This document shows, piece by piece, positions 1 through 57,904 of a stretch of DNA of 57,904 nucleotides (position 1 is its first letter; each line of letters starts with the position of its first letter). A program made the translations under genes and the position numbers. This stretch comes from Mycolicibacterium chubuense. GTDB taxonomy: Bacteria; Actinomycetota; Actinomycetes; Mycobacteriales; Mycobacteriaceae. The stretch is from positions 1 through 57,904 of the forward strand of contig NZ_JYNX01000014.1 of the NCBI RefSeq assembly GCF_001044255.1. Direction: 5' to 3'. Under the pieces are notes generated by a model, which saw only the letters and a program-made list of their open reading frames with translations, was not told the DNA's origin and ran no database searches.

Positions 1-163
1 CGCCGAACCTCAGACCCGAACCGCCGCCCACTGCCCACTCAGCAACCCCCCAGAACACCGGATGTTGCAGTGACCGTATGAATCCGCCCGAGAAATCGCA
101 GCCAGGAATGCTATTCCGCGGCACGAGGGCGGGGCTGTCGGACGCTGAGCCCACACTGGCGGC
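1..163. other. Left-edge region without an assignable gene; holds a solo dispersed repeat copy
   Basis: I could not assign a reading frame to a known protein here. All three forward frames either stop within 81 bases or run on as a shadow of comF. By synteny the end of an lpqB-region gene could lie just outside the window. The only structure I see is one copy of the dispersed 24-nt repeat at 98-121 (core CCAGGAATGCTATTCCGCGG), 43 nt before the comF start. Confidence 0.5.
98..121 (+). repeat. Solo copy of dispersed 24-nt repeat
   Basis: It contains CCAGGAATGCTATTCCGCGG and differs by one base from the right arm of the hairpin at 19702-19764. A third copy, in reverse orientation, is at 52039-52062. 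This copy has no partner arm nearby, so it is not a hairpin here. Confidence 0.6.
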
Positions 164-793
164 GTGCTCGATCTGGTCCTTCCTCTGCAGTGCGGCGGCT
201 GCGGTGCTCCCGCCACCGCGTGGTGCCCGGTGTGCGCGCAGGAGCTGACGGTCCGGCCCGACGAACCGCACCTCATCACCCCGCGACTGGACCCGGGCGT
301 GCCGGTGCTCTCGCTCGGCCGCTACGCCGGCGCGCGACGGCAGGCCATCGTCGCCCTCAAGGAGCGTGGCCGCAGCGACCTGCTCGACCCGCTCGGCGAC
401 GCGTTGCGCGCCGCGCTCCAGCACCTGCTGACCTGGGGTGTCCTCGACCCGCCGCTGACCCTGGTGCCCGCACCCACCCGCCGCACGTCGGTGCGGCGCC
501 GCGGCGGCGACCCGGTCACCGGCCTGGCCCGGCGTGCCGCCCGCGACCTGCCCGGGCTGACCGTCGCGCCGGCCCTGCGCCTCAAATCCTTCACCCGCGA
601 CTCCGTCGGGCTCTCCAGCGCCGACCGGCAGGCCAACATCGCCGGTCGCATTCGACTCGTCCACCCGGTCGACGGCACCGTCGTCCTCGTCGACGACATC
701 GTGACCACCGGGGCCACCGCCGCGGAGTCCGTCCGCGTCCTGCAAACCAGGACCGCCGACGTTGCCGCCGTCGTTGCGGTGGCCCACGCCTGA
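164..793 (+). CDS. ComF family phosphoribosyltransferase-like protein
   Basis: A 209-residue protein of the ComF/GntX family, homologous to Rv3242c. Seen: an N-terminal zinc-ribbon-like cysteine set (CGGCG and CPVC, residues about 10-24) and, near the C terminus, the PRPP-binding signature VVLVDDIVTTGAT (about 173-185) with the paired Asp of type I phosphoribosyltransferases. Known: ComF proteins support DNA uptake in competent bacteria, but the mycobacterial role is not settled. The start is a GTG. The next gene encodes the ribosome hibernation factor, the same order as in other mycobacteria upstream of secA1. The family call is firm; the biochemical substrate is unknown. Confidence 0.85.
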   Translation: MLDLVLPLQCGGCGAPATAWCPVCAQELTVRPDEPHLITPRLDPGVPVLSLGRYAGARRQAIVALKERGRSDLLDPLGDALRAALQHLLTWGVLDPPLTLVPAPTRRTSVRRRGGDPVTGLARRAARDLPGLTVAPALRLKSFTRDSVGLSSADRQANIAGRIRLVHPVDGTVVLVDDIVTTGATAAESVRVLQTRTADVAAVVAVAHA

Positions 794-1081
794 GCGCAGG
801 GCGTTACCCGCAGATCAATCCGCCGTGAAGAACTGAAAACAGGTCGAGCGAATAGGTGGCACGAACACATGAACACGGACTACCGTCGGCACCAACCATC
901 CGTGAACAGCTCACGGCGGCGCTCAGAACACGAGACGCCGGTATCGCGCCAGCGGTAGGAGGTGAGTAGTCGACACCTTGCACCGGCGAGCGGCGCCAAC
1001 CCCACATGCCCCGTCGGCGCGATTTCTTCATCAGCAGGCACGCAGGACGTGCACACGCGAGAGAGAGTCGAGTTGCCAAGC
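794..1081 (+). other. Long leader region upstream of the hibernation factor gene
   Basis: 288 bases between comF and the preferred start of hpf. It contains an exact consensus Shine-Dalgarno string TAGGAGGTGA at 956-965 that is not placed before any usable start: the GTG inside it (962) is too close and the next candidate, TTG 978, is 12 nt away. An in-frame extension of hpf from that GTG is possible but would add 40 residues without family similarity. No promoter was assigned confidently. Confidence 0.4.
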
Positions 1082-1768
1082 ATGTCAGTAAATTCCACGG
1101 ACTCCGACAGCACGATGGTGATGGATCCCGACGCCTCGGGCCCGTCCGACACCACCTCCCATGCCGAAGTGGTGGTGAAGGGACGCAATGTCGAAGTTCC
1201 CGACCACTTCCGCGTCTTCGTCGCCGAGAAGTTGTCACGCCTGGAACGATTCGACCGCACCATCTACCTCTTCGACGTCGAACTCGATCACGAGAAGAAC
1301 CGACGTCAACGCAAGAACTGTCAACATGTCGAGATCACGGCGAAGGGCCGCGGACCGGTCGTGCGCGGCGAAGCCTGCGCAGACAGCTTCTACGCCGCCT
1401 TTGAATCCGCGGCCAGCAAACTCGAAGCCCGCCTGCGCAAGAGCAAGGACCGCCGCAAGATCCACTACGGCGACAAGCGGCCCGAGTCGCTGCACGAAGC
1501 CACCGCCCCCGACCGCCTCGACGCCGCGTTCGCGCTGCCGACCGAGGCGAGCGTCGCCACCGACGGCGCCGTCATCGACGACCACGAACCCGGGCGCATC
1601 GTGCGCACCAAGGAACATCCCGCCACCCCGATGACCGTCGACGACGCGCTCTACGAGATGGAACTCGTCGGGCACGACTTCTTCCTGTTCCACGAGAAGG
1701 AGAGCGACAAGCCCTGCGTCGTCTACCGCCGCCACGCCTACGACTACGGGCTGATCCGGCTCGCCTGA
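1082..1768 (+). CDS. hpf: Long-form ribosome hibernation promoting factor (HPF/RafH type)
   Basis: A 228-residue cytoplasmic protein that binds the 30S decoding centre and blocks translation in stationary or hypoxic cells. Seen: an N-terminal S30AE domain (about residues 29-130, beginning AEVVVKGRNVEVPDHFR, with basic helix patches such as RLRKSKDRRK). A linker follows, then the C-terminal dimerisation domain of long HPFs (about 165-228), ending in the VVYRRHAYDYGLIRL pattern. ATG 1082 is chosen because it gives the usual mycobacterial length. A GTG at 962 would extend the protein upstream without homology. It lies between comF and secA1 (Rv3241c position). Induction is probable under stress, but I did not identify a sigma-factor site. 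Confidence 0.93.
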   Translation: MSVNSTDSDSTMVMDPDASGPSDTTSHAEVVVKGRNVEVPDHFRVFVAEKLSRLERFDRTIYLFDVELDHEKNRRQRKNCQHVEITAKGRGPVVRGEACADSFYAAFESAASKLEARLRKSKDRRKIHYGDKRPESLHEATAPDRLDAAFALPTEASVATDGAVIDDHEPGRIVRTKEHPATPMTVDDALYEMELVGHDFFLFHEKESDKPCVVYRRHAYDYGLIRLA

Positions 1769-1774
1769 GCCGAT

Positions 1775-1815
1775 CCGGCGCGCTCGAGCACCGTCACGGT
1801 TGCTCGGCGCGCCGG
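1775..1815 (+). terminator. Strong stem-loop after hpf
   Basis: Two 19-nt arms, 1775-1793 and 1797-1815, begin CCGGCGCG and end CGCGCCGG, are nearly fully complementary and are separated by 3 nt. It starts 6 nt after the hpf stop and has no U tract, as is common for mycobacterial terminators. Confidence 0.6.
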
Positions 1816-1825
1816 GTTCGCCCCG

Positions 1826-1831
1826 TACGAT
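1826..1831 (+). promoter_or_regulatory. Candidate -10 hexamer for secA1
   Basis: TACGAT fits TANNNT and sits directly after the hpf terminator-like hairpin. It would give a 5' leader of about 40 nt to the secA1 GTG. No good -35 was seen at 17-18 nt, so this is tentative. Confidence 0.35.
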
Positions 1832-1880
1832 GGGGGCGTCCAACGCGTGACGCATCCATCGACGCAAGAGGTTATACAGC

Positions 1881-4700
<2,820 letters not shown>

Positions 4701-4816
4701 CCGATCTCGTCGGACTCCTCGACGCGGCTCGTGCCTCGCCGCTTGATCGTCGTCCGCTACCTGATTTCGTCGGACTCCTCAACGCGGCTCGTGCCTCGCC
4801 GCTTGATCGTCGTCCG
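4701..4816 (+). repeat. 60-bp tandem duplication between secA1 and the DUF6459 gene
   Basis: 4701-4756 and 4761-4816 are about 56-nt copies with exactly 60-bp period and about three mismatches; the shared core includes CGGACTCCTC and GTGCCTCGCCGCTTGATCGT. The 11-mer CTAGCCGATCT occurs at 4697-4707 over the secA1 stop and again at 4818-4828 over the reverse stop of the next gene, so a third unit begins there. Confidence 0.85.
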
Positions 4817-4817
4817 A

Positions 4818-5297
4818 CTAGCCGATCTGCAGCGCGACCATGCGCCAGTGGTCGCGGTAGCGCTCGATGCGCGCCGCGACCGCATGGACGCGCCCGGACC
4901 TGCTGAACGACGCGAACACCTCGGCCGCGGTGACCTCATCACCGCCGGTGTCCACCGCGCGCACCCGCACCCGGTGCAGCGTCGCGCTGCCCGTGCGCGC
5001 CGCCCGCGCGCGGGCCAGCACCCGATCCACCAGCACCGGCGTCATCAGCGGCCGCAACTGCGCGATGGGCCGGCGGCGGTCGATGACCTCGATGACCCGG
5101 CGCAGCGTGGTCTCGGCGAACACCGCGGCCGTCTTCGGTGGCGGCGCCTCGCGCGGCGCGGGCCGGTGCGGGCGGACCCGGTGCAGTGCCGAGCCCGACG
5201 GCGTCGGGCACGGCTGGCCCAGCGGGTGGGGAACGGGCTCGCAGTCGATCACCGGGGACGTGAGCCACGGGGCGGGGACGAGGGGTGATGCGGACAT
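4818..5297 (-). CDS. Rv3235-like small protein (DUF6459 family)
   Basis: A 159-residue protein of unknown function, convergent to secA1, matching the Rv3235 position. Seen: a Pro/Ala/Arg-rich, probably disordered first 50 residues, then a compact domain (about residues 60-159) with TLRRVIEVIDRRRPIAQLRPLM and the family-typical ending ARIERYRDHWRMVALQIG. No signal peptide or membrane segment. ATG 5297 is preferred because a GGAG lies about 9 nt upstream; an upstream in-frame ATG at 5369 is less likely. The stop codon lies inside a copy of the 11-mer repeated at the end of secA1. Known: homologues are common beside secA in actinobacteria (my recollection). A role linked to secretion is only inference. 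Confidence 0.75.
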   Translation of the reverse strand: MSASPLVPAPWLTSPVIDCEPVPHPLGQPCPTPSGSALHRVRPHRPAPREAPPPKTAAVFAETTLRRVIEVIDRRRPIAQLRPLMTPVLVDRVLARARAARTGSATLHRVRVRAVDTGGDEVTAAEVFASFSRSGRVHAVAARIERYRDHWRMVALQIG

Positions 5298-5471
5298 GAC
5301 AGGTCTCCAGCAGTGGGTCGGGCGGATGGCGCATCTGCTGGAGAGTGGCAGACCAGTCGATGATCCCACGGCCCACCGACCCCCCGGCGCACCCGTTATG
5401 CGGGCAGCCGAATGGTGCCGTTACGGTGAGGCCGTCAACGGTGGTTCGGGGATGAGGAGGGCGGCGCCGCA

Positions 5472-6881
5472 ATGGTGACCAGGTTGTCGGCGTCCGACGC
5501 GTCGTTCTTCCGGCTGGAGAACTCCGCCACCCCGATGTATGTCGGATCCCTGCAGATCCTGCGCAAGCCCCGCAACGGGTTGAGCTACGAGACACTGCTG
5601 GCGACCGTCGAACACCGCCTGCCGCAGATCCCGCGCTACCGGCAGAAGGTGCGCGAGGTGAGCTACGGGCTGGCCCGGCCGGTGTGGATCGACGATCGCG
5701 ACTTCGACATCACCTACCACATCCGGCGCTCTGCGCTGCCGTCTCCGGGCAGCGACGCCCAGCTGCACGAACTGATCGCCCGACTGTGCGCCCGCCCGCT
5801 CGACAAGTCCCGGCCGCTGTGGGAGATGTACCTGGTCGAAGGTTTGGAGAAGAACCGCATCGCGATCTTCACCAAATCGCACCAGGCTCTGGTCAACGGC
5901 ATGACCGCGCTGGAGATCGACCACGTCATCGCCGACCGCACCCAGAAGCAGCCCCAGTTCGACGAGGACATCTGGATTCCGGCGCGCGAGCCCAGCGACC
6001 GCCAGTTGCTGCTCGGCGCGTTCGGCGAGTGGATCGCCCGGCCCACGCAGCAGGCCGCCGCGGTGCGCTCGGCGCTGACCGAGGCGGTGACCAACACCGG
6101 CCAGCTCGTCGACCTGGGTCGGCGCGCGGCGGACGTCGCGCGCATCGTCGCCCGCGGCACCGCGCCGAACAGCCCGCTCAACACCACGGTGTCGCGCAAC
6201 CGGCGGTTCTCGGTGGCCTCGGCAGGCCTGGAGGACTTCCGGCTGATCCGCGCCCGCTACGACTGCGACATCAACGACGTGGTGCTCGCGGTGGTCGCCG
6301 GCGCGCTGCGGAACTGGCTGCTGTCCCGCGGCGAGCCCGTGACGGCGACGACCGCGGTGCGCGCGATGGCGCCGATGTCGGTGTACGCCGACACCGAGGC
6401 CGACTCGACCAGCCCGGGCCAGGCGATCGGCGAGGTCGCACCGTTCCTGGTGGACCTGCCGGTCGGCGAGGCCAATGCGGTCGTGCGGCTCTCCCAGATC
6501 GCGCACGCCACCGAGACCCACCCGACAGCCGCCAGCCTGGTCGACGCGCGCACCATCATCACGCTGTCCGGGTTCGCGCCGCCCACGTTGCACGCGATGG
6601 GCATCCGGGTCGCCACCAGCTTCTCGGCGCGGCAGTTCAACCTGTTGATCACCAACGCCCCCGGCGCCCAGAAACAGATGTACATCGCCGGGACCAAGCT
6701 GCTCGAGACCTACTCGGTGCCGCCGCTGCTGCACAACCAGGCGCTGGCCATCGGCGTGACGTCCTACAACGGCACGCTGTACTTCGGCATCAACGCCGAC
6801 CGCGACGCGATGAGCGACGTCGACATGCTGCCCAGCCTGATGCGCGAAGCCCTCGATGAACTGCTCGAGGCCGCCCGGTAA
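5472..6881 (+). CDS. WS/DGAT-family acyltransferase with degenerate active-site motif (Tgs3-like)
   Basis: 469 residues, similar to the wax ester synthase/diacylglycerol acyltransferases that make triacylglycerol from acyl-CoA and diacylglycerol. Seen: the N-terminal RLSASDASFFRLENSATPMYVGSL block, LDKSRPLWEMYLVEGL, and the conserved C-terminal features (NDVVLAVVAGALRNWLL, NAPGAQKQMYIAGTKLLETY). The catalytic HHxxxDG motif reads S136-H137-Q-A-L-V-N142-G143: the second His is kept, while the first His and the Asp are changed. Activity is therefore uncertain. Start ATG has GGAGG upstream. By position it matches tgs3 (Rv3234c/Rv3233c), which is split in H37Rv but intact here. The family call is firm; enzymatic function is not. 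Confidence 0.85.
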   Translation: MVTRLSASDASFFRLENSATPMYVGSLQILRKPRNGLSYETLLATVEHRLPQIPRYRQKVREVSYGLARPVWIDDRDFDITYHIRRSALPSPGSDAQLHELIARLCARPLDKSRPLWEMYLVEGLEKNRIAIFTKSHQALVNGMTALEIDHVIADRTQKQPQFDEDIWIPAREPSDRQLLLGAFGEWIARPTQQAAAVRSALTEAVTNTGQLVDLGRRAADVARIVARGTAPNSPLNTTVSRNRRFSVASAGLEDFRLIRARYDCDINDVVLAVVAGALRNWLLSRGEPVTATTAVRAMAPMSVYADTEADSTSPGQAIGEVAPFLVDLPVGEANAVVRLSQIAHATETHPTAASLVDARTIITLSGFAPPTLHAMGIRVATSFSARQFNLLITNAPGAQKQMYIAGTKLLETYSVPPLLHNQALAIGVTSYNGTLYFGINADRDAMSDVDMLPSLMREALDELLEAAR

Positions 6882-6940
6882 CCGAAAAGTGACCGGATGG
6901 GGATTTGACGCCTGCCCGCGGGCGGGGTCGAATGTTTCGA

Positions 6941-8695
6941 ATGTCCACCTCCGAAGATGAGCTGACCGCCGCGGTCGCCGACGGTCCCACGCCCGGCGCG
7001 AGCCCGGTCCCGCATCCCGTCCTCGACGTGCCCGTCGAAGAGGCGCGCATCACCCGCTCCCGCGGGATCGACTGGGCCGTCTTCGGCGTCACCGCCGCGA
7101 TCGCCATCGCCTTCCTGGTGTGGGGCTTCGTCAGCACCGACACGCTGGCCGACGCGTCCTCGACGGCGCTGACGTGGGTGATGAACAACACCGGGTGGCT
7201 GTTCGTGCTCACCAGCACCGGCTTCGTCGTCTTCGTGCTCTACCTCGCGCTCGGGCGCTACGGCACCATCCCTCTCGGCCGTGACGACGAGGAGCCCGAA
7301 TTCAACGGCATCTCCTGGGTCGCGATGATGTTCAGCGCCGGAATGGGCATCGGGCTGATGTTCTTCGGTGTCGCCGAACCGTTGTCGCACTTCACCACAC
7401 CGCCGCCCGGCACCGGCGCGGAGGGCAATCCCGAAGCCGTGCAGAACGCGTTGGCGACCACGCTGTTCCACTGGACGCTGCACCCGTGGGCGATCTACGC
7501 CGTCGTCGGCCTCGCGATCGCCTACGGCGTGTACCGCAAGGGCCGGCTGCAGCTGATCAGCTCGGCGTTCGAGCCGCTGCTCGGGTCACGGGCCAACGGG
7601 TCGTGGGGCAAGGTCATCGACATGCTGGCGATCTTCGCCACGCTGTTCGGCTCGGCCGCGTCACTGGGCTTGGGCGCCTTGCAGATTCGCAGTGGCCTGC
7701 AGATCGTCGCCGGCATCGGGGAGACCGGCAACGCGATCCTGGTCGTCATCATCACGGTGCTCACGGTGTGCTTCGTGCTCTCGGCGGTGTCGGGGGTGGC
7801 GCGCGGCATCCAGTGGCTGTCGAACATCAACATGGTGCTGGCCGTGGCGCTCGCGCTCTTCGTGTTCGTGGTCGGCCCGACCGTGTTCATCCTGAACCTG
7901 CTGCCGACCGCGCTGGGCAGTTATTTCGCGGACCTGAACATGATGTCGGCGCGCACCGGCGCCGAGGGTGACGACGTCAACACGTGGCTGCAGTCCTGGA
8001 CGATCTTCTACTGGGCGTGGTGGGTGTCCTGGACGCCGTTCGTCGGCATGTTCATCGCGCGGATCTCGCGGGGCCGCACCATCCGTCAGTTCGTGGCGGG
8101 GGTGCTGGTGGTGCCCAGCCTGGTGTCGCTGGTGTGGTTCGCGATCTTCGGCGGGTCGGCCATCCACGTGCAGCAGAGCGGAACCGATCTGGCCGGCGAA
8201 GGCGGGGTGGAGAAGCAGTTGTTCACGCTGCTCGACCAGTATCCGATCGCCACGATCGCCAGCGTGGTGGTGATGATCCTGGTGGCCATCTTCTTCGTCT
8301 CCGGAGCCGACGCGGCGTCGATCGTGATGGGCTCGCTGTCGCAGAAGGGCACGATCCATCCCAGCCGGGGCACCGTCGTGTTCTGGGGCGTGGCCACCGG
8401 CGCGGTCGCGGCGGTCATGCTTTTGGTGGGCGGCGAGGATGCGCTGACCGGGTTGCAGACCATCACGATCATCGCGGCGCTGCCGTTCCTGCTGGTGATG
8501 GTGGCGATGGCGGTGGCGCTGCTCAAGGATCTGCGCCGCGATCCGAAGATCCTGCGCCGTGAGTACGCCGCGGAGGCCGTCAACAGCGCGGTCGTCGCCG
8601 GCGTCACCCAGCACGGTGACGACTTCATCATCTCGGTCGAAAAGGACCCGAAGGGCAAGGATCGCGATGGCACACAGCGAGAAGAAGCCGGCTGA
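6941..8695 (+). CDS. BCCT family osmolyte (betaine/choline/carnitine-type) transporter
   Basis: A 584-residue membrane carrier with about 12 hydrophobic segments between residues 25 and 540. Seen: the BCCT signatures SAGMGIGLMFFGVAEPLSHF and, in TM8, IFYWAWWVSWTPFVGMFIARISRGR, with the aromatic Trp cluster that forms the trimethylammonium site. Na+- or H+-coupled import of a betaine-like osmolyte is expected, but the substrate cannot be read from the sequence. A TTG at 6905 and an ATG at 6932 are alternative starts; ATG 6941 gives MSTSEDEL. Its 3' end overlaps ppk2 by 29 bp, so the two are probably co-translated. I do not recall this gene at this site in M. tuberculosis, so it is likely accessory. 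Confidence 0.9.
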   Translation: MSTSEDELTAAVADGPTPGASPVPHPVLDVPVEEARITRSRGIDWAVFGVTAAIAIAFLVWGFVSTDTLADASSTALTWVMNNTGWLFVLTSTGFVVFVLYLALGRYGTIPLGRDDEEPEFNGISWVAMMFSAGMGIGLMFFGVAEPLSHFTTPPPGTGAEGNPEAVQNALATTLFHWTLHPWAIYAVVGLAIAYGVYRKGRLQLISSAFEPLLGSRANGSWGKVIDMLAIFATLFGSAASLGLGALQIRSGLQIVAGIGETGNAILVVIITVLTVCFVLSAVSGVARGIQWLSNINMVLAVALALFVFVVGPTVFILNLLPTALGSYFADLNMMSARTGAEGDDVNTWLQSWTIFYWAWWVSWTPFVGMFIARISRGRTIRQFVAGVLVVPSLVSLVWFAIFGGSAIHVQQSGTDLAGEGGVEKQLFTLLDQYPIATIASVVVMILVAIFFVSGADAASIVMGSLSQKGTIHPSRGTVVFWGVATGAVAAVMLLVGGEDALTGLQTITIIAALPFLLVMVAMAVALLKDLRRDPKILRREYAAEAVNSAVVAGVTQHGDDFIISVEKDPKGKDRDGTQREEAG

Positions 8696-9518
8696 CGACG
8701 GGGGCGCTGCCAAGGCCAAGCTGCCCAACAAGATCTACAAGGCCGAATTATTCCGTCTCCAAACGGAATTGGTGAAACTGCAGGAGTGGGCCCGGGACAC
8801 CGGCGCGCGCGTGGTCATCGTCTTCGAAGGCCGCGACGCCGCCGGTAAGGGCGGCACCATCAAGCGGATCACCGAGTACCTCAGCCCCCGGATCGCCCGC
8901 ATCGCGGCGCTGCCCGCGCCGTCGGATCGCGAACGGGGGATGTGGTACTTCCAGCGCTACATCGCCCATCTGCCGGCCCGCGGGGAGATCGTCCTGTTCG
9001 ACCGCTCCTGGTACAACCGCGCGGGAGTGGAGAAGGTGATGGGGTTCTGCACCCCCGCCGAGCACATCCTGTTCCTGCGCCAGACACCGATCTTCGAGCA
9101 GATGCTCATCGACGACGGCATCATCCTGCGCAAGTACTGGTTCTCGGTGTCCGACGACGAACAACTGCGCCGCTTCCGATCACGGCTGCACGACCCGGTG
9201 CGGCAGTGGAAGCTCTCGCCGATGGATCTGGAGTCGGTGTACCGCTGGGAGGACTACTCGCGGGCCAAGGACGAGATGATGGTGCACACCGACACTCCGC
9301 AGAGTCCGTGGTACGTGGTCGAATCGGACTCCAAGAAGCACGCGCGGCTGAACATGATCGCCCACCTGCTCTCGTCGATCGACTACGAGGAGGTGGAGTT
9401 GCCCCGGGTGGAGTTGCCGGCCAAGCCGATCGTCAGCAGCGACTACCGCAGGCCGGCGCGCGAGCTGACCACCTATGTCGACGATCACGTCGCCACGCTG
9501 CTGGGCGACGCCGACTAG
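8667..9518 (+). CDS. ppk2: Polyphosphate kinase 2
   Basis: A 283-residue PPK2 enzyme that transfers phosphate between polyphosphate and nucleotides. Seen: Walker A region EGRDAAGKGG (residues 54-63), Walker B FDRSWYNRAGVEKVMGF, and the lid-region SRLHDPVRQWKLSPMD. All family landmarks are present and the length is normal for single-domain PPK2. ATG 8667 is preceded by AAGG and lies within the end of the BCCT gene, in another frame. It matches Rv3232c by position. Known: mycobacterial PPK2 favours NTP/GTP formation from polyphosphate. A long in-frame upstream extension exists but has no homology. Confidence 0.95.
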   Translation: MAHSEKKPADDGGAAKAKLPNKIYKAELFRLQTELVKLQEWARDTGARVVIVFEGRDAAGKGGTIKRITEYLSPRIARIAALPAPSDRERGMWYFQRYIAHLPARGEIVLFDRSWYNRAGVEKVMGFCTPAEHILFLRQTPIFEQMLIDDGIILRKYWFSVSDDEQLRRFRSRLHDPVRQWKLSPMDLESVYRWEDYSRAKDEMMVHTDTPQSPWYVVESDSKKHARLNMIAHLLSSIDYEEVELPRVELPAKPIVSSDYRRPARELTTYVDDHVATLLGDAD

Positions 9519-9544
9519 CAGTGATGTCAACGAGCGGAGGCCAC

Positions 9545-9550
9545 TAGGCT
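9545..9550 (+). promoter_or_regulatory. -10 hexamer of a probable leaderless promoter
   Basis: TAGGCT (TANNNT) ends 7 nt before GTG 9558, the spacing that places transcription initiation at the start codon in mycobacteria. Confidence 0.5.
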
Positions 9551-9557
9551 CGGCACA

Positions 9558-10055
9558 GTGCGCGTCTTCGTTCCCGCGACCCTGGCCATGCTGCAGAAGC
9601 TGGTGGCCGACGGATCGCTTCGCCCCGTCAACGGCACCGCGTTCGCGGTGACGCCCACCCTGCGGGAGTCCTACGCCGAGGGCGACGACGACGAACTCAC
9701 TGACGTCGCGCTGCGGGACGCGGCGCTGGCGTCGCTGCGCCTGATCGGTGACCAGGGCGACACCGGGCTGCCCAGCCGGCGCGCCGTGCTGGAAGCCGAC
9801 GCCGACGACGTGACGCTGCGGCCCGACCTCGACGACGCCGTGGTGCGGATCCCGGGCGAGATTCCGATCGGCCGGGTGATCGCCGCGTACGTCGACAACG
9901 CGGCGGCCGAGTCGGCGGTCGCGGCCGCGGTCGAGGCCGTCGACGAGGCGGATCTGGGCGACGAGGACGCCGAGCTGACGGTCGGTGACGCCCAGGATCA
10001 CGACCTGGCCTGGTACGCCGCGCAGGAGCTGCCGTTCCTGCTCGAACTGCTGTGA
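9558..10055 (+). CDS. Conserved actinobacterial protein, Rv3231c-like (DUF6912)
   Basis: A 165-residue acidic soluble protein beginning [19 protein letters not shown], the hallmark start of this family. Seen: no membrane segments, a high Ala/Asp/Glu content, and an ending [14 protein letters not shown] that is typical of the family. No catalytic motif is recognised and the function is unknown. The GTG start is supported by a -10 hexamer 7 nt upstream (leaderless). It lies between ppk2 and the desaturase reductase, as Rv3231c does. The family assignment is good; no role is proposed. Confidence 0.8.
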
Positions 10056-10064
10056 GGGGCTGGC

Positions 10065-10095
10065 TACGGAGCCGTAAGTTACGGTACCGTAGGTT
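10065..10095 (+). promoter_or_regulatory. Tandem operator upstream of the DesA3 reductase gene
   Basis: Two 16-nt copies in a row with 15-bp spacing, TACGGAGCCGTAAGTT and TACGGTACCGTAGGTT, each centred on a TACGG/CCGTA dyad. A near-identical element precedes desA3, suggesting one TetR-like regulator for both. The regulator gene is not identified. Confidence 0.6.
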
Positions 10096-10123
10096 GGATA
10101 ACAGCTCTTCGGTAGGAGCCCCC

Positions 10124-11275
10124 ATGGCCAAGACCACGATCAAGACCACCGCCCGAGTCGCCGACACCGTGAAGCCCGTCGTCGCCGGCGCGAAAGAGCG
10201 GCCCGGCTGGCACTTCCTCCGCACCGTCGCCGGCCGCATCACCACGCCGCTGCTTCCCGACGACTACCTGAAGCTGGCCAACCCGCTGTGGTCGGCGCGC
10301 GAACTGCGGGGCCGGGTGCTCGAGGTGCGCCGCGAGACCGTCGACTCCGCCACGCTCGTCATCAAGCCCGGCTGGGGCTTCTCGTTCGACTACCAGGCCG
10401 GCCAGTACATCGGCATCGGACTGCTGGTCGATGGCCGCTGGCGCTGGCGCTCCTATTCGCTCACTAGCCCCCCTCACGAGCACCCGTCCCCTAGCAAGGG
10501 CTCGCGCACCATCACGATCACCGTCAAGGCGATGCCCGAAGGCTTCCTGTCGACCCACCTGGTCGGCGGCGTCGAACCGGGCACGATCGTCAGACTCGCT
10601 GCGCCGCAAGGCAATTTCGTCATGCCCGACCCCGCCCCGGCGTCGGTGCTGTTCCTCACCGCCGGCTCGGGCATCACGCCCGTCATCTCGATGCTGCGCA
10701 CGCTGACCCGCCGCGGTCAGCTCGGGGATGTGGTGCACGTGCACTCCGCACCCACCGAGTCGGACGTGTTGTTCGCCGAGGAACTGTCGCAACTGGCCTA
10801 CCGGCACGAGGGCTACCGGCTGACCGTGCGGGCCACCCGCACCCAGGGCCGGCTCGACCTGACCCGCCTCGACGAGGTGGTGCCGGACTGGCGGAATCGC
10901 CAGACCTGGGCATGTGGACCCGAGGCGATGCTGGAGGCCGCGGAACGCACCTGGGCCGCGGCCGGGGTCGCCGATCGCCTGCACCTGGAGCGCTTCGCCG
11001 TGACGCGCGGCAGCCACGGCACCGGGGGCACGGTCGCGTTCGCGCGGGCGGGCAAGGAAGTCACCGTGGATGGCGCGACGTCGCTGATGGACGCCGGTGA
11101 GGCCGCCGGTATCCAGATGCCGTTCGGGTGCCGGATGGGGATCTGCCAGTCGTGCGTCGTGGGCCTGCTCGACGGCCACGTCCGCGATCTGCGGACCGGG
11201 GTCGAGCACGAGCCGGGCAGCCGGGTGCAGACCTGCGTCTCGGCCGCATCGGGCGATTGTGTGCTCGACGTCTAG
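10124..11275 (+). CDS. Ferredoxin-NAD(P)H oxidoreductase partner of DesA3 (Rv3230c-like)
   Basis: A 383-residue three-domain electron-transfer protein that passes electrons from NADPH through FAD and a 2Fe-2S centre to the stearoyl-CoA desaturase. Seen: an FAD-binding domain with [13 protein letters not shown] (residues about 103-115), an NAD(P) domain with [19 protein letters not shown], and a C-terminal plant-type [2Fe-2S] site with C336, C341, C344 and C371. ATG 10124 has a GGTAGGAG ribosome site; an in-frame GTG further up falls at the end of the preceding gene. Known: in M. tuberculosis Rv3230c is the redox partner of DesA3. Expression is probably controlled by the tandem operator just upstream. 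Confidence 0.93.
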
Positions 11276-11288
11276 CGTTTACTGACTA

Positions 11289-11325
11289 GTAACCTACGTC
11301 TTCGTAGGTTACGGTAGCGTAGGTA
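11289..11325 (+). promoter_or_regulatory. Operator pair upstream of desA3
   Basis: A perfect 10-bp inverted repeat GTAACCTACG/CGTAGGTTAC (11289-11298 and 11303-11312, 4-nt spacer) overlaps GGTTACGGTAGCGTAGGTA (11307-11325). The second block matches the operator before the reductase gene at most positions. Confidence 0.65.
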
Positions 11326-11348
11326 GGGCGAGAGGAGGGTTGAAACCC

Positions 11349-12599
11349 ATGGCAATCACCGACGTACCCGAGTTCGCGCACCTCAGTGACGCGGACATCG
11401 AGGGCCTGGCGCGCGAACTCGACGCGATCCGCCAGGACATCGAAGACTCCCGCGGGGCGCGCGACGCGCGCTACATCCGTCGGACCATCGCCGCGCAGCG
11501 CGCGCTCGAGATCGCGGGCCGGCTCCTGCTGGCCGGCAGCTCCAAGCGCGCCTACTGGTGGGCCGGCGCCACCACGCTGGGCGTGGCCAAGATCATCGAG
11601 AACATGGAGATCGGCCACAACGTCATGCACGGCCAGTGGGATTGGATGAACGATCCCGAGATCCATTCCTCGGCGTGGGAATGGGACATGAGCGGCGCGT
11701 CCAAGCACTGGCGCTTCACCCACAACTTCATGCACCACAAGTACACGAACATCCTCGGCATGGACGATGACGTGGGCTACGGCGTCATCCGCGTCACCCG
11801 CGACCAGCGCTGGACGCCCATGAACCTGGGCAACCTGTTCTTCAACACCCTGCTCTGTGTTGCCTTCGAGTGGGGAGTCGGGCTTCAGCATCTCGAGCTG
11901 GGCAAGATCTTCAAGGGCCGCGACGACCGCAAGGCGACGATGGTGCGCGTCAAGGAGTTCGGCGTCAAGGCCGGCCACCAGGTGGCCAAGGACTACGCGC
12001 TGTGGCCGGCGCTGACGTCGCTGTCGCCGCGAGCGTCATTCACCTCCACGCTCAAGGCCAACGCGGTGGCCAACGTCATCCGCAACGTGTGGGCCAACGC
12101 CGTGATCTTCTGCGGCCACTTCCCTGACGGTGCAGAGAAATTCACCAAAACGGACATGATCGGTGAGAGCAAGGGCCAGTGGTACCTGCGCCAGATGCTC
12201 GGTAGCGCCAACTTCGAGAACGGCCCGGTGTTGCGCTTCATGAGCGGCAACCTGTGCCACCAGATCGAGCATCACCTGTTCCCGGATCTGCCGAGCAACC
12301 GGTACTACGAGATCTCGGTGCGGGTGCGGGAGATCTGCGAGAAGTACGACCTGCCCTACACCACGGGATCGTTCCTGGCGCAGTACGGCAAATCGTGGCG
12401 CACGATCGCGAAACTGTCGCTGCCGGACCGCTTTCTGAAAGACACCGCCGACGATGCACCCGAGACGCGCAGCGAGCGGATGTTCGTCGAGCTGGATCCG
12501 TCGGAGCGTCGAGGACTGAAATCGGCGATCGCGGCGGTGCGGGCGCGTCGGCGTGCGCGCAGAGCCGTGACTCATGGCGCCGAGCGCCGGGCCGCCTGA
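11349..12599 (+). CDS. desA3: Membrane stearoyl-CoA delta-9 desaturase DesA3
   Basis: A 416-residue diiron membrane desaturase that converts stearoyl-CoA to oleoyl-CoA. Seen: the three histidine boxes H90-NVM-H94-G, H125-NFM-H129-H130, and H304-QIE-H308-H309, with hydrophobic stretches between them. ATG 11349 follows GAGGAGGG; a TTG at 11340 is in frame but not needed. The gene follows its reductase by 73 bp, which is filled by operators. Known: DesA3 (Rv3229c) with Rv3230c forms the oleate-making system and is the target of isoxyl. Tight co-regulation of the pair is inferred from the shared operators. Confidence 0.96.
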   Translation: MAITDVPEFAHLSDADIEGLARELDAIRQDIEDSRGARDARYIRRTIAAQRALEIAGRLLLAGSSKRAYWWAGATTLGVAKIIENMEIGHNVMHGQWDWMNDPEIHSSAWEWDMSGASKHWRFTHNFMHHKYTNILGMDDDVGYGVIRVTRDQRWTPMNLGNLFFNTLLCVAFEWGVGLQHLELGKIFKGRDDRKATMVRVKEFGVKAGHQVAKDYALWPALTSLSPRASFTSTLKANAVANVIRNVWANAVIFCGHFPDGAEKFTKTDMIGESKGQWYLRQMLGSANFENGPVLRFMSGNLCHQIEHHLFPDLPSNRYYEISVRVREICEKYDLPYTTGSFLAQYGKSWRTIAKLSLPDRFLKDTADDAPETRSERMFVELDPSERRGLKSAIAAVRARRRARRAVTHGAERRAA

Positions 12600-12609
12600 C
12601 TGAGTGATC

Positions 12610-12650
12610 CGGGTGTAGTTGGTCACCCTCAGCGCGACCGACTACACCCG
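12610..12650. terminator. Bidirectional stem-loop between desA3 and the aldo-keto reductase
   Basis: 15-nt arms CGGGTGTAGTTGGTC (12610-12624) and GACCGACTACACCCG (12636-12650) pair fully with one G-U, with an 11-nt loop. It lies between converging genes. No U tract. Confidence 0.65.
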
Positions 12651-12662
12651 AATCGCGGTCGA

Positions 12663-13508
12663 TCAGGGCACGTAGTCGAAGGTGTCCGGGTTCGGCCCGG
12701 TGCGGCCGTCCTCGCCCTTGTCCAGACCCGAGATCGCCGACAGATCGTCGTCGCCGAGCTCGAAGTCGAACAGCGCGAAGTTGTCCTTGATCCGTCGCTC
12801 GGTCACCGATTTCGGGAACACGATGTCACCGCGCTGGATGTGCCAGCGCAGCACGACCTGAGCCGGCGACTTCCCGACGGACTCCGCGATGCGGGTGATC
12901 ACCGGATCGTCGAGCACCTTGCCCTGCGCGATCGGTGACCACGCCTCGGTGGCGATACCGTGCTCGCTGCCGTAGGCCCGCACCTCCTCGTTGGTGAAGT
13001 AGGGGTGCACCTCGATCTGGTTCACCGCGGGCACGGTGCCCGTCTCCTCGGCTAGCCGCTCGAGGTGGTCGACCTGGAAATTGGACACGCCGATGCTGCG
13101 TGCCCGGCCGTCTTTGGCGAACTCCTCCAACGTCTTCCACGTCGAGACGTAGTCACCGTCGTAGAGCGTCGGCAGCGGCCAGTGGATCAGGAACAGGTCG
13201 ACGTAATCGAACCCGAGTTCGGAGAGCGTCTTGTCGAACGCGCGGCGCGCGTCGTCGGGCTTGTGGAACCCGTTGTTGAGCTTGCTGGTGATGAACACCT
13301 CGCCGCGGTCGACGCCCGAGTTGCGGATGCCCTCTCCGACGCCCTTCTCGTTCTGGTACATCTCCGCCGTGTCGATGTGTCGGTAGCCGATGCTCAACGC
13401 CGTGTTGACCGCGTCGGCCGTGTCCTCGGGTGGAATCTGATAGACGCCGAAGCCCAGCTGGGGGATCGTCGCGCCGTTGTTCAACTTGATCATGGGTACC
13501 TGTGTCAC
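12663..13508 (-). CDS. Aldo/keto reductase (AKR5-like)
   Basis: A 281-residue NADPH-dependent carbonyl reductase of the 2,5-diketogluconate reductase group. Seen: the catalytic tetrad D46, Y51, K76 and H109 (in HIDTAEMYQNE, ITSKLNNG and LIHWP), and the C-terminal coenzyme motif IVFPKSVTERRIKDN. GTG 13508 is selected because AAGGAGGA sits just upstream. A longer in-frame ATG start at 13559 would add an Arg-rich stretch foreign to the family. The gene converges on desA3 and is not, to my memory, at this place in M. tuberculosis. The substrate is unknown; many such enzymes detoxify aldehydes such as methylglyoxal. Confidence 0.9.
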   Translation of the reverse strand: MTQVPMIKLNNGATIPQLGFGVYQIPPEDTADAVNTALSIGYRHIDTAEMYQNEKGVGEGIRNSGVDRGEVFITSKLNNGFHKPDDARRAFDKTLSELGFDYVDLFLIHWPLPTLYDGDYVSTWKTLEEFAKDGRARSIGVSNFQVDHLERLAEETGTVPAVNQIEVHPYFTNEEVRAYGSEHGIATEAWSPIAQGKVLDDPVITRIAESVGKSPAQVVLRWHIQRGDIVFPKSVTERRIKDNFALFDFELGDDDLSAISGLDKGEDGRTGPNPDTFDYVP

Positions 13509-13583
13509 GTTGTTCCTCCTTCGCGGGCAGCGTGCCCCATGGGCGGGCCGCACAAACACTGCGCGTTCATTGTCATCGGCAGG

Positions 13584-14579
13584 TCAGGAATGGTCGCGCT
13601 CGGCGTCGCGCAGCACGGCCAGCAGCCGGCGAGCCGCACCGACCCGGTCGGCCGCCGCCCCGGACAGCGAGTCCAGCGCACACTCCGGATCGGCGGGCGG
13701 CCCCATGTGCCCACATCCGCGCGGACAGTCGTCGATCGCGTGGGCCAGATCGGAGAGCGCCATCACCACGTCGTCGGGCGCGATGTGCGCCAGCCCGAAC
13801 GAGCGGATCCCCGGGGTGTCGATCACCCAGCCCCCCGCCGCCAGCGGCAGCGCCACCGACTGCGTCGACGTGTGCCTGCCCCGCCCGATGTCGGTGACCG
13901 CCCCGGTGGCCCGATCCGCATCGGGGACAAGCCGATTCACCAGAGTCGACTTACCGACCCCGGAATGTCCGAGCAGCACCGTCACTTTGTCGGTGAGCAA
14001 CTGCTGCACCGCGGCGAGCTCATCGGCCCGGCCGGCGGTCACGATCGTCAGATCGAGGCCGGCGAACTGCGCGGCGAACGGTTCGGCCGGCGCCAGGTCG
14101 GTCTTGGTGAGGCACAGGATCGGCTCCAGGCCACCGGCGTACGCGGCGATCAGCGTGCGCTCAACCAGCCCGGTGCGCGGCGGCGGATCGGCCAGCGCCA
14201 CCACGATCAGCAGCTGGTCGGCGTTGGCGACCACCACCCGCTCGGTCGGATCAGTGTCATCGGCGGTGCGCCGCAACACCGTTCGGCGCTCCCTGCGCCG
14301 CACGATGCGCGCCAGGGTGTCGGGCCGTCCCGACAGGTCCCCGACGACGTCGACGTCGTCGCCCACCACGATCGGGGTGCGGCCGAGTTCGCGGGCCCGC
14401 ATCGCGGTGACGTGGCACGCGGGGTCGCGGCCCAGCGCGCAGCCCCACCGGCCCCGGTCGACGGTGACGACCATGCCCTGTTGTGCGTCGGCGTGCTCGG
14501 GCCGGGTCTTGGTCCGCGGTCGCGAGCCGCGGCCCGGGCGCACCCGGACATCGGACTCGTCGTACTCGCGTGGGCTCAA
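13584..14579 (-). CDS. rsgA: Ribosome small subunit-dependent GTPase A
   Basis: A 331-residue circularly permuted GTPase that helps mature the 30S subunit. Seen: an N-terminal OB-like region, then the GTPase motifs in permuted order: G4 TKTD (158-161), G1 GHSGVGKS (204-211), G3 DTPG (254-257). A zinc-binding C-terminal set follows (C285, C289, H291, C300). The start is TTG, overlapping the aroA stop as TTGA, giving [16 protein letters not shown], which is the conserved mycobacterial N terminus. Translational coupling to aroA is therefore likely. It corresponds to Rv3228. The frame stays open far upstream through aroA, but that part is antisense-like noise. Confidence 0.95.
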
Positions 14580-15889
14580 AGGCCGGCCTGGGAGTCGGTC
14601 TGACCGGCCAGCATGTCGGCCCACATCTGCGGGAACTCCGGCAGCGTCTTGGCCGTCGTGCCGATGTCCTCGACCTCGACGCCGGGCACCCGCAGTCCGA
14701 TGATCGCTCCCGCGGTCGCCATCCGATGATCCGCGTAGGACTGCCAGACCCCGCCGTGCATCTGCTGCGCGGTGATCGTCAACCCGTCGTCGGTCTCCAA
14801 GCACTGCCCGCCGAGTCGGTTGATCTCGGTGCTCAACGCGGCCAGCCGGTCGGTCTCGTGGCCGCGCAGATGGGCGACCCCGCGCAGATGCGACACCGAC
14901 CCGGGAGTGGCGAGCGCGGCCATCGCCGCCACCGACGGGGTCAGCTCGCCGACGGCACGCAGATCGACATCGATGCCGCCGTAGGTGGCTGTGCCCTGCA
15001 CCTCCAGATACGAGTCGCCGCGGCGCACCACCGAGTCGAACGTCGACAGGATCGACAGGATCGCCTGCGCCGGTTGGGTGCTCACGTCCGGCCAGCCCGT
15101 GACGCGGACACTTCCGCCGCTGACCACGGCCGCGGCCAGGAACGGCACCGAGTTCGACAGGTCGGGCTCGATCACCCAGTCGTGGGCGGCGACCGGGCCG
15201 GGGGAGACCCGCCACCGGTTGGCGGTCCCGTCGTCGACCTGCACACCGGCCTCGCGCAGCATCGCGACCGTCATCGCCACATGCGGCGCGGACGGCACCT
15301 CGGCACCGGTGTGCACGACCGTCAGCCCCTCGTCGAACGCCGCGCCCGAGAGCAGCAGCCCCGACACGAACTGCGACGAGCCCGACGCGTCGATCTCGAC
15401 GGTGCCGCCCCGCACCGCGCCTTTGCCGCGCACGTCGAACGGCAGCGCGTCGCCGTCGATCCCGACGCCGAGCGCGCGCAACCCGTCGAGCAGCGGGGCG
15501 ATCGGACGGGCGCGCGCCTGCTCATCGCCGTCGAACGTGACAGTCTCGGTGCCCAGCGCCGCCACCGGCGGCAGGAACCGCAGCACCGTGCCCGCCAGAC
15601 CGCAGTCGATGCGCGTGCCCGGCTCGGGCTCGAGCGCGCCGCTGATGGTCAGCTCGGTGTCGTCGGTGGCCGCGGCCTCCACCTGCAGGCCGAGACTTCG
15701 CAGGGCGCCGATCATCAGGTCGGTGTCACGGCTGCGCAGCGCGCCGCGCACGGTCGAGGTGCCGTGCGGGGCTGCGAGCGCGGCCAGCACGAGGGCGCGG
15801 TTGGTCTGCGACTTCGAGCCCGGCACCGTGACGGTGGCATGGACAGGGGTCGCGGTCGACGGGGCCGGCCAGGTGCTCACAGGGTTCAT
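14576..15889 (-). CDS. aroA: 3-phosphoshikimate 1-carboxyvinyltransferase (EPSP synthase)
   Basis: 437 residues; the sixth enzyme of the shikimate pathway, joining phosphoenolpyruvate to shikimate-3-phosphate. Seen: [18 protein letters not shown] (residues 22-39) with the substrate-binding Lys26 and Ser27, [11 protein letters not shown] (LxGTxxRF), a [12 protein letters not shown] stretch, and YADHRMA near the end. Class I type. The downstream rsgA overlaps by 4 nt. An ATG at 15913 is also in frame; 15889 gives [11 protein letters not shown], the usual start. Divergent from the SRAP gene with 47 bp between start codons, so the promoters must overlap. Confidence 0.97.
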
Positions 15890-15936
15890 TGTGGGCCATC
15901 CTGGCCCCGTCATGGGTTTCTGCCACCATGGGGACC

Positions 15937-16689
15937 ATGTGCGGGCGATTCGCGGTGACCACCGATCCGGCGCTGCTGGCCGAGAAGATCAAGGCGATCG
16001 ACGAAGCCACCTCCCAGCTGAAGGAGCCGTCGTCACCCAACTACAACGTGGCCCCGACGACGACGGTGGCCACCGTCGTCAAGCGGCACACCGACCCCGA
16101 GGACGAGTCGACCCGCCGGGTGCGGCTGATGCGCTGGGGACTGGTGCCGCCGTGGGTGAAGGCCACCGATGTCGGCACACCTGACACCAAGGGCCCGCTG
16201 TTGATCAACGCGCGGTCGGACAAGGTGACGAGCTCGCCGGCGTTCCGCAGTTCGGCCAAGGCCAAGCGCTGCCTGGTGCCGATGGACGGCTGGTATGAGT
16301 GGCAGGGCCAGAAGGGCGCCAAGACCCCGTTCTTCATGCACCCCGTCGACGGGGAGCCGCTGTTCATGGCCGGGCTGTGGTCGTCCTGGCGGCCGAAAGA
16401 CGCGCCGAAGGACGCCCCGCCGTTGCTGAGCTGCACGATCATCACCACCGACGCGGCGGGGCCGCTCGCCGAGATCCACGACCGCATGCCGCTGACGATC
16501 AGCGCCCGCGACTGGGACCACTGGCTGGACCCCGACGCCCCGATCGACGAGGGCCTGCTGCGCGGGCACGGCGACCTGGACCGGATCGCGGTTCGGGAGG
16601 TGTCGAGGCTGGTCAACAGCGTGCGCAACAACGGGCCGGAACTGATCGAGCCCGTCGAGCCGCAGCCGGAGCAAGCCACGCTGCTATGA
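15937..16689 (+). CDS. SRAP/YedK (HMCES-type) abasic-site protein
   Basis: A 250-residue DNA-repair protein that forms a thiazolidine crosslink with abasic sites in single-stranded DNA. Seen: [11 protein letters not shown], so Cys2 becomes the catalytic N-terminal residue after Met removal; Asn in [13 protein letters not shown] containing the catalytic Glu; and the conserved His in HDRMP. Length is normal. ATG 15937 is fixed by the need for Cys at position 2; an in-frame ATG further upstream would destroy the active site. It corresponds to Rv3226c. It overlaps the following methyltransferase gene by ATGA. Confidence 0.95.
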
Positions 16690-18191
16690 GCCTGCCGCTG
16701 ACCGACCGCGCGGTGGTCGACGCGCTGGGCGCCGACCTGAAAGCGGCGAACTTCACCACCGACGGGGTCGCCGAGTTGCTCGGCGCCGACGCGGGCGCCG
16801 CGTTCAGCCGCGGGCTCTGGTGGTCGGCGCTGCGCGCCACCGACCGGGCCCCCGCCTCTCGGCAGCAGCTGGCGACCCTGGTGCGGCTGTTCCTGCTCGG
16901 CGCCGACGAGACCCGCTCCCGCGCCGCCTCCGCGTTCCCCGGCGCCGGCGTCGACGCGCTGACCGCCGCCGGCGTCCTCGAGCCCACCCCAGGCGGGTTT
17001 CGCGCCGTGCTGGACATCCGGCCGCACAGCGACGGCGCCCGCGACTTCCTCGTCGTCTCCGATCAGGACGCGGCGCTGCGGCCCGGGCCGGTGCGTCGCG
17101 ACCACGTGCTCGGCATCGGCGGCGCGTCGGTGTCCCTGGCGCACGCGGTCGTCCGCACGCCCGTCGGCCGCGCGCTCGACGTCGGCACCGGCTGCGGCAT
17201 CCAGGCGCTGCACCTGGCCGGGCACAGCGACCACGTCGTCGCCACCGACACCAACGAGCGCGCGCTCGCGCTGGCCGCGGCCACGGCGCGGCTCAACGGC
17301 ATGTCCTGGGACCTGAGGGCGGGCAGCCTGTTCGAGCCGGTGGCGGGGGAGCGGTTCGACCTCATCGTGTCCAATCCGCCGTTCGTGGTCGGCGTCGGGG
17401 CGCTCGATTACATCTACCGTGACTCCGGGATGGCCGGAGATGCACTGTGCGAGAACATGATCCGTGAAGTCGGTGACCATCTGGAGCCGGGCGGCACTGC
17501 GCAGATCATGGCGAACTGGATCGTGCGCGACGGCCGGGACTGGCGGGAGCGGGTCCGGGGCTGGCTCGACGGCAGCGGCCTGCACGCGTGGGTGGTGCAA
17601 CGCGAGTTCGCCGATCCGATCAGCTACGTCTCGCTGTGGACCTCGGACGCCGGCGAACTCCCGGAGGAGGCCGCGCGCCGCGGCGGGCTGTGGCTGGACT
17701 GGTTCGACGCGGAGGGCATCGCCGGGGTGGGCATGGGCATGATCGTGGTGCGCGCGCCGCGTCGCGGGGAACACCGTCGACCCGAGCAGGTGCTGGAGGA
17801 GATCACCGGCGCCGACGAGCAGCTCACCGGCCCTGAGGTGGAGGCCTTCTTCGCCCGCCGGGAGTACCTGCACGACACCAGCGACGACCGGCTGCTGGCC
17901 ACCCGGCTGACCACCGCGCCGGTGTTCCTCGACGAACAGTCGCTGCCCGGTCCAGAGGGCTGGCAGACCGTCGGCGCCGCGGTGCGCCGCCCCGGCGGGC
18001 CCGGGGCGGTGATCGGCGTCGACGAGGTCTCCCGCGCGCTGCTCGCCGGCTGCCGGGGTGAGGTGCCGCTGGGCATGCTGATCGAGCTGCTGGCCGCCCA
18101 CCACGACGTCGACGCCGACGCGCTGGCCGCCGCCGCGCTGCCGGTGGTGCGCGAGGCGATCGGCCGCGGAATCCTCTACGAGGCGCGGTAG
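16686..18191 (+). CDS. Large class I SAM-dependent methyltransferase with NPPF motif
   Basis: 501 residues. Seen: an N-terminal helical domain (about 1-130), then a Rossmann methyltransferase fold with DVGTGCGIQALHLA (motif I), VATDTNERAL (motif II) and LIVSNPPFVVG (motif IV). NPPF is the catalytic loop of N-methyltransferases acting on adenine or on glutamine side chains (HemK/PrmC type). A C-terminal domain (about 350-501) has no recognised motif. The start overlaps the SRAP gene stop (ATGA), so translation is coupled. Target unknown: protein glutamine, DNA or RNA adenine are all possible. The 3' end overlaps the convergent next gene by 16 bp. Confidence 0.85.
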   Translation: MSLPLTDRAVVDALGADLKAANFTTDGVAELLGADAGAAFSRGLWWSALRATDRAPASRQQLATLVRLFLLGADETRSRAASAFPGAGVDALTAAGVLEPTPGGFRAVLDIRPHSDGARDFLVVSDQDAALRPGPVRRDHVLGIGGASVSLAHAVVRTPVGRALDVGTGCGIQALHLAGHSDHVVATDTNERALALAAATARLNGMSWDLRAGSLFEPVAGERFDLIVSNPPFVVGVGALDYIYRDSGMAGDALCENMIREVGDHLEPGGTAQIMANWIVRDGRDWRERVRGWLDGSGLHAWVVQREFADPISYVSLWTSDAGELPEEAARRGGLWLDWFDAEGIAGVGMGMIVVRAPRRGEHRRPEQVLEEITGADEQLTGPEVEAFFARREYLHDTSDDRLLATRLTTAPVFLDEQSLPGPEGWQTVGAAVRRPGGPGAVIGVDEVSRALLAGCRGEVPLGMLIELLAAHHDVDADALAAAALPVVREAIGRGILYEAR

Positions 18192-18949
18192 ACGGCGCTG
18201 ACCACGACGTAGGGCGAGGAGAACGCGACCACGCCCGACTGATCGGCGTGCTGCTGCAGCGCCGCGGCGAACGCGTCGGCCAACTCCTGGCGTGCGGCGC
18301 CGGCACGCCCGAACGCCGCGACGTGCATCGGCGACTCGGTCTGCAACCACTCCAGGGCGGCGGACACCGAGGCGAACTCCCACCGGTGCTCGCCGCGCTC
18401 GAACGCCAACTCGGTGAAGTGCGGTGCCAGCCGGTCGGCGACGAGAGCCTCGTCGCCCCACTGGTCGGGGGAGAAGCCGGCGGTCGCGGGCGCGCCCAGC
18501 ACCGCGATCACCGGGTCGAACAGCGGATTGCTCTGTGCGCGCACCCACGACGAGAAAGCCAGCACGCCAGCGGGTTTGAGCAGGCGCGCGATCTCGGCGA
18601 CCTGACCGACCGGCTCGACGAAGATGATGCCCATGTTCGACACCACGGCGTCGAACGAGCCGCCCGGCAGGCCGGTGTCGGCGGCGTCGCCGACCGTCCA
18701 GGTGACGCGCGGGGCGCGCTGGGCGGCGAGGTCGATCAGCTCGGGAGTCAGGTCGACCCCGGTGACCCGCGCCCCGCGCGCCGCGGCGGCCACCGCGGCG
18801 CTGCCGGTGCCGCACGCGAGATCGACGACGGTCGCGTCCTCGAGCGGCCGTCGCCGCCCGACGGCGTCGACCACGCGCTCGGCGATGTGGGCAATGCGTT
18901 CGCCCACGGCGTCGTAACGTCCGGCAGACCAGATCGACGGCGATGACAC
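18176..18949 (-). CDS. Class I SAM-dependent methyltransferase (methyltransferase 11 type)
   Basis: A 257-residue small-molecule methyltransferase. Seen: motif I VVDLACGTGSAAVAAAARG, the acidic VTGVDLTPELI, FDAVVSNMGIIF, and the LLKPAGVLAFSSW strand typical of UbiE/type 11 enzymes. No membrane segment or signal. The start is GTG 18949, divergent from the DUF2071 gene with 26 bp between the starts. The substrate is not evident. I do not recall a homologue at this place in M. tuberculosis, so it is probably accessory. Confidence 0.85.
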   Translation of the reverse strand: MSSPSIWSAGRYDAVGERIAHIAERVVDAVGRRRPLEDATVVDLACGTGSAAVAAAARGARVTGVDLTPELIDLAAQRAPRVTWTVGDAADTGLPGGSFDAVVSNMGIIFVEPVGQVAEIARLLKPAGVLAFSSWVRAQSNPLFDPVIAVLGAPATAGFSPDQWGDEALVADRLAPHFTELAFERGEHRWEFASVSAALEWLQTESPMHVAAFGRAGAARQELADAFAAALQQHADQSGVVAFSSPYVVVSAVYRAS

Positions 18950-18975
18950 AGGGACCAGCGTGCCACGATGTGCCG

Positions 18976-19695
18976 ATGAGCGAGTTCGCGGTCCACGCGC
19001 CGCCGCTGCCGCGGCCGGTGACGTTCGATCAGTTCTGGGCAGACCTGACGTTCGTGCACTGGCCGGTCGATCCCGGCGCCGTCGCGCGGTTCTTCCCGCC
19101 CGGGACCCGGCCCGACGTCATCGACGACGTCACCTACGTCGGGCTGGTGCCGTTCGTCATGCGTGACCTCAGGCTCGGCACGGCGGTGCGACTGCCGTAC
19201 TTCGGGACGTTCGCCGAGACGAACGTCCGGCTCTACTCCGTCGACGACAGCGGCCGGCACGGGGTGCTGTTCCGCTCGCTGGAAGCTGAGCGGCTGGCGG
19301 CGGTCGCGGCCAGCCGGGCCGCGCTGGGCATCCCGTACACTTGGGCGAGGATGCGCGTCACCCGCGACGGCGACCGCATCCGCTACGACAGCGTGCGTCG
19401 TTGGCCGCGGCGGGGACTGCGCAGCGACGTCACCGTCCGCATCGGGGAGCCGATCGAACCGACGCCGCTGGAGGTGTGGCTGACCGCGCGGTGGGGTGCG
19501 CACACCCGCAAGGCGGGCCGAACCTGGTGGCTGCCCAACGAGCACGCCACCTGGCCGCTGCACAGCGCCGAAATCGTTGACTTGGCAAGCGAGTTGGTGA
19601 TCGCAGCCGGGGTGCCCGTCGACGGCCCGGCGCTGCGACCACTGTATTCGCCGGGCGTGCACGCCCGCTTCGGCGCGCCGTCGAAAGTCGCCTGA
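18976..19695 (+). CDS. DUF2071 (YqjF-like) protein
   Basis: A 239-residue soluble protein of the acetoacetate-decarboxylase-like YqjF/DUF2071 fold. Seen: the family pattern FVHWPVDPGAVARFFPPGT, TYVGLVPFVMRDLRL, and the FAETNVRLYS strand (E and N conserved), ending with a WPLHSAEIVDL element. No catalytic lysine is obvious, so no enzymatic role is claimed. ATG 18976 lies within the leader shared with the divergent methyltransferase; the two short genes may form one accessory unit. Confidence 0.85.
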   Translation: MSEFAVHAPPLPRPVTFDQFWADLTFVHWPVDPGAVARFFPPGTRPDVIDDVTYVGLVPFVMRDLRLGTAVRLPYFGTFAETNVRLYSVDDSGRHGVLFRSLEAERLAAVAASRAALGIPYTWARMRVTRDGDRIRYDSVRRWPRRGLRSDVTVRIGEPIEPTPLEVWLTARWGAHTRKAGRTWWLPNEHATWPLHSAEIVDLASELVIAAGVPVDGPALRPLYSPGVHARFGAPSKVA

Positions 19696-19701
19696 AGGCC
19701 C

Positions 19702-19764
19702 CCGCGGAAGCGCATTCTTGGTCGCTCCAGCGGCCGGATCGCAACCAGGAATGCTATTCCGCGG
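19702..19764. terminator. Long stem-loop built from two dispersed-repeat arms, between convergent genes
   Basis: 24-nt arms at 19702-19725 and 19741-19764 pair at about 20 of 24 positions with a 15-nt loop. The right arm contains CCAGGAATGCTATTCCGCGG, also present alone at 98-121 and inverted at 52039-52062. It lies between the ends of DUF2071 and the SDR gene. Confidence 0.65.
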
Positions 19765-19773
19765 CAAGCGGGG

Positions 19774-20619
19774 TCAGGGGTGGGAGTAGCCGGGCGGGTT
19801 CGCCGACTCCACCCAGAAGTCCACGCCGAGATCCGAGCCCGGCACGCAGTCGTACACCGACAGGTCCGTGACGCCGGATTCCAGCAGCACGTCCTCGCAC
19901 AGCAGCGTGTGGCCCGTGTAACTCGACGGTTTGGTCAGGATCGCGTACGCCGCATCGGAATACACCTCGGGCTTGCGGGACCGCTTCATCGACTCCTCAC
20001 CGCCGAGCAGGTTCTGCACCGCCGCCGTGGCCACCATCGTGCGCGGCCACAGCGTGTTCGAGGCGATGCCGGCCTCCTTCAACTCCTCGGCAATGCCCAA
20101 CGCGCACAGGGTCATTCCGAACTTCGCCATCATGTACGGCGTCGGCTTGAGCCACTTGGGCTCCAGCAGCACCGGCGGCGAGAGCGTCAAGATGTGCGGA
20201 TTCTCCCGGCCCTTCATGTGCGGAATACAGGCCTGCGACACCGCATAGGTGCCGCGCACCTGGATGCCGTTCATCAAATCGAAGCGCTTGAGCGGCACCT
20301 CCTCGATCGACCCGAGGTTGATCGCCGAGGCGTTGTTGACGCACATGTCGATGCCGCCGAACTGTTCGACCGCCGCCGCGACCGCCGCCGCCACCGAGTC
20401 CCCGTCGCGCACGTCGCCGACGATCGGCAACGCCTGGCCGCCGACCTCCTCGATCTCCTTGGCCGCGGTGTAGATGGTGCCCGGCAGCTTCGGATGCGGC
20501 TCAGCGGTCTTGGCGACCAGCGCGATGTTGGCGCCGTCGGCGGCGACCTTCTTGGCGATCGCCAGGCCGATTCCACGGCTGGCTCCGGAGATGAACATCG
20601 TTTTTCCCGCGAGTGACAT
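19774..20619 (-). CDS. Short-chain dehydrogenase/reductase (Rv3224-like)
   Basis: A 281-residue NAD(P)-dependent oxidoreductase of the HSDL2-like SDR group. Seen: the cofactor motif SGASRGIG (residues about 10-17), VNNAS, a catalytic serine in LTLSPP, and the YMMAK form of YxxxK. The C-terminal extension (VTDLSVYDCVPGSDLGVDFWVESANPPGY) is shared with Rv3224 and other long-chain-acyl-linked SDRs. Substrate unknown. The gene is followed by a large bidirectional hairpin and preceded, 10 bp away, by ybaK in the same direction, so the two form an operon. Confidence 0.93.
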   Translation of the reverse strand: MSLAGKTMFISGASRGIGLAIAKKVAADGANIALVAKTAEPHPKLPGTIYTAAKEIEEVGGQALPIVGDVRDGDSVAAAVAAAVEQFGGIDMCVNNASAINLGSIEEVPLKRFDLMNGIQVRGTYAVSQACIPHMKGRENPHILTLSPPVLLEPKWLKPTPYMMAKFGMTLCALGIAEELKEAGIASNTLWPRTMVATAAVQNLLGGEESMKRSRKPEVYSDAAYAILTKPSSYTGHTLLCEDVLLESGVTDLSVYDCVPGSDLGVDFWVESANPPGYSHP

Positions 20620-20629
20620 GGACCAGAGC

Positions 20630-21124
20630 TTAGGCGGCGGTGATCTCCGCGGTGACGGCGTTGGTCAGTCGCACCAGATCGCGCGGGTCCAGCGCGACGT
20701 CGAGGCCCCGCTTGCCGGCGCTGCACAGCACCCGGTCCCACTGCAGCGCTGAGGAGTCCACCACCGTCGGCAGCGGCTTGCGCTGACCGAGGGGCGAGAT
20801 GCCGCCCACCACGTACCCGGTCGAGCGTTGCGCGGCGGCCGGATCGGCCATCGTCGCCTTGGCCACCCCCAGCGCCGCCGCAGCCGCCTTCAGCGACAGC
20901 TTCGACGGCACCGGCAGCACGGCCACCCCCAGCCCGGTCGGCAGCGTCAGGACCAGCGTCTTGAAGATCTGCGCAGCCACGATCCCGTTGCGGGCGAGCT
21001 CGTCGACCGCCTCGTCGCCGAACGCCTCGGTGCGGGGATCGTGTCGGTAGGCCAGCACCTCGTGCGGGGCGCCGGCCGCCACCAGAGCCGCGATCGCCGG
21101 CGTCGCTGCGCGTGCCACCGGCAC
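20630..21124 (-). CDS. ybaK: Cys-tRNA(Pro)/Ala-tRNA-type deacylase, YbaK/EbsC family
   Basis: A 164-residue editing hydrolase that clears mischarged Cys-tRNAPro. Seen: RNGIVAAQIFKTLVLTL with the catalytic Lys, LPVPSKLSLKAAAAALG, and the GYVVGGISPLGQRKPLPTVVDSS signature. GTG 21124 gives MPVARAATPAIAALV, the expected length; a GTG two codons later and a much longer in-frame extension towards sigH are alternatives. The H37Rv counterpart is, as I recall, annotated as the fragments Rv3224A/B, whereas this copy is intact. Divergent from sigH. Confidence 0.9.
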   Translation of the reverse strand: MPVARAATPAIAALVAAGAPHEVLAYRHDPRTEAFGDEAVDELARNGIVAAQIFKTLVLTLPTGLGVAVLPVPSKLSLKAAAAALGVAKATMADPAAAQRSTGYVVGGISPLGQRKPLPTVVDSSALQWDRVLCSAGKRGLDVALDPRDLVRLTNAVTAEITAA

Positions 21125-21231
21125 AGAGTACGGGCGCGCCGGGGTGGGAACACGACCGGCGCCGACGCTGTTGATTCGAGACAGCTGTGATGGTGTTTCA
21201 GGCAGCAAGCGTTTGTCGTCGGTCTCGACCT

Positions 21232-21237
21232 CTAGGA
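21232..21237 (+). promoter_or_regulatory. Candidate -10 hexamer upstream of sigH
   Basis: TAGGAT fits TANNNT and would give a leader of roughly 105-110 nt. A TTGTCG lies 14 nt upstream, too close for a good -35. No convincing SigH autoregulatory GGAAYA-GTT pair was found at the right spacing. Confidence 0.25.
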
Positions 21238-21350
21238 TCAACAGAAGGGGATAGATGGTGCCAGCGTTGGCCGTGGAGGCCCCGTTGCGTCCGGTGATCA
21301 TGCCGGACCTTCTCAGTGGTGCCGTAAGAGAAGGGACGGTGTTCCCCAGG

Positions 21351-22016
21351 ATGACCGACACCGATGGGTTGGCCGCAGAGGCGACCCTCGATCCAGATCA
21401 GAACCCGGCGCGCGAGGAAACCGACGCCGAGTTGACCGCGCGCTTCGAGCGCGACGCCATTCCGATGCTCGATCAGCTCTACGGCGGTGCGCTGCGCATG
21501 ACGCGCAATCCCGCCGACGCCGAAGACCTGCTGCAGGAAACCATGGTCAAGGCCTACGCAGGATTCCGGTCCTTCCGCGAGGGCACCAACCTCAAGGCGT
21601 GGCTGTATCGCATCCTGACCAACACCTACATCAACAGCTACCGCAAGAAGCAACGCCAGCCCGCGGAGTATCCGACCGAGGAGATCACCGACTGGCAGCT
21701 CGCAGCCAACGCCGAGCACACCTCGACGGGGCTGCGTTCGGCCGAGGTCGAGGCGCTGGAGCTGCTGCCCGACAATGAGATCAAGGAAGCCCTGCAAGCC
21801 CTGCCCGAAGACTTTCGGATGGCGGTCTACTACGCCGACGTCGAGGGCTTCCCGTACAAGGAGATCGCCGAGATCATGGACACGCCGATTGGGACGGTGA
21901 TGTCGCGGCTGCACCGCGGCAGGCGCCAACTGCGCGAGTTGCTGGCCGATGTGGCCCGCGACCGCGGTTTCATCCGGGGCCAGCAGTCCGACGCACCGGA
22001 GGAGGTCACCTCATGA
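21351..22016 (+). CDS. sigH: ECF sigma factor SigH
   Basis: A 221-residue sigma factor controlling the oxidative and heat-stress regulon (thioredoxins, sigE, sigB). Seen: region 2 with [21 protein letters not shown] and [20 protein letters not shown], and region 4 with [49 protein letters not shown] 21351 gives MTDTDGL..., close to the M. tuberculosis N terminus; GTG/ATG codons upstream (21255, 21300) are in frame but unlikely. The stop overlaps the start of the cognate anti-sigma gene (ATGA), ensuring balanced synthesis. Extremely similar to Rv3223c. Confidence 0.97.
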
Positions 22017-22327
22017 GCGGCACGCCGAACAGCCCCGACGAGGAACGCTGGAGCCCGCCCATCGGGCCGATCGACCCCGAGCACCCCGAGTGCGCCGCGG
22101 TGATCGCCGAGGTGTGGACGCTGCTCGACGGTGAGTGCACCGTCGAGACCCGCGACCGCCTGCGTCAGCACCTCGAAGAGTGCCCGACCTGCCTTCGTCA
22201 CTACGGCATCGAGGAGCGGGTCAAGCACCTGATCGCCACCAAGTGCAGCGGCGAGCGGGCCCCCGATGGCCTCCGCGAGCGGCTTCGCGTACAGATCAGC
22301 CGCACCACGATCATCCGCGGCGGCTGA
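22013..22327 (+). CDS. rshA: Mycothiol-system zinc-binding anti-sigma factor RshA (RsrA family)
   Basis: A 104-residue redox-sensing inhibitor of SigH. Seen: the ZAS motif H53-LEE-C57-PT-C60 (HxxxCxxC), plus upstream C27 and C42, one of which may be the fourth zinc ligand. In reduced form it binds SigH; disulphide formation releases it. The start overlaps the sigH stop. An intrinsic terminator lies 13 nt after the stop. Homologue of Rv3221A. Confidence 0.95.
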
Positions 22328-22339
22328 CGCCGCAACGAG

Positions 22340-22374
22340 AAACCGCCCGGCTTCGCGAGAAGTCCGGGCGGTTT
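22340..22374 (+). terminator. Intrinsic-type terminator after sigH-rshA
   Basis: Perfect 11-bp stem AAACCGCCCGG/CCGGGCGGTTT with a 13-nt loop, extended outward by AACGA/TCGTT around one mismatch, followed by a weak T-rich tail. It also lies at the 3' side of the opposite-strand bL37 gene, so it may serve both. Confidence 0.8.
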
Positions 22375-22390
22375 GTCGTTGAAGCAGGGG

Positions 22391-22483
22391 TCAGCGCACT
22401 GACTTCGAACCGCAGTTGGGTCGCTTGCCGTGGTTGGCCTTGCTGTGCTTCCGATCGCGCTTCTTGCGGCCACGCTTGGCCAT
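22391..22483 (-). CDS. 50S ribosomal protein bL37 (30 codons)
   Basis: A very short gene on the minus strand: the product begins MAKRGRKKRDRKHSKANHGK and ends RPNCGSKSVR, 30 residues, highly basic. Known: M. smegmatis 70S structures revealed a tiny mycobacterial protein, bL37, with this sequence pattern (my recollection). Seen: a strong GGAGGTGG ribosome site 4 nt before the ATG. It is easily missed by gene callers because of its length. It sits between rshA and TB7.3, facing the sigH operon terminator. The residues after RPN may be strain-specific. Confidence 0.85.
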   Translation of the reverse strand: MAKRGRKKRDRKHSKANHGKRPNCGSKSVR

Positions 22484-22604
22484 GATCCACCTCCGAATTA
22501 CTCAACTGATTGCCGCCATTGTCTCACGGACCGGTTGATGCTCTGTCCACAGCGTCGTGTGGTTCGATAGACGCCTACAACGTCGGTGAATGAGTGGGGT
22601 GAAG

Positions 22605-22820
22605 ATGGCCGAGGACGTTCGCGCGGAAATCGTGGCCAGTGTGCTCGAGGTCGTGGTCAGCGAGGGCGATCAGATCGGTGAAGGCGACACCCTGGTGCTG
22701 CTCGAATCGATGAAGATGGAGATCCCCGTGCTCGCCGAGGTCGCCGGAACCGTGAGCAAGGTCAGTGTCTCGGTCGGTGACGTCATTCAGGCCGGCGACC
22801 TCATCGCGGTCATCAGTTAG
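22605..22820 (+). CDS. Biotinylated biotin/lipoyl-attachment protein TB7.3
   Basis: A 71-residue single biotinyl domain, homologous to Rv3221c. Seen: ESMKME with biotinyl-lysine K37 in the centre and the symmetrical beta-hammerhead halves (AEIVASVLEVVVSEGDQIGEGD and AEVAGTVSKVSVSVGDVIQAGD). A free-standing carrier: its carboxylase partner is unknown. ATG 22605 matches the known N terminus MAEDVRAEIV. It precedes pdtaS by 13 bp and is probably co-transcribed with it. Confidence 0.95.
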   Translation: MAEDVRAEIVASVLEVVVSEGDQIGEGDTLVLLESMKMEIPVLAEVAGTVSKVSVSVGDVIQAGDLIAVIS

Positions 22821-22833
22821 CCCCCAGTAGGTC

Positions 22834-24324
22834 ATGTCCACACTCGGTGACCTGCTCGCCGAGCACACCGTCCTGCCCGGCAACGCCGTCGACCACCTGC
22901 ATGCCGTGGTGGGCGAATGGCAGCTTCTGGCCGACCTGTCGTTCGCCGACTTCCTGATGTGGGTGCGCCGCGACGACGGTCAGGTGGTGTGCGTGGCGCA
23001 GGTCCGGCCGAACACGGCGCCGACGGTGCTGCTCGCCGACGCGGTGGGCACCGTCGCGCAGTCCGCCGAGGTGCCGATCATCGCCGCGGCGTTCGACTCC
23101 GGCGACATCGGGCGCGCGACGATCGAGGGCAGCGATGCCGGACCCGGGCTCAACGTGGAGGCCGTTCCGGTGCGCTACGGCGTCGACGTCGTCGCGGTCC
23201 TGACCCACCAGACGTCCCTGGCCCCGCGCCAGGCGAGCCCGCTGGAGGCCGCCTACGTCGACTGCGCGGCCGACCTGCTGCTGATGCTGTCGGAGGGCAC
23301 GTTCCCCAACGTCGGGGATCTCGCGATGTCGCGGTCGAGCCCGCGGGTGGGTGACGGATTCATCCGGCTCGACGAGGCCGGGGTGGTCACCTTCGCCAGC
23401 CCGAACGCCATCTCGGCGTATCACCGGATGGGTCTGACGGCCGAACTCGAGGGCCACAACCTGGTCACCGTCACCCGGCCGTTGATCTCCGACCCGTTCG
23501 AGGCGCAGGAGCTCGCCAACCACGTCCGCGACTCGCTGGCCGGTGGATCGAGCATGCGGATGGAGGTCGACGCCGGCGGTGCCGCGGTTCTGCTGCGCAC
23601 GCTGCCGTTGGCCGTGCACGGCCAGGCCGTGGGCGCCGCGGTGCTCATCCGTGACGTCACCGAGGTCAAACGCCGCGACCGGGCGCTGCTGTCCAAGGAC
23701 GCGACGATCCGGGAGATCCATCACCGGGTGAAGAACAACCTGCAGACCGTCGCCGCTCTGCTGAGATTGCAGGCGCGCCGGACCACCAACGCCGAGGGCC
23801 GCGAGGCGCTCATCGAATCCGTGCGCCGGGTGTCGTCGATCGCGCTGGTGCACGACGCCCTGTCGATGTCGGTGGACGAGGAGGTCAACCTCGACGAGGT
23901 GATCGACCGGATCCTGCCGATCATGAACGACGTGGCCACCGTCGATTCCCCGATCCGCATCAACCGGCAGGGGGAGCTGGGTGTCCTCGACGCCGACCGC
24001 GCGACCGCGCTGATCATGGTGATCACCGAACTGGTGCAGAACGCCATCGAGCACGCCTTCGACGCCTCGACCGCGGCCGGCTGCGTGACCATCAGGTCCG
24101 AGCGGTCGGCCCGGTGGCTCGACGTGGTGGTCCACGACGACGGGCGGGGACTGCCCGACGGATTCAGCCTGGAGAAGTCCGACCGCCTCGGTCTGCAGAT
24201 CGTGCGAACCCTCGTGTCCGCCGAACTCGACGGATCATTGGGAATGCACGATGTCCCGACCGGCGGCACCGACGTGGTGCTGCGTGTGCCGATCGGCCGA
24301 CGTGGCAGAACGAGCCAATTCTGA
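22834..24324 (+). CDS. pdtaS: Two-component sensor histidine kinase PdtaS
   Basis: A 496-residue soluble kinase without membrane segments, matching Rv3220c. Seen: an N-terminal GAF-like domain (about 1-150), a PAS domain (about 170-285), then HisKA_2 with IREIHHRVKNNLQTVAALLRLQARR (phosphoacceptor His in H296/H297) and an HATPase domain with ELVQNAIEHAF and DDGRGLPDGF. Known: it phosphorylates the ANTAR antiterminator PdtaR, which is encoded elsewhere; the ANTAR regulator is not in this window. Signals reported include copper and nitric oxide. Convergent with whiB1, separated by a terminator stem. Confidence 0.95.
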   Translation: MSTLGDLLAEHTVLPGNAVDHLHAVVGEWQLLADLSFADFLMWVRRDDGQVVCVAQVRPNTAPTVLLADAVGTVAQSAEVPIIAAAFDSGDIGRATIEGSDAGPGLNVEAVPVRYGVDVVAVLTHQTSLAPRQASPLEAAYVDCAADLLLMLSEGTFPNVGDLAMSRSSPRVGDGFIRLDEAGVVTFASPNAISAYHRMGLTAELEGHNLVTVTRPLISDPFEAQELANHVRDSLAGGSSMRMEVDAGGAAVLLRTLPLAVHGQAVGAAVLIRDVTEVKRRDRALLSKDATIREIHHRVKNNLQTVAALLRLQARRTTNAEGREALIESVRRVSSIALVHDALSMSVDEEVNLDEVIDRILPIMNDVATVDSPIRINRQGELGVLDADRATALIMVITELVQNAIEHAFDASTAAGCVTIRSERSARWLDVVVHDDGRGLPDGFSLEKSDRLGLQIVRTLVSAELDGSLGMHDVPTGGTDVVLRVPIGRRGRTSQF

Positions 24325-24400
24325 CCAATCGCTGTGCCTGGCCCGCGAATTCGAGCGTTCGCAATCGGGACAGTTTTTGTGTAATTCAGTTCACACAGTT

Positions 24401-24427
24401 ACGGCCCCGACATTTCGTCGGGGCCGT
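24401..24427. terminator. Bidirectional terminator between pdtaS and whiB1
   Basis: Perfect 11-bp stem ACGGCCCCGAC/GTCGGGGCCGT with a 5-nt loop, located between converging genes. Confidence 0.8.
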
Positions 24428-24449
24428 CACCAGTTGATGCGGAACGCGA

Positions 24450-24704
24450 TCAGACTCCGGAGCGCGCCTTGGTCCGCGCGTTGCGGCGCTTCAGGGCGCG
24501 ACGCTCGTCCTCGCTCATGCCGCCCCACACGCCCGCGTCCTGTCCGGACTCCAAAGCCCAGCTCAGGCACTCCGCAGTCACCGGGCAGCGATTGCAGACG
24601 AGCTTCGCGTCAGCGATCTGGGCAAGGGCCGGGCCGCTGTTCCCCACCGGGAAGAACAGTTCCGGATCCTCGTCGCGACAGACCGCCTTGTGGCGCCAAT
24701 CCAT
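24450..24704 (-). CDS. whiB1: [4Fe-4S] transcription factor WhiB1
   Basis: An 84-residue NO-sensitive iron-sulfur regulator, essential in M. tuberculosis, that binds sigma-A region 4. Seen: cluster ligands C9, C37, C40 and C46, the GVWGGMSEDER turn and the basic C-terminal DNA-binding tail RRALKRRNARTKAR. AAGGAG is placed before the ATG. The upstream region carries a TTGACA -35 and a CRP-like site (see separate entries), and a small stem-loop (24724-24741) just ahead of the ribosome site. Confidence 0.98.
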   Translation of the reverse strand: MDWRHKAVCRDEDPELFFPVGNSGPALAQIADAKLVCNRCPVTAECLSWALESGQDAGVWGGMSEDERRALKRRNARTKARSGV

Positions 24705-24962
24705 GAGTCCTACTCCTTTTCGTGTGCGCAGCGAAGCGCACGAGCTTTACTTCGGCTGTTAACGCAAGCGCTCCAAATGTTTCAGCGCTGTTGCATCCGA
24801 TGCTTTCACAGGCTGAACAGATGTCAATAGCAGTTCGTTAACACGTGGGCTATCTCACTACGTCGGACCGTTACCGATCCCTCTATCCGGTTGTACTACA
24901 CTCAATCCACCTGCGCCCATATCTGGGAGTGTGACGTCACAATTTCCGGGTCGCGGTGCAGG
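24705..24962 (-). promoter_or_regulatory. whiB1 promoter region with CRP (Cmr-type) site
   Basis: On the minus strand AGTGAGATAGCCCACG (24844-24859) matches the CRP/Rv3676 site I recall for the M. tuberculosis whiB1 promoter. TTGACA lies at 24822-24827, and a start near 24792 would put the CRP site at about -59. A stem GTGCGC/GCGCAC (24724-24741) is in the leader. A perfect 12-bp palindrome TGTGACGTCACA is at 24930-24941. Confidence 0.6.
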
Positions 24963-25928
24963 TCAGAGGTGTTCTGGCCGAGATTTCGGGGGCGGGGCCA
25001 CGACACCGAGAGCATCCGGCACCGCGACGAACTCCATCTTTTCGCGCGGGCCGATGAAATCGCCGTCGATCTGGCATGCCACCGGTCGGTCACTGGTCAC
25101 CGTCAGCCACGGCAGGTCGTCGTCTCGCACCAGATGCCGGGCTTTCAGCCGCGGATTTCGTGACAGCATCTGCCGAACCAGGCCCAAGTTGGCCCACACG
25201 TTCATGCTCGTGGTCGCGAACACCCCGAGGCCGGTCTCGAAGGTGGTGTCGGGGTTCGTCCACACCGGGCGGGCGTTGGCGTAGGTCCACGGACTCGAGT
25301 TCGACACGAACGCGAAGTGCACGCCGGTGACCGGGTCCCGGTCGGGCAGGTGCAGCGTCAGCGTCGGTTCCGCCCGGGCGCTGGCCAGCACCTCACGGAT
25401 CGCGACCCGGATGTAGCGCGAGGCGGTGACCTTGCGTCCCTTGGCGCGCTGCTCCTCGACTGCGGCGACGACGTCGCCGTCCACGCCCATGCCCGCGGTG
25501 AACACCGCCCAGCGCTCCTTGCAGTCCATCAACCCGATGCGCCGCCACGTGCGGGTGCGCCGGAACTCCGAGAGCAGATCGACGAGCTGGTTGGTGGCCT
25601 CGAGTGGATCTGGGCTGATGCCGAGCGCGCGGGCGAACACGTTGGCCGACCCGCCGGGGACCACACCGACGGCGGGGCCGGCGTTCGATGGTCCGAGCTC
25701 CCCGAGGACGCCGTTGACGACCTCGTTCACGGTGCCGTCGCCGCCGTGCACGATCAGCACGTCGACTCCGCGTCGGGCGGCGTCACCGGCGATCTCGATC
25801 GCGTGGCCACGATGGTCGGTGTGCACGACGGTCAGCCGGGTCCGGCTCTCCAGGGCGTGGGCCAGCAGGTCGCGGCCCGCCCGCGTCGTCGACGTCGCAT
25901 TCGGGTTCACGATCAGCACGGCACGCAC
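24963..25928 (-). CDS. Diacylglycerol kinase-like lipid kinase (Rv3218-like)
   Basis: A 321-residue member of the DAGK catalytic-domain family. Seen: MRAVLIVNPNATSTTRAGRD, the nucleotide-binding GGDGT (62-66) followed by VNEV, and VGVVPGGSANVFARALG. Later strands contain GVDGDVVAAVE and a C-terminal IDGDFIG. Lipid phosphorylation is expected; the exact lipid is unknown. The start is GTG 25928. A -10 like TAGGCT (25937-25942, minus strand) overlaps the stop of the lysR gene immediately upstream, so the gene may have its own nearly leaderless promoter. Confidence 0.9.
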   Translation of the reverse strand: MRAVLIVNPNATSTTRAGRDLLAHALESRTRLTVVHTDHRGHAIEIAGDAARRGVDVLIVHGGDGTVNEVVNGVLGELGPSNAGPAVGVVPGGSANVFARALGISPDPLEATNQLVDLLSEFRRTRTWRRIGLMDCKERWAVFTAGMGVDGDVVAAVEEQRAKGRKVTASRYIRVAIREVLASARAEPTLTLHLPDRDPVTGVHFAFVSNSSPWTYANARPVWTNPDTTFETGLGVFATTSMNVWANLGLVRQMLSRNPRLKARHLVRDDDLPWLTVTSDRPVACQIDGDFIGPREKMEFVAVPDALGVVAPPPKSRPEHL

Positions 25929-25936
25929 GAGGGGTG

Positions 25937-25942
25937 AGCCTA
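25937..25942 (-). promoter_or_regulatory. Possible -10 of the lipid kinase gene inside the lysR stop
   Basis: Minus-strand TAGGCT ends 8 nt before GTG 25928. Its first three bases are the lysR TAG stop codon. Confidence 0.35.
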
Positions 25943-26854
25943 TCCGGATTCGTCGACCGCGATCTGCCGCAGCACGCTGATCACGTTGCCGATCAGCGGG
26001 TTGTCGGCCTCGGACACCCCCGAGCCCGCCGAACGCGTCGCGGCCAGCAGGTCGACGCCCAGGGTCGTCGGCAGCAGCGGGCGGTAGCGGACGCCCGCGA
26101 TGTCCAGCGCGGCGCTCGGAGCCGGCACGATCGCCACACCGAGACCGGCGGCGACGAGCGTCACCAGCGTCGAGGTCTCCGTCACCTCATGGCGCACGGT
26201 CGGGACGAAGCCCGCGTCGGCGCACGCGGCCGCGACGATGCTGCTCATCACCGATCGGCCGTTGCCGGCGTGCGCGACGAACGCCTCCTGCCGCAGGTCG
26301 GCCACCGTCAGCGTGTCTCGCGCCGCCAGCGGGTGGTCCGCGGGCAGCACGGCCAGCAGAGGGTCGCGGCGGATCGTCTCGACGTCGATGCCGGGGTGAT
26401 CGACCGGCGGCCGCAGCAGCGCCACGTCGATGGCGCCACTGTGCAGCGCGGTCAACTGGGCCGGCGCCAGCATCTCGCCGCGGACGCTGACCTCGACGCG
26501 GGGCAGGGTCTCGCGCAACGCGCGCACCAGCTGCGGCAGCAGCGAGTAGGTCGCCGAGCCGACGCAGCCGATGGTCAGCCGGCCCTCCTGCCCGGCGTGG
26601 ATCCGCCGCGCCTGCTCGGCGGCGTCGTCCACCTCGTCGAGGACCGCGATCGCGCGCCGCAGATACGCCCGGCCCGCGGCGGTGAGCTCGACCGAGCGGG
26701 TGGTGCGGATGAGCAGGTCGACGCCGAGCTCTTGCTCGAGGTGGCGGATCTGCTGCGACAGCGGCGGCTGCGCGATGTGCAGGCGTTGCGCAGCACGGCC
26801 GAAGTGCAGCTCCTCGGCGACCGCGCGGAAATAGCGGAGGTGGCGCAACTCCAT
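25940..26854 (-). CDS. LysR-type regulator of the pcaFDIJ operon (CatR/PcaQ-like)
   Basis: 304 residues. Seen: the LTTR winged helix at the N terminus (MELRHLRYFRAVAEELHFGRAAQRLHIAQPPLSQQIRHLEQELG, helix-turn-helix about 18-37) and a periplasmic-binding-like effector domain (about 90-295). It is divergent from pcaF with 77 bp between the start codons, the usual LTTR arrangement. ATG 26854 is chosen because a TAAACT -10 ends exactly 7 nt before it on the minus strand. The effector is probably a pathway intermediate such as protocatechuate, beta-ketoadipate or muconate (inference). Confidence 0.88.
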   Translation of the reverse strand: MELRHLRYFRAVAEELHFGRAAQRLHIAQPPLSQQIRHLEQELGVDLLIRTTRSVELTAAGRAYLRRAIAVLDEVDDAAEQARRIHAGQEGRLTIGCVGSATYSLLPQLVRALRETLPRVEVSVRGEMLAPAQLTALHSGAIDVALLRPPVDHPGIDVETIRRDPLLAVLPADHPLAARDTLTVADLRQEAFVAHAGNGRSVMSSIVAAACADAGFVPTVRHEVTETSTLVTLVAAGLGVAIVPAPSAALDIAGVRYRPLLPTTLGVDLLAATRSAGSGVSEADNPLIGNVISVLRQIAVDESG

Positions 26855-26931
26855 GACCAAGAGTTTAGAGCTCTCAATCATCGGCATTTGGGTATTTCTC
26901 TTTACTGAGTCGCGGACCTAGCGTGGAACGC
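26855..26931. promoter_or_regulatory. Divergent lysR/pcaF promoter region with two leaderless -10 elements
   Basis: Minus-strand TAAACT (26862-26867) ends 7 nt before the lysR ATG, and plus-strand TAGCGT (26919-26924) ends 7 nt before the pcaF ATG. Between them CAAT-N7-ATTTG (from 26875) is a weak dyad that could be the LysR site. Confidence 0.5.
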
Positions 26932-28143
26932 ATGGACATCGTCATCTGCAGCCCCCTCCGCACCCCGGTGGCGCGGATGGGCGGCGCACTCGCGGAGCTG
27001 AGCGCCGCCGACCTGGCCACCGCCGTTCTGCGGGAGCTTGCGGCCCAGACCGGTCTCGGCGAGGGAGACATCGACGACGTCATCCTCGGCCAGGGCTACG
27101 CCAGTGGAGAGGCGCCGGCGATCGGCCGCATCGCCGCCCTCGACGCCGGGCTCGGTACCGGCGTGCCGGGCCTGCAGGTCGACCGGCGCTGCGGTTCGGG
27201 CCTGCAGGCCGTGCTGTACGCAGCCGGTCAGGTGGCCACCGGCGCGGCGCGCGTGGTGGTCGCCGGCGGCGCCGAATCGATGTCCAACGTCGAGCACTAC
27301 GCCCTCGGGTTGCGCACGGGTGTGCGCCAGGGCGGCATCGCGCTGCTCGACCGTCTCGATCGGGCCCGTGAAACCGCGGGCGGCGCAACACATCCCGTCG
27401 CGGGTGGGATGATCGAGACCGCCGAGAACCTGCGCCGCGAGTACGGCATCGGCCGCGCCGACCAGGACGCTCTCGCGCTGCGCAGCCACCAGCGCGCCGT
27501 GGCCGCGCACGACGCCGGACGCTTCGCCGACGAACTCGTGCCCGTCACCGTGCCGGGGCGCCGCGGCAGGCCCGACGTCGTCGTGGACCGCGACGAGCAC
27601 CCCCGAGCCGACCTCGATCTGGAGGCGCTGGCCGCGCTGCGGCCGATCCGGTCGAAGGTCGACCCCGAGTCGACCGTCACCGCGGGCAACGCCTCCGGGC
27701 AGAACGACGGTGCTGCCCTGTGCGTCGTCACGACCCAGGCCGAGGCCGAAAAGCGCGCTCTCACTCCACTGTTGACGCTGCGGTCCTGGGCGGTCGCCGG
27801 TTGTGGCCCCGAGGTGATGGGCATCGGCCCGGTGAGCGCGACCGCCGCGGCGCTCGACCGCGCCGACTTGACGCTCGACGACATCGACCTGATCGAACTG
27901 AACGAGGCGTTCGCCGCCCAGGTGCTCGCCGTGCTCGCCGAATGGAAGATCGACCCGCTCGACGACCGGGTCAACCCGTGCGGATCCGGGATCTCGCTCG
28001 GTCACCCGATCGGGGCGACTGGGGCGCGCATCCTCGCCACCGCCGCCTACGAGGCGCGCCGCCGCGACGCTCGCTACGTCCTCGAGACCATGTGCATCGG
28101 TGGCGGTCAGGGTCTGGCAGCGGTCTTCGAGAGTATCCGGTGA
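26932..28143 (+). CDS. pcaF: Thiolase, probable beta-ketoadipyl-CoA thiolase
   Basis: 403 residues. It cleaves 3-oxoadipyl-CoA with CoA to acetyl-CoA and succinyl-CoA, the last step of protocatechuate catabolism. Seen: nucleophile Cys in VDRRCGSGLQAV, NASGQNDGA, ELNEAFAAQ, GHPIGATGARI with the active His, and the second Cys in ETMCIGGGQG. It is a bit divergent from classical PcaF, so specificity rests on context: it opens the pcaFDIJ operon and overlaps pcaD. ATG 26932 is supported by the TAGCGT -10 seven nt upstream; the GTG 9 nt earlier falls in the -10. Confidence 0.88.
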   Translation: MDIVICSPLRTPVARMGGALAELSAADLATAVLRELAAQTGLGEGDIDDVILGQGYASGEAPAIGRIAALDAGLGTGVPGLQVDRRCGSGLQAVLYAAGQVATGAARVVVAGGAESMSNVEHYALGLRTGVRQGGIALLDRLDRARETAGGATHPVAGGMIETAENLRREYGIGRADQDALALRSHQRAVAAHDAGRFADELVPVTVPGRRGRPDVVVDRDEHPRADLDLEALAALRPIRSKVDPESTVTAGNASGQNDGAALCVVTTQAEAEKRALTPLLTLRSWAVAGCGPEVMGIGPVSATAAALDRADLTLDDIDLIELNEAFAAQVLAVLAEWKIDPLDDRVNPCGSGISLGHPIGATGARILATAAYEARRRDARYVLETMCIGGGQGLAAVFESIR

Positions 28144-28901
28144 CCCTGATGAGCACAGTCGACGTGCATGCGGTGGTCTCCGGCGCCGGACCGGCGGTGG
28201 TGCTGTCCAACTCACTGGGTTCGACCCACCGGATGTGGGACCCGCAGGTCGCCGAGCTGGAGCGGCGATTCACCGTGGTGCGCTACGACACCCGCGGCCA
28301 CGGCGCGTCACCGGTCCCGGACGGGCCGTACACGATCGACGATCTGGCCGATGACCTCATCGCGCTGCTCGACCGGCTCGACCTCGAGCGGGCCCACCTC
28401 GTCGGGCTGTCGCTGGGCGGCATGACCGTCATGCGGGTCGCCGCACGAGACCCTGAGCGGGTCAGCCGGATCGCGCTGCTGTGCACCGGTGCGCAGCTGC
28501 CGCCGGCCACTGCCTGGACCGAACGCGCCGCCACCGTGCGCGCCCACGGCACGGGTGCCGTCGCCGCCGCCGTCGTCGACCGCTGGTTCACCGATGGATA
28601 CGACGGTGACCGCGGCTACTGGCAGCAGATGGTCGCGGCCACTCCGGCCGAGGGATACGCGGGCTGCTGTGAGGTAATCGCCGAACTCGATCTGCAGCAA
28701 CAACTTTCCGCGATCACCGCCCCGACGCTGGCCATCGCGGGAGCCGACGACCCGGCAACCCCGCCGGCCAGGCTGGCCGAGATCGCCGAGGCCGTGCCCG
28801 AATCGCGCCTGCTCGTCGTCGACGCCGCCGCCCATCTGGCCAACGCCGAACAACCCGGGGTGATCACCCCCGCCCTCATCGAACATCTGGAGCAGTCATG
28901 A
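28140..28901 (+). CDS. pcaD: 3-oxoadipate enol-lactonase
   Basis: A 253-residue alpha/beta hydrolase that opens the enol-lactone to 3-oxoadipate. Seen: [15 protein letters not shown] (oxyanion region), the nucleophile elbow [19 protein letters not shown] carrying the acid, and the catalytic His in [14 protein letters not shown] 28140 overlaps the thiolase stop (GTGA); ATG 28149 is an alternative. It overlaps pcaI by ATGA. The carboxymuconolactone decarboxylase is separate here (pcaC), not fused as in the PcaL of some actinobacteria. Confidence 0.9.
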
Positions 28902-29686
28902 CCGTGAACAAAGTGGTCGGTTCGGCCGCCGAGGCCGTCGCCGACATCCCCGACGGCGCGAGCCTGGCCGTCGGCGGCTTCGGCCTCGCCGGCATCCCGT
29001 GGTTCCTCATCGAGGCGCTGCTGGAGCAGGGCGCCGGCGACCTGACCATCGTCAGCAACAACTGCGGCGTCGACGGCGGCGGGCTGGGCCTGCTGCTCGA
29101 AGCGCGCCGGATCAGCCGCGTCATCGCCTCGTACGTCGGGGAGAACAAGGAATTCGCCCGCCAGTACCTGGCCGGCGAACTCACCGTGGAACTGACTCCC
29201 CAGGGCACGCTCGCCGAACGGTTGCGCGCCGGCGGCAGTGGCATCGGCGCGTTCTTCACCCCGACCGGCGTCGGCACCATGGTCGCCGAGGGTGGGCTGC
29301 CGTGGCGCTACCGCAGCGACGGGACCGTCGCGCTGGCGTCGCCGCCCAAGGAAGTCCGGGTCTTCAACGGCCGCGAGATGCTGCTCGAGGAGTCGATCGT
29401 CACCGACTACGCGCTGATCCGCGCCGCCGTCGCCGATACCGCTGGCAACTGCGTGTTCCACGCGGCCGCGCGCAATTTCAACCCGCCGGCGGCGATGTCC
29501 GGCCGCATCACCGTCGTGGAGGCCGAACGCGTCGTCGAAGTGGGCGAACTCCATCCCGACGAGATCCACCTGCCGGGCATCTTCGTCCAGCGGGTGCACG
29601 AACTGACCCCGGAACAGGCCACCCGCAAGGAAATCGAGAAGCTGACCACCCGGCCGCGGCCGGAACCGCAGGAGGTTGTGCGATGA
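28898..29686 (+). CDS. pcaI: 3-oxoadipate CoA-transferase subunit A
   Basis: 262 residues; with PcaJ it moves CoA from succinyl-CoA to 3-oxoadipate. Seen: the family I CoA-transferase signature [20 protein letters not shown] near residues 26-45, [30 protein letters not shown], and [17 protein letters not shown]. Start and stop both overlap neighbours by ATGA, giving a four-gene translationally coupled unit. A specificity for acetoacetate rather than 3-oxoadipate cannot be excluded from sequence, but the context is decisive. Confidence 0.9.
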
Positions 29687-30327
29687 GCTGGACCCGCAAC
29701 GAGATGGCCGCCCGGGCGGCCCTCGAACTGAACGACGGCGACTACGTCAACCTCGGCATCGGGCTGCCCACCCTGATCCCCGACCACCTCCCCGCCGGAT
29801 CCACGGTCACCCTGCACGCCGAGAACGGCATCCTCGGTGTGGGCCCGTTCCCCTACGAGGACGAGGTCGACCCGGATCTGGTCAACGCCGGCAAGCAGAC
29901 AGTGTCGGTGGTGGCCGGGGCCTCGTACTTCGACTCGGCGACCAGCTTCGCGATGATCCGCGGCGGTCACGTCGACGTCGCCGTGCTGGGGGGCATGCAG
30001 GTCGCGGCCAACGGCGACCTGGCCAACTGGATGGTCCCCGGCGCGATGGTCAAGGGCATGGGCGGTGCGATGGATCTGGTCAGCGGGGCCGAACGGGTGA
30101 TCGTGCTGATGGACCACACCGCGAAATCCGGTGCCGCCAAACTCGTTTCGGACTGCACCCTGCCGCTGACCGGTAAAGCGGTGGTCAGCCGGGTGATCAC
30201 CGACCTCGGGGTGTTCGACGTCGCCGGTGACGGGTTCACCGTCGTCGAGCTCGCGCCCGGCGTCGCCTACGCGGACGTGGTGGCCAAGACCGGGGCGCCG
30301 CTGAGCGGCGTGCCCGCCGCGGTGTGA
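29683..30327 (+). CDS. pcaJ: 3-oxoadipate CoA-transferase subunit B
   Basis: 214 residues. Seen: [15 protein letters not shown] and the catalytic glutamate in [11 protein letters not shown] that forms the enzyme-CoA thioester, then [33 protein letters not shown] and the family ending. Partner of PcaI. Last gene of the pcaFDIJ operon; its stop is separated by one base from the stop of the oppositely transcribed pcaC, so the two operons collide without room for a terminator. Confidence 0.92.
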
Positions 30328-30328
30328 G

Positions 30329-30694
30329 CTAATCCTCGTCGAGCACGCGCGAGGCGATGCGGAACGCGGTGTTGGCGTCGGGCACTCCGCAGTAGATCGC
30401 GCACTGCAGCAGCACCTCCTTGATCTCCTCGACTGTCAGGCCGTTGCGCCGCGCGGCCCGCACGTGCATCGCGAGCTCTTCGTGGTGGCCCCGGGCGATC
30501 AGCGCGGTGAGCGTGATCAGCGACCGCGACTTGCGGTCCAGGCCCGGCCGTGTCCAGATCTCGCCCCACGCATACCGGGTGATGAGATCCTGGAACTCCT
30601 CCGTGAACGCGGTGGTGCCGGCAACGGCGCGGTCCACATGCGCGTCGCCGAGAACCTCACGGCGAACGGCCATTCCGTCGTCGCGGATGCTCAT
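30329..30694 (-). CDS. pcaC: 4-carboxymuconolactone decarboxylase
   Basis: 121 residues. It removes CO2 from gamma-carboxymuconolactone to form the enol-lactone. Seen: VDRAVAGTTAFTEEFQDLITRYAWGEIWTRPGLDRKSRSLITL, a very typical PcaC block, and the AhpD-like EIKEVLLQCAIYCGVPDAN with the single active cysteine pattern of this branch. Its ATG overlaps the pcaB stop by one base (TGATG). Terminal gene of the pcaHGBC operon. Confidence 0.95.
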   Translation of the reverse strand: MSIRDDGMAVRREVLGDAHVDRAVAGTTAFTEEFQDLITRYAWGEIWTRPGLDRKSRSLITLTALIARGHHEELAMHVRAARRNGLTVEEIKEVLLQCAIYCGVPDANTAFRIASRVLDED

Positions 30695-31887
30695 CAGGTC
30701 TCCTTCAGATAGGCGGTGGCGCGGCGCAGCGCGGCGTCGACGAGCTGATCGGCGGCACCGGAATAGGTGGCGGCGGGCTGACGGTCCGCCAGCTCAGCCA
30801 TGGCCTGCTGTTCGGCGTCGATGCCCTCGGCCGCATGGAGATTGGAGCGGGCGCGGGCGGCGTCGAAGCGGAGTCCGGTCAGCAGATCGGTGGCCTGCGA
30901 GGCGGCGACGACCGTGGTGCGGACCAGTGTGCGCAGCGCCGCCCACTCGGCGTGCCAGCCGCCGTCGGAACGCTCGTCGACCGACGCCGCGGACGCGGAG
31001 TGCAGCGTCGCGCCGAGTGCGGGCGCGGTCAGGGCGGCGCGGCGCAGCAGTACCGTCAGCACCGGGTTGCTCTTGTGCGGCATGGTCGAGGACCCGCCGC
31101 CGGAACTCTCGGCGAGTTCACCGGCCCGGACGCCGGCCGCGACGTCGTTGGCGATGTGCCCCCACGCGTCGCAGCAGGTGACCAGCGCGTCACCCGCGCG
31201 CGTCAGGCGGGCACGCGAGGTGTGCCACGGAAGAGCCTCGGCCAGAGACAGTTTGACGGCCAGGGCGGCCGACATCGCCAGCGCGGCGTCGGCCGAACCC
31301 GTGAGCTCGGTCGCGGCGGCCAGCGTGCCCGCCGCGCCCCCGGCCTGCACTGAGGGAGCGGGCACGCAGTCCAGCGTTTCGGCGGCGTCGAGCACCGCGC
31401 CCAGCCAGACCGCGAACTTGAGTCCGGCGCTGCCCGGCAGCGCCGGCTGGGTCAGCGTGCGGGTGAGCAGCGGCTCGTACCGGTGGGCCGCAACCATGCC
31501 GGCGAGGGCCTGAACCTGTGCGTTCAGCTGTGTGCCGAGCGTGTCCAGCGCGTCACGCAGGCACAGCATCAGCGCCGTGTCGAGCACGTCCTGACTGGTC
31601 AGGCCGCGATGCAGCCACCGGGCGGTGTCGCCGCCGGTCCGCGACCGCAGCAGGGCGACGAGGCCCGTGACGGGGTTGCCGTCCTTCTCCGCACCCGCGG
31701 CGATCGTCGCCGCATCGGTGTGATCGACGAGCGCCGTCATGTCGGCAGCAGCCGAGGCGGGAGCCACGGCTTGCTCGACAAGCACGGCCAGCCAGGCGTT
31801 CTCGACATCGACCAGCGCGGCGAGGAATGCCTCGTCGCTCATCACCGCGCCTGCGCGGTGATCACCCGGCCAGAACAGGTCGGCCAC
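30694..31887 (-). CDS. pcaB: 3-carboxy-cis,cis-muconate cycloisomerase
   Basis: 397 residues, fumarase/aspartase superfamily. It lactonises 3-carboxymuconate to gamma-carboxymuconolactone. Seen: LTSQDVLDTALMLCLRD (conserved TSQD) and the superfamily signature GGGSSTMPHKSNPV. It is shorter than proteobacterial PcaB (about 450) because the C-terminal domain is reduced. The start is GTG, two bases after the pcaG stop. Operon position and neighbours support the call. Confidence 0.92.
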   Translation of the reverse strand: MADLFWPGDHRAGAVMSDEAFLAALVDVENAWLAVLVEQAVAPASAAADMTALVDHTDAATIAAGAEKDGNPVTGLVALLRSRTGGDTARWLHRGLTSQDVLDTALMLCLRDALDTLGTQLNAQVQALAGMVAAHRYEPLLTRTLTQPALPGSAGLKFAVWLGAVLDAAETLDCVPAPSVQAGGAAGTLAAATELTGSADAALAMSAALAVKLSLAEALPWHTSRARLTRAGDALVTCCDAWGHIANDVAAGVRAGELAESSGGGSSTMPHKSNPVLTVLLRRAALTAPALGATLHSASAASVDERSDGGWHAEWAALRTLVRTTVVAASQATDLLTGLRFDAARARSNLHAAEGIDAEQQAMAELADRQPAATYSGAADQLVDAALRRATAYLKET

Positions 31888-31889
31888 GG

Positions 31890-32462
31890 TCAGTGTCCCG
31901 GGTAGCGCAGGAAGACCGTCTCGTCGGGACCTTGCAGGGAGATGTCGAAACGCAACCCGGTCGCGTCGTGTTCGGCGATCAGCGTGCGCCGACGGTCGGC
32001 GGGCAGCGATCCCAGCAGCGGATCGGTGTCGAGCGCCGGCCCGGGAACGTAGGCGCGGGTGAACAACCGGTTGAGCAGGCCGCGGCCGAACACCGTCACG
32101 AGGATGAACGCCGCGCGGCCTGGCGCGGTGGCGCCGGGCTCGACCGTCGAGAAACTGAAGTGGCCGGCGTCGTCGGTCGAGGCACGGCCCCAGCCGGTGA
32201 ACGTCCAGCCGTCCCGGTGCAGCGACCCCGCCTGCCGGGGGACGGAGCCGTCGGCGCCCGCCTGCCAGATCTCCAGCAGCGCATCCGGCACCGGCTTGCC
32301 GTCACCGTCGGTCACGGTGCCGTGGAAGCGGATCGCGCCGGGTGTCTGCGGCGGGACGAGTTCCGAGTCGTGCTCGAACGGCAGCGCGTACCCGTAGAAG
32401 GGACCGATGGTCTGGCCGGGGGTGGGGGTCAGCAGGGTGCTCATGCTCTGCCCTTTGCTCAT
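31890..32462 (-). CDS. pcaG: Protocatechuate 3,4-dioxygenase alpha subunit
   Basis: 190 residues, intradiol dioxygenase fold without iron ligands. Seen: TPGQTIGPFYGYALPF, LLEIWQAGADG, GWGRASTDDAGHFSFSTV and the ending ETVFLRYPGH. The first ATG (32462) overlaps the pcaH stop by ATGA; a second ATG at 32444 would give MSTLLTP. It pairs with PcaH as (alpha-beta-iron) units that open the protocatechuate ring between C3 and C4. Confidence 0.93.
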   Translation of the reverse strand: MSKGQSMSTLLTPTPGQTIGPFYGYALPFEHDSELVPPQTPGAIRFHGTVTDGDGKPVPDALLEIWQAGADGSVPRQAGSLHRDGWTFTGWGRASTDDAGHFSFSTVEPGATAPGRAAFILVTVFGRGLLNRLFTRAYVPGPALDTDPLLGSLPADRRRTLIAEHDATGLRFDISLQGPDETVFLRYPGH

Positions 32463-33244
32463 CGCGCGTCCTCCTCGAACACGGTGCGCTGCGCTCCGGT
32501 CAGCACGATGTCCCAGCGATACCCGGTGCACCACTCGTGCGTGGACACATCGTGATCGTAGGCGGCGACCAGCCGGTCGCGGGCCTTCTGGTCGGTGATG
32601 GATTGGTAGATCGGATCCAGCGTGAACAGTGGATCGCCCGGGAAGTACATCTGGGTGATCATCCGCTGGGTGAAATCCGTTCCGAACAGCGAGAAGTGGA
32701 TGTGGGCGGGGCGCCAGGCGTTGCGGTGGTTCTTCCACGGGTACGGGCCGGGTTTGATGGTGGTGAACGCGTAGGTGCCGTCGTCGTCGGTCAGGCAGCG
32801 GCCCACGCCGGTGAAGTTCGGGTCGAGCGGAGCGGCGTGCTGATCGCGCTTGTGCACATAGCGTCCCGCCGCGTTGGCCTGCCAGATCTCGACCAGTTGG
32901 CGGCGCACCGGCCGGCCCTCGCCGTCGACGATGCGTCCGGTGACGATGATCCGCTCGCCGATCGGCGCCCCGTTGTGCTGGATCGTCAGATCGGATTCCA
33001 GCCGGTGCACGTCGCTGTCACCGAAGACCGGTGACCACAACTCGATGCCCTCCGGGTCCGCATGCTGCAGGTCTTTCGTCGGGTGGCGCAGAAGGCTGCT
33101 GCGGTAGGGCGCGTAGTCCAGCCGCGGCTGGGTCTCCTCGACGCCCGAGCGGAGGTAGGCCGACTCGATCGCCGCCATCTCGGCGTTGATCTCCGCCTGG
33201 CTCGCCGACGCGCTGTCCGGGTCGGTGCCGATGATTGCTGTCAT
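32459..33244 (-). CDS. pcaH: Protocatechuate 3,4-dioxygenase beta subunit (iron-binding)
   Basis: 261 residues; the catalytic subunit with non-haem Fe(III). Seen: all four ligands at the expected places, Y129 in GRYVHKRD, Y168 in GPYPWKNH, and H181 and H183 in RPAHIHFSLFG, plus LVEIWQANAAGRY. ATG 33244 is preferred over GTG 33253 because a TACGGT -10 ends exactly 7 nt upstream of it on the minus strand, implying a leaderless mRNA. First gene of pcaHGBC, divergent from the IclR regulator. Confidence 0.95.
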   Translation of the reverse strand: MTAIIGTDPDSASASQAEINAEMAAIESAYLRSGVEETQPRLDYAPYRSSLLRHPTKDLQHADPEGIELWSPVFGDSDVHRLESDLTIQHNGAPIGERIIVTGRIVDGEGRPVRRQLVEIWQANAAGRYVHKRDQHAAPLDPNFTGVGRCLTDDDGTYAFTTIKPGPYPWKNHRNAWRPAHIHFSLFGTDFTQRMITQMYFPGDPLFTLDPIYQSITDQKARDRLVAAYDHDVSTHEWCTGYRWDIVLTGAQRTVFEEDAR

Positions 33245-33251
33245 GGTGCTC

Positions 33252-33257
33252 ACCGTA
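33252..33257 (-). promoter_or_regulatory. -10 hexamer of leaderless pcaH promoter
   Basis: Minus-strand TACGGT followed by 7 nt and ATG 33244. The IclR half-sites begin 19 bp upstream, around the expected -35. Confidence 0.55.
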
Positions 33258-33276
33258 TGCCGGGCTGCGCGGCCGA

Positions 33277-33305
33277 CGGAAGGCTAAGCTTCCGCTGAGC
33301 GGAAG
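33277..33305. promoter_or_regulatory. Three-half-site IclR-family operator between pcaH and pcaR
   Basis: CGGAAG at 33277-33282, its inverse CTTCCG at 33289-33294, and a further direct CGGAAG at 33300-33305, spaced 12 and 11 bp. Known: the Acinetobacter IclR-family protein PcaU binds a palindrome plus one direct repeat, the same architecture. The third half-site is also the ribosome-site sequence of the regulator gene. Confidence 0.6.
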
Positions 33306-33315
33306 GATGTGTGCG

Positions 33316-34065
33316 ATGGCCGGAAACGCGGCGACGCCGGGCGTCAGCGTCACCCAGCGTTTGCTGGCCGTTGTCGGTGCATTCGACGACCGCCATCGGG
33401 CGCTGACGCTCACCGACCTTGCGCGCCGAGCCGGTCTCGCCGTGCCCACCGTGCACCGCCTGGTCGGCGAGCTGGTCGGCGGCGGTGCGCTGGAACGCCG
33501 CGACGACGGCCGCTACGTCGTCGGCCGGCTGCTGTGGCAGGCCGGGCTCCTGGCGCCGGTGCAGGGTCGGTTGACCGAGGTGGCCGAACCTTTCGTCAGT
33601 GACGTGTATGCGGCGACGCTGGCCACCGTCCACCTGGCGGTGCGCGACGGCGACCAGGTGCTCTATCTGCATCGGCTCGCCGGGCGGGCCTCGGTGCCGA
33701 TCGTCTCCACGGTCGGCAGCCGGCTGCCGATGCACTGCACCGGGGTCGGCAAGGTGCTGCTGGCCCACGCGCCGCAGGACGTGCGCGAGAACGTGCTGAC
33801 GAGTTTGCGGAGGGTGACGTCGCGGACGATCACGTCACGCCGCGTGCTCGAGGAGCAGTTGGACCGCGTCCGCCGCGAGGGTGTCGCGATGACCGCCGAG
33901 GAGATGTCGCTGGGCGCCTGTTCGCTGGCGGTGCCGGTCGTCCAGTCCTCGGACGACACCGTGGCGGCCGCGCTCGGAGTGGTGGTGCCCACCCTCAAGC
34001 GTGACCGCCAGCGGTTGATCGGTGCGCTGCAGGTCGCCGCCCGCGGCATCGGCCGCCTCCTCTGA
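33316..34065 (+). CDS. pcaR: IclR-family regulator of the protocatechuate operon (PcaR/PcaU-like)
   Basis: 249 residues. Seen: an N-terminal winged HTH (SVTQRLLAVVGAFDDRHRALTLTDLARRAGLAVPTVHRLVGELV, about 11-54) and an IclR effector domain (about 80-249) with MHCTGVGKVLLA. Divergent from pcaH across a 71-bp region containing the three-half-site operator. ATG 33316 lies 9 nt after GGAAGG; ATG 33307 is an in-frame alternative. It probably binds protocatechuate or beta-ketoadipate (inference from family). It could activate or repress. Confidence 0.88.
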   Translation: MAGNAATPGVSVTQRLLAVVGAFDDRHRALTLTDLARRAGLAVPTVHRLVGELVGGGALERRDDGRYVVGRLLWQAGLLAPVQGRLTEVAEPFVSDVYAATLATVHLAVRDGDQVLYLHRLAGRASVPIVSTVGSRLPMHCTGVGKVLLAHAPQDVRENVLTSLRRVTSRTITSRRVLEEQLDRVRREGVAMTAEEMSLGACSLAVPVVQSSDDTVAAALGVVVPTLKRDRQRLIGALQVAARGIGRLL

Positions 34066-34068
34066 TAT

Positions 34069-34129
34069 GCCGAAACTGTATTCCGCGCGGGCTCTCGGTG
34101 CTCGAACGCGCGCGGAATACAGTTTCGGC
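34069..34129. terminator. Perfect 21-bp inverted repeat between pcaR and the MHS transporter
   Basis: Arms 34069-34089 (starting GCCGAAACTGTATTCCGCGC) and 34109-34129 are exactly complementary, with a 19-nt loop. It lies between convergent genes. The inner GTATTCCGCG resembles the core of the repeat at 19702-19764. Confidence 0.7.
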
Positions 34130-34136
34130 GGATAGA

Positions 34137-35474
34137 TCAGTGGGCGACCAGGGTCCGGGTCGACTCGGCGTCGCTGCGGCCCAGCTGGTCCGTCGGGACG
34201 TTCTTGGTTTCGCGGGCCGTCAGCGCGGCACCGGCCGAGATCAAGCAGACCACCGCGGTGAAGAGGCTGATGACCACCCATCCGCCTTCGCGAACGCCAC
34301 CGAGTGCGGTGACGATCGACGGGGCGAAACCGGCGAGCAGGAAGCCGATCTGCGTGCCGATCGCCATCCCCGAGAACCGGACCTGGGTGGAGAACATCTC
34401 GCCGTAGAACGACGGCCAGACCGCGTTGGCCGCGGCGTAGCCGAACGAGAAGGTCGCGACGGCCAGCGCGAAGGTCAGCAGGTGATTGCCCTGGCTCATC
34501 GAGAGCATGTAGAAGGGCATCAGCGCGGCCGAGGAGAGCGCGCCGTAGATGAACACCGGCTTGCGTCCGATCCGGTCGGCGAGCTTGCCGAACAGGGGCT
34601 GGGTGAAGAGCGCACCCACGTTCGCGGCGACGACGAGCCACAGCGTCAGATCGGCGTCGAGGCCCACCTTCTTGCCGTACGCGAGCGCGAGATTGGCGAA
34701 CACCGTGGACACCGCGGCGATGAACGCGCACAGGATGACGCGCACCACGTCGCGCCAGTGGTGGCGCAGCAGCGGCACCAGCGGCATCCGGGCGATCGTG
34801 CCGGCGTTCTTGGCCTCGGTGAACTGCGGGGTCTCGTGCAGCTGGCGGCGGATGAAGTACGCGACCACGACGACCGCGGCCGACAGCCAGAACGGAACCC
34901 GCCATCCCCAGCTGTATTTCGCCTCGTCGGGCAGGGCCATGAACGGGATCATCACCAGCGACGCGAGGATCAGGCCGCCCTGGGTGCCGGTCAACGTCCA
35001 CGACGTGTAGAAGGCCCGTTGATCGTCGGGGGAGTGTTCGAGGGTCAGCGAGCTGGCCCCGGCTTGCTCGCCGGCGGCCGAAAGACCCTGCAGCAGACGG
35101 CAGATCACCAGCAGCACGGGCGCGGCCCAGCCGATGGTGTCGAAGGTCGGCAGGCAGCCGATCAGGAACGTCGACAGACCCATCAGCACCAGGGTGAACA
35201 TCAGGACGCGCTGCCGGCCGATGCGGTCGCCGAAGTGGCCCAGGATGACCGCGCCGACGGGCCGCGCGATGTAGGCGAAGCCGAACGTGGCGAAGGACAT
35301 CACCAGCGACGCTTCGTCGTCGGAGGGGAAGAACACGTGCGGGAAGATCAGCGCCGCCGCGGACCCGAACAGGAAGAAGTCGTAGTACTCGACGGCGCTG
35401 CCCATGAAGCTGGCGAGCGCGGCCCGCCGCGGCGTCTTCTCGGGGAGGATCCCCGGGTCGTGGGTGGTGGTCAT
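34137..35474 (-). CDS. shiA: MHS-family (MFS) symporter, probable shikimate/quinate importer
   Basis: A 445-residue inner-membrane carrier with 12 hydrophobic segments. Seen: the metabolite:H+ symporter hallmarks VEYYDFFLFGSAAALIFPHVFFP, GHFGDRIGRQRVL between TM2 and TM3, RLLQGLSAAGEQAGA and GKLADRIGRKPV. This family includes ShiA, KgtP and ProP. It is preceded by aroE on the same strand with 57 bp between them, so shikimate, quinate or protocatechuate is the likely substrate (inference from neighbours). A TAAGGAG ribosome site supports the start. Confidence 0.85.
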   Translation of the reverse strand: MTTTHDPGILPEKTPRRAALASFMGSAVEYYDFFLFGSAAALIFPHVFFPSDDEASLVMSFATFGFAYIARPVGAVILGHFGDRIGRQRVLMFTLVLMGLSTFLIGCLPTFDTIGWAAPVLLVICRLLQGLSAAGEQAGASSLTLEHSPDDQRAFYTSWTLTGTQGGLILASLVMIPFMALPDEAKYSWGWRVPFWLSAAVVVVAYFIRRQLHETPQFTEAKNAGTIARMPLVPLLRHHWRDVVRVILCAFIAAVSTVFANLALAYGKKVGLDADLTLWLVVAANVGALFTQPLFGKLADRIGRKPVFIYGALSSAALMPFYMLSMSQGNHLLTFALAVATFSFGYAAANAVWPSFYGEMFSTQVRFSGMAIGTQIGFLLAGFAPSIVTALGGVREGGWVVISLFTAVVCLISAGAALTARETKNVPTDQLGRSDAESTRTLVAH

Positions 35475-35531
35475 CGGTGACTCCTTAGGGCGAATTGTGC
35501 CGGACGAAGGGACATTTCAGGGCTGATCTGG

Positions 35532-36395
35532 TCATTCGGCGACCAGCGAGCGGAAGTGCTTGGACATCCGCTCGGCGTCTGGGGCGATTCCGGTGATGAG
35601 GGCGAACGCGTCGGTGGCCTGATGGACCGCCATGTGGCCGCCGTCGAGCGTGCGGCACCCCGCGGCGCGCGCGGCCTGGAGCAGCGCGGTGTTCAGCGGC
35701 CGGTAGACGATGTCGGCGACCCACAATCGCGGGTGCAGCAGCTCGGCGGAGAAGGCCATGCCCGGATGGGCCGCCATTCCGGTCGGGGTCGCGTGCACCA
35801 CGCCGTCACTGACGGGCAGCAGGTCGGGAAGCTGGTCGAACGCCGATGCCGACACCCGAGCATGCGGATGGCGCCCGGCGAGGTCGGCGCTCAGCCGCGC
35901 GGCGCGCGCGACGTCGAGGTCGACGATGTGCAGATTCCGGCAGCTGAGCCGGAGCAGCGCATCGGCCACCGCGGTGCCCGCGCCGCCCGCGCCGACGAGC
36001 ACGACGGTGTCGACCGCCGCGCCGGGCAGACCCTCGGTGAAGCCGTGGGCGAAGCCGGTGACGTCGGTGTTGTGGCCGCGGGTCCGGCCGTCGTCGCCGA
36101 ACACCACGGTGTTGACCGCGCCGAGGGCGGCCGCGGCCGGGTCGATCTCGTCGAGATGCCCGACCACCAGCTGCTTGCAGGGGTGGGTGATGTTCAGCGC
36201 GTCGAACCCGAGCGCCCGGGCCCACGACAGCACCTCGCCGATTCGTGTGGGGGAGATGGCCAGCTCGTCGAGGTCGATCGTGCGGTACACGTAGTCGAGT
36301 CCCTGGGCGCGGGCCTCGGTCATGTGCAGCGCCGGCGAGAGCGACGGGCCGACGCCGGTGCCGACGAGTCCGACGAGGTAGGGACGCGGGTTCAT
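35532..36395 (-). CDS. Quinate/shikimate dehydrogenase (QsuD-like, AroE family)
   Basis: 287 residues. Seen: SLSPALH (substrate Ser pair), NITHPCKQ with the catalytic Lys, NTDVTGF with the catalytic Asp, the Rossmann VVLVGAGGAGTAVADALL with the acidic HIVDLD that favours NAD, and HMAVHQATDAF near the end. The NAD-type Asp and the catabolic neighbours suggest oxidation of quinate and shikimate rather than biosynthetic reduction. The promoter contains the TetR-type dyad. It forms an operon with the transporter. Confidence 0.85.
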   Translation of the reverse strand: MNPRPYLVGLVGTGVGPSLSPALHMTEARAQGLDYVYRTIDLDELAISPTRIGEVLSWARALGFDALNITHPCKQLVVGHLDEIDPAAAALGAVNTVVFGDDGRTRGHNTDVTGFAHGFTEGLPGAAVDTVVLVGAGGAGTAVADALLRLSCRNLHIVDLDVARAARLSADLAGRHPHARVSASAFDQLPDLLPVSDGVVHATPTGMAAHPGMAFSAELLHPRLWVADIVYRPLNTALLQAARAAGCRTLDGGHMAVHQATDAFALITGIAPDAERMSKHFRSLVAE

Positions 36396-36409
36396 GCGGG
36401 CCTCTCCGT

Positions 36410-36427
36410 AATGTACTAACTGGTACG
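36410..36427 (-). promoter_or_regulatory. TetR-type operator overlapping the -10 of the quinate dehydrogenase promoter
   Basis: On the minus strand CGTACCAGTTAGTACATT; TACATT (36410-36415) is a -10 candidate. 14 of 18 bases match the operator at 37280-37297 in the same relative orientation. Confidence 0.55.
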
Positions 36428-36503
36428 TACAGAGAAGTAGAGCACTGTGGTGCGTGTCGCGTCAAGAGCGGATTGTGACGGGGCGCATAGTTCCGGGAGC
36501 CGT

Positions 36504-36559
36504 GAGTAGACGCGAACTCGCGCTGAAGTGCCGCGCAGCGCGCGGGTTCGCGTCTGCTC
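36504..36559. terminator. Stem-loop after the tetR gene
   Basis: 20-nt arms 36504-36523 (GAGTAGACGCGAACTCGCGC) and 36540-36559 pair fully with two G-U pairs, loop 16 nt. The GTAGACGCGAA / TTCGCGTCTGCTC type of repeat is familiar from mycobacterial intergenic hairpins (my recollection). Confidence 0.65.
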
Positions 36560-36577
36560 GCGGGGAAATGGGCCTGG

Positions 36578-37225
36578 TCAGCCGACCGGGGCGGTCAGCC
36601 ACCCGACGATGACGTCGCCGATCATCCGGCGCAGGTGGGCGCGCTGCGAGATGTCGGTCAGGTCGACGTCGAAGAGATAGCCGAAGGTGTAGCGGTTGGC
36701 CACCTGGAACACGCAGTACGAACTGATCACCAGGTGGACGTCCAGCGCCGTGACGTCGGATCGGAAGACACCGGCCTCCCGCCCGTCGCGCAGGATGTCG
36801 TCGAGCAGCGACGTCGCCGGCTGGGAGAGTTCGGGCAGGTCACGCAACTGGCGGATGAACTCGCCGCGGTGGATGTTCTCGATCGACACCAGTCGAATGA
36901 ACGCGTCGTGCGCGATGTGATGGTCGAAGGTGACCTCGGCCAGCCGCCGGATCGCCTCCACCGGATTGGCGTGGTCGACCGTGAGCTTCTGTTCCGCCTC
37001 CCGGATGCCGCGGTAGGCGTCCTCCAGAACGGCCAGGTAGAGCTGCTCTTTGCCGCCGAAGTAGTAGTAGATCATCCGTTTGGTGGTGCGGGTGCGCTCG
37101 GCGATCTCGTCGACGCGGGCGCCCGAATAGCCCGATTCGGCGAACACCTCGGTCGCCACGGCCAGCAGCTCGGCGCGGGTGCGCTCGGCGTCGCGCTGCA
37201 GTTCGGCTTTCGGCTTGGCGGCCAC
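36578..37225 (-). CDS. TetR-family regulator of the quinate/shikimate genes
   Basis: 215 residues. Seen: the N-terminal TetR HTH (VATEVFAESGYSGARVDEIAERTRTTKRMIYYYFGGKEQLY, about residues 22-62), and a C-terminal ligand domain of the TetR_C type with FDHHIAHDAFIRLVSIENIHRGEF. GTG start 37225. It is divergent from the qsuB-like gene (78 bp between starts), whose promoter holds a TGAACCAATTGGTACA dyad, and follows the quinate dehydrogenase gene's own copy. It is likely a repressor relieved by a pathway metabolite (inference). Confidence 0.88.
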   Translation of the reverse strand: MAAKPKAELQRDAERTRAELLAVATEVFAESGYSGARVDEIAERTRTTKRMIYYYFGGKEQLYLAVLEDAYRGIREAEQKLTVDHANPVEAIRRLAEVTFDHHIAHDAFIRLVSIENIHRGEFIRQLRDLPELSQPATSLLDDILRDGREAGVFRSDVTALDVHLVISSYCVFQVANRYTFGYLFDVDLTDISQRAHLRRMIGDVIVGWLTAPVG

Positions 37226-37279
37226 GATGGCTGAGCTTACTGTTCGCGCCCCGATCCGGTCCGCACTCTTCCGTCTTAA

Positions 37280-37297
37280 TGAACCAATTGGTACATT
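37280..37297 (+). promoter_or_regulatory. TetR-type operator and -10 of leaderless qsuB-like promoter
   Basis: The dyad TGAACCAATTGGTACA (37280-37295) overlaps TACATT (37292-37297), which ends 6 nt before ATG 37304. Repressor binding would cover the -10. Confidence 0.6.
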
Positions 37298-37303
37298 GCT
37301 GTG

Positions 37304-39124
37304 ATGAAGACCTCGATCGCGACCGTGTGCCTGTCCGGATCACTGGTGGAGAAACTGCACGCCAGCGCGGCCGCAGGCTTCGACGGCGTCGAGATCTTCG
37401 AGCCCGATCTCATCGCCGGGGACCATTCACCCGAGGAGATCCGGGCACTGGCCCGGCGCCTCGGCCTGACGCTGGATCTCTATCAGCCGCTGCGCGACCT
37501 CGAGGGCGTCGACGAGGCCACCTTCACCGACAACCTCCGCCGCGCGGCCGCCACGTTCGCCACTGCCCAGCGGCTCGGTATCCAGACCGTGCTGGTCTGC
37601 AGCAATGTCGCCACCGCGACCGTCGACTCCGACGAGGTGTCCGCGGGGCAACTGCGCCGCATCGGCGATGTCGCGCAGAGCTACGGCGTGCGCATCGCGT
37701 TCGAGGCGCTCGCCTGGGGCCGCTTCATCGACGACTACCGGCGCGCCTGGCGCGTCGTCGAACTCGCCGACCACCCCGCCGTCGGGGTGTGCCTAGACAG
37801 CTTCCACGTGCTGTCCCTGGGCCACGACCCGGCGCAGATCACCGAGATCCCGGCCGACAAGATCTTCTACCTGCAACTCGCCGACGCGCCCGCGCTGACC
37901 ATGGACGTGCTGTCGTGGAGCCGCCACCACCGGCTGTTCCCGGGCGAGGGCGCGTTCGACCTGACGCGGTTCGTCTCGTGCGTGCTGGCCGCCGGCTACG
38001 ACGGCCCGCTGTCGCTGGAGGTCTTCAACGACACGTTCCGCCAGACCGATCCGCGCCACACCGCCGTGCACGCGCTGCGGTCACTGACGTGGTTGCAGGA
38101 CAAGGTCGCCGCCGCCGACCCGGAAGGATGGCGGCCCGACCTGACCACGCTCGCCGCGGCCAAGCCCCCGACCGCGTTCGACTTCGTCGAGCTCAAGGCC
38201 GAGGACACCAGCGAGGTCGAGGTGCTGCTCGGCCAGCTCGGCTTCACCATGCGCGGCCGGCACCGCACCAAGCCGGTGTCGCTGTGGTCGGCCGGCGACG
38301 CGCGCATCGTGCTCAACGAACAGCAGGCCCGCGATCGCGTGCCGCACGTCGCGGCGGTCGGACTGCAGGTGCCCGACGCCGGCGCCACCACCGCCAGGGC
38401 GGCCCAGCTGATGGCCCCGGTGGCCTACCGCCGCACCTACGCCTCCGAACAACCCTTCGGCGCGGCCGTCGCGCCCGACGGTACGGAGTTCTATTGGATC
38501 CCCGAGGCGCACGGCGCTCCGGAGTGGGTCGCCGAGTTCGACGGCGGCATCCCCGAGACCGAGCCCTGCGGGGTGCGCGCGATCGACCACGCGAACCTCA
38601 CCCAACCCTGGCAGACCGCCGAGGACACCGTGCTGTTCCTGCGCAGCGTGTTCGGCCTGACGCCGGATGCTCCCGCCGAAGTACCCGGTCCGACGGGCCT
38701 GGTCCGCAGCCAGGTGATGCGCACCGAGGACGGGGCGATCCGGATCCCGCTCAACGTCGCGCCGCATGTGCTCGACCATTCCGGGCTGGCCCAGCACGTC
38801 GCGTTCACGTGCTCCGACGTGGTCGGGCTGGCCCGCCGCGCCGCCGACCGCGGTCTGGCGTTCCTGCCCGTCTCCGACAACTACTACGACTATCTGCGGG
38901 GCCGTTTCGGCCTCGGCACCGATGAGGTGGCCGAGCTCAAGGAGCTCAACCTGCTCTACGATCGCAGCCCCGACGGACATTTCGTGCACTTCTACACCCG
39001 CACGGTCGGATCGGTGTTCTTCGAGTTCGTGCAGCGGTTCGGGCACTACGACGGCTACGGAACCGACAACGCCCCGGTCCGGTTGGCCGCGCAACGCGTG
39101 GCCGCCGGTACCGTACGTCCGTGA
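37304..39124 (+). CDS. qsuB: 3-dehydroshikimate dehydratase fused to an HPPD-like domain (QsuB type)
   Basis: 606 residues. The N-terminal half (about 1-270) is a TIM-barrel sugar-phosphate-isomerase-like dehydratase converting 3-dehydroshikimate to protocatechuate; the metal ligands E134, D165, Q191 and E239 are all visible (FEALAWG, CLDSFH, LQLAD, SLEVFN). The C-terminal half (about 290-600) resembles 4-hydroxyphenylpyruvate dioxygenase and keeps its ligand triad H429 (IDHANL), H498 (QHVAF) and E574 (FFEFVQRFG). This matches Corynebacterium QsuB. The role of the second domain is unclear. The ATG is 6 nt after the TACATT -10; the GTG one codon earlier is less likely. Confidence 0.92.
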
Positions 39125-39564
39125 CCGCACGCCGTCTGCTCCTCGTCAACGGGCCGAACCTGAACCTGCTCGGCACCCGGCAACCCGAGGTCTACGGCTC
39201 GACGACGCTCGCCCAGATCGAGGCACGGGTGCGCGAGGTCGCCGCCGAAGCCGGCCTCGAGGTGCGCGCCGTGCAGAGCAACCACGAGGGCGCCCTCATC
39301 GACGCCATCCAGTCCGCGCGTGAGGACTGTGCGGCCATCGTCATCAATCCCGCCGCCTACAGCCACACGTCGGTGGCCATCGCCGACGCGCTGCGCTCGG
39401 TCGATCTGCCGGTCGCCGAGGTGCATCTGAGCAATATCCATGCGCGCGAAGAGTTCCGGCACCACTCCTATGTGTCGGCGGTGGCCGACATGGTGGTGGC
39501 CGGCGCCGGTCCACTCGGCTACGAGATGGCGGTCCGGTATCTGGCGGACAGGATCGCCCGGTGA
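39121..39564 (+). CDS. aroQ: Type II 3-dehydroquinate dehydratase
   Basis: 147 residues. It dehydrates 3-dehydroquinate to 3-dehydroshikimate. Seen: [18 protein letters not shown] with catalytic R20 and Y25, NPAAYSHTS, and [17 protein letters not shown] with the active His. GTG start overlaps the qsuB stop (GTGA), and its own stop overlaps the next gene. It is probably a catabolic isozyme, since mycobacteria also have a biosynthetic copy in the main aro cluster. Confidence 0.93.
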
Positions 39565-39977
39565 CGCCGCGGGTGGTCCGCGCGGCCGGGGTCATCGCTG
39601 CGCTGCAGGGATCGCTCGCGCTGGTGACGGCGGTCGTGCTCGTCGTGCGCGAAATCGCCGGCCACCACGAGGACGCCATCAGCGGCTATGGCACCGCGGT
39701 GTGGTTCGCGATCATGGGGTCGGCCGTCGCCGCCGCGGGCTGGGCGCTGTGGACGGGGCGGCGGTGGGGCCGAGGCATCGCCGTGTTCGCGAACCTCGTC
39801 CTGCTCGGTGTCGCCTGGTACGTCTTCAGCTCTGGGCAGCTGGCCTACGCGGTGCTGGTGGCCGGGGTGTCGGTCTCGGTGCTGGCGCTGCTGTTCAGCC
39901 CGCCGGGGCTGCAGTGGCTCACTCAGGCCGGCGACGAGGCCGCCAGCTCGGACAGCTCGGGTCCCGACACCCGGTAG
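39561..39977 (+). CDS. Four-helix membrane protein, Rv3217c-like
   Basis: 138 residues with four hydrophobic segments (about 8-30, 44-66, 72-92, 94-112) and a polar tail [14 protein letters not shown]. No catalytic motif; function unknown. It is a core gene by synteny but here its GTG start overlaps the stop of the accessory aroQ (GTGA), so its translation appears tied to the island operon. Its last 55 bp overlap the 3' end of the convergent acetyltransferase gene. Confidence 0.8.
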
Positions 39978-40420
39978 GTGATCCACTCGCTCTGCGGCCG
40001 CCCACCGACGCCGTCGTACAGGGCGATCGCGTTGACGTTCCAGTCGAGGACGGCCCACGTGAGCCGGCTGTAGCCGTTGTCCACGCACTCGCGGGCCAGC
40101 GTCGCCAGGAGCGTGCGGGCCAGCCCGCGTCGACGGAACTGCGGACGCACGAACAGGTCTTCGAGGTAGATGCCGGCCACGCCGTCCCACGTCGAGAAGT
40201 TGCGGAACCACAGGGCCCCGGCGGCGGCCTGCCCGTCGACCTCGACGAGATGGCCGAACACCACCGGATTCGGCCCGAAAAGGGCGTCCCGCAACTGACT
40301 TTCGGTCACCGTGCACTCCGCGGAGGCGCGTTCGAACGCGGCGAGTTCGTGGATCATCGCCGTCAACTCGGTTTCGTCGCCGGGCCGCACGGCGCGGATC
40401 ACGGTGTCGGACTCAGTCAT
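39923..40420 (-). CDS. GNAT N-acetyltransferase (Rv3216-like)
   Basis: A 165-residue acetyl-CoA-dependent acetyltransferase. Seen: VIRAVRPGDETELTAMIHELAAFERA, IYLEDLFVRPQFRRRGLARTLLATLA (acetyl-CoA loop, RxxGxA), and LTWAVLDWNVNAIALYDGVGG, closest in pattern to spermidine/diamine acetyltransferases. The substrate is unproven. The start overlaps the entC stop by 8 bp. The C terminus overlaps the opposite membrane-protein gene. Confidence 0.9.
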   Translation of the reverse strand: MTESDTVIRAVRPGDETELTAMIHELAAFERASAECTVTESQLRDALFGPNPVVFGHLVEVDGQAAAGALWFRNFSTWDGVAGIYLEDLFVRPQFRRRGLARTLLATLARECVDNGYSRLTWAVLDWNVNAIALYDGVGGRPQSEWITYRVSGPELSELAASSPA

Positions 40421-41513
40421 CGGGCACTCCCAGCGCGCTCAGAATCGTCCTGAATTTCGTTGTGGTCTCGTCGAGTTCGTCGTCGGGCTCGGATTCGGCG
40501 ACGATGCCCCCGCCGGAGTGGGCGAGCGCCGAGCGGCGGTCGGCGGACAGCTGCGCGCACCGGATGGACACCACCCAGCGGCCGTCGCCGCGCTGATCGC
40601 ACCAACCCACCGTGCCGGCGTAGAAGCCCCGATCGCCCTCGAGCTCACTGATCAACGCGGTGGCCGCGGTGGTGGGGGAGCCGCCCACAGCCGGTGTGGG
40701 ATGCAGTGCCAACGCGAGATCCAATGCCGTGGTGGCCTTTTCGCGCAGCCGCCCAGTGATCGGTGTGTAGAGGTGCCATACCGCAGCGGTCCGGGTCAGC
40801 TGCGGCCGATCAGCGATCTGGACATCGGTGCACAGCGGATCGAGCGCTTCGCGCAGCGCATCGACCACGAGTTGATGTTCGTGCCTATTCTTCGCCGAGT
40901 CCGCCAGCGCCGCGCCGCTGGCCGCGTCCTCGTCCGGATCGGCCCGCCGGGGGGCCGATCCCGCGAACGGCCGGCAGGTCACCTGCAATCCGTTGCGCGC
41001 CACCAGCAATTCCGGGCTGGCGCCGACCAGGGCGGTGCCGGAGTAGCCGTCGCCGGCCGCGGACAGGTCCACGAGATACTTGGTGGCCTGCGCGTCGGCG
41101 CCCGCGAGTCGGTGCAGCACGGTCCGGGCGTCGAGCGGCCCGTCGGCGCTGATGCGCAGCGCCCGGGCCAGTACCACCTTGTGCAGGCCGGAGTCGGCGT
41201 CGCGGAGCCGCTGCAGCGCGACCGCGATGCGGCGGCGGTGTTCGTCGGCGTCGGGCGTCGTCTCGGTGATCCGCGTCGTGCCCAGCTCGCGCAGCGGCCA
41301 CGACGGCAGCGTGTCGGTGAAGCGGACCGTCTGCGGCCGGATCAGCGCCGCCGGCGCCGTCAGGTCGAAGGGCAGTGCGCCGACGATGATCGGGGCGCTG
41401 TGCGACGCCAGCGCGGCGCGTGCGTCGGCGATGCGCGGGAACGCCGTGTGCACGCCCTCGGCGGTGATGACGCCGTCGGGTCCGGCCAGGACGAACGTCG
41501 GCTCCCGCGTCAC
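40413..41513 (-). CDS. entC: Isochorismate synthase EntC/MenF family
   Basis: 366 residues, chorismate-utilising enzyme giving isochorismate for menaquinone. Seen: KVVLARAL, TALVGASPELLVARNG, RPFAGSAPR, the SAKNRHEHQLVVDALREAL helix, HPTPAVGGSP, and the final GGGIVAESEPDDELDETTTKF with the Mg-binding acidic residues. GTG 41513 overlaps the stop of gpm2 (GTGA). The frame is open further upstream but only as a shadow. Rv3215 equivalent. Confidence 0.93.
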   Translation of the reverse strand: MTREPTFVLAGPDGVITAEGVHTAFPRIADARAALASHSAPIIVGALPFDLTAPAALIRPQTVRFTDTLPSWPLRELGTTRITETTPDADEHRRRIAVALQRLRDADSGLHKVVLARALRISADGPLDARTVLHRLAGADAQATKYLVDLSAAGDGYSGTALVGASPELLVARNGLQVTCRPFAGSAPRRADPDEDAASGAALADSAKNRHEHQLVVDALREALDPLCTDVQIADRPQLTRTAAVWHLYTPITGRLREKATTALDLALALHPTPAVGGSPTTAATALISELEGDRGFYAGTVGWCDQRGDGRWVVSIRCAQLSADRRSALAHSGGGIVAESEPDDELDETTTKFRTILSALGVPDD

Positions 41514-42121
41514 GTGGACACGGCCGGGTCGGGATGTCCGGTCAGACCCAGCGCGCTGAGCTGACGCTGGCCGTGCTCGAAGCCGCACACGGCGATCGAC
41601 ACAGCCGGCATCGCGAACCGGATGCCCTCGTAGACGGGTTGTTCGATCCAGCGGGTGATCACGGCGCGGGAGAAATGGCCGTGGCCGACGAACACCACGT
41701 CGCGGGTCTGCATGTGCTCGAGGGCGAAGGCGATCGCGCGGTCGGCGCGTTCGCAGACCTGCGCGGTGGTCTCGCCGCCCGGACAGCCGTGCGTCCACAC
41801 CAGCCAGTTCGGCACGGCCTTGCGGATCTCCTCGGTGGTGGTGCCCTCGTAGTCGCCGTAATCCCACTCGCTGATCAGCGGGTTGACCTCGTCGATGCTC
41901 AGCCCGGCCAACTCGGCGGTGGTCCTGGCCCGCACCCGCGGGCTGCTCACGACGAAGGGGTTCTCGAGTCGCAGCTGGGTGATCGTCTCGGCAGCCGCAG
42001 CGGCCTGCTCGCGCCCGTGATCGGTGAGCTCGAGTTCGGTGCGACCGGTGTGCTTACCGGACTTCGACCACTCGGTCTCGCCGTGGCGGAGCAGGATCAA
42101 CCGGTGCTGCAGAGGGGCCAC
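41510..42121 (-). CDS. gpm2: Histidine phosphatase family protein (acid phosphatase Gpm2/Rv3214)
   Basis: 203 residues. Seen: the phosphohistidine motif LILLRHGETEW (H13), SSPRVRARTTAEL, EWDYGDYEG, and the second catalytic His in VGHGHFSRAVITRW. Known: Rv3214, once called phosphoglycerate mutase 2, acts as an acid phosphatase. The GTG 42121 start gives exactly the M. tuberculosis length. Overlaps entC. Confidence 0.93.
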   Translation of the reverse strand: MAPLQHRLILLRHGETEWSKSGKHTGRTELELTDHGREQAAAAAETITQLRLENPFVVSSPRVRARTTAELAGLSIDEVNPLISEWDYGDYEGTTTEEIRKAVPNWLVWTHGCPGGETTAQVCERADRAIAFALEHMQTRDVVFVGHGHFSRAVITRWIEQPVYEGIRFAMPAVSIAVCGFEHGQRQLSALGLTGHPDPAVST

Positions 42122-42194
42122 GATGTCCGATTCTGCCGCACGGCGCGGTACCGCCGGACGGCGCGGTGGCAGGACGGCGTGCCAAGATGGCACT

Positions 42195-42989
42195 GTGACG
42201 CGGGTATTGGCGGTCGCCAATCAAAAGGGTGGGGTCGCCAAGACGACGACGGTGGCGTCGCTGGGCGCGGCGTTGGTCGAGTCGGGCAAGCGGGTGCTGC
42301 TCGTGGACCTCGACCCGCAGGGCTGTCTGACGTTCTCGCTGGGCCAGGACCCGGACAAGCTCGCGGTGTCGGTGCACGAGGTGCTGCTCGGCGACGTCGA
42401 ACCCGACGCCGCACTGGTCGACACCGCCGAAGGAATGACGTTGCTGCCGGCCAACATCGACCTGGCCGGGGCCGAGGCGATGCTGCTGATGCGGGCGGGC
42501 CGGGAGTACGCCCTCAAGCGGGCGCTGGCGAAGATCGCCGACAAGTTCGACGTCGTGATCATCGACTGCCCGCCGTCGCTGGGCGTGCTGACGCTCAACG
42601 GCCTGACCGCGGCCGACGAGGTCGTCGTGCCGCTGCAGTGCGAGACGCTGGCGCACCGCGGAGTCGGGCAGTTCCTGCGCACCATCAACGACGTCCAGCA
42701 GATCACCAACGCCGACCTGAAGCTGCTCGGCGCGCTGCCCACGCTGTACGACGCACGCACCACGCACAGCCGGGACGTGCTGTTCGACGTCGCGGACCGC
42801 TACGGATTGCCGGTGCTGGCGCCGCCGATCCCGCGCACGGTGCGCTTCGCCGAAGCCAGCGCGTCGGGGTCGTCGGTGCTGACCGGCCGCAAGAACAAGG
42901 GCGCGGTCGCCTACCGCGAGTTCGCCGATGCGCTGCTCAAGCACTGGAAGAGCGGCAAGGCCCTGGCGACGTTCACCCCGGAGCTCTAA
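42195..42989 (+). CDS. ParA/Soj-family ATPase (Rv3213c-like)
   Basis: 264 residues. Seen: the deviant Walker A KGGVAKTT (residues 11-18), LLVDLDPQG, and VVIIDCPPSLGVLTLNGL (Walker B). No partner ParB gene adjoins it, so the cargo is unknown; it is an orphan ParA. GTG 42195 places the P-loop at the right distance from the N terminus. Divergent from gpm2 by 73 bp; the 3' end overlaps the convergent beta-propeller gene by 4 bp. Confidence 0.93.
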   Translation: MTRVLAVANQKGGVAKTTTVASLGAALVESGKRVLLVDLDPQGCLTFSLGQDPDKLAVSVHEVLLGDVEPDAALVDTAEGMTLLPANIDLAGAEAMLLMRAGREYALKRALAKIADKFDVVIIDCPPSLGVLTLNGLTAADEVVVPLQCETLAHRGVGQFLRTINDVQQITNADLKLLGALPTLYDARTTHSRDVLFDVADRYGLPVLAPPIPRTVRFAEASASGSSVLTGRKNKGAVAYREFADALLKHWKSGKALATFTPEL

Positions 42990-44200
42990 CCGGAGAGCGC
43001 CACCAGCTCGCCGCCGCGCTGTTCGAGCAGCGTCGTGCCCGCCACCGCGGGAACCACCGGACCCTTCCCGGCCGGTCGCTGCAGCGGGATGTTCCGCTCA
43101 CCGGCGCCGGTGGCCGGGTCGAACACGTCGTAGCCGCTCGTCACCGGCACCAGGAGTTTCCCGGCCATGATCGTCGCGGGACCGACGGGAGCGTTGGCGC
43201 CCGACGCGGCGACGGTGTAGCGGTACTTCAGGTTCGTCGCCGAGAACACCATCAGCGCGTCACCGGTCCACCAGGTGATCAGGTCGCCGGCGCGCGAGGT
43301 CGTCGCCTCGGGGGACGGGGCGGCGGGGACGACGGTGCTGTCGATCGTCGCTCCGGTCTCGTCGACGATGTCCAACCGCGGTTTCGGGGTGGGCACGTAC
43401 AGCGCGGTCGTGGTGTCCGACACGGCCACGACGCGCGCTCCGCTGCCGTCGGCCACGCCCTTCTGTGGCACGTACTTGAGTTCGGGGGTGTCCTCTTCGT
43501 CGGACGGTCGCAGCAGGGTCAACCGCACGTCGGCCTGGTTCGGGCAGGCCTCGAGCACCGACACCGCCGTCGAACTCGCCGCGGCCGAGGTGAAGCGACA
43601 CAGCGGCGAGGCCGACTTGCCCGGGTTCAGCGGAGCATCGAGCGCCCCGTAGCTGAGCATGCGCACCATGTCCGAGCGCCACATCTCCAACCGGGTGTCG
43701 CCGGCGGACAGCACCGTGGTGCCGTCTCCGGACAGCGTCACCTGCTTGTCGGCGTAGCTCGTCCGGGCCGGGCCCCGCATGCCGGTGCGGGCGTCGACGG
43801 TGCTGACCTGGCCGCAGCCACGGACGTCGGGATACACCGCGACCGCGTAGTTGTACACCCAGGTGACCCCGCACAGATCCAGGTCGCGCTCGTAACTCCA
43901 CAGCACGTCACCGGTCGCGGGGTCGCGGCCCTGCATGGCGCGGCCGTCCCCGGTGACCACCGCGCCGGACACGACGAGCGGCAGGCTGGTGCGCGCACTC
44001 GGCGCCTCCCACACCTGCCGCAGCGCGGTGGGTACGGCAATGGCCGGCTTCAGGGTCGGGACCGGGGAGGCGGCGGGCCGGCTGAGGGTGGCACGGGCGT
44101 CACTGGTCCACCACACGATCGCGGCGACGAGGACGACGACGGCGGCGATCACCACGGCCGCCACCACATCTGCTCGGGTGCGGCGCTCCGGTCTGACCAT
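42986..44200 (-). CDS. Membrane-anchored beta-propeller protein, Rv3212-like
   Basis: 404 residues with one N-terminal transmembrane segment (about 12-31, AAVVIAAVVVLVAAIVWW) and an extracytoplasmic PQQ-like beta-propeller: repeated blades such as GRDPATGDVLWSYERDLDLCG and STVDARTGMRGPA. Paired cysteines are compatible with oxidation outside the cell. No enzyme motif; probably a scaffold or binding protein of the envelope. 15 bp upstream lies the end of rhlE, same strand. Confidence 0.85.
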   Translation of the reverse strand: MVRPERRTRADVVAAVVIAAVVVLVAAIVWWTSDARATLSRPAASPVPTLKPAIAVPTALRQVWEAPSARTSLPLVVSGAVVTGDGRAMQGRDPATGDVLWSYERDLDLCGVTWVYNYAVAVYPDVRGCGQVSTVDARTGMRGPARTSYADKQVTLSGDGTTVLSAGDTRLEMWRSDMVRMLSYGALDAPLNPGKSASPLCRFTSAAASSTAVSVLEACPNQADVRLTLLRPSDEEDTPELKYVPQKGVADGSGARVVAVSDTTTALYVPTPKPRLDIVDETGATIDSTVVPAAPSPEATTSRAGDLITWWTGDALMVFSATNLKYRYTVAASGANAPVGPATIMAGKLLVPVTSGYDVFDPATGAGERNIPLQRPAGKGPVVPAVAGTTLLEQRGGELVALSG

Positions 44201-44215
44201 CGCGCGGGTTCGGCT

Positions 44216-45691
44216 TTAGCTGGCGCCCGCGGAGGCGGTCTTGTTGGGACGACGCCGACGGCGGCGACGCGGCGCACGGGAGGCGTCGGAGTCACCCGCA
44301 GGGGCGTCGGCGTCGGCCGCCACGGCCTGATCGGCCGCCTCGGGGTGACCGACCGGCTGACCGCCGCGGGTGCGACGGCGGCTGCGGTTGCTCGCGGGCC
44401 GCTCGGTGCGCTCGCGGGGTTCGCGCTTGGGCTTGTCGGCGCCGCGGCTCGGCGTGCCGACCGAACCACCGGCATCGGTCGGGATGTTGAGTTCCTCGTA
44501 GAGGTGCGGGGAACTCGAGTAGGTCTCGGCCGGGTCGGGCGTGTCCAACCCGAGCGCCTTGTCGATCATCGACCAGCGGGGCAGTTCGTCCCAGTCGACC
44601 AGCGTGACGGCGATGCCCGTCTTGCCGGCGCGACCGGTACGGCCGATGCGGTGGACGTAGGCCTGCTCGTCCTCGGGGATCTGGAAGTTGATGACGTGGG
44701 TGATGTCGTCGATGTCAATGCCACGGGCGGCGACGTCGGTGGCCACCAGCACGTCGACCTCGCCGGTGCGGAACGACTTGAGCGCCTTCTCGCGCGCGCC
44801 CTGGCCGAGATCGCCGTGCACCGCGCCGACCTTGAAGCCGCGCTCGGCGAGTTCGTCGGCGACCTTCTGGGCGGTGCGCTTGGTTCGGGTGAAGATCATC
44901 GTCGCGCCGCGGCCCTCGGCCTGCAGGATGCGGCTGACCATCTCGACCTTGTCGAGCGCGTGCGCCCGGTAGGCGAACTGCTCGGTGCTGTCGTGGGTGG
45001 CCGACGAGTGCGGGGCCTCGGCGCGGATGTGCGTCGGCTGGGTCATGAACGTGCGGGCCAGCGTGATGATCGGGTCCGGCATGGTGGCCGAGAACAGCAT
45101 CGCCTGACGCTGCTCGGGGATCTGCTTGAGGATGCGCTCGATGTCGGGCAGGAAGCCCAGATCGAGCATCTCGTCGGCCTCATCGAGCACCAGCGTCGAC
45201 AGGCCGCCGAGCTGCAGGTGCCCTTGCTGCGCGAGGTCCAGCAGGCGGCCCGGCGTGCCCACGACGACGTCGACGCCCTTCTGGAGCGCCTCGATCTGCG
45301 GCTCGTACGGACGGCCGCCGTAGATCGCGGTCACGGTGAGCTTGCGGGTGTCGTCGGCCATCAGGTACTTCGACGCGCCGACGAGGTCCTCGTACACCTG
45401 GATGCAGAGTTCGCGGGTCGGGACGACGATCAGGGCCCGCGGGATCCCGGTCAGGGGGCGTTCGGTGTCGGTGGTGATCCGGTGCAGCAGCGGCACACCG
45501 AACGCGAACGTCTTGCCCATGCCGGTGCGGGCCTGGCCGATCAGGTCGTCGCCGGCCAGCGCGAGCGGCAGCGTCAGCTCCTGGATCGCGAAGGCGTGTT
45601 CGATGCCGCTCTCGGCGAGGGCGCGCACGATTTCATCGCGCACCCCCAGCTCGGCGAAGGTCGGGGTGGGGTGCGGGGTTACGGGAGTCAT
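44216..45691 (-). CDS. rhlE: DEAD-box RNA helicase RhlE
   Basis: 491 residues. Seen: the Q motif (FAELGVRDE ... AIQELT, Q37), Walker A ARTGMGKT (K60), VLDEADEM (DEAD), SAT, and HRIGRTGRAG. The last about 90 residues are basic and disordered (RRRRRRPNKTASAGAS), as in mycobacterial RhlE, and likely bind RNA. Known: it is a component of RNA decay and ribosome assembly. A TTGACA at 45715-45720 (minus strand) is near the start but lacks a fitting -10. Confidence 0.95.
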   Translation of the reverse strand: MTPVTPHPTPTFAELGVRDEIVRALAESGIEHAFAIQELTLPLALAGDDLIGQARTGMGKTFAFGVPLLHRITTDTERPLTGIPRALIVVPTRELCIQVYEDLVGASKYLMADDTRKLTVTAIYGGRPYEPQIEALQKGVDVVVGTPGRLLDLAQQGHLQLGGLSTLVLDEADEMLDLGFLPDIERILKQIPEQRQAMLFSATMPDPIITLARTFMTQPTHIRAEAPHSSATHDSTEQFAYRAHALDKVEMVSRILQAEGRGATMIFTRTKRTAQKVADELAERGFKVGAVHGDLGQGAREKALKSFRTGEVDVLVATDVAARGIDIDDITHVINFQIPEDEQAYVHRIGRTGRAGKTGIAVTLVDWDELPRWSMIDKALGLDTPDPAETYSSSPHLYEELNIPTDAGGSVGTPSRGADKPKREPRERTERPASNRSRRRTRGGQPVGHPEAADQAVAADADAPAGDSDASRAPRRRRRRRPNKTASAGAS

Positions 45692-45943
45692 ACGTGTGGA
45701 CGAAGCCTTTCACTTGTCAATCCTCATGCGTTTCCACGCGCGCACGAGTTGAGAAGTGATCTTCGCCGGGCCCTGCTCTGAGGGGGCGGGCCGCTCCGTG
45801 CACGCACATTGCCACGGTGCCTGCGGCGATGACGCCTGTCTGACCTGGATCGATCTGTCGGCTTACGCGCCGACACCGCGCTCCATGGTAGCCGGTCGCC
45901 CGGCGCTCAGTCACCTTCGCCGCCGCGGACTAGAGTTGGGCGC
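45692..45943. other. Divergent intergenic region between rhlE and the MiaE-like gene
   Basis: 252 bases. It contains minus-strand TTGACA at 45715-45720 and, at the far end, the leaderless -10 of the next gene. I see no ORF with homology and no large hairpin. Confidence 0.4.
45931..45936 (+). promoter_or_regulatory. -10 hexamer of a probable leaderless promoter
   Basis: TAGAGT followed by 7 nt and ATG 45944. Confidence 0.55.
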
Positions 45944-46657
45944 ATGAATTCCACGCCGTCCGCGGCCTCCGCGTCAGCCCCGGCAGCGGCGTCGAGCCCC
46001 CCGGCGGCGCCCACTGTTTCCGCCGACCATCCCGGCGTCGTCGAGCTGTTCGCGCTGCTGGCCTACGGCGAGGTCGCCGCGTTCTACCGGCTGACCGACG
46101 AGGCCCGGATGGCGCCGAATCTACGGGGCCGGATCAACATGGCGAGCATGGCCGCCGCCGAGATGAACCACTACGAGGTGCTGCGCGACGCGCTGGAACA
46201 CCGTGGCGTCGACGTGGTTCCGGCGATGACGAGATACGCCTCGGCGCTGGAGAACTACCACAGGCTCACCACTCCGAGCACCTGGCTGGAAGCACTTGTC
46301 AAGACCTACGTCGGTGACGCGCTGGCCGCCGATTTCTACCTCGAGATCGCCGACTCCCTGCCCGGGCCGGTGGCCGACGTCATCCGTTCCGTGCTGTCCG
46401 AGACCGGTCACTCGCAGTTCGTGGTCGCCGAGGTGCGCGCCGCGGTGACGGCCAGCGACCGCCAGCGTCACCGGCTGGCGCTGTGGTCGCGGCGGCTGCT
46501 CGGGGAGGCCATCACGCAGGCCCAGTACGTGCTGGCCGACCACGACGAACTCGTCGACCTGGTGATGTCCGGGGGTGGGCTGTCCCAGATCACCGACTTC
46601 TTCGACAAGCTGCAGCAGACTCACAGCGCCCGCATGCAGGAGCTGGGCCTGGCCTGA
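45944..46657 (+). CDS. Ferritin-like diiron protein, MiaE-like (Rv3210c)
   Basis: 237 residues. A disordered Ala/Pro/Ser N terminus (about 1-28) is followed by a four-helix ferritin-like bundle. Seen metal-ligand candidates: E in LLAYGEVAAFY, ExxH in AEMNHYE, and ETGHSQF (E-x2-H). This fits the tRNA 2-methylthio-isopentenyladenosine hydroxylase (MiaE-like) group; whether it hydroxylates tRNA in mycobacteria is not known. The promoter appears leaderless. Convergent with the MmpS-like gene, 6 bp away. Confidence 0.8.
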   Translation: MNSTPSAASASAPAAASSPPAAPTVSADHPGVVELFALLAYGEVAAFYRLTDEARMAPNLRGRINMASMAAAEMNHYEVLRDALEHRGVDVVPAMTRYASALENYHRLTTPSTWLEALVKTYVGDALAADFYLEIADSLPGPVADVIRSVLSETGHSQFVVAEVRAAVTASDRQRHRLALWSRRLLGEAITQAQYVLADHDELVDLVMSGGGLSQITDFFDKLQQTHSARMQELGLA

Positions 46658-46663
46658 GCGCCC

Positions 46664-47482
46664 TCAGCGCGTGCAGTTGGTGATGATCGAGTTGTTGTTC
46701 TGTGCGGCGATCAGCGAGCCGTTCGCGTCGAGGATGCTGCAGTTGAGCTGACCGGCAACGCTGGTCGCGGTCACCGAGCTCAGCGTGACGCCCGGATCGA
46801 GCACGACGGTCTTCGTCCACGGCAGCGCCGCATTGACCTCGGTCTGCAACGCACCCTTCTCGTCGGTGTAGATGACCGTGACCAGATCGAGCAGCGCCCG
46901 GTTGCCGGTGATGCGGTAGGTGACGGCGCCCGGCGCGGCCGCGGGCGGCGGGGGAGCGGCTTGCGGCGCGGGCAGTAGCGGCGTGGCCGGCTGTGGCACG
47001 GGGCTCTGCGCGGTCGGGGTGGGCGTCGGCGAGATCGTGGTGACCGTTTCGGCGGGCAGCGACGGCTGTGCCGGGGGCGGGGCTGCCACCCGGGGTGTCG
47101 CGGAGGGTTCCGGCGCTGCGCTGGTGCTGGGCTCGTCGGAGGCGACGGTCGCCGACACCGACCCGCTGTCCCCGCCGCCGAGGATCATGCTGGCGGTGAT
47201 CACGGCGACGAACAGGATGACCCCGGCGATGCCGGCGATCCACATCCAGCGCCGGTCGATGCGGGCCTCGTCGAGGTAGTCGTCGTAGTCGGCGTCGCCG
47301 AGGTCGTCATCGCCCGGGTAGGGCGGATACACATCGGTGTCGAGGTCGCCGTAGCGGTCCGTTTCGCCGTAGCGGTCGTCGCCGTGGGGGTCGGCGGCGT
47401 AGCGCCCGCGGCCCCGCGGGCTGCGGATGCGTTCGGTCGGCGTCAGGGAGTACGGCGAGTGTGCGGTGTATGGCCTGTTCAT
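46664..47482 (-). CDS. MmpS-like membrane-anchored protein (Rv3209)
   Basis: 272 residues. Seen: a charged cytoplasmic N terminus rich in Asp/Tyr/Arg (about 1-77), a single transmembrane helix (about 80-101, MWIAGIAGVILFVAVITASMIL), a Pro/Thr-rich linker, and an MmpS-type beta domain (about 185-272) with VTYRITGN, PWTKTVVLDPGVTLSSVTATSVAGQLNCSI and a C-terminal Cys pair. MmpS proteins normally partner MmpL exporters, but no mmpL is adjacent, so this is an orphan. Confidence 0.82.
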   Translation of the reverse strand: MNRPYTAHSPYSLTPTERIRSPRGRGRYAADPHGDDRYGETDRYGDLDTDVYPPYPGDDDLGDADYDDYLDEARIDRRWMWIAGIAGVILFVAVITASMILGGGDSGSVSATVASDEPSTSAAPEPSATPRVAAPPPAQPSLPAETVTTISPTPTPTAQSPVPQPATPLLPAPQAAPPPPAAAPGAVTYRITGNRALLDLVTVIYTDEKGALQTEVNAALPWTKTVVLDPGVTLSSVTATSVAGQLNCSILDANGSLIAAQNNNSIITNCTR

Positions 47483-47718
47483 CCAGCTGTCCCAGTCGTT
47501 TCTTCGCAGTTGCCGGGCCGATGCTACGAAGGCTGCGCTGACGGCTCAGGGTGACGCGCCTGCCGCCGCAGTCACGGTCGGGACTCGGTTCGGTCGCGCC
47601 GCCGTTGCACACCGGCGCGGGCGTTCGCTGAGCGCGTAGGTCCGCCGACCGGCGCCGCCCGGGCGGCGTCCACTAGCCTCCTGGAGAAGAGATTTCGAAC
47701 GACAGAAGGGTTCCCACT
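47483..47718. other. Intergenic region between the MmpS-like and DUF3107 genes
   Basis: 236 bases without a recognisable ORF. A GC-rich dyad (GGCGCCGCCCGGGCGGCG, about 47654-47671) precedes a TAGCCT that could be a -10 for the DUF3107 gene, leaving a leader of about 35 nt with GAAGGG as ribosome site. Confidence 0.35.
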
Positions 47719-47979
47719 GTGGAGGTCAAGATCGGTGTCACCGACAGCCCGCGCGAGCTGATCCTCAGCAGCGCGCAGACGCCGGCAGAAGTGGAGAAGC
47801 TGGTCTCCGACGCGTTGGAGGCGGGCTCCGGCGTGCTGGCCCTCACCGACGAGAAGGGCCGGCGGTACCTCGTGCAGGCCGCGCGGATCGCCTATGTCGA
47901 GATCGGCGCCGCCGACGCGCGCCGCGTGGGATTCGGTGTGGGCGCCGTCGGCTCCGAGGTCACCCGCTCGGCGGGCTGA
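47719..47979 (+). CDS. DUF3107 protein (TB9.4-like)
   Basis: 86 residues, homologous to Rv3208A. Seen: MEVKIGVTDSPRELILSSAQTPAEVEKLV and RRYLVQAARIAYVEIG, the complete family pattern, ending in a Gly/Val-rich tail. Known as a culture-filtrate T-cell antigen in M. tuberculosis; its biochemical role is unknown. The GTG start follows GAAGGG. Convergent with fasR. Confidence 0.92.
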   Translation: MEVKIGVTDSPRELILSSAQTPAEVEKLVSDALEAGSGVLALTDEKGRRYLVQAARIAYVEIGAADARRVGFGVGAVGSEVTRSAG

Positions 47980-47986
47980 GGCTGCA

Positions 47987-49868
<1,882 letters not shown>

Positions 49869-49964
49869 GCATCGCGGAATCGACCAGGGAAGGGTCAGGG
49901 CCTCGTTGCTGTTGGAACCCGTACCTGTTGAGATGGGTCTTGCACGCCAACCAAGGAGAACTCG

Positions 49965-51143
49965 GTGTCCTCACCGTTGCCGCCGCTGGTCGAGCCAGCG
50001 GCTGAACTCACCCGCGACGAGGTCGCGCGGTACAGCCGTCACCTGATCATCCCTGACCTCGGCCTCGACGGGCAGAAGCGGCTCAAGAACGCGCGCGTCC
50101 TGGTGATCGGGGCCGGCGGCCTCGGCTCGCCGACGCTGCTCTACCTGGCCGCCGCCGGGGTCGGGACGATCGGCATCGTCGAGTTCGACGTCGTCGACGA
50201 ATCCAACCTGCAGCGCCAGATCATCCACGGCCAGTCCGACATCGGCCGCTCCAAGGCGGAGAGCGCCCGCGACTCGATCCTCGAGGTCAACCCGCTGGTG
50301 AAGGTGGTGCTGCACGAGGTCCGCCTGGAGCCCGACAACGCGGTCGAGATCTTCGGCGACTACGACCTGATCCTCGACGGCACCGACAACTTCGCGACGC
50401 GCTACCTCGTCAACGACGCCGCCGTGCTGGCCGGCAAGCCGTACGTGTGGGGGTCGATCTACCGCTTCGAGGGCCAGGTGTCGGTGTTCTGGGAGGACGC
50501 GCCCGACGGCCTGGGCCTGAATTACCGCGACCTCTACCCCGAGCCGCCGCCACCGGGGATGGTGCCGTCGTGCGCCGAGGGCGGTGTGCTGGGCATCCTG
50601 TGCGCCTCGATCGCGTCGGTGATGGGCACCGAGGCGATCAAGCTGCTCACCGGCATCGGCGAGCCGCTGCTGGGGCGGTTGATGGTCTACGACGCGCTGG
50701 ACATGACGTACCGGACGATCAAGATCCGCAAGGATCCGTCGACGCCGAAGATCACCGAGCTCATCGACTACGAGGAGTTCTGCGGCGTGGTGTCCGACGC
50801 CGCCGCGGAGGCTGCCGCGGAATCGACGATCACGCCCCGCGAACTGGCCGAGCTGCTGGATTCGGGGAAGCCGCTGGCGCTGATCGACGTGCGGGAGCCC
50901 GTGGAGTGGGACATCAACCACATCGAGGGTGCGCAGCTGATTCCCAAGGGCGCGTTCGAGAGCGGCGAGGCGCTGTCGAAGCTGACCGTCGACCGGACCC
51001 CGGTGTTCTACTGCAAGACCGGCGTGCGCTCGGCAGAGGTGCTCGCGATCGTCAAGAACGCCGGGTTCTCCGATGCGCTGCACGTCCAGGGCGGGATCGT
51101 GGCCTGGGGCAAGCAACTCGAACCCGACATGGTGATGTACTAA
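49965..51143 (+). CDS. moeZ: Adenylyltransferase/sulfurtransferase MoeZ (MoeB1)
   Basis: 392 residues. Seen: an E1-like domain with GAGGLGSPTLLYLAAAGVGTIGIVEFD (ATP site) and C203 in PSCAEGGVLG, plus a C-terminal rhodanese domain (about 285-392) with active C350 in YCKTGVRS. Known: mycobacterial MoeZ activates and sulfurates both MoaD (molybdopterin) and CysO (cysteine synthesis). No CxxC zinc finger, typical of the MoeZ group. The GTG start follows AAGGAG. Rv3206c equivalent. Confidence 0.95.
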   Translation: MSSPLPPLVEPAAELTRDEVARYSRHLIIPDLGLDGQKRLKNARVLVIGAGGLGSPTLLYLAAAGVGTIGIVEFDVVDESNLQRQIIHGQSDIGRSKAESARDSILEVNPLVKVVLHEVRLEPDNAVEIFGDYDLILDGTDNFATRYLVNDAAVLAGKPYVWGSIYRFEGQVSVFWEDAPDGLGLNYRDLYPEPPPPGMVPSCAEGGVLGILCASIASVMGTEAIKLLTGIGEPLLGRLMVYDALDMTYRTIKIRKDPSTPKITELIDYEEFCGVVSDAAAEAAAESTITPRELAELLDSGKPLALIDVREPVEWDINHIEGAQLIPKGAFESGEALSKLTVDRTPVFYCKTGVRSAEVLAIVKNAGFSDALHVQGGIVAWGKQLEPDMVMY

Positions 51144-51167
51144 CGCGGGGTTGGCGTCCGCGGCAAT

Positions 51168-51173
51168 TACGCT
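51168..51173 (+). promoter_or_regulatory. -10 hexamer of a probable leaderless promoter
   Basis: TACGCT ends 6 nt before GTG 51180. Confidence 0.4.
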
Positions 51174-51179
51174 GATGCG

Positions 51180-52034
51180 GTGACCGCCGAGCGCCCACCC
51201 GAGCATGTCCTCACAGCCTTCGGGCTGTCCGGAGTGCAGCCGGTGCCGCTGGGTTCCAGCTGGGAGGGCGGTTGGCGCTGCGGTGAGGTCGTGCTCTCGA
51301 TGGTCGCCGATCACGCCCGCGCCGCCTGGTCGGCGAAAGTGCGCGAGACGCTGTTCGTCGACGGGGTCCGGCTCGCGCGTCCGGTCCGTTCCACCGATGG
51401 TCGCTACGTCGTCGCCGGCTGGCGGGCCGACACCTACGTGGCCGGCACCCCTGAACCGCGCCACGACGAGGTCGTCTCGGCCGCGGTGCGTTTGCACGAG
51501 GCCACCGCCAAGCTGGAGCGGCCGCGTTTCCTGACCCAGCCCCCGATCGCGCCGTGGGCCGACGTCGACGTGTTCATCGCCGCCGACCGCGCCGCATGGG
51601 AGGAACGGCCGCTGCACTCGCTGCCGCCCGGGGCGCGGGTGGCGCCCGGCACCGCGGACGGGCAGAAGTCCGTGGAGCTGATCAACCAGCTCGCGACGCT
51701 GCGCCGGCCGACGCGCAGCCCCAGCCAGCTGGTGCACGGAGATCTCTACGGCACAGTGCTTTTCGCCGGCACGGCGGCGCCCGGCATCACCGACATCACG
51801 CCGTACTGGCGGCCCCCGGCCTGGGCGGCCGGTGTCGTCGTCGTCGACGCGCTGTCGTGGGGTGAGGCCGACGACGGGCTGATCGAGCGCTGGAACGCCC
51901 TGCCGGAGTGGCCGCAGATGTTGTTGCGCGCGTTGATGTTCCGGCTCGCCGTGCACGCGCTGCATCCGCGGTCGACGGCGGCTGCGTTCCCCGGTCTGGC
52001 GCGCACGGCGGCCCTGGTGCGCCTCGCCCTGTAG
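51180..52034 (+). CDS. Actinobacterial kinase-fold protein of the Rv3205c/TIGR02569 group
   Basis: 284 residues. Seen: a general aminoglycoside-phosphotransferase-like layout, with SPSQLVHGDLYGTVLF at about residues 180-195 resembling the Brenner loop HGDxxxxN but lacking the catalytic Asn, and DITPYWRPPAWAAGVVVVDALSW later. It therefore may be a pseudokinase-like protein. Function unknown. GTG start with a TACGCT -10 six nt upstream. Conserved next to moeZ in mycobacteria. Confidence 0.75.
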   Translation: MTAERPPEHVLTAFGLSGVQPVPLGSSWEGGWRCGEVVLSMVADHARAAWSAKVRETLFVDGVRLARPVRSTDGRYVVAGWRADTYVAGTPEPRHDEVVSAAVRLHEATAKLERPRFLTQPPIAPWADVDVFIAADRAAWEERPLHSLPPGARVAPGTADGQKSVELINQLATLRRPTRSPSQLVHGDLYGTVLFAGTAAPGITDITPYWRPPAWAAGVVVVDALSWGEADDGLIERWNALPEWPQMLLRALMFRLAVHALHPRSTAAAFPGLARTAALVRLAL

Positions 52035-52038
52035 TTCC

Positions 52039-52062
52039 CCGCGGAATAGCATTCCTGGTCGC
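52039..52062 (-). repeat. Solo inverted copy of the dispersed 24-nt repeat
   Basis: Read on the minus strand it contains CCAGGAATGCTATTCCGCGG, identical in the core to the copies at 98-121 and 19741-19764. It lies 4 nt after the preceding stop, between converging genes; no partner arm was seen. Confidence 0.6.
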
Positions 52063-52103
52063 GAATCAGCCCTCGAGCACAGCCCTGTGTTCTCACCGGC
52101 GCG

Positions 52104-52400
52104 TCAAAAGGTGTGCCGGTACTCGGCCAATGCGATCCGTCCGTCACGGGCCAGCACGCCCTCGGCGCGCAGCCGCTCCAGCTGGCGGGTCGCCAGGTGC
52201 GGCGCCGGCCGCCCCGACGCCCGGATCACCCGGTGCCAGGGCAGGTCCGACGAATCGGTGCGCATGATCCACGCGACGATGCGCGGGCTCGGCAGGCCGG
52301 CCGCGTCGGCGATGTCGCCGTAGGTCGTGACCGCTCCCGAGGGAACCGACGCGACCAGTGCGCGCACGGTCTCCACCTGCTCGTCGGTGATGGCCGCCAC
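52104..52400 (-). CDS. Alkyltransferase-like DNA repair protein (ATL)
   Basis: 98 residues, the DNA-binding domain of O6-alkylguanine alkyltransferases. Seen: YGDIADAAGLPSPRIVAWIMR (with the arginine-finger helix) and the active-site motif changed from PCHR to P54-W55-H56-R57. Known: replacement of the acceptor Cys by Trp defines ATL proteins, which flag alkylated guanines for nucleotide excision repair rather than repairing them. The short length is normal for ATL. Operon with lipV (3 bp apart). Rv3204 position. Confidence 0.93.
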   Translation of the reverse strand: MAAITDEQVETVRALVASVPSGAVTTYGDIADAAGLPSPRIVAWIMRTDSSDLPWHRVIRASGRPAPHLATRQLERLRAEGVLARDGRIALAEYRHTF

Positions 52401-52403
52401 GGG

Positions 52404-53186
52404 TCAGCCGAGCAGGTCCCGGATCACCGCGGCCGTCTCGGCGGGCTTGGCCAGCGGCACCATGTGGTCGCAATCCCATTCCAGCACCGTCAGATTCGGA
52501 CCCAGACCGGCGTCGAGCGCGGCGATCACCTCGTCGGTGGCATACGGCGGCTCGGTGTAGGTGGCCCGCACCAGCGTGGTCGGAGTGCCGTCGCGCGGAA
52601 CGGGCACCGGCCGGGTCAGCTCACTCCAGTACGCTAGCGTCGCGGGGATGCTGATGCGCCATCCCACCCGCCCGTTGGGCAGGTCGACGAGGTGTTCGTC
52701 GAGTTCGCGGTCGAGCTCGGTCTCGTCGACCTCGCCCCACGACCCGCCGATCTTCTCGTTGCGGGCCTCGGCGCGGTCGGTGTAGTCGGGCGAGGAGTAC
52801 ATGTCGTCGGCGACCTCCCGCATCCACCGGCCGTCGAGGGCGACCGCGGGATCGAGGAGCACGAGGCCGGCGATCAGATCCGGCCGTGCCGCCGCGAGAT
52901 TGAGGGCAACCGCCCCGCCGAACGAATGCCCGACCACCACCACCGGATCTCCGCCCTCGGCGTCGAGCAGGGCTGCCAGGGCGCCGACGTTCGCCTCGAT
53001 CGTCCACGGCGCGTCCCACGACGACCGGCCGTGGCCGAGCAGATCCGGCGCGAGCACGGCGACGTCGGGGAGGTGCGTGTCGAACAGGGTCTCCCACCGC
53101 TTGCCGTGTCCGGTCAGACCGTGGACGGCCAGCACCCGCACAGGGGTCGACGGCCCGAATCGGTAGGTGCACAACAGCTCGGTCAC
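52404..53186 (-). CDS. lipV: Alpha/beta hydrolase, LipV-like
   Basis: 260 residues. Seen: VLAVHGLTGHGKRWETLF, the nucleophile elbow VVVGHSFGGAVAL, LLDPAVALDG in the core, and a C-terminal catalytic His in DCDHMVPLAKP. Esterase or lipase activity is expected and the Rv3203 homologue is annotated as a lipase; the natural substrate is unknown. GTG 53186 is preferred; an ATG upstream (53234) would add a Ser/Gly/Cys stretch. Divergent from adnA. Confidence 0.88.
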   Translation of the reverse strand: MTELLCTYRFGPSTPVRVLAVHGLTGHGKRWETLFDTHLPDVAVLAPDLLGHGRSSWDAPWTIEANVGALAALLDAEGGDPVVVVGHSFGGAVALNLAAARPDLIAGLVLLDPAVALDGRWMREVADDMYSSPDYTDRAEARNEKIGGSWGEVDETELDRELDEHLVDLPNGRVGWRISIPATLAYWSELTRPVPVPRDGTPTTLVRATYTEPPYATDEVIAALDAGLGPNLTVLEWDCDHMVPLAKPAETAAVIRDLLG

Positions 53187-53263
53187 AGGTGTCGATGCTG
53201 CCAGGCGGCTGCCCGAGACACCACCGCAGCCCACTTGTCGGACCCTCGTGATGTAGTGCGTTC

Positions 53264-56200
53264 ATGTCCGCGCCGCACACCGAACTGACGACCGACGCCC
53301 TGGCCCGTCCGGAGACGCGCGGTACGGTGCGGTTGCTCGGCGGCCCGGGTACGGGCAAGACCAGCACGCTGATCACGACCGCGGCGGCGCATCTGACGGC
53401 CGGTCGCGATCCGGAATCGGTTCTGCTGCTGACGGGTTCGTCGACGCTCGGCGCGCAGGCCCGCGCCGCGATCACCGCGACGATGCTCGCCGGCGGCGAG
53501 CGGACGGTGGTGCGGGAGCCGCTGGTGCGCACGGTCCACTCCTACGCGTTCGCGGTGCTGCGGCTGGCCGCACAGCGTGCCGGGAGCCCGCCGCCGCGCC
53601 TGATCACCGGTGCCGAACAGGACGGGATCATCCGCGAGCTGCTCGCCGGTGACCTCGAGGACGGTGACGCCTCACCGGTGCGGTGGCCCGAGCGGCTGCG
53701 GCCCGCGCTGAGCACGGTCGGTTTCGCCACCGAACTGCGCGACCTGCTGGCCCGCTGCAGCGAGCGCGGCGTCGATCCGCTTGCACTGCAACGCATCGGC
53801 CGGCGCGCCGACCGCGCCGAGTGGCAGGCCGCGGGCCGCTTCGCGCAGGCCTATGAACAGATCATGCTGCTGCGGTCGGCCGTGGGCATGGCCGCGCCGC
53901 AGGCCACGGTGCCGGCGCTCGGTGCCGCCGAACTCGTCGGTGCCGCGCTGGAAGCGCTGGCCGCCGACGCCGACCTGCTGGCGGCCGAGCGGGCGCGGGT
54001 GGCACTGCTGCTCGTCGACGACGCCCAGCACCTCGACCCGCAGGCTGCGCGGCTGGTGACGGTGCTCGCCGCCGGCGCCGAGCTGACCGTGATCGCCGGC
54101 GATCCGCATCAGACGGTGTTCGGGTACCGCGGCGCCGATCCGGCCCTGCTGCGCGGGGACGGCCCGGCCATCACGCTGACCCGGTCGCACCGGTGCGCGG
54201 GGCCGGTGGCCGACGCCATCGCCGCGGTCGGCCGCAGGCTGCCCGGTCCCGACGCCACAAGGCAATTCGCCGGCACCGACGCTGCCGGGTCGGTCGCGGT
54301 GCGCATCGCCGCGTCCGCGCACGCCGAATCAGCGATCATCGCCGACACGTTGCGCCGGGCGCACCTCGTCGACGACGTGCCGTGGTCGCAGATGGCGGTG
54401 ATCGTGCGCTCGGTGCCCCGGATGGGCGCGCCGCTGAGCCGCGCGCTGAGCGCCGCCGGTGTCCCGGTCGAGTTGCCGCAGAGCGATGTCGCGCTCGCCG
54501 ACATGCCGGCGGTGCGGGCGCTGCTGACGGTGCTGGAGGCCACGGCCGACGGCTTGGACGGCGAACGGGCGCTGGCACTGGTGACCGGCCCGATCGGGCG
54601 CGTCGACCCGGTGTCGTTGCGCCAGCTGCGGCGCGCCCTGCGGCGGGCCGCAGGTGATCCGGAGCGCGATTTCGGCGAGCTCCTGGTCGCGGCGCTCAGC
54701 GGCGACGGCTCCACCGGCCTCCAGCGACTTCCCGACGAGCTGGCGCGGGCGGTGCGGCGGGTGCGGATCGTGCTTTCCGCTGCACGGCGCAGTGCCGAGC
54801 AGGGGCGGGATCCGCGACACACGTTGTGGGAGACGTGGAACCGCTCGGGTCTGCAGCGGCGCTGGCTGGCGGCCAGTGAGCGGGGAGGACCGGCCGGTGC
54901 TCAGGCAGATCGCGATCTGGATGCGGTCACCGCATTGTTCGACGTCGCCGAACAACACGTCGAGCAGACTGCGGGCACGTCGCTGCGCGGTCTGGTGGAC
55001 CACGTCGCGACGTTGACACTGCCGCCGGTCCGGCGCGACGACGGCCCGGCGTGCGAGGCGGTCGCGGTGCTCAGTGCGCATGCCGCGCTGGGGCGCGAGT
55101 GGGACCTCGTGGTCATCGCGGGCGTGCAGGAAGGCTTGTGGCCCAACGTGCAACCCCGCGGCGGGGTGCTCGCGACCCAGCAGCTGGTCGACATCCTCGA
55201 CGGGGTCGCCGAACCGGGGGAGCGTGCGCTGTCCGGACGCGCGCCGCTGCTGGCCGAGGAGCGCCGGCTGCTCATCGCGGCGATGGGCCGCGCGCGCCGC
55301 CGGCTGCTGGTCACCGCCGTCGACAGCGACAGCGGTGACGCCGCGCTGCTGCCGTCGCCGTTCTGCCATGAGCTCGCCACGACGGCGACCGAACCGCCGG
55401 CTGAGCCCGACGTACCCATCCAGGCGCCGCGGGTGCTCGCTCCCGCCGCCGTGGTGGGGCGGTTGCGGTCGGTGGTCTGCGCTCCGTCCGATGCGGTGAA
55501 TGACATCGAGAGAGCCTGCGCAGCAGCACAATTGGCCCGGTTGGCCGAGGCGGGCGTGCACGGCGCCGATCCGGCCCACTGGTACGGCATGCGGGACGTC
55601 TCCAGCGAAGCGCCCCTGTGGGACGGCGACGGACACACCGTGACCCTGTCGCCGTCGACGTTGCAGATGCTGTCGGACTGCCCGCTGCGGTGGCTGATGG
55701 AACGCCACGGTGGCGGCAAGATGCGCGACGTCAGATCCGCGCTGGGATCACTGGTGCACGCCCTGGTGTCGGAATCGAACGCGTCGGAGGAGCAGCTGCA
55801 CCGCGAGCTCGGCGGGGTGTGGGAAGCGCTGCCTTTCGACGCCCGGTGGCACGCCGACAACGAGTTGGAGCGGCATCAGGAGATGCTCGCCACGTTCGCA
55901 CGCTGGCGCTCCGACAGCCGCCACCACCTCACCGAGGTCGGCACCGAGGTGGATGTCGACGGCGAGATCGTCGCTGCCGACGGGGACCTGCCGTCGGTGC
56001 GGGTGCGCGGCCGCCTCGACCGCCTCGAGCGGGACAGTGAAGGGCGGCTCGTCGTCGTCGACATCAAGACGAGCAAGAGTCCCGTCACCAAGGACGACGC
56101 GCAGAACCATGCGCAGCTGGCGATGTACCAGCTGGCCGTGGCCGAGGGCCTCCTCCCCGAGGGCGCGGAGCCCGGGGGCGGCCGGCTGGTGTATCTCGGC

Positions 56201-56398
56201 AAGACCAGCGGCGGCGCGGCGGCCGAACGGGAGCAGGACGCGCTGACGGCCGACGGACGCGAGCAGTGGCGTGCTCAGGTGCGCGACGCTGCCGCGGCGA
56301 CCCAGGGGCCCGGCTTCCTCGCCCGGGTCAACGACGGATGCGCGCACTGCCCGGTGGCCGCGATGTGTCCGGCCCAGCAGACCAGGAGTGACGTGTGA
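53264..56398 (+). CDS. adnA: ATP-dependent helicase-nuclease subunit AdnA
   Basis: 1044 residues; half of the mycobacterial AdnAB motor-nuclease that resects double-strand breaks. Seen: a UvrD-like N-terminal motor with Walker A GGPGTGKT (26-33), a degenerate Walker B VDDAQHLDP instead of DExQ, GDPHQTVFGYRGAD, and a C-terminal RecB-type nuclease with D933-I-K935 in VVDIKTSKSPVTKDDAQNHAQLAMYQLAV. Four cysteines (C806, C1026, C1029, C1035) are the likely Fe-S ligands. Known: in AdnAB the B subunit is the main motor. adnB follows with TGATG overlap. Confidence 0.95.
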   Translation: MSAPHTELTTDALARPETRGTVRLLGGPGTGKTSTLITTAAAHLTAGRDPESVLLLTGSSTLGAQARAAITATMLAGGERTVVREPLVRTVHSYAFAVLRLAAQRAGSPPPRLITGAEQDGIIRELLAGDLEDGDASPVRWPERLRPALSTVGFATELRDLLARCSERGVDPLALQRIGRRADRAEWQAAGRFAQAYEQIMLLRSAVGMAAPQATVPALGAAELVGAALEALAADADLLAAERARVALLLVDDAQHLDPQAARLVTVLAAGAELTVIAGDPHQTVFGYRGADPALLRGDGPAITLTRSHRCAGPVADAIAAVGRRLPGPDATRQFAGTDAAGSVAVRIAASAHAESAIIADTLRRAHLVDDVPWSQMAVIVRSVPRMGAPLSRALSAAGVPVELPQSDVALADMPAVRALLTVLEATADGLDGERALALVTGPIGRVDPVSLRQLRRALRRAAGDPERDFGELLVAALSGDGSTGLQRLPDELARAVRRVRIVLSAARRSAEQGRDPRHTLWETWNRSGLQRRWLAASERGGPAGAQADRDLDAVTALFDVAEQHVEQTAGTSLRGLVDHVATLTLPPVRRDDGPACEAVAVLSAHAALGREWDLVVIAGVQEGLWPNVQPRGGVLATQQLVDILDGVAEPGERALSGRAPLLAEERRLLIAAMGRARRRLLVTAVDSDSGDAALLPSPFCHELATTATEPPAEPDVPIQAPRVLAPAAVVGRLRSVVCAPSDAVNDIERACAAAQLARLAEAGVHGADPAHWYGMRDVSSEAPLWDGDGHTVTLSPSTLQMLSDCPLRWLMERHGGGKMRDVRSALGSLVHALVSESNASEEQLHRELGGVWEALPFDARWHADNELERHQEMLATFARWRSDSRHHLTEVGTEVDVDGEIVAADGDLPSVRVRGRLDRLERDSEGRLVVVDIKTSKSPVTKDDAQNHAQLAMYQLAVAEGLLPEGAEPGGGRLVYLGKTSGGAAAEREQDALTADGREQWRAQVRDAAAATQGPGFLARVNDGCAHCPVAAMCPAQQTRSDV

Positions 56399-57904
56399 TG
56401 ACACCGCGGTACAGCCCCACCGAATTGGCCGGGGCCCTCGGTCTTTTCGCGCCGACCGACGAACAGGCCGCGGTCATCGCCGCCCCGCCCGGTCCGCTGG
56501 TGGTGATCGCGGGCGCGGGTGCCGGCAAGACCGAGACGATGGCCGCCCGCGTGGTCTGGCTGGTCGCCAACGGGTTCGCCCGCCCCGGCGAGGTGCTGGG
56601 CCTGACGTTCACCCGCAAGGCCGCGGGCCAGTTGCTGCGCCGGGTGCGGGCACGGCTGGCGCGGCTGGCGGGCGCCGGGCTGGTGGTGCCCGGCGCGGCC
56701 GACCCGGGTGACGACCCGGTCACGGTCAGCACCTATCACGCGTTCGCCGGAACTCTGCTGCGCGAACACGGGTTGCTGTTGCCGGTCGAACCCGACGTCC
56801 GCCTGCTCGGCGAAACCGAGCTGTGGCAGTTGGCGTTTCGCGTGGTCTGCGAGCACCCCGGTCCACTCGACACCGACAAGTCCCCGGCGACGATCACTGC
56901 GATGGTGCTGCGGCTGGCCGGTCAACTGGCTGAACACCTGGTCGACACCGACCAACTGCGCGACACCCACATCGAGCTCGAACGCCTGGTGCACACGCTG
57001 CCCGCGGGGCCCTACCAGCGCGACCGCGGCCCCAGCCAGTGGCTGCTGCGGATGCTCGCCACGCAGACCGAGCGCACCGCGCTGGTACCGCTGATCGACG
57101 CGCTGCACCGGCGTATGCGCGAGGAGCGGGTCGTCGACTTCGGGATGCAGATGGCCGCCGCAGCCCAGCTCGCGTCGCGGTTCCCGCAGGTGGGGGAGCA
57201 GCTGCGGCAGCGTTACCGGGTGGTGCTGCTCGACGAGTACCAGGACACCGGGCACGCGCAGCGGGTGGCGCTGGCCTCGCTATTCGGCAACGGCGCCGAC
57301 GACGGGCTGGCCCTGACCGCGGTCGGCGATCCGATCCAGTCGATCTACGGGTGGCGCGGCGCGTCGGCCACCAACCTGCCCCGGTTCACCACCGACTTCC
57401 CGCTTGCCGACGGAACCCCCGCCCCCACACTGGAATTGCGGACCAGCTGGCGCAACCCGCCGGAGGTGCTGCACCTGGCCAACGAGGTGTCGATGGATGC
57501 GCGCCGCCGGTCGGTGTCGGTGCGGTCGCTGTTGCCGCGGCCCGACGCCCACCCGGGAGAGGTGTGCTGCGCCTTGCTGTCGGACGTGGACACCGAGCGG
57601 GAGTGGCTCGCCGAGCAGGTGGCGTCCCGGTACCGCGCCGGGCTGGCCGTCGACGGGACGGCGCCGACGGCCGCGGTGCTGGTGCGTCGCAATGCCGACG
57701 CCGCCCCGATGGCCGAGGCACTGACCCGGCACGGCATCCCCGTCGAGGTGGTCGGGCTGGCCGGCCTGTTGGCGGTGCCCGAGGTGGCCGATGTGGTGGC
57801 GATGCTGCGGCTGGCCGTCGATCCGATGGCCGGCGCGGCCGCGGTGCGGGTGCTCACAGGCCCCCGGTGGCGCCTCGGTGCCGCCGACATCGAGGCGCTG
57901 TGGC
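56398..57904 (+). CDS. adnB: ATP-dependent helicase-nuclease subunit AdnB (N-terminal part; cut by window end)
   Basis: At least 502 codons are open to the window edge with no stop; the full protein should be about 1100 residues. Seen: MTPRYSPTELAGALGLFAPTDEQAAVIAAP, an intact Walker A VVIAGAGAGKTETMAARV, TFTRKAAGQLLRRV, TYHAFAGTLL, Walker B VVLLDEYQDTGHAQR (DExQ intact, unlike AdnA), GDPIQSIYGWRGA and LRTSWRNP. The start ATG overlaps the adnA stop by one base (TGATG), so the two subunits are translationally coupled. The C-terminal nuclease domain lies outside the window. Confidence 0.95.
   Translation, partial: MTPRYSPTELAGALGLFAPTDEQAAVIAAPPGPLVVIAGAGAGKTETMAARVVWLVANGFARPGEVLGLTFTRKAAGQLLRRVRARLARLAGAGLVVPGAADPGDDPVTVSTYHAFAGTLLREHGLLLPVEPDVRLLGETELWQLAFRVVCEHPGPLDTDKSPATITAMVLRLAGQLAEHLVDTDQLRDTHIELERLVHTLPAGPYQRDRGPSQWLLRMLATQTERTALVPLIDALHRRMREERVVDFGMQMAAAAQLASRFPQVGEQLRQRYRVVLLDEYQDTGHAQRVALASLFGNGADDGLALTAVGDPIQSIYGWRGASATNLPRFTTDFPLADGTPAPTLELRTSWRNPPEVLHLANEVSMDARRRSVSVRSLLPRPDAHPGEVCCALLSDVDTEREWLAEQVASRYRAGLAVDGTAPTAAVLVRRNADAAPMAEALTRHGIPVEVVGLAGLLAVPEVADVVAMLRLAVDPMAGAAAVRVLTGPRWRLGAADIEALW

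What the first reader, a model, noticed from the sequence alone, without database searches (positions are those of the whole stretch)
25940..39564. Complete quinate/shikimate to TCA island inserted into a conserved core neighbourhood
All enzymes from quinate oxidation to succinyl-CoA plus acetyl-CoA lie in one 13.6-kb block, arranged as pcaFDIJ> <pcaCBGH, pcaR>, <aroE-shiA, <tetR, qsuB-aroQ>. The block sits between the Rv3218-like and Rv3217c-like genes, which I recall as adjacent in H37Rv. Three regulators of different families each stand at one divergent promoter, implying layered control. Gene calls rest on motifs; the insertion claim rests on recalled synteny.
Basis: partly seen in the sequence, partly recalled or inferred. 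Interest (0 to 1): 0.7.

Follow-up and report, generated by a model that had tools for sequence, protein, structure and literature searches.

The report
Catabolic island docked on essential aroQ
A mycobacterium carries a complete set of genes for eating quinate and shikimate, and the set is joined to the only copy found of an enzyme the cell also needs to make its own aromatic amino acids, with what looks like that enzyme's private on-switch kept inside the tail end of the neighbouring gene.

Summary
In detail: genes for every step from quinate to the TCA cycle lie at 25940-39564, between Rv3218-like and Rv3217c-like genes. Those two are direct neighbours in 26 of 40 fetched same-genus sites without aroQ.

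"One inserted block" needs correcting. The last gene, aroQ (39121-39564), is the only dehydroquinase found in this genome. It stands at this site in at least 22 of 115 same-genus genomes with an aroQ, without the island in 16. In 21 of 21 of these examined it is missing from the usual aroC-K-B cluster. So a relocated biosynthetic gene has a catabolic cassette docked in front of it.

In 29 of 29 such loci (27 at the site, 2 docked loci with flanks not fetched), TANNNT lies 6-7 nt before the aroQ start codon, predicting a leaderless transcript. In 7 of them it is also the last codons of qsuB. One of these has two copies, the upstream one differing only by synonymous bases. Microbacterium testaceum has the same cassette ending at its own aroQ. 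Two of 41 sites without aroQ keep likely aroQ stubs.

Most likely a TetR-controlled promoter and an embedded promoter share one dehydroquinase. No transcript or growth data exist here.

The parts
24963..25928 (-). Rv3218-like lipid kinase, left flank of the site
   Evidence: DAGK_cat; conserved flank in relatives
25940..26854 (-). LysR-type regulator of the pcaFDIJ module
   Evidence: LysR models incl. BenM/CatM, all below cut-off; same LysR-pcaFDIJ order beside Rv3218 in G012 (L060)
26932..28143 (+). pcaF, thiolase
   Evidence: below the pcaF equivalog cut-off
28149..28901 (+). pcaD, 3-oxoadipate enol-lactonase
   Evidence: TIGR02427 over cut-off
28898..29686 (+). pcaI
   Evidence: TIGR02429 over cut-off
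29683..30327 (+). pcaJ
   Evidence: TIGR02428 over cut-off
30329..30694 (-). pcaC
   Evidence: TIGR02425 over cut-off
30694..31887 (-). pcaB
   Evidence: TIGR02426, 337 against cut-off 356
31890..32444 (-). pcaG
   Evidence: TIGR02423 over cut-off
32459..33253 (-). pcaH
   Evidence: TIGR02422 over cut-off
33289..33305 (.). CTTCCGCTGAGCGGAAG palindrome between pcaH and the IclR gene, candidate operator
   Evidence: same palindrome upstream of pcaH in G055 (L220), which also has a pcaR match
33307..34065 (+). IclR-type regulator, PcaR/PcaU-like (start codon uncertain)
   Evidence: below subfamily cut-off
34137..35474 (-). shikimate-transporter-like MFS
   Evidence: below equivalog cut-off; 81% identical in the M. 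testaceum cassette
35532..36395 (-). qsuD, quinate/shikimate dehydrogenase
   Evidence: 3jyo E 1e-74; NF009201 over cut-off
36409..36430 (-). candidate TetR operator before qsuD
   Evidence: GTTAGTACAT core before qsuD in 12 of 12 islands printed; coordinates
36578..37225 (-). TetR-type regulator
   Evidence: TetR_N, TetR_C_29
37278..37297 (+). candidate TetR operator AATGAACCAATTGGTACATT; its last six bases TACATT (37292-37297) lie 6 nt before the qsuB ATG
   Evidence: GTACATT before qsuB in 12 of 12 islands printed; coordinates
37304..39124 (+). qsuB, 3-dehydroshikimate dehydratase fused to an HPPD-like domain; its tail GTVRP-stop is encoded by the predicted aroQ promoter
39107..39116 (+). 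GGTACCGTAC: predicted aroQ promoter (-10 TACCGT, 39109-39114), inside the qsuB 3' end
   Evidence: TANNNT at 6-7 nt in 29 of 29 loci; only exact copy in the window, both strands
39121..39564 (+). aroQ, type II dehydroquinase, only dehydroquinase found in the genome
   Evidence: 4-base overlaps with qsuB and with the next gene
39561..39977 (+). Rv3217c-like gene, right flank
   Evidence: position and conservation; no family hit

Best explanation
A second-lineage aroQ, carrying its own leaderless promoter, came to lie between the Rv3218-like and Rv3217c-like genes in one part of the genus and took over from the aro-cluster aroQ, which was then lost in those lineages. A quinate/shikimate cassette (shiA, qsuD, tetR, qsuB, plus pca genes) docked directly upstream, up to the aroQ promoter. 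In this genome qsuB and aroQ now overlap by 4 bases. [quoted passage not shown] When substrate is absent, the promoter inside the last qsuB codons should keep making AroQ for aromatic amino acid synthesis. Shown here by sequence: gene content, sole-copy status, site, promoter-like element, tree positions. Inferred: enzyme activities, promoter use, TetR ligand, order of events.
For: Sole dehydroquinase: no type I, one type II. Site aroQ in 21 of 115 genomes by distance to Rv3218, plus G041 whose contig shows the entC side. aroQ absent from the aroC-K-B cluster in 21 of 21 site-type genomes examined (G109 not fetched), while in 28 of 28 other genomes whose aroQ surroundings I fetched it lies there. 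Site AroQs with G067's island AroQ form one clade (27 rows, SH-aLRT 99; with G501 and G599, 29 rows, 98/97), apart from the aro-cluster lineage. TANNNT at 6 or 7 nt in 29 of 29 loci against 2 of 2059 positions just upstream; the GTA valine codon used is 4 of 378 in block CDS. G501: the upstream copy encodes the same GTVR with GGC-ACG-GTG-CGG, and an intact copy lies next to aroQ. M. testaceum: the cassette sits between aroB and aroQ, and the qsuB stop falls in TGATAGCGT, shared with Microbacterium sp. T32, which has no cassette there; the two AroQs are sisters. Five of seven islands elsewhere have no aroQ match by qsuB. Operator-like motifs recur in 12 of 12 islands printed. TANNNT -10 elements and leaderless genes are common in M. 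smegmatis (PMC6448022, passages).
Against: No TSS or expression data. G370 (another family) has a sole dehydroquinase right behind qsuB but, by eye, no TANNNT at that spacing, so the embedded promoter is not universal. G067 carries a qsuB-aroQ pair elsewhere with a site-clade AroQ and no such element. The site cassettes of window/G054, G087/G109 and G041 form one clade (98/100), which also fits one ancestral island lost many times. The species tree from aroC-K-B has a weak backbone. In M. testaceum versus T32, loss of the cassette in T32 is possible too. In 15 of 20 class-level genomes with qsuB read at its 3' end, no aroQ lies directly behind it: docking is one arrangement among several.
Confidence: 0.62

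Rival explanations
1. One ancestral island carrying qsuB-aroQ entered this site once; its aroQ made the aro-cluster copy dispensable; the island was then lost many times, leaving aroQ behind because it had become indispensable.
For: Five site cassettes in the tree (G000, G054, G087, G109, G041) form one clade; island genes or remnants occur at this site in G000, G054, G087, G109, G041, G028, G033 and G012; the block of the near relative G054 is decaying while its aroQ match is full length at 97%; likely aroQ stubs in G028 and G033 suggest that lineages once had both copies.
Against: Islands elsewhere mostly lack aroQ (5 of 7; G067 has one, G009 has one in pieces); G501 has two promoter-like copies, which fits insertion in front of an existing aroQ; the element exists in block-free genomes; M. 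testaceum has the cassette before an AroQ that is sister to that of a cassette-free congener.
Confidence: 0.3
2. Ordinary catabolic island: aroQ is a catabolic enzyme driven only from the TetR promoter, and the TANNNT element is incidental.
For: qsuB and aroQ overlap by 4 bases; C. glutamicum has qsuC inside qsuABCD (PMC8042324, passages); G370 has no visible element.
Against: No other dehydroquinase found in the genome; the element is kept in 29 of 29 loci, with a synonymously changed copy only where a second copy exists.
Confidence: 0.12
3. The conserved element is the former promoter of the Rv3217c-like gene, reused when aroQ landed in front of it.
For: Several Rv3217c-like genes at sites without aroQ also start with GTG a few bases after a TANNNT (not counted).
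Against: The element lies 6-7 nt from the aroQ start, about 450 bases from the next gene's start; this concerns its origin more than its present use.
Confidence: 0.1

Closest known systems
Corynebacterium glutamicum qsuABCD
   Same: Putative shikimate importer, DHS dehydratase, dehydroquinase and shikimate dehydrogenase together, dehydroquinase inside the catabolic cluster (PMC8042324, passages); C. glutamicum matches the type II but not the type I family among the control genomes
   Different: There one operon, with a LysR regulator (recalled); here a TetR, split operons, a DSD-HPPD fusion, and a promoter-like element of aroQ's own inside qsuB
Mycobacterial pca (beta-ketoadipate) clusters
   Same: pcaHGB and pcaIJ genes, unstable composition between species (PMC4342237, passages)
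   Different: The word quinate does not occur in that paper's main text; there pcaF lies outside the cluster and pcaL is one gene
DSD-HPPD fusion of PDB 5hmq (Pseudomonas putida QuiC1, recalled)
   Same: QsuB aligns over residues 2-599 of the query
   Different: The NCBIfam QuiC cut-off is not reached (500 against 1200)
Xenologous gene displacement (general concept, recalled)
   Same: A distant homologue at another place replaces the resident gene, which is lost
   Different: Here the replacing gene also became the docking point of a catabolic cassette

Membership tests
[quoted passage not shown]
   pcaF, pcaB, qsuB and transporter by scores below their specific cut-offs
quinate/shikimate-protocatechuate catabolic cluster | growth on or induction by quinate | not testable with these tools
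   no cultures or transcripts
biosynthetic dehydroquinase | only dehydroquinase of the genome | tested here: met
   assembly of 96 contigs, completeness given as 100
biosynthetic dehydroquinase | loss causes need for aromatic compounds | not testable with these tools
   needs a deletion
mycobacterial leaderless promoter with TANNNT -10 | TANNNT about 6-7 nt before a start codon | tested here: met
   29 of 29 loci
mycobacterial leaderless promoter with TANNNT -10 | mapped transcript start at the start codon | not testable with these tools
   no TSS data held
classical genomic island | tRNA site or composition shift | tested here: not met
   no tRNA in the window; GC 0.68-0.73 within the range of the window
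classical genomic island | integrase or transposase | tested here: inconclusive
   none among the genes called in the block; not every ORF of the window was scanned

The most novel reading that the evidence does not exclude
Quinate cassettes repeatedly dock on a resident dehydroquinase gene, ending exactly at its private promoter, so one enzyme serves opposite pathways from two promoters, one of them overlapping the C-terminal codons of the upstream catabolic gene. This would be a recurrent route by which catabolic and biosynthetic pathways fuse, with traces of loss left on both sides.
Probability: 0.35. Interest if true: 0.75.

Novelty: new variant of a known kind. Interest (0 to 1): 0.6.

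Why it matters
An enzyme presumably needed for making aromatic amino acids would be tied to a switchable catabolic operon, and the sequence suggests how the cell avoids starving itself: a promoter hidden in the codons of the upstream gene. It gives a testable case of pathway fusion, of relocation of a probably essential gene within one genus, and of selection on synonymous sites. It also shows that the dehydroquinase, studied as a drug target in M. tuberculosis (titles and abstracts listed), is not one orthologous gene across the genus.

Tried and rejected
Remnants of qsuB or pca genes in the 65-620 bp between Rv3218 and aroQ of block-free genomes: no hits at the tblastn cut-offs used; no more sensitive search was run. 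Compositional evidence of foreign origin: none seen. One species tree to date the events: backbone too weak. Naming the window's organism: not achieved; the search for related loci named five site-type relatives (M. kyogaense, M. setense, M. neoaurum, sp. CBMA 234, sp. MBM). Microbacteriaceae and Aeromicrobium AroQs as proof of the donor: the joining branch is only moderately supported (94 SH-aLRT; 93/81 for the sister group). G234 and G144 as further sole-dehydroquinase cases: rejected, both have a type I enzyme. Dropped rows: the first AroQ tree used 113 of 158 distinct sequences. One search looked at spacings 5-8; all hits were at 6 or 7.
Full report
The observation. The block 25940-39564 contains, in order, LysR<, pcaF> pcaD> pcaI> pcaJ>, pcaC< pcaB< pcaG< pcaH<, an IclR regulator>, a shikimate-transporter-like MFS<, a quinate/shikimate dehydrogenase<, TetR<, qsuB> and aroQ>. 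Matches to sequences of solved structures support two enzymes: QsuD with 3jyo and QsuB with 5hmq. GC content and the lack of tRNA genes give no sign of a classical island.

AroQ is not just part of the island. The genome has no type I dehydroquinase match and one type II gene, this one. In 118 same-genus genomes, 115 have a type II match and 113 have exactly one; G067 has two, and G009 has one plus a second in two pieces. Comparing aroQ and Rv3218 places puts aroQ within 25 kb of Rv3218 in 21 of 115 genomes, own genome included; G041 makes 22 by its entC-side contig. Site-type genomes on broken contigs could have been missed. In 28 of the other 93 genomes I fetched the aroQ surroundings, and all 28 have aroQ behind aroB; the remaining 65 were not read. 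In the own genome and 20 other site-type genomes the aro cluster has no aroQ match; in two of these about 0.9 kb of other DNA lies there.

The site. Forty sites were fetched from genomes without aroQ there (L235-L274; two of them, G070 and G106, had no aroQ match at all, and several carry islands elsewhere). In 26 the two flanking genes are within about 150 bp, 13 have 0.2-3.5 kb of other DNA, and one (G033) has pcaI and pcaJ; none has aroQ. G028 (L215), fetched separately, has an island at the site but no aroQ there, and has aroQ in its aro cluster (L221). Of the 22 site-type genomes, 14 have aroQ less than 620 bp from Rv3218, G034 and G096 have about 6.8 kb of other DNA between, and six have the block or parts of it: G000, G054 (decayed), G087, G109, G041 and, as LysR-pcaFDIJ without qsu genes, G012. 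G027 and G099, with aroQ alone at the site, have a different qsuB (44-45%) elsewhere.

Wider search. A class search found a strong qsuB match in 40 of 394 genomes. For the 20 best after the own genome I fetched 851 bases behind qsuB and counted type II genes. In 5 of 20 aroQ lies directly behind qsuB: G501 and G599 (same genus, only type II gene), G370 (another family, only type II gene, no type I), and G418 and G347 (a second aroQ elsewhere; judged by coordinates). Whether G501 and G599 lie at the Rv3218 site was not checked.

The promoter-like element. In 29 of 29 loci (27 at the site, plus G501 and G599) TANNNT lies 6 or 7 nt before the aroQ start, 24 of them as exact GGTACCGTAC. The preceding 76 nt of the same loci hold 2 in 2059 positions. 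In the seven docked loci (window, G054, G041, G087, G109, G501, G599) these bases are the last codons of qsuB: in the window GGT ACC GTA CGT CCG TGA. GTA is 4 of 378 valine codons of the block. In G501 an upstream copy still encodes VGTVRP but with GGC ACG GTG CGG, and an intact copy lies next to aroQ. G067, whose island lies elsewhere and whose genome keeps an aro-cluster aroQ, lacks the element. G370, with a sole dehydroquinase behind qsuB, shows none by eye, which counts against a general rule.

A case in another genus. In Microbacterium testaceum StLB037 (L146) shiA, qsuD, tetR and qsuB (81, 64, 76 and 63% identical) lie between aroB and aroQ, and the qsuB stop falls in CGCTGATAGCGTGC. The same element stands before aroQ in Microbacterium sp. 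T32 (L148), which has no cassette there. The two AroQs are sisters (100/99). Other Microbacterium loci have aroB and aroQ overlapping or with other spacers. The operator-like motifs are also shared.

Signs of loss on both sides. G028 and G033 keep, just before the Rv3217c-like gene, a promoter-like element followed by a mini-ORF starting VTERR or VTDRR, much as site AroQs start (VTERR, VTARR, VTDRR among those printed); the G028 one ends LTDRRAR against LADRIAR in the window AroQ. I read these as aroQ stubs. They are 2 of 41 sites printed, of which two (L262, L265) do not reach the gene start; such short matches could in part be chance.

History. AroQ falls into two deep lineages; site AroQs, with G067's, are one clade near Microbacteriaceae and Aeromicrobium sequences. 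On a tree of aroC-K-B (21 site-type and 28 other genomes) the site-type genomes form four groups with at least four changes, on a weak backbone. In a tree of tetR, qsuD and qsuB (14 islands), five site cassettes form one clade and seven islands elsewhere another, with G028 outside both. I favour aroQ first and docking later (about 0.6), over one island with aroQ lost many times (about 0.3).

Regulation. The TetR operator candidate overlaps the TACATT that lies 6 nt before the qsuB ATG; a similar one precedes qsuD. Each core recurs in 12 of 12 islands printed (qsuB: without G009; qsuD: without G041, whose contig ends). A palindrome between pcaH and the IclR gene recurs upstream of pcaH in G055. 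These are predictions.

Literature. Among the papers listed by searches (lists capped at 8 to 20 of up to 144 hits; open-licence PMC text only) I saw no title or abstract start on quinate cassettes joined to the sole aroQ of mycobacteria. Passages were read in PMC10772564, PMC8042324, PMC4342237, PMC6448022 and PMC10653884. The last reports that synonymous recoding that adds TANNNT can start transcription inside mycobacterial genes and that TANNNT is depleted in coding sequence, which supports reading the conserved copy as functional.

Noticed in passing
L045 (G054), site island: Close relative with a decayed block: qsuB matched in three pieces, no match for shiA, pcaH, pcaG and pcaR, pcaB and qsuD truncated, while the aroQ match is full length (97%).
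   Followed up: partly
L075 (G009): An island elsewhere with a different qsuB (45%) and an aroQ in two pieces, in a genome that also has an aro-cluster aroQ.
   Followed up: no
L060 (G012): LysR-pcaFDIJ beside Rv3218, then about 10 kb holding a partial dioxygenase-like match (32% to pcaH) and another LysR, then aroQ: the site may attract aromatic-catabolism genes.
   Followed up: no
G097 (same genus, 97% complete): No type I or type II dehydroquinase match was found; either a gap in the assembly or an unusual aromatic pathway.
   Followed up: no
window 34069-34129: Inverted repeat with arms of 21 bases between the convergent IclR and transporter genes, read by eye; probably a two-way terminator.
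   Followed up: no
L310 (G370): Sole dehydroquinase directly behind qsuB in another actinobacterial family, without a visible -10 element; a third possible docking case.
   Followed up: partly
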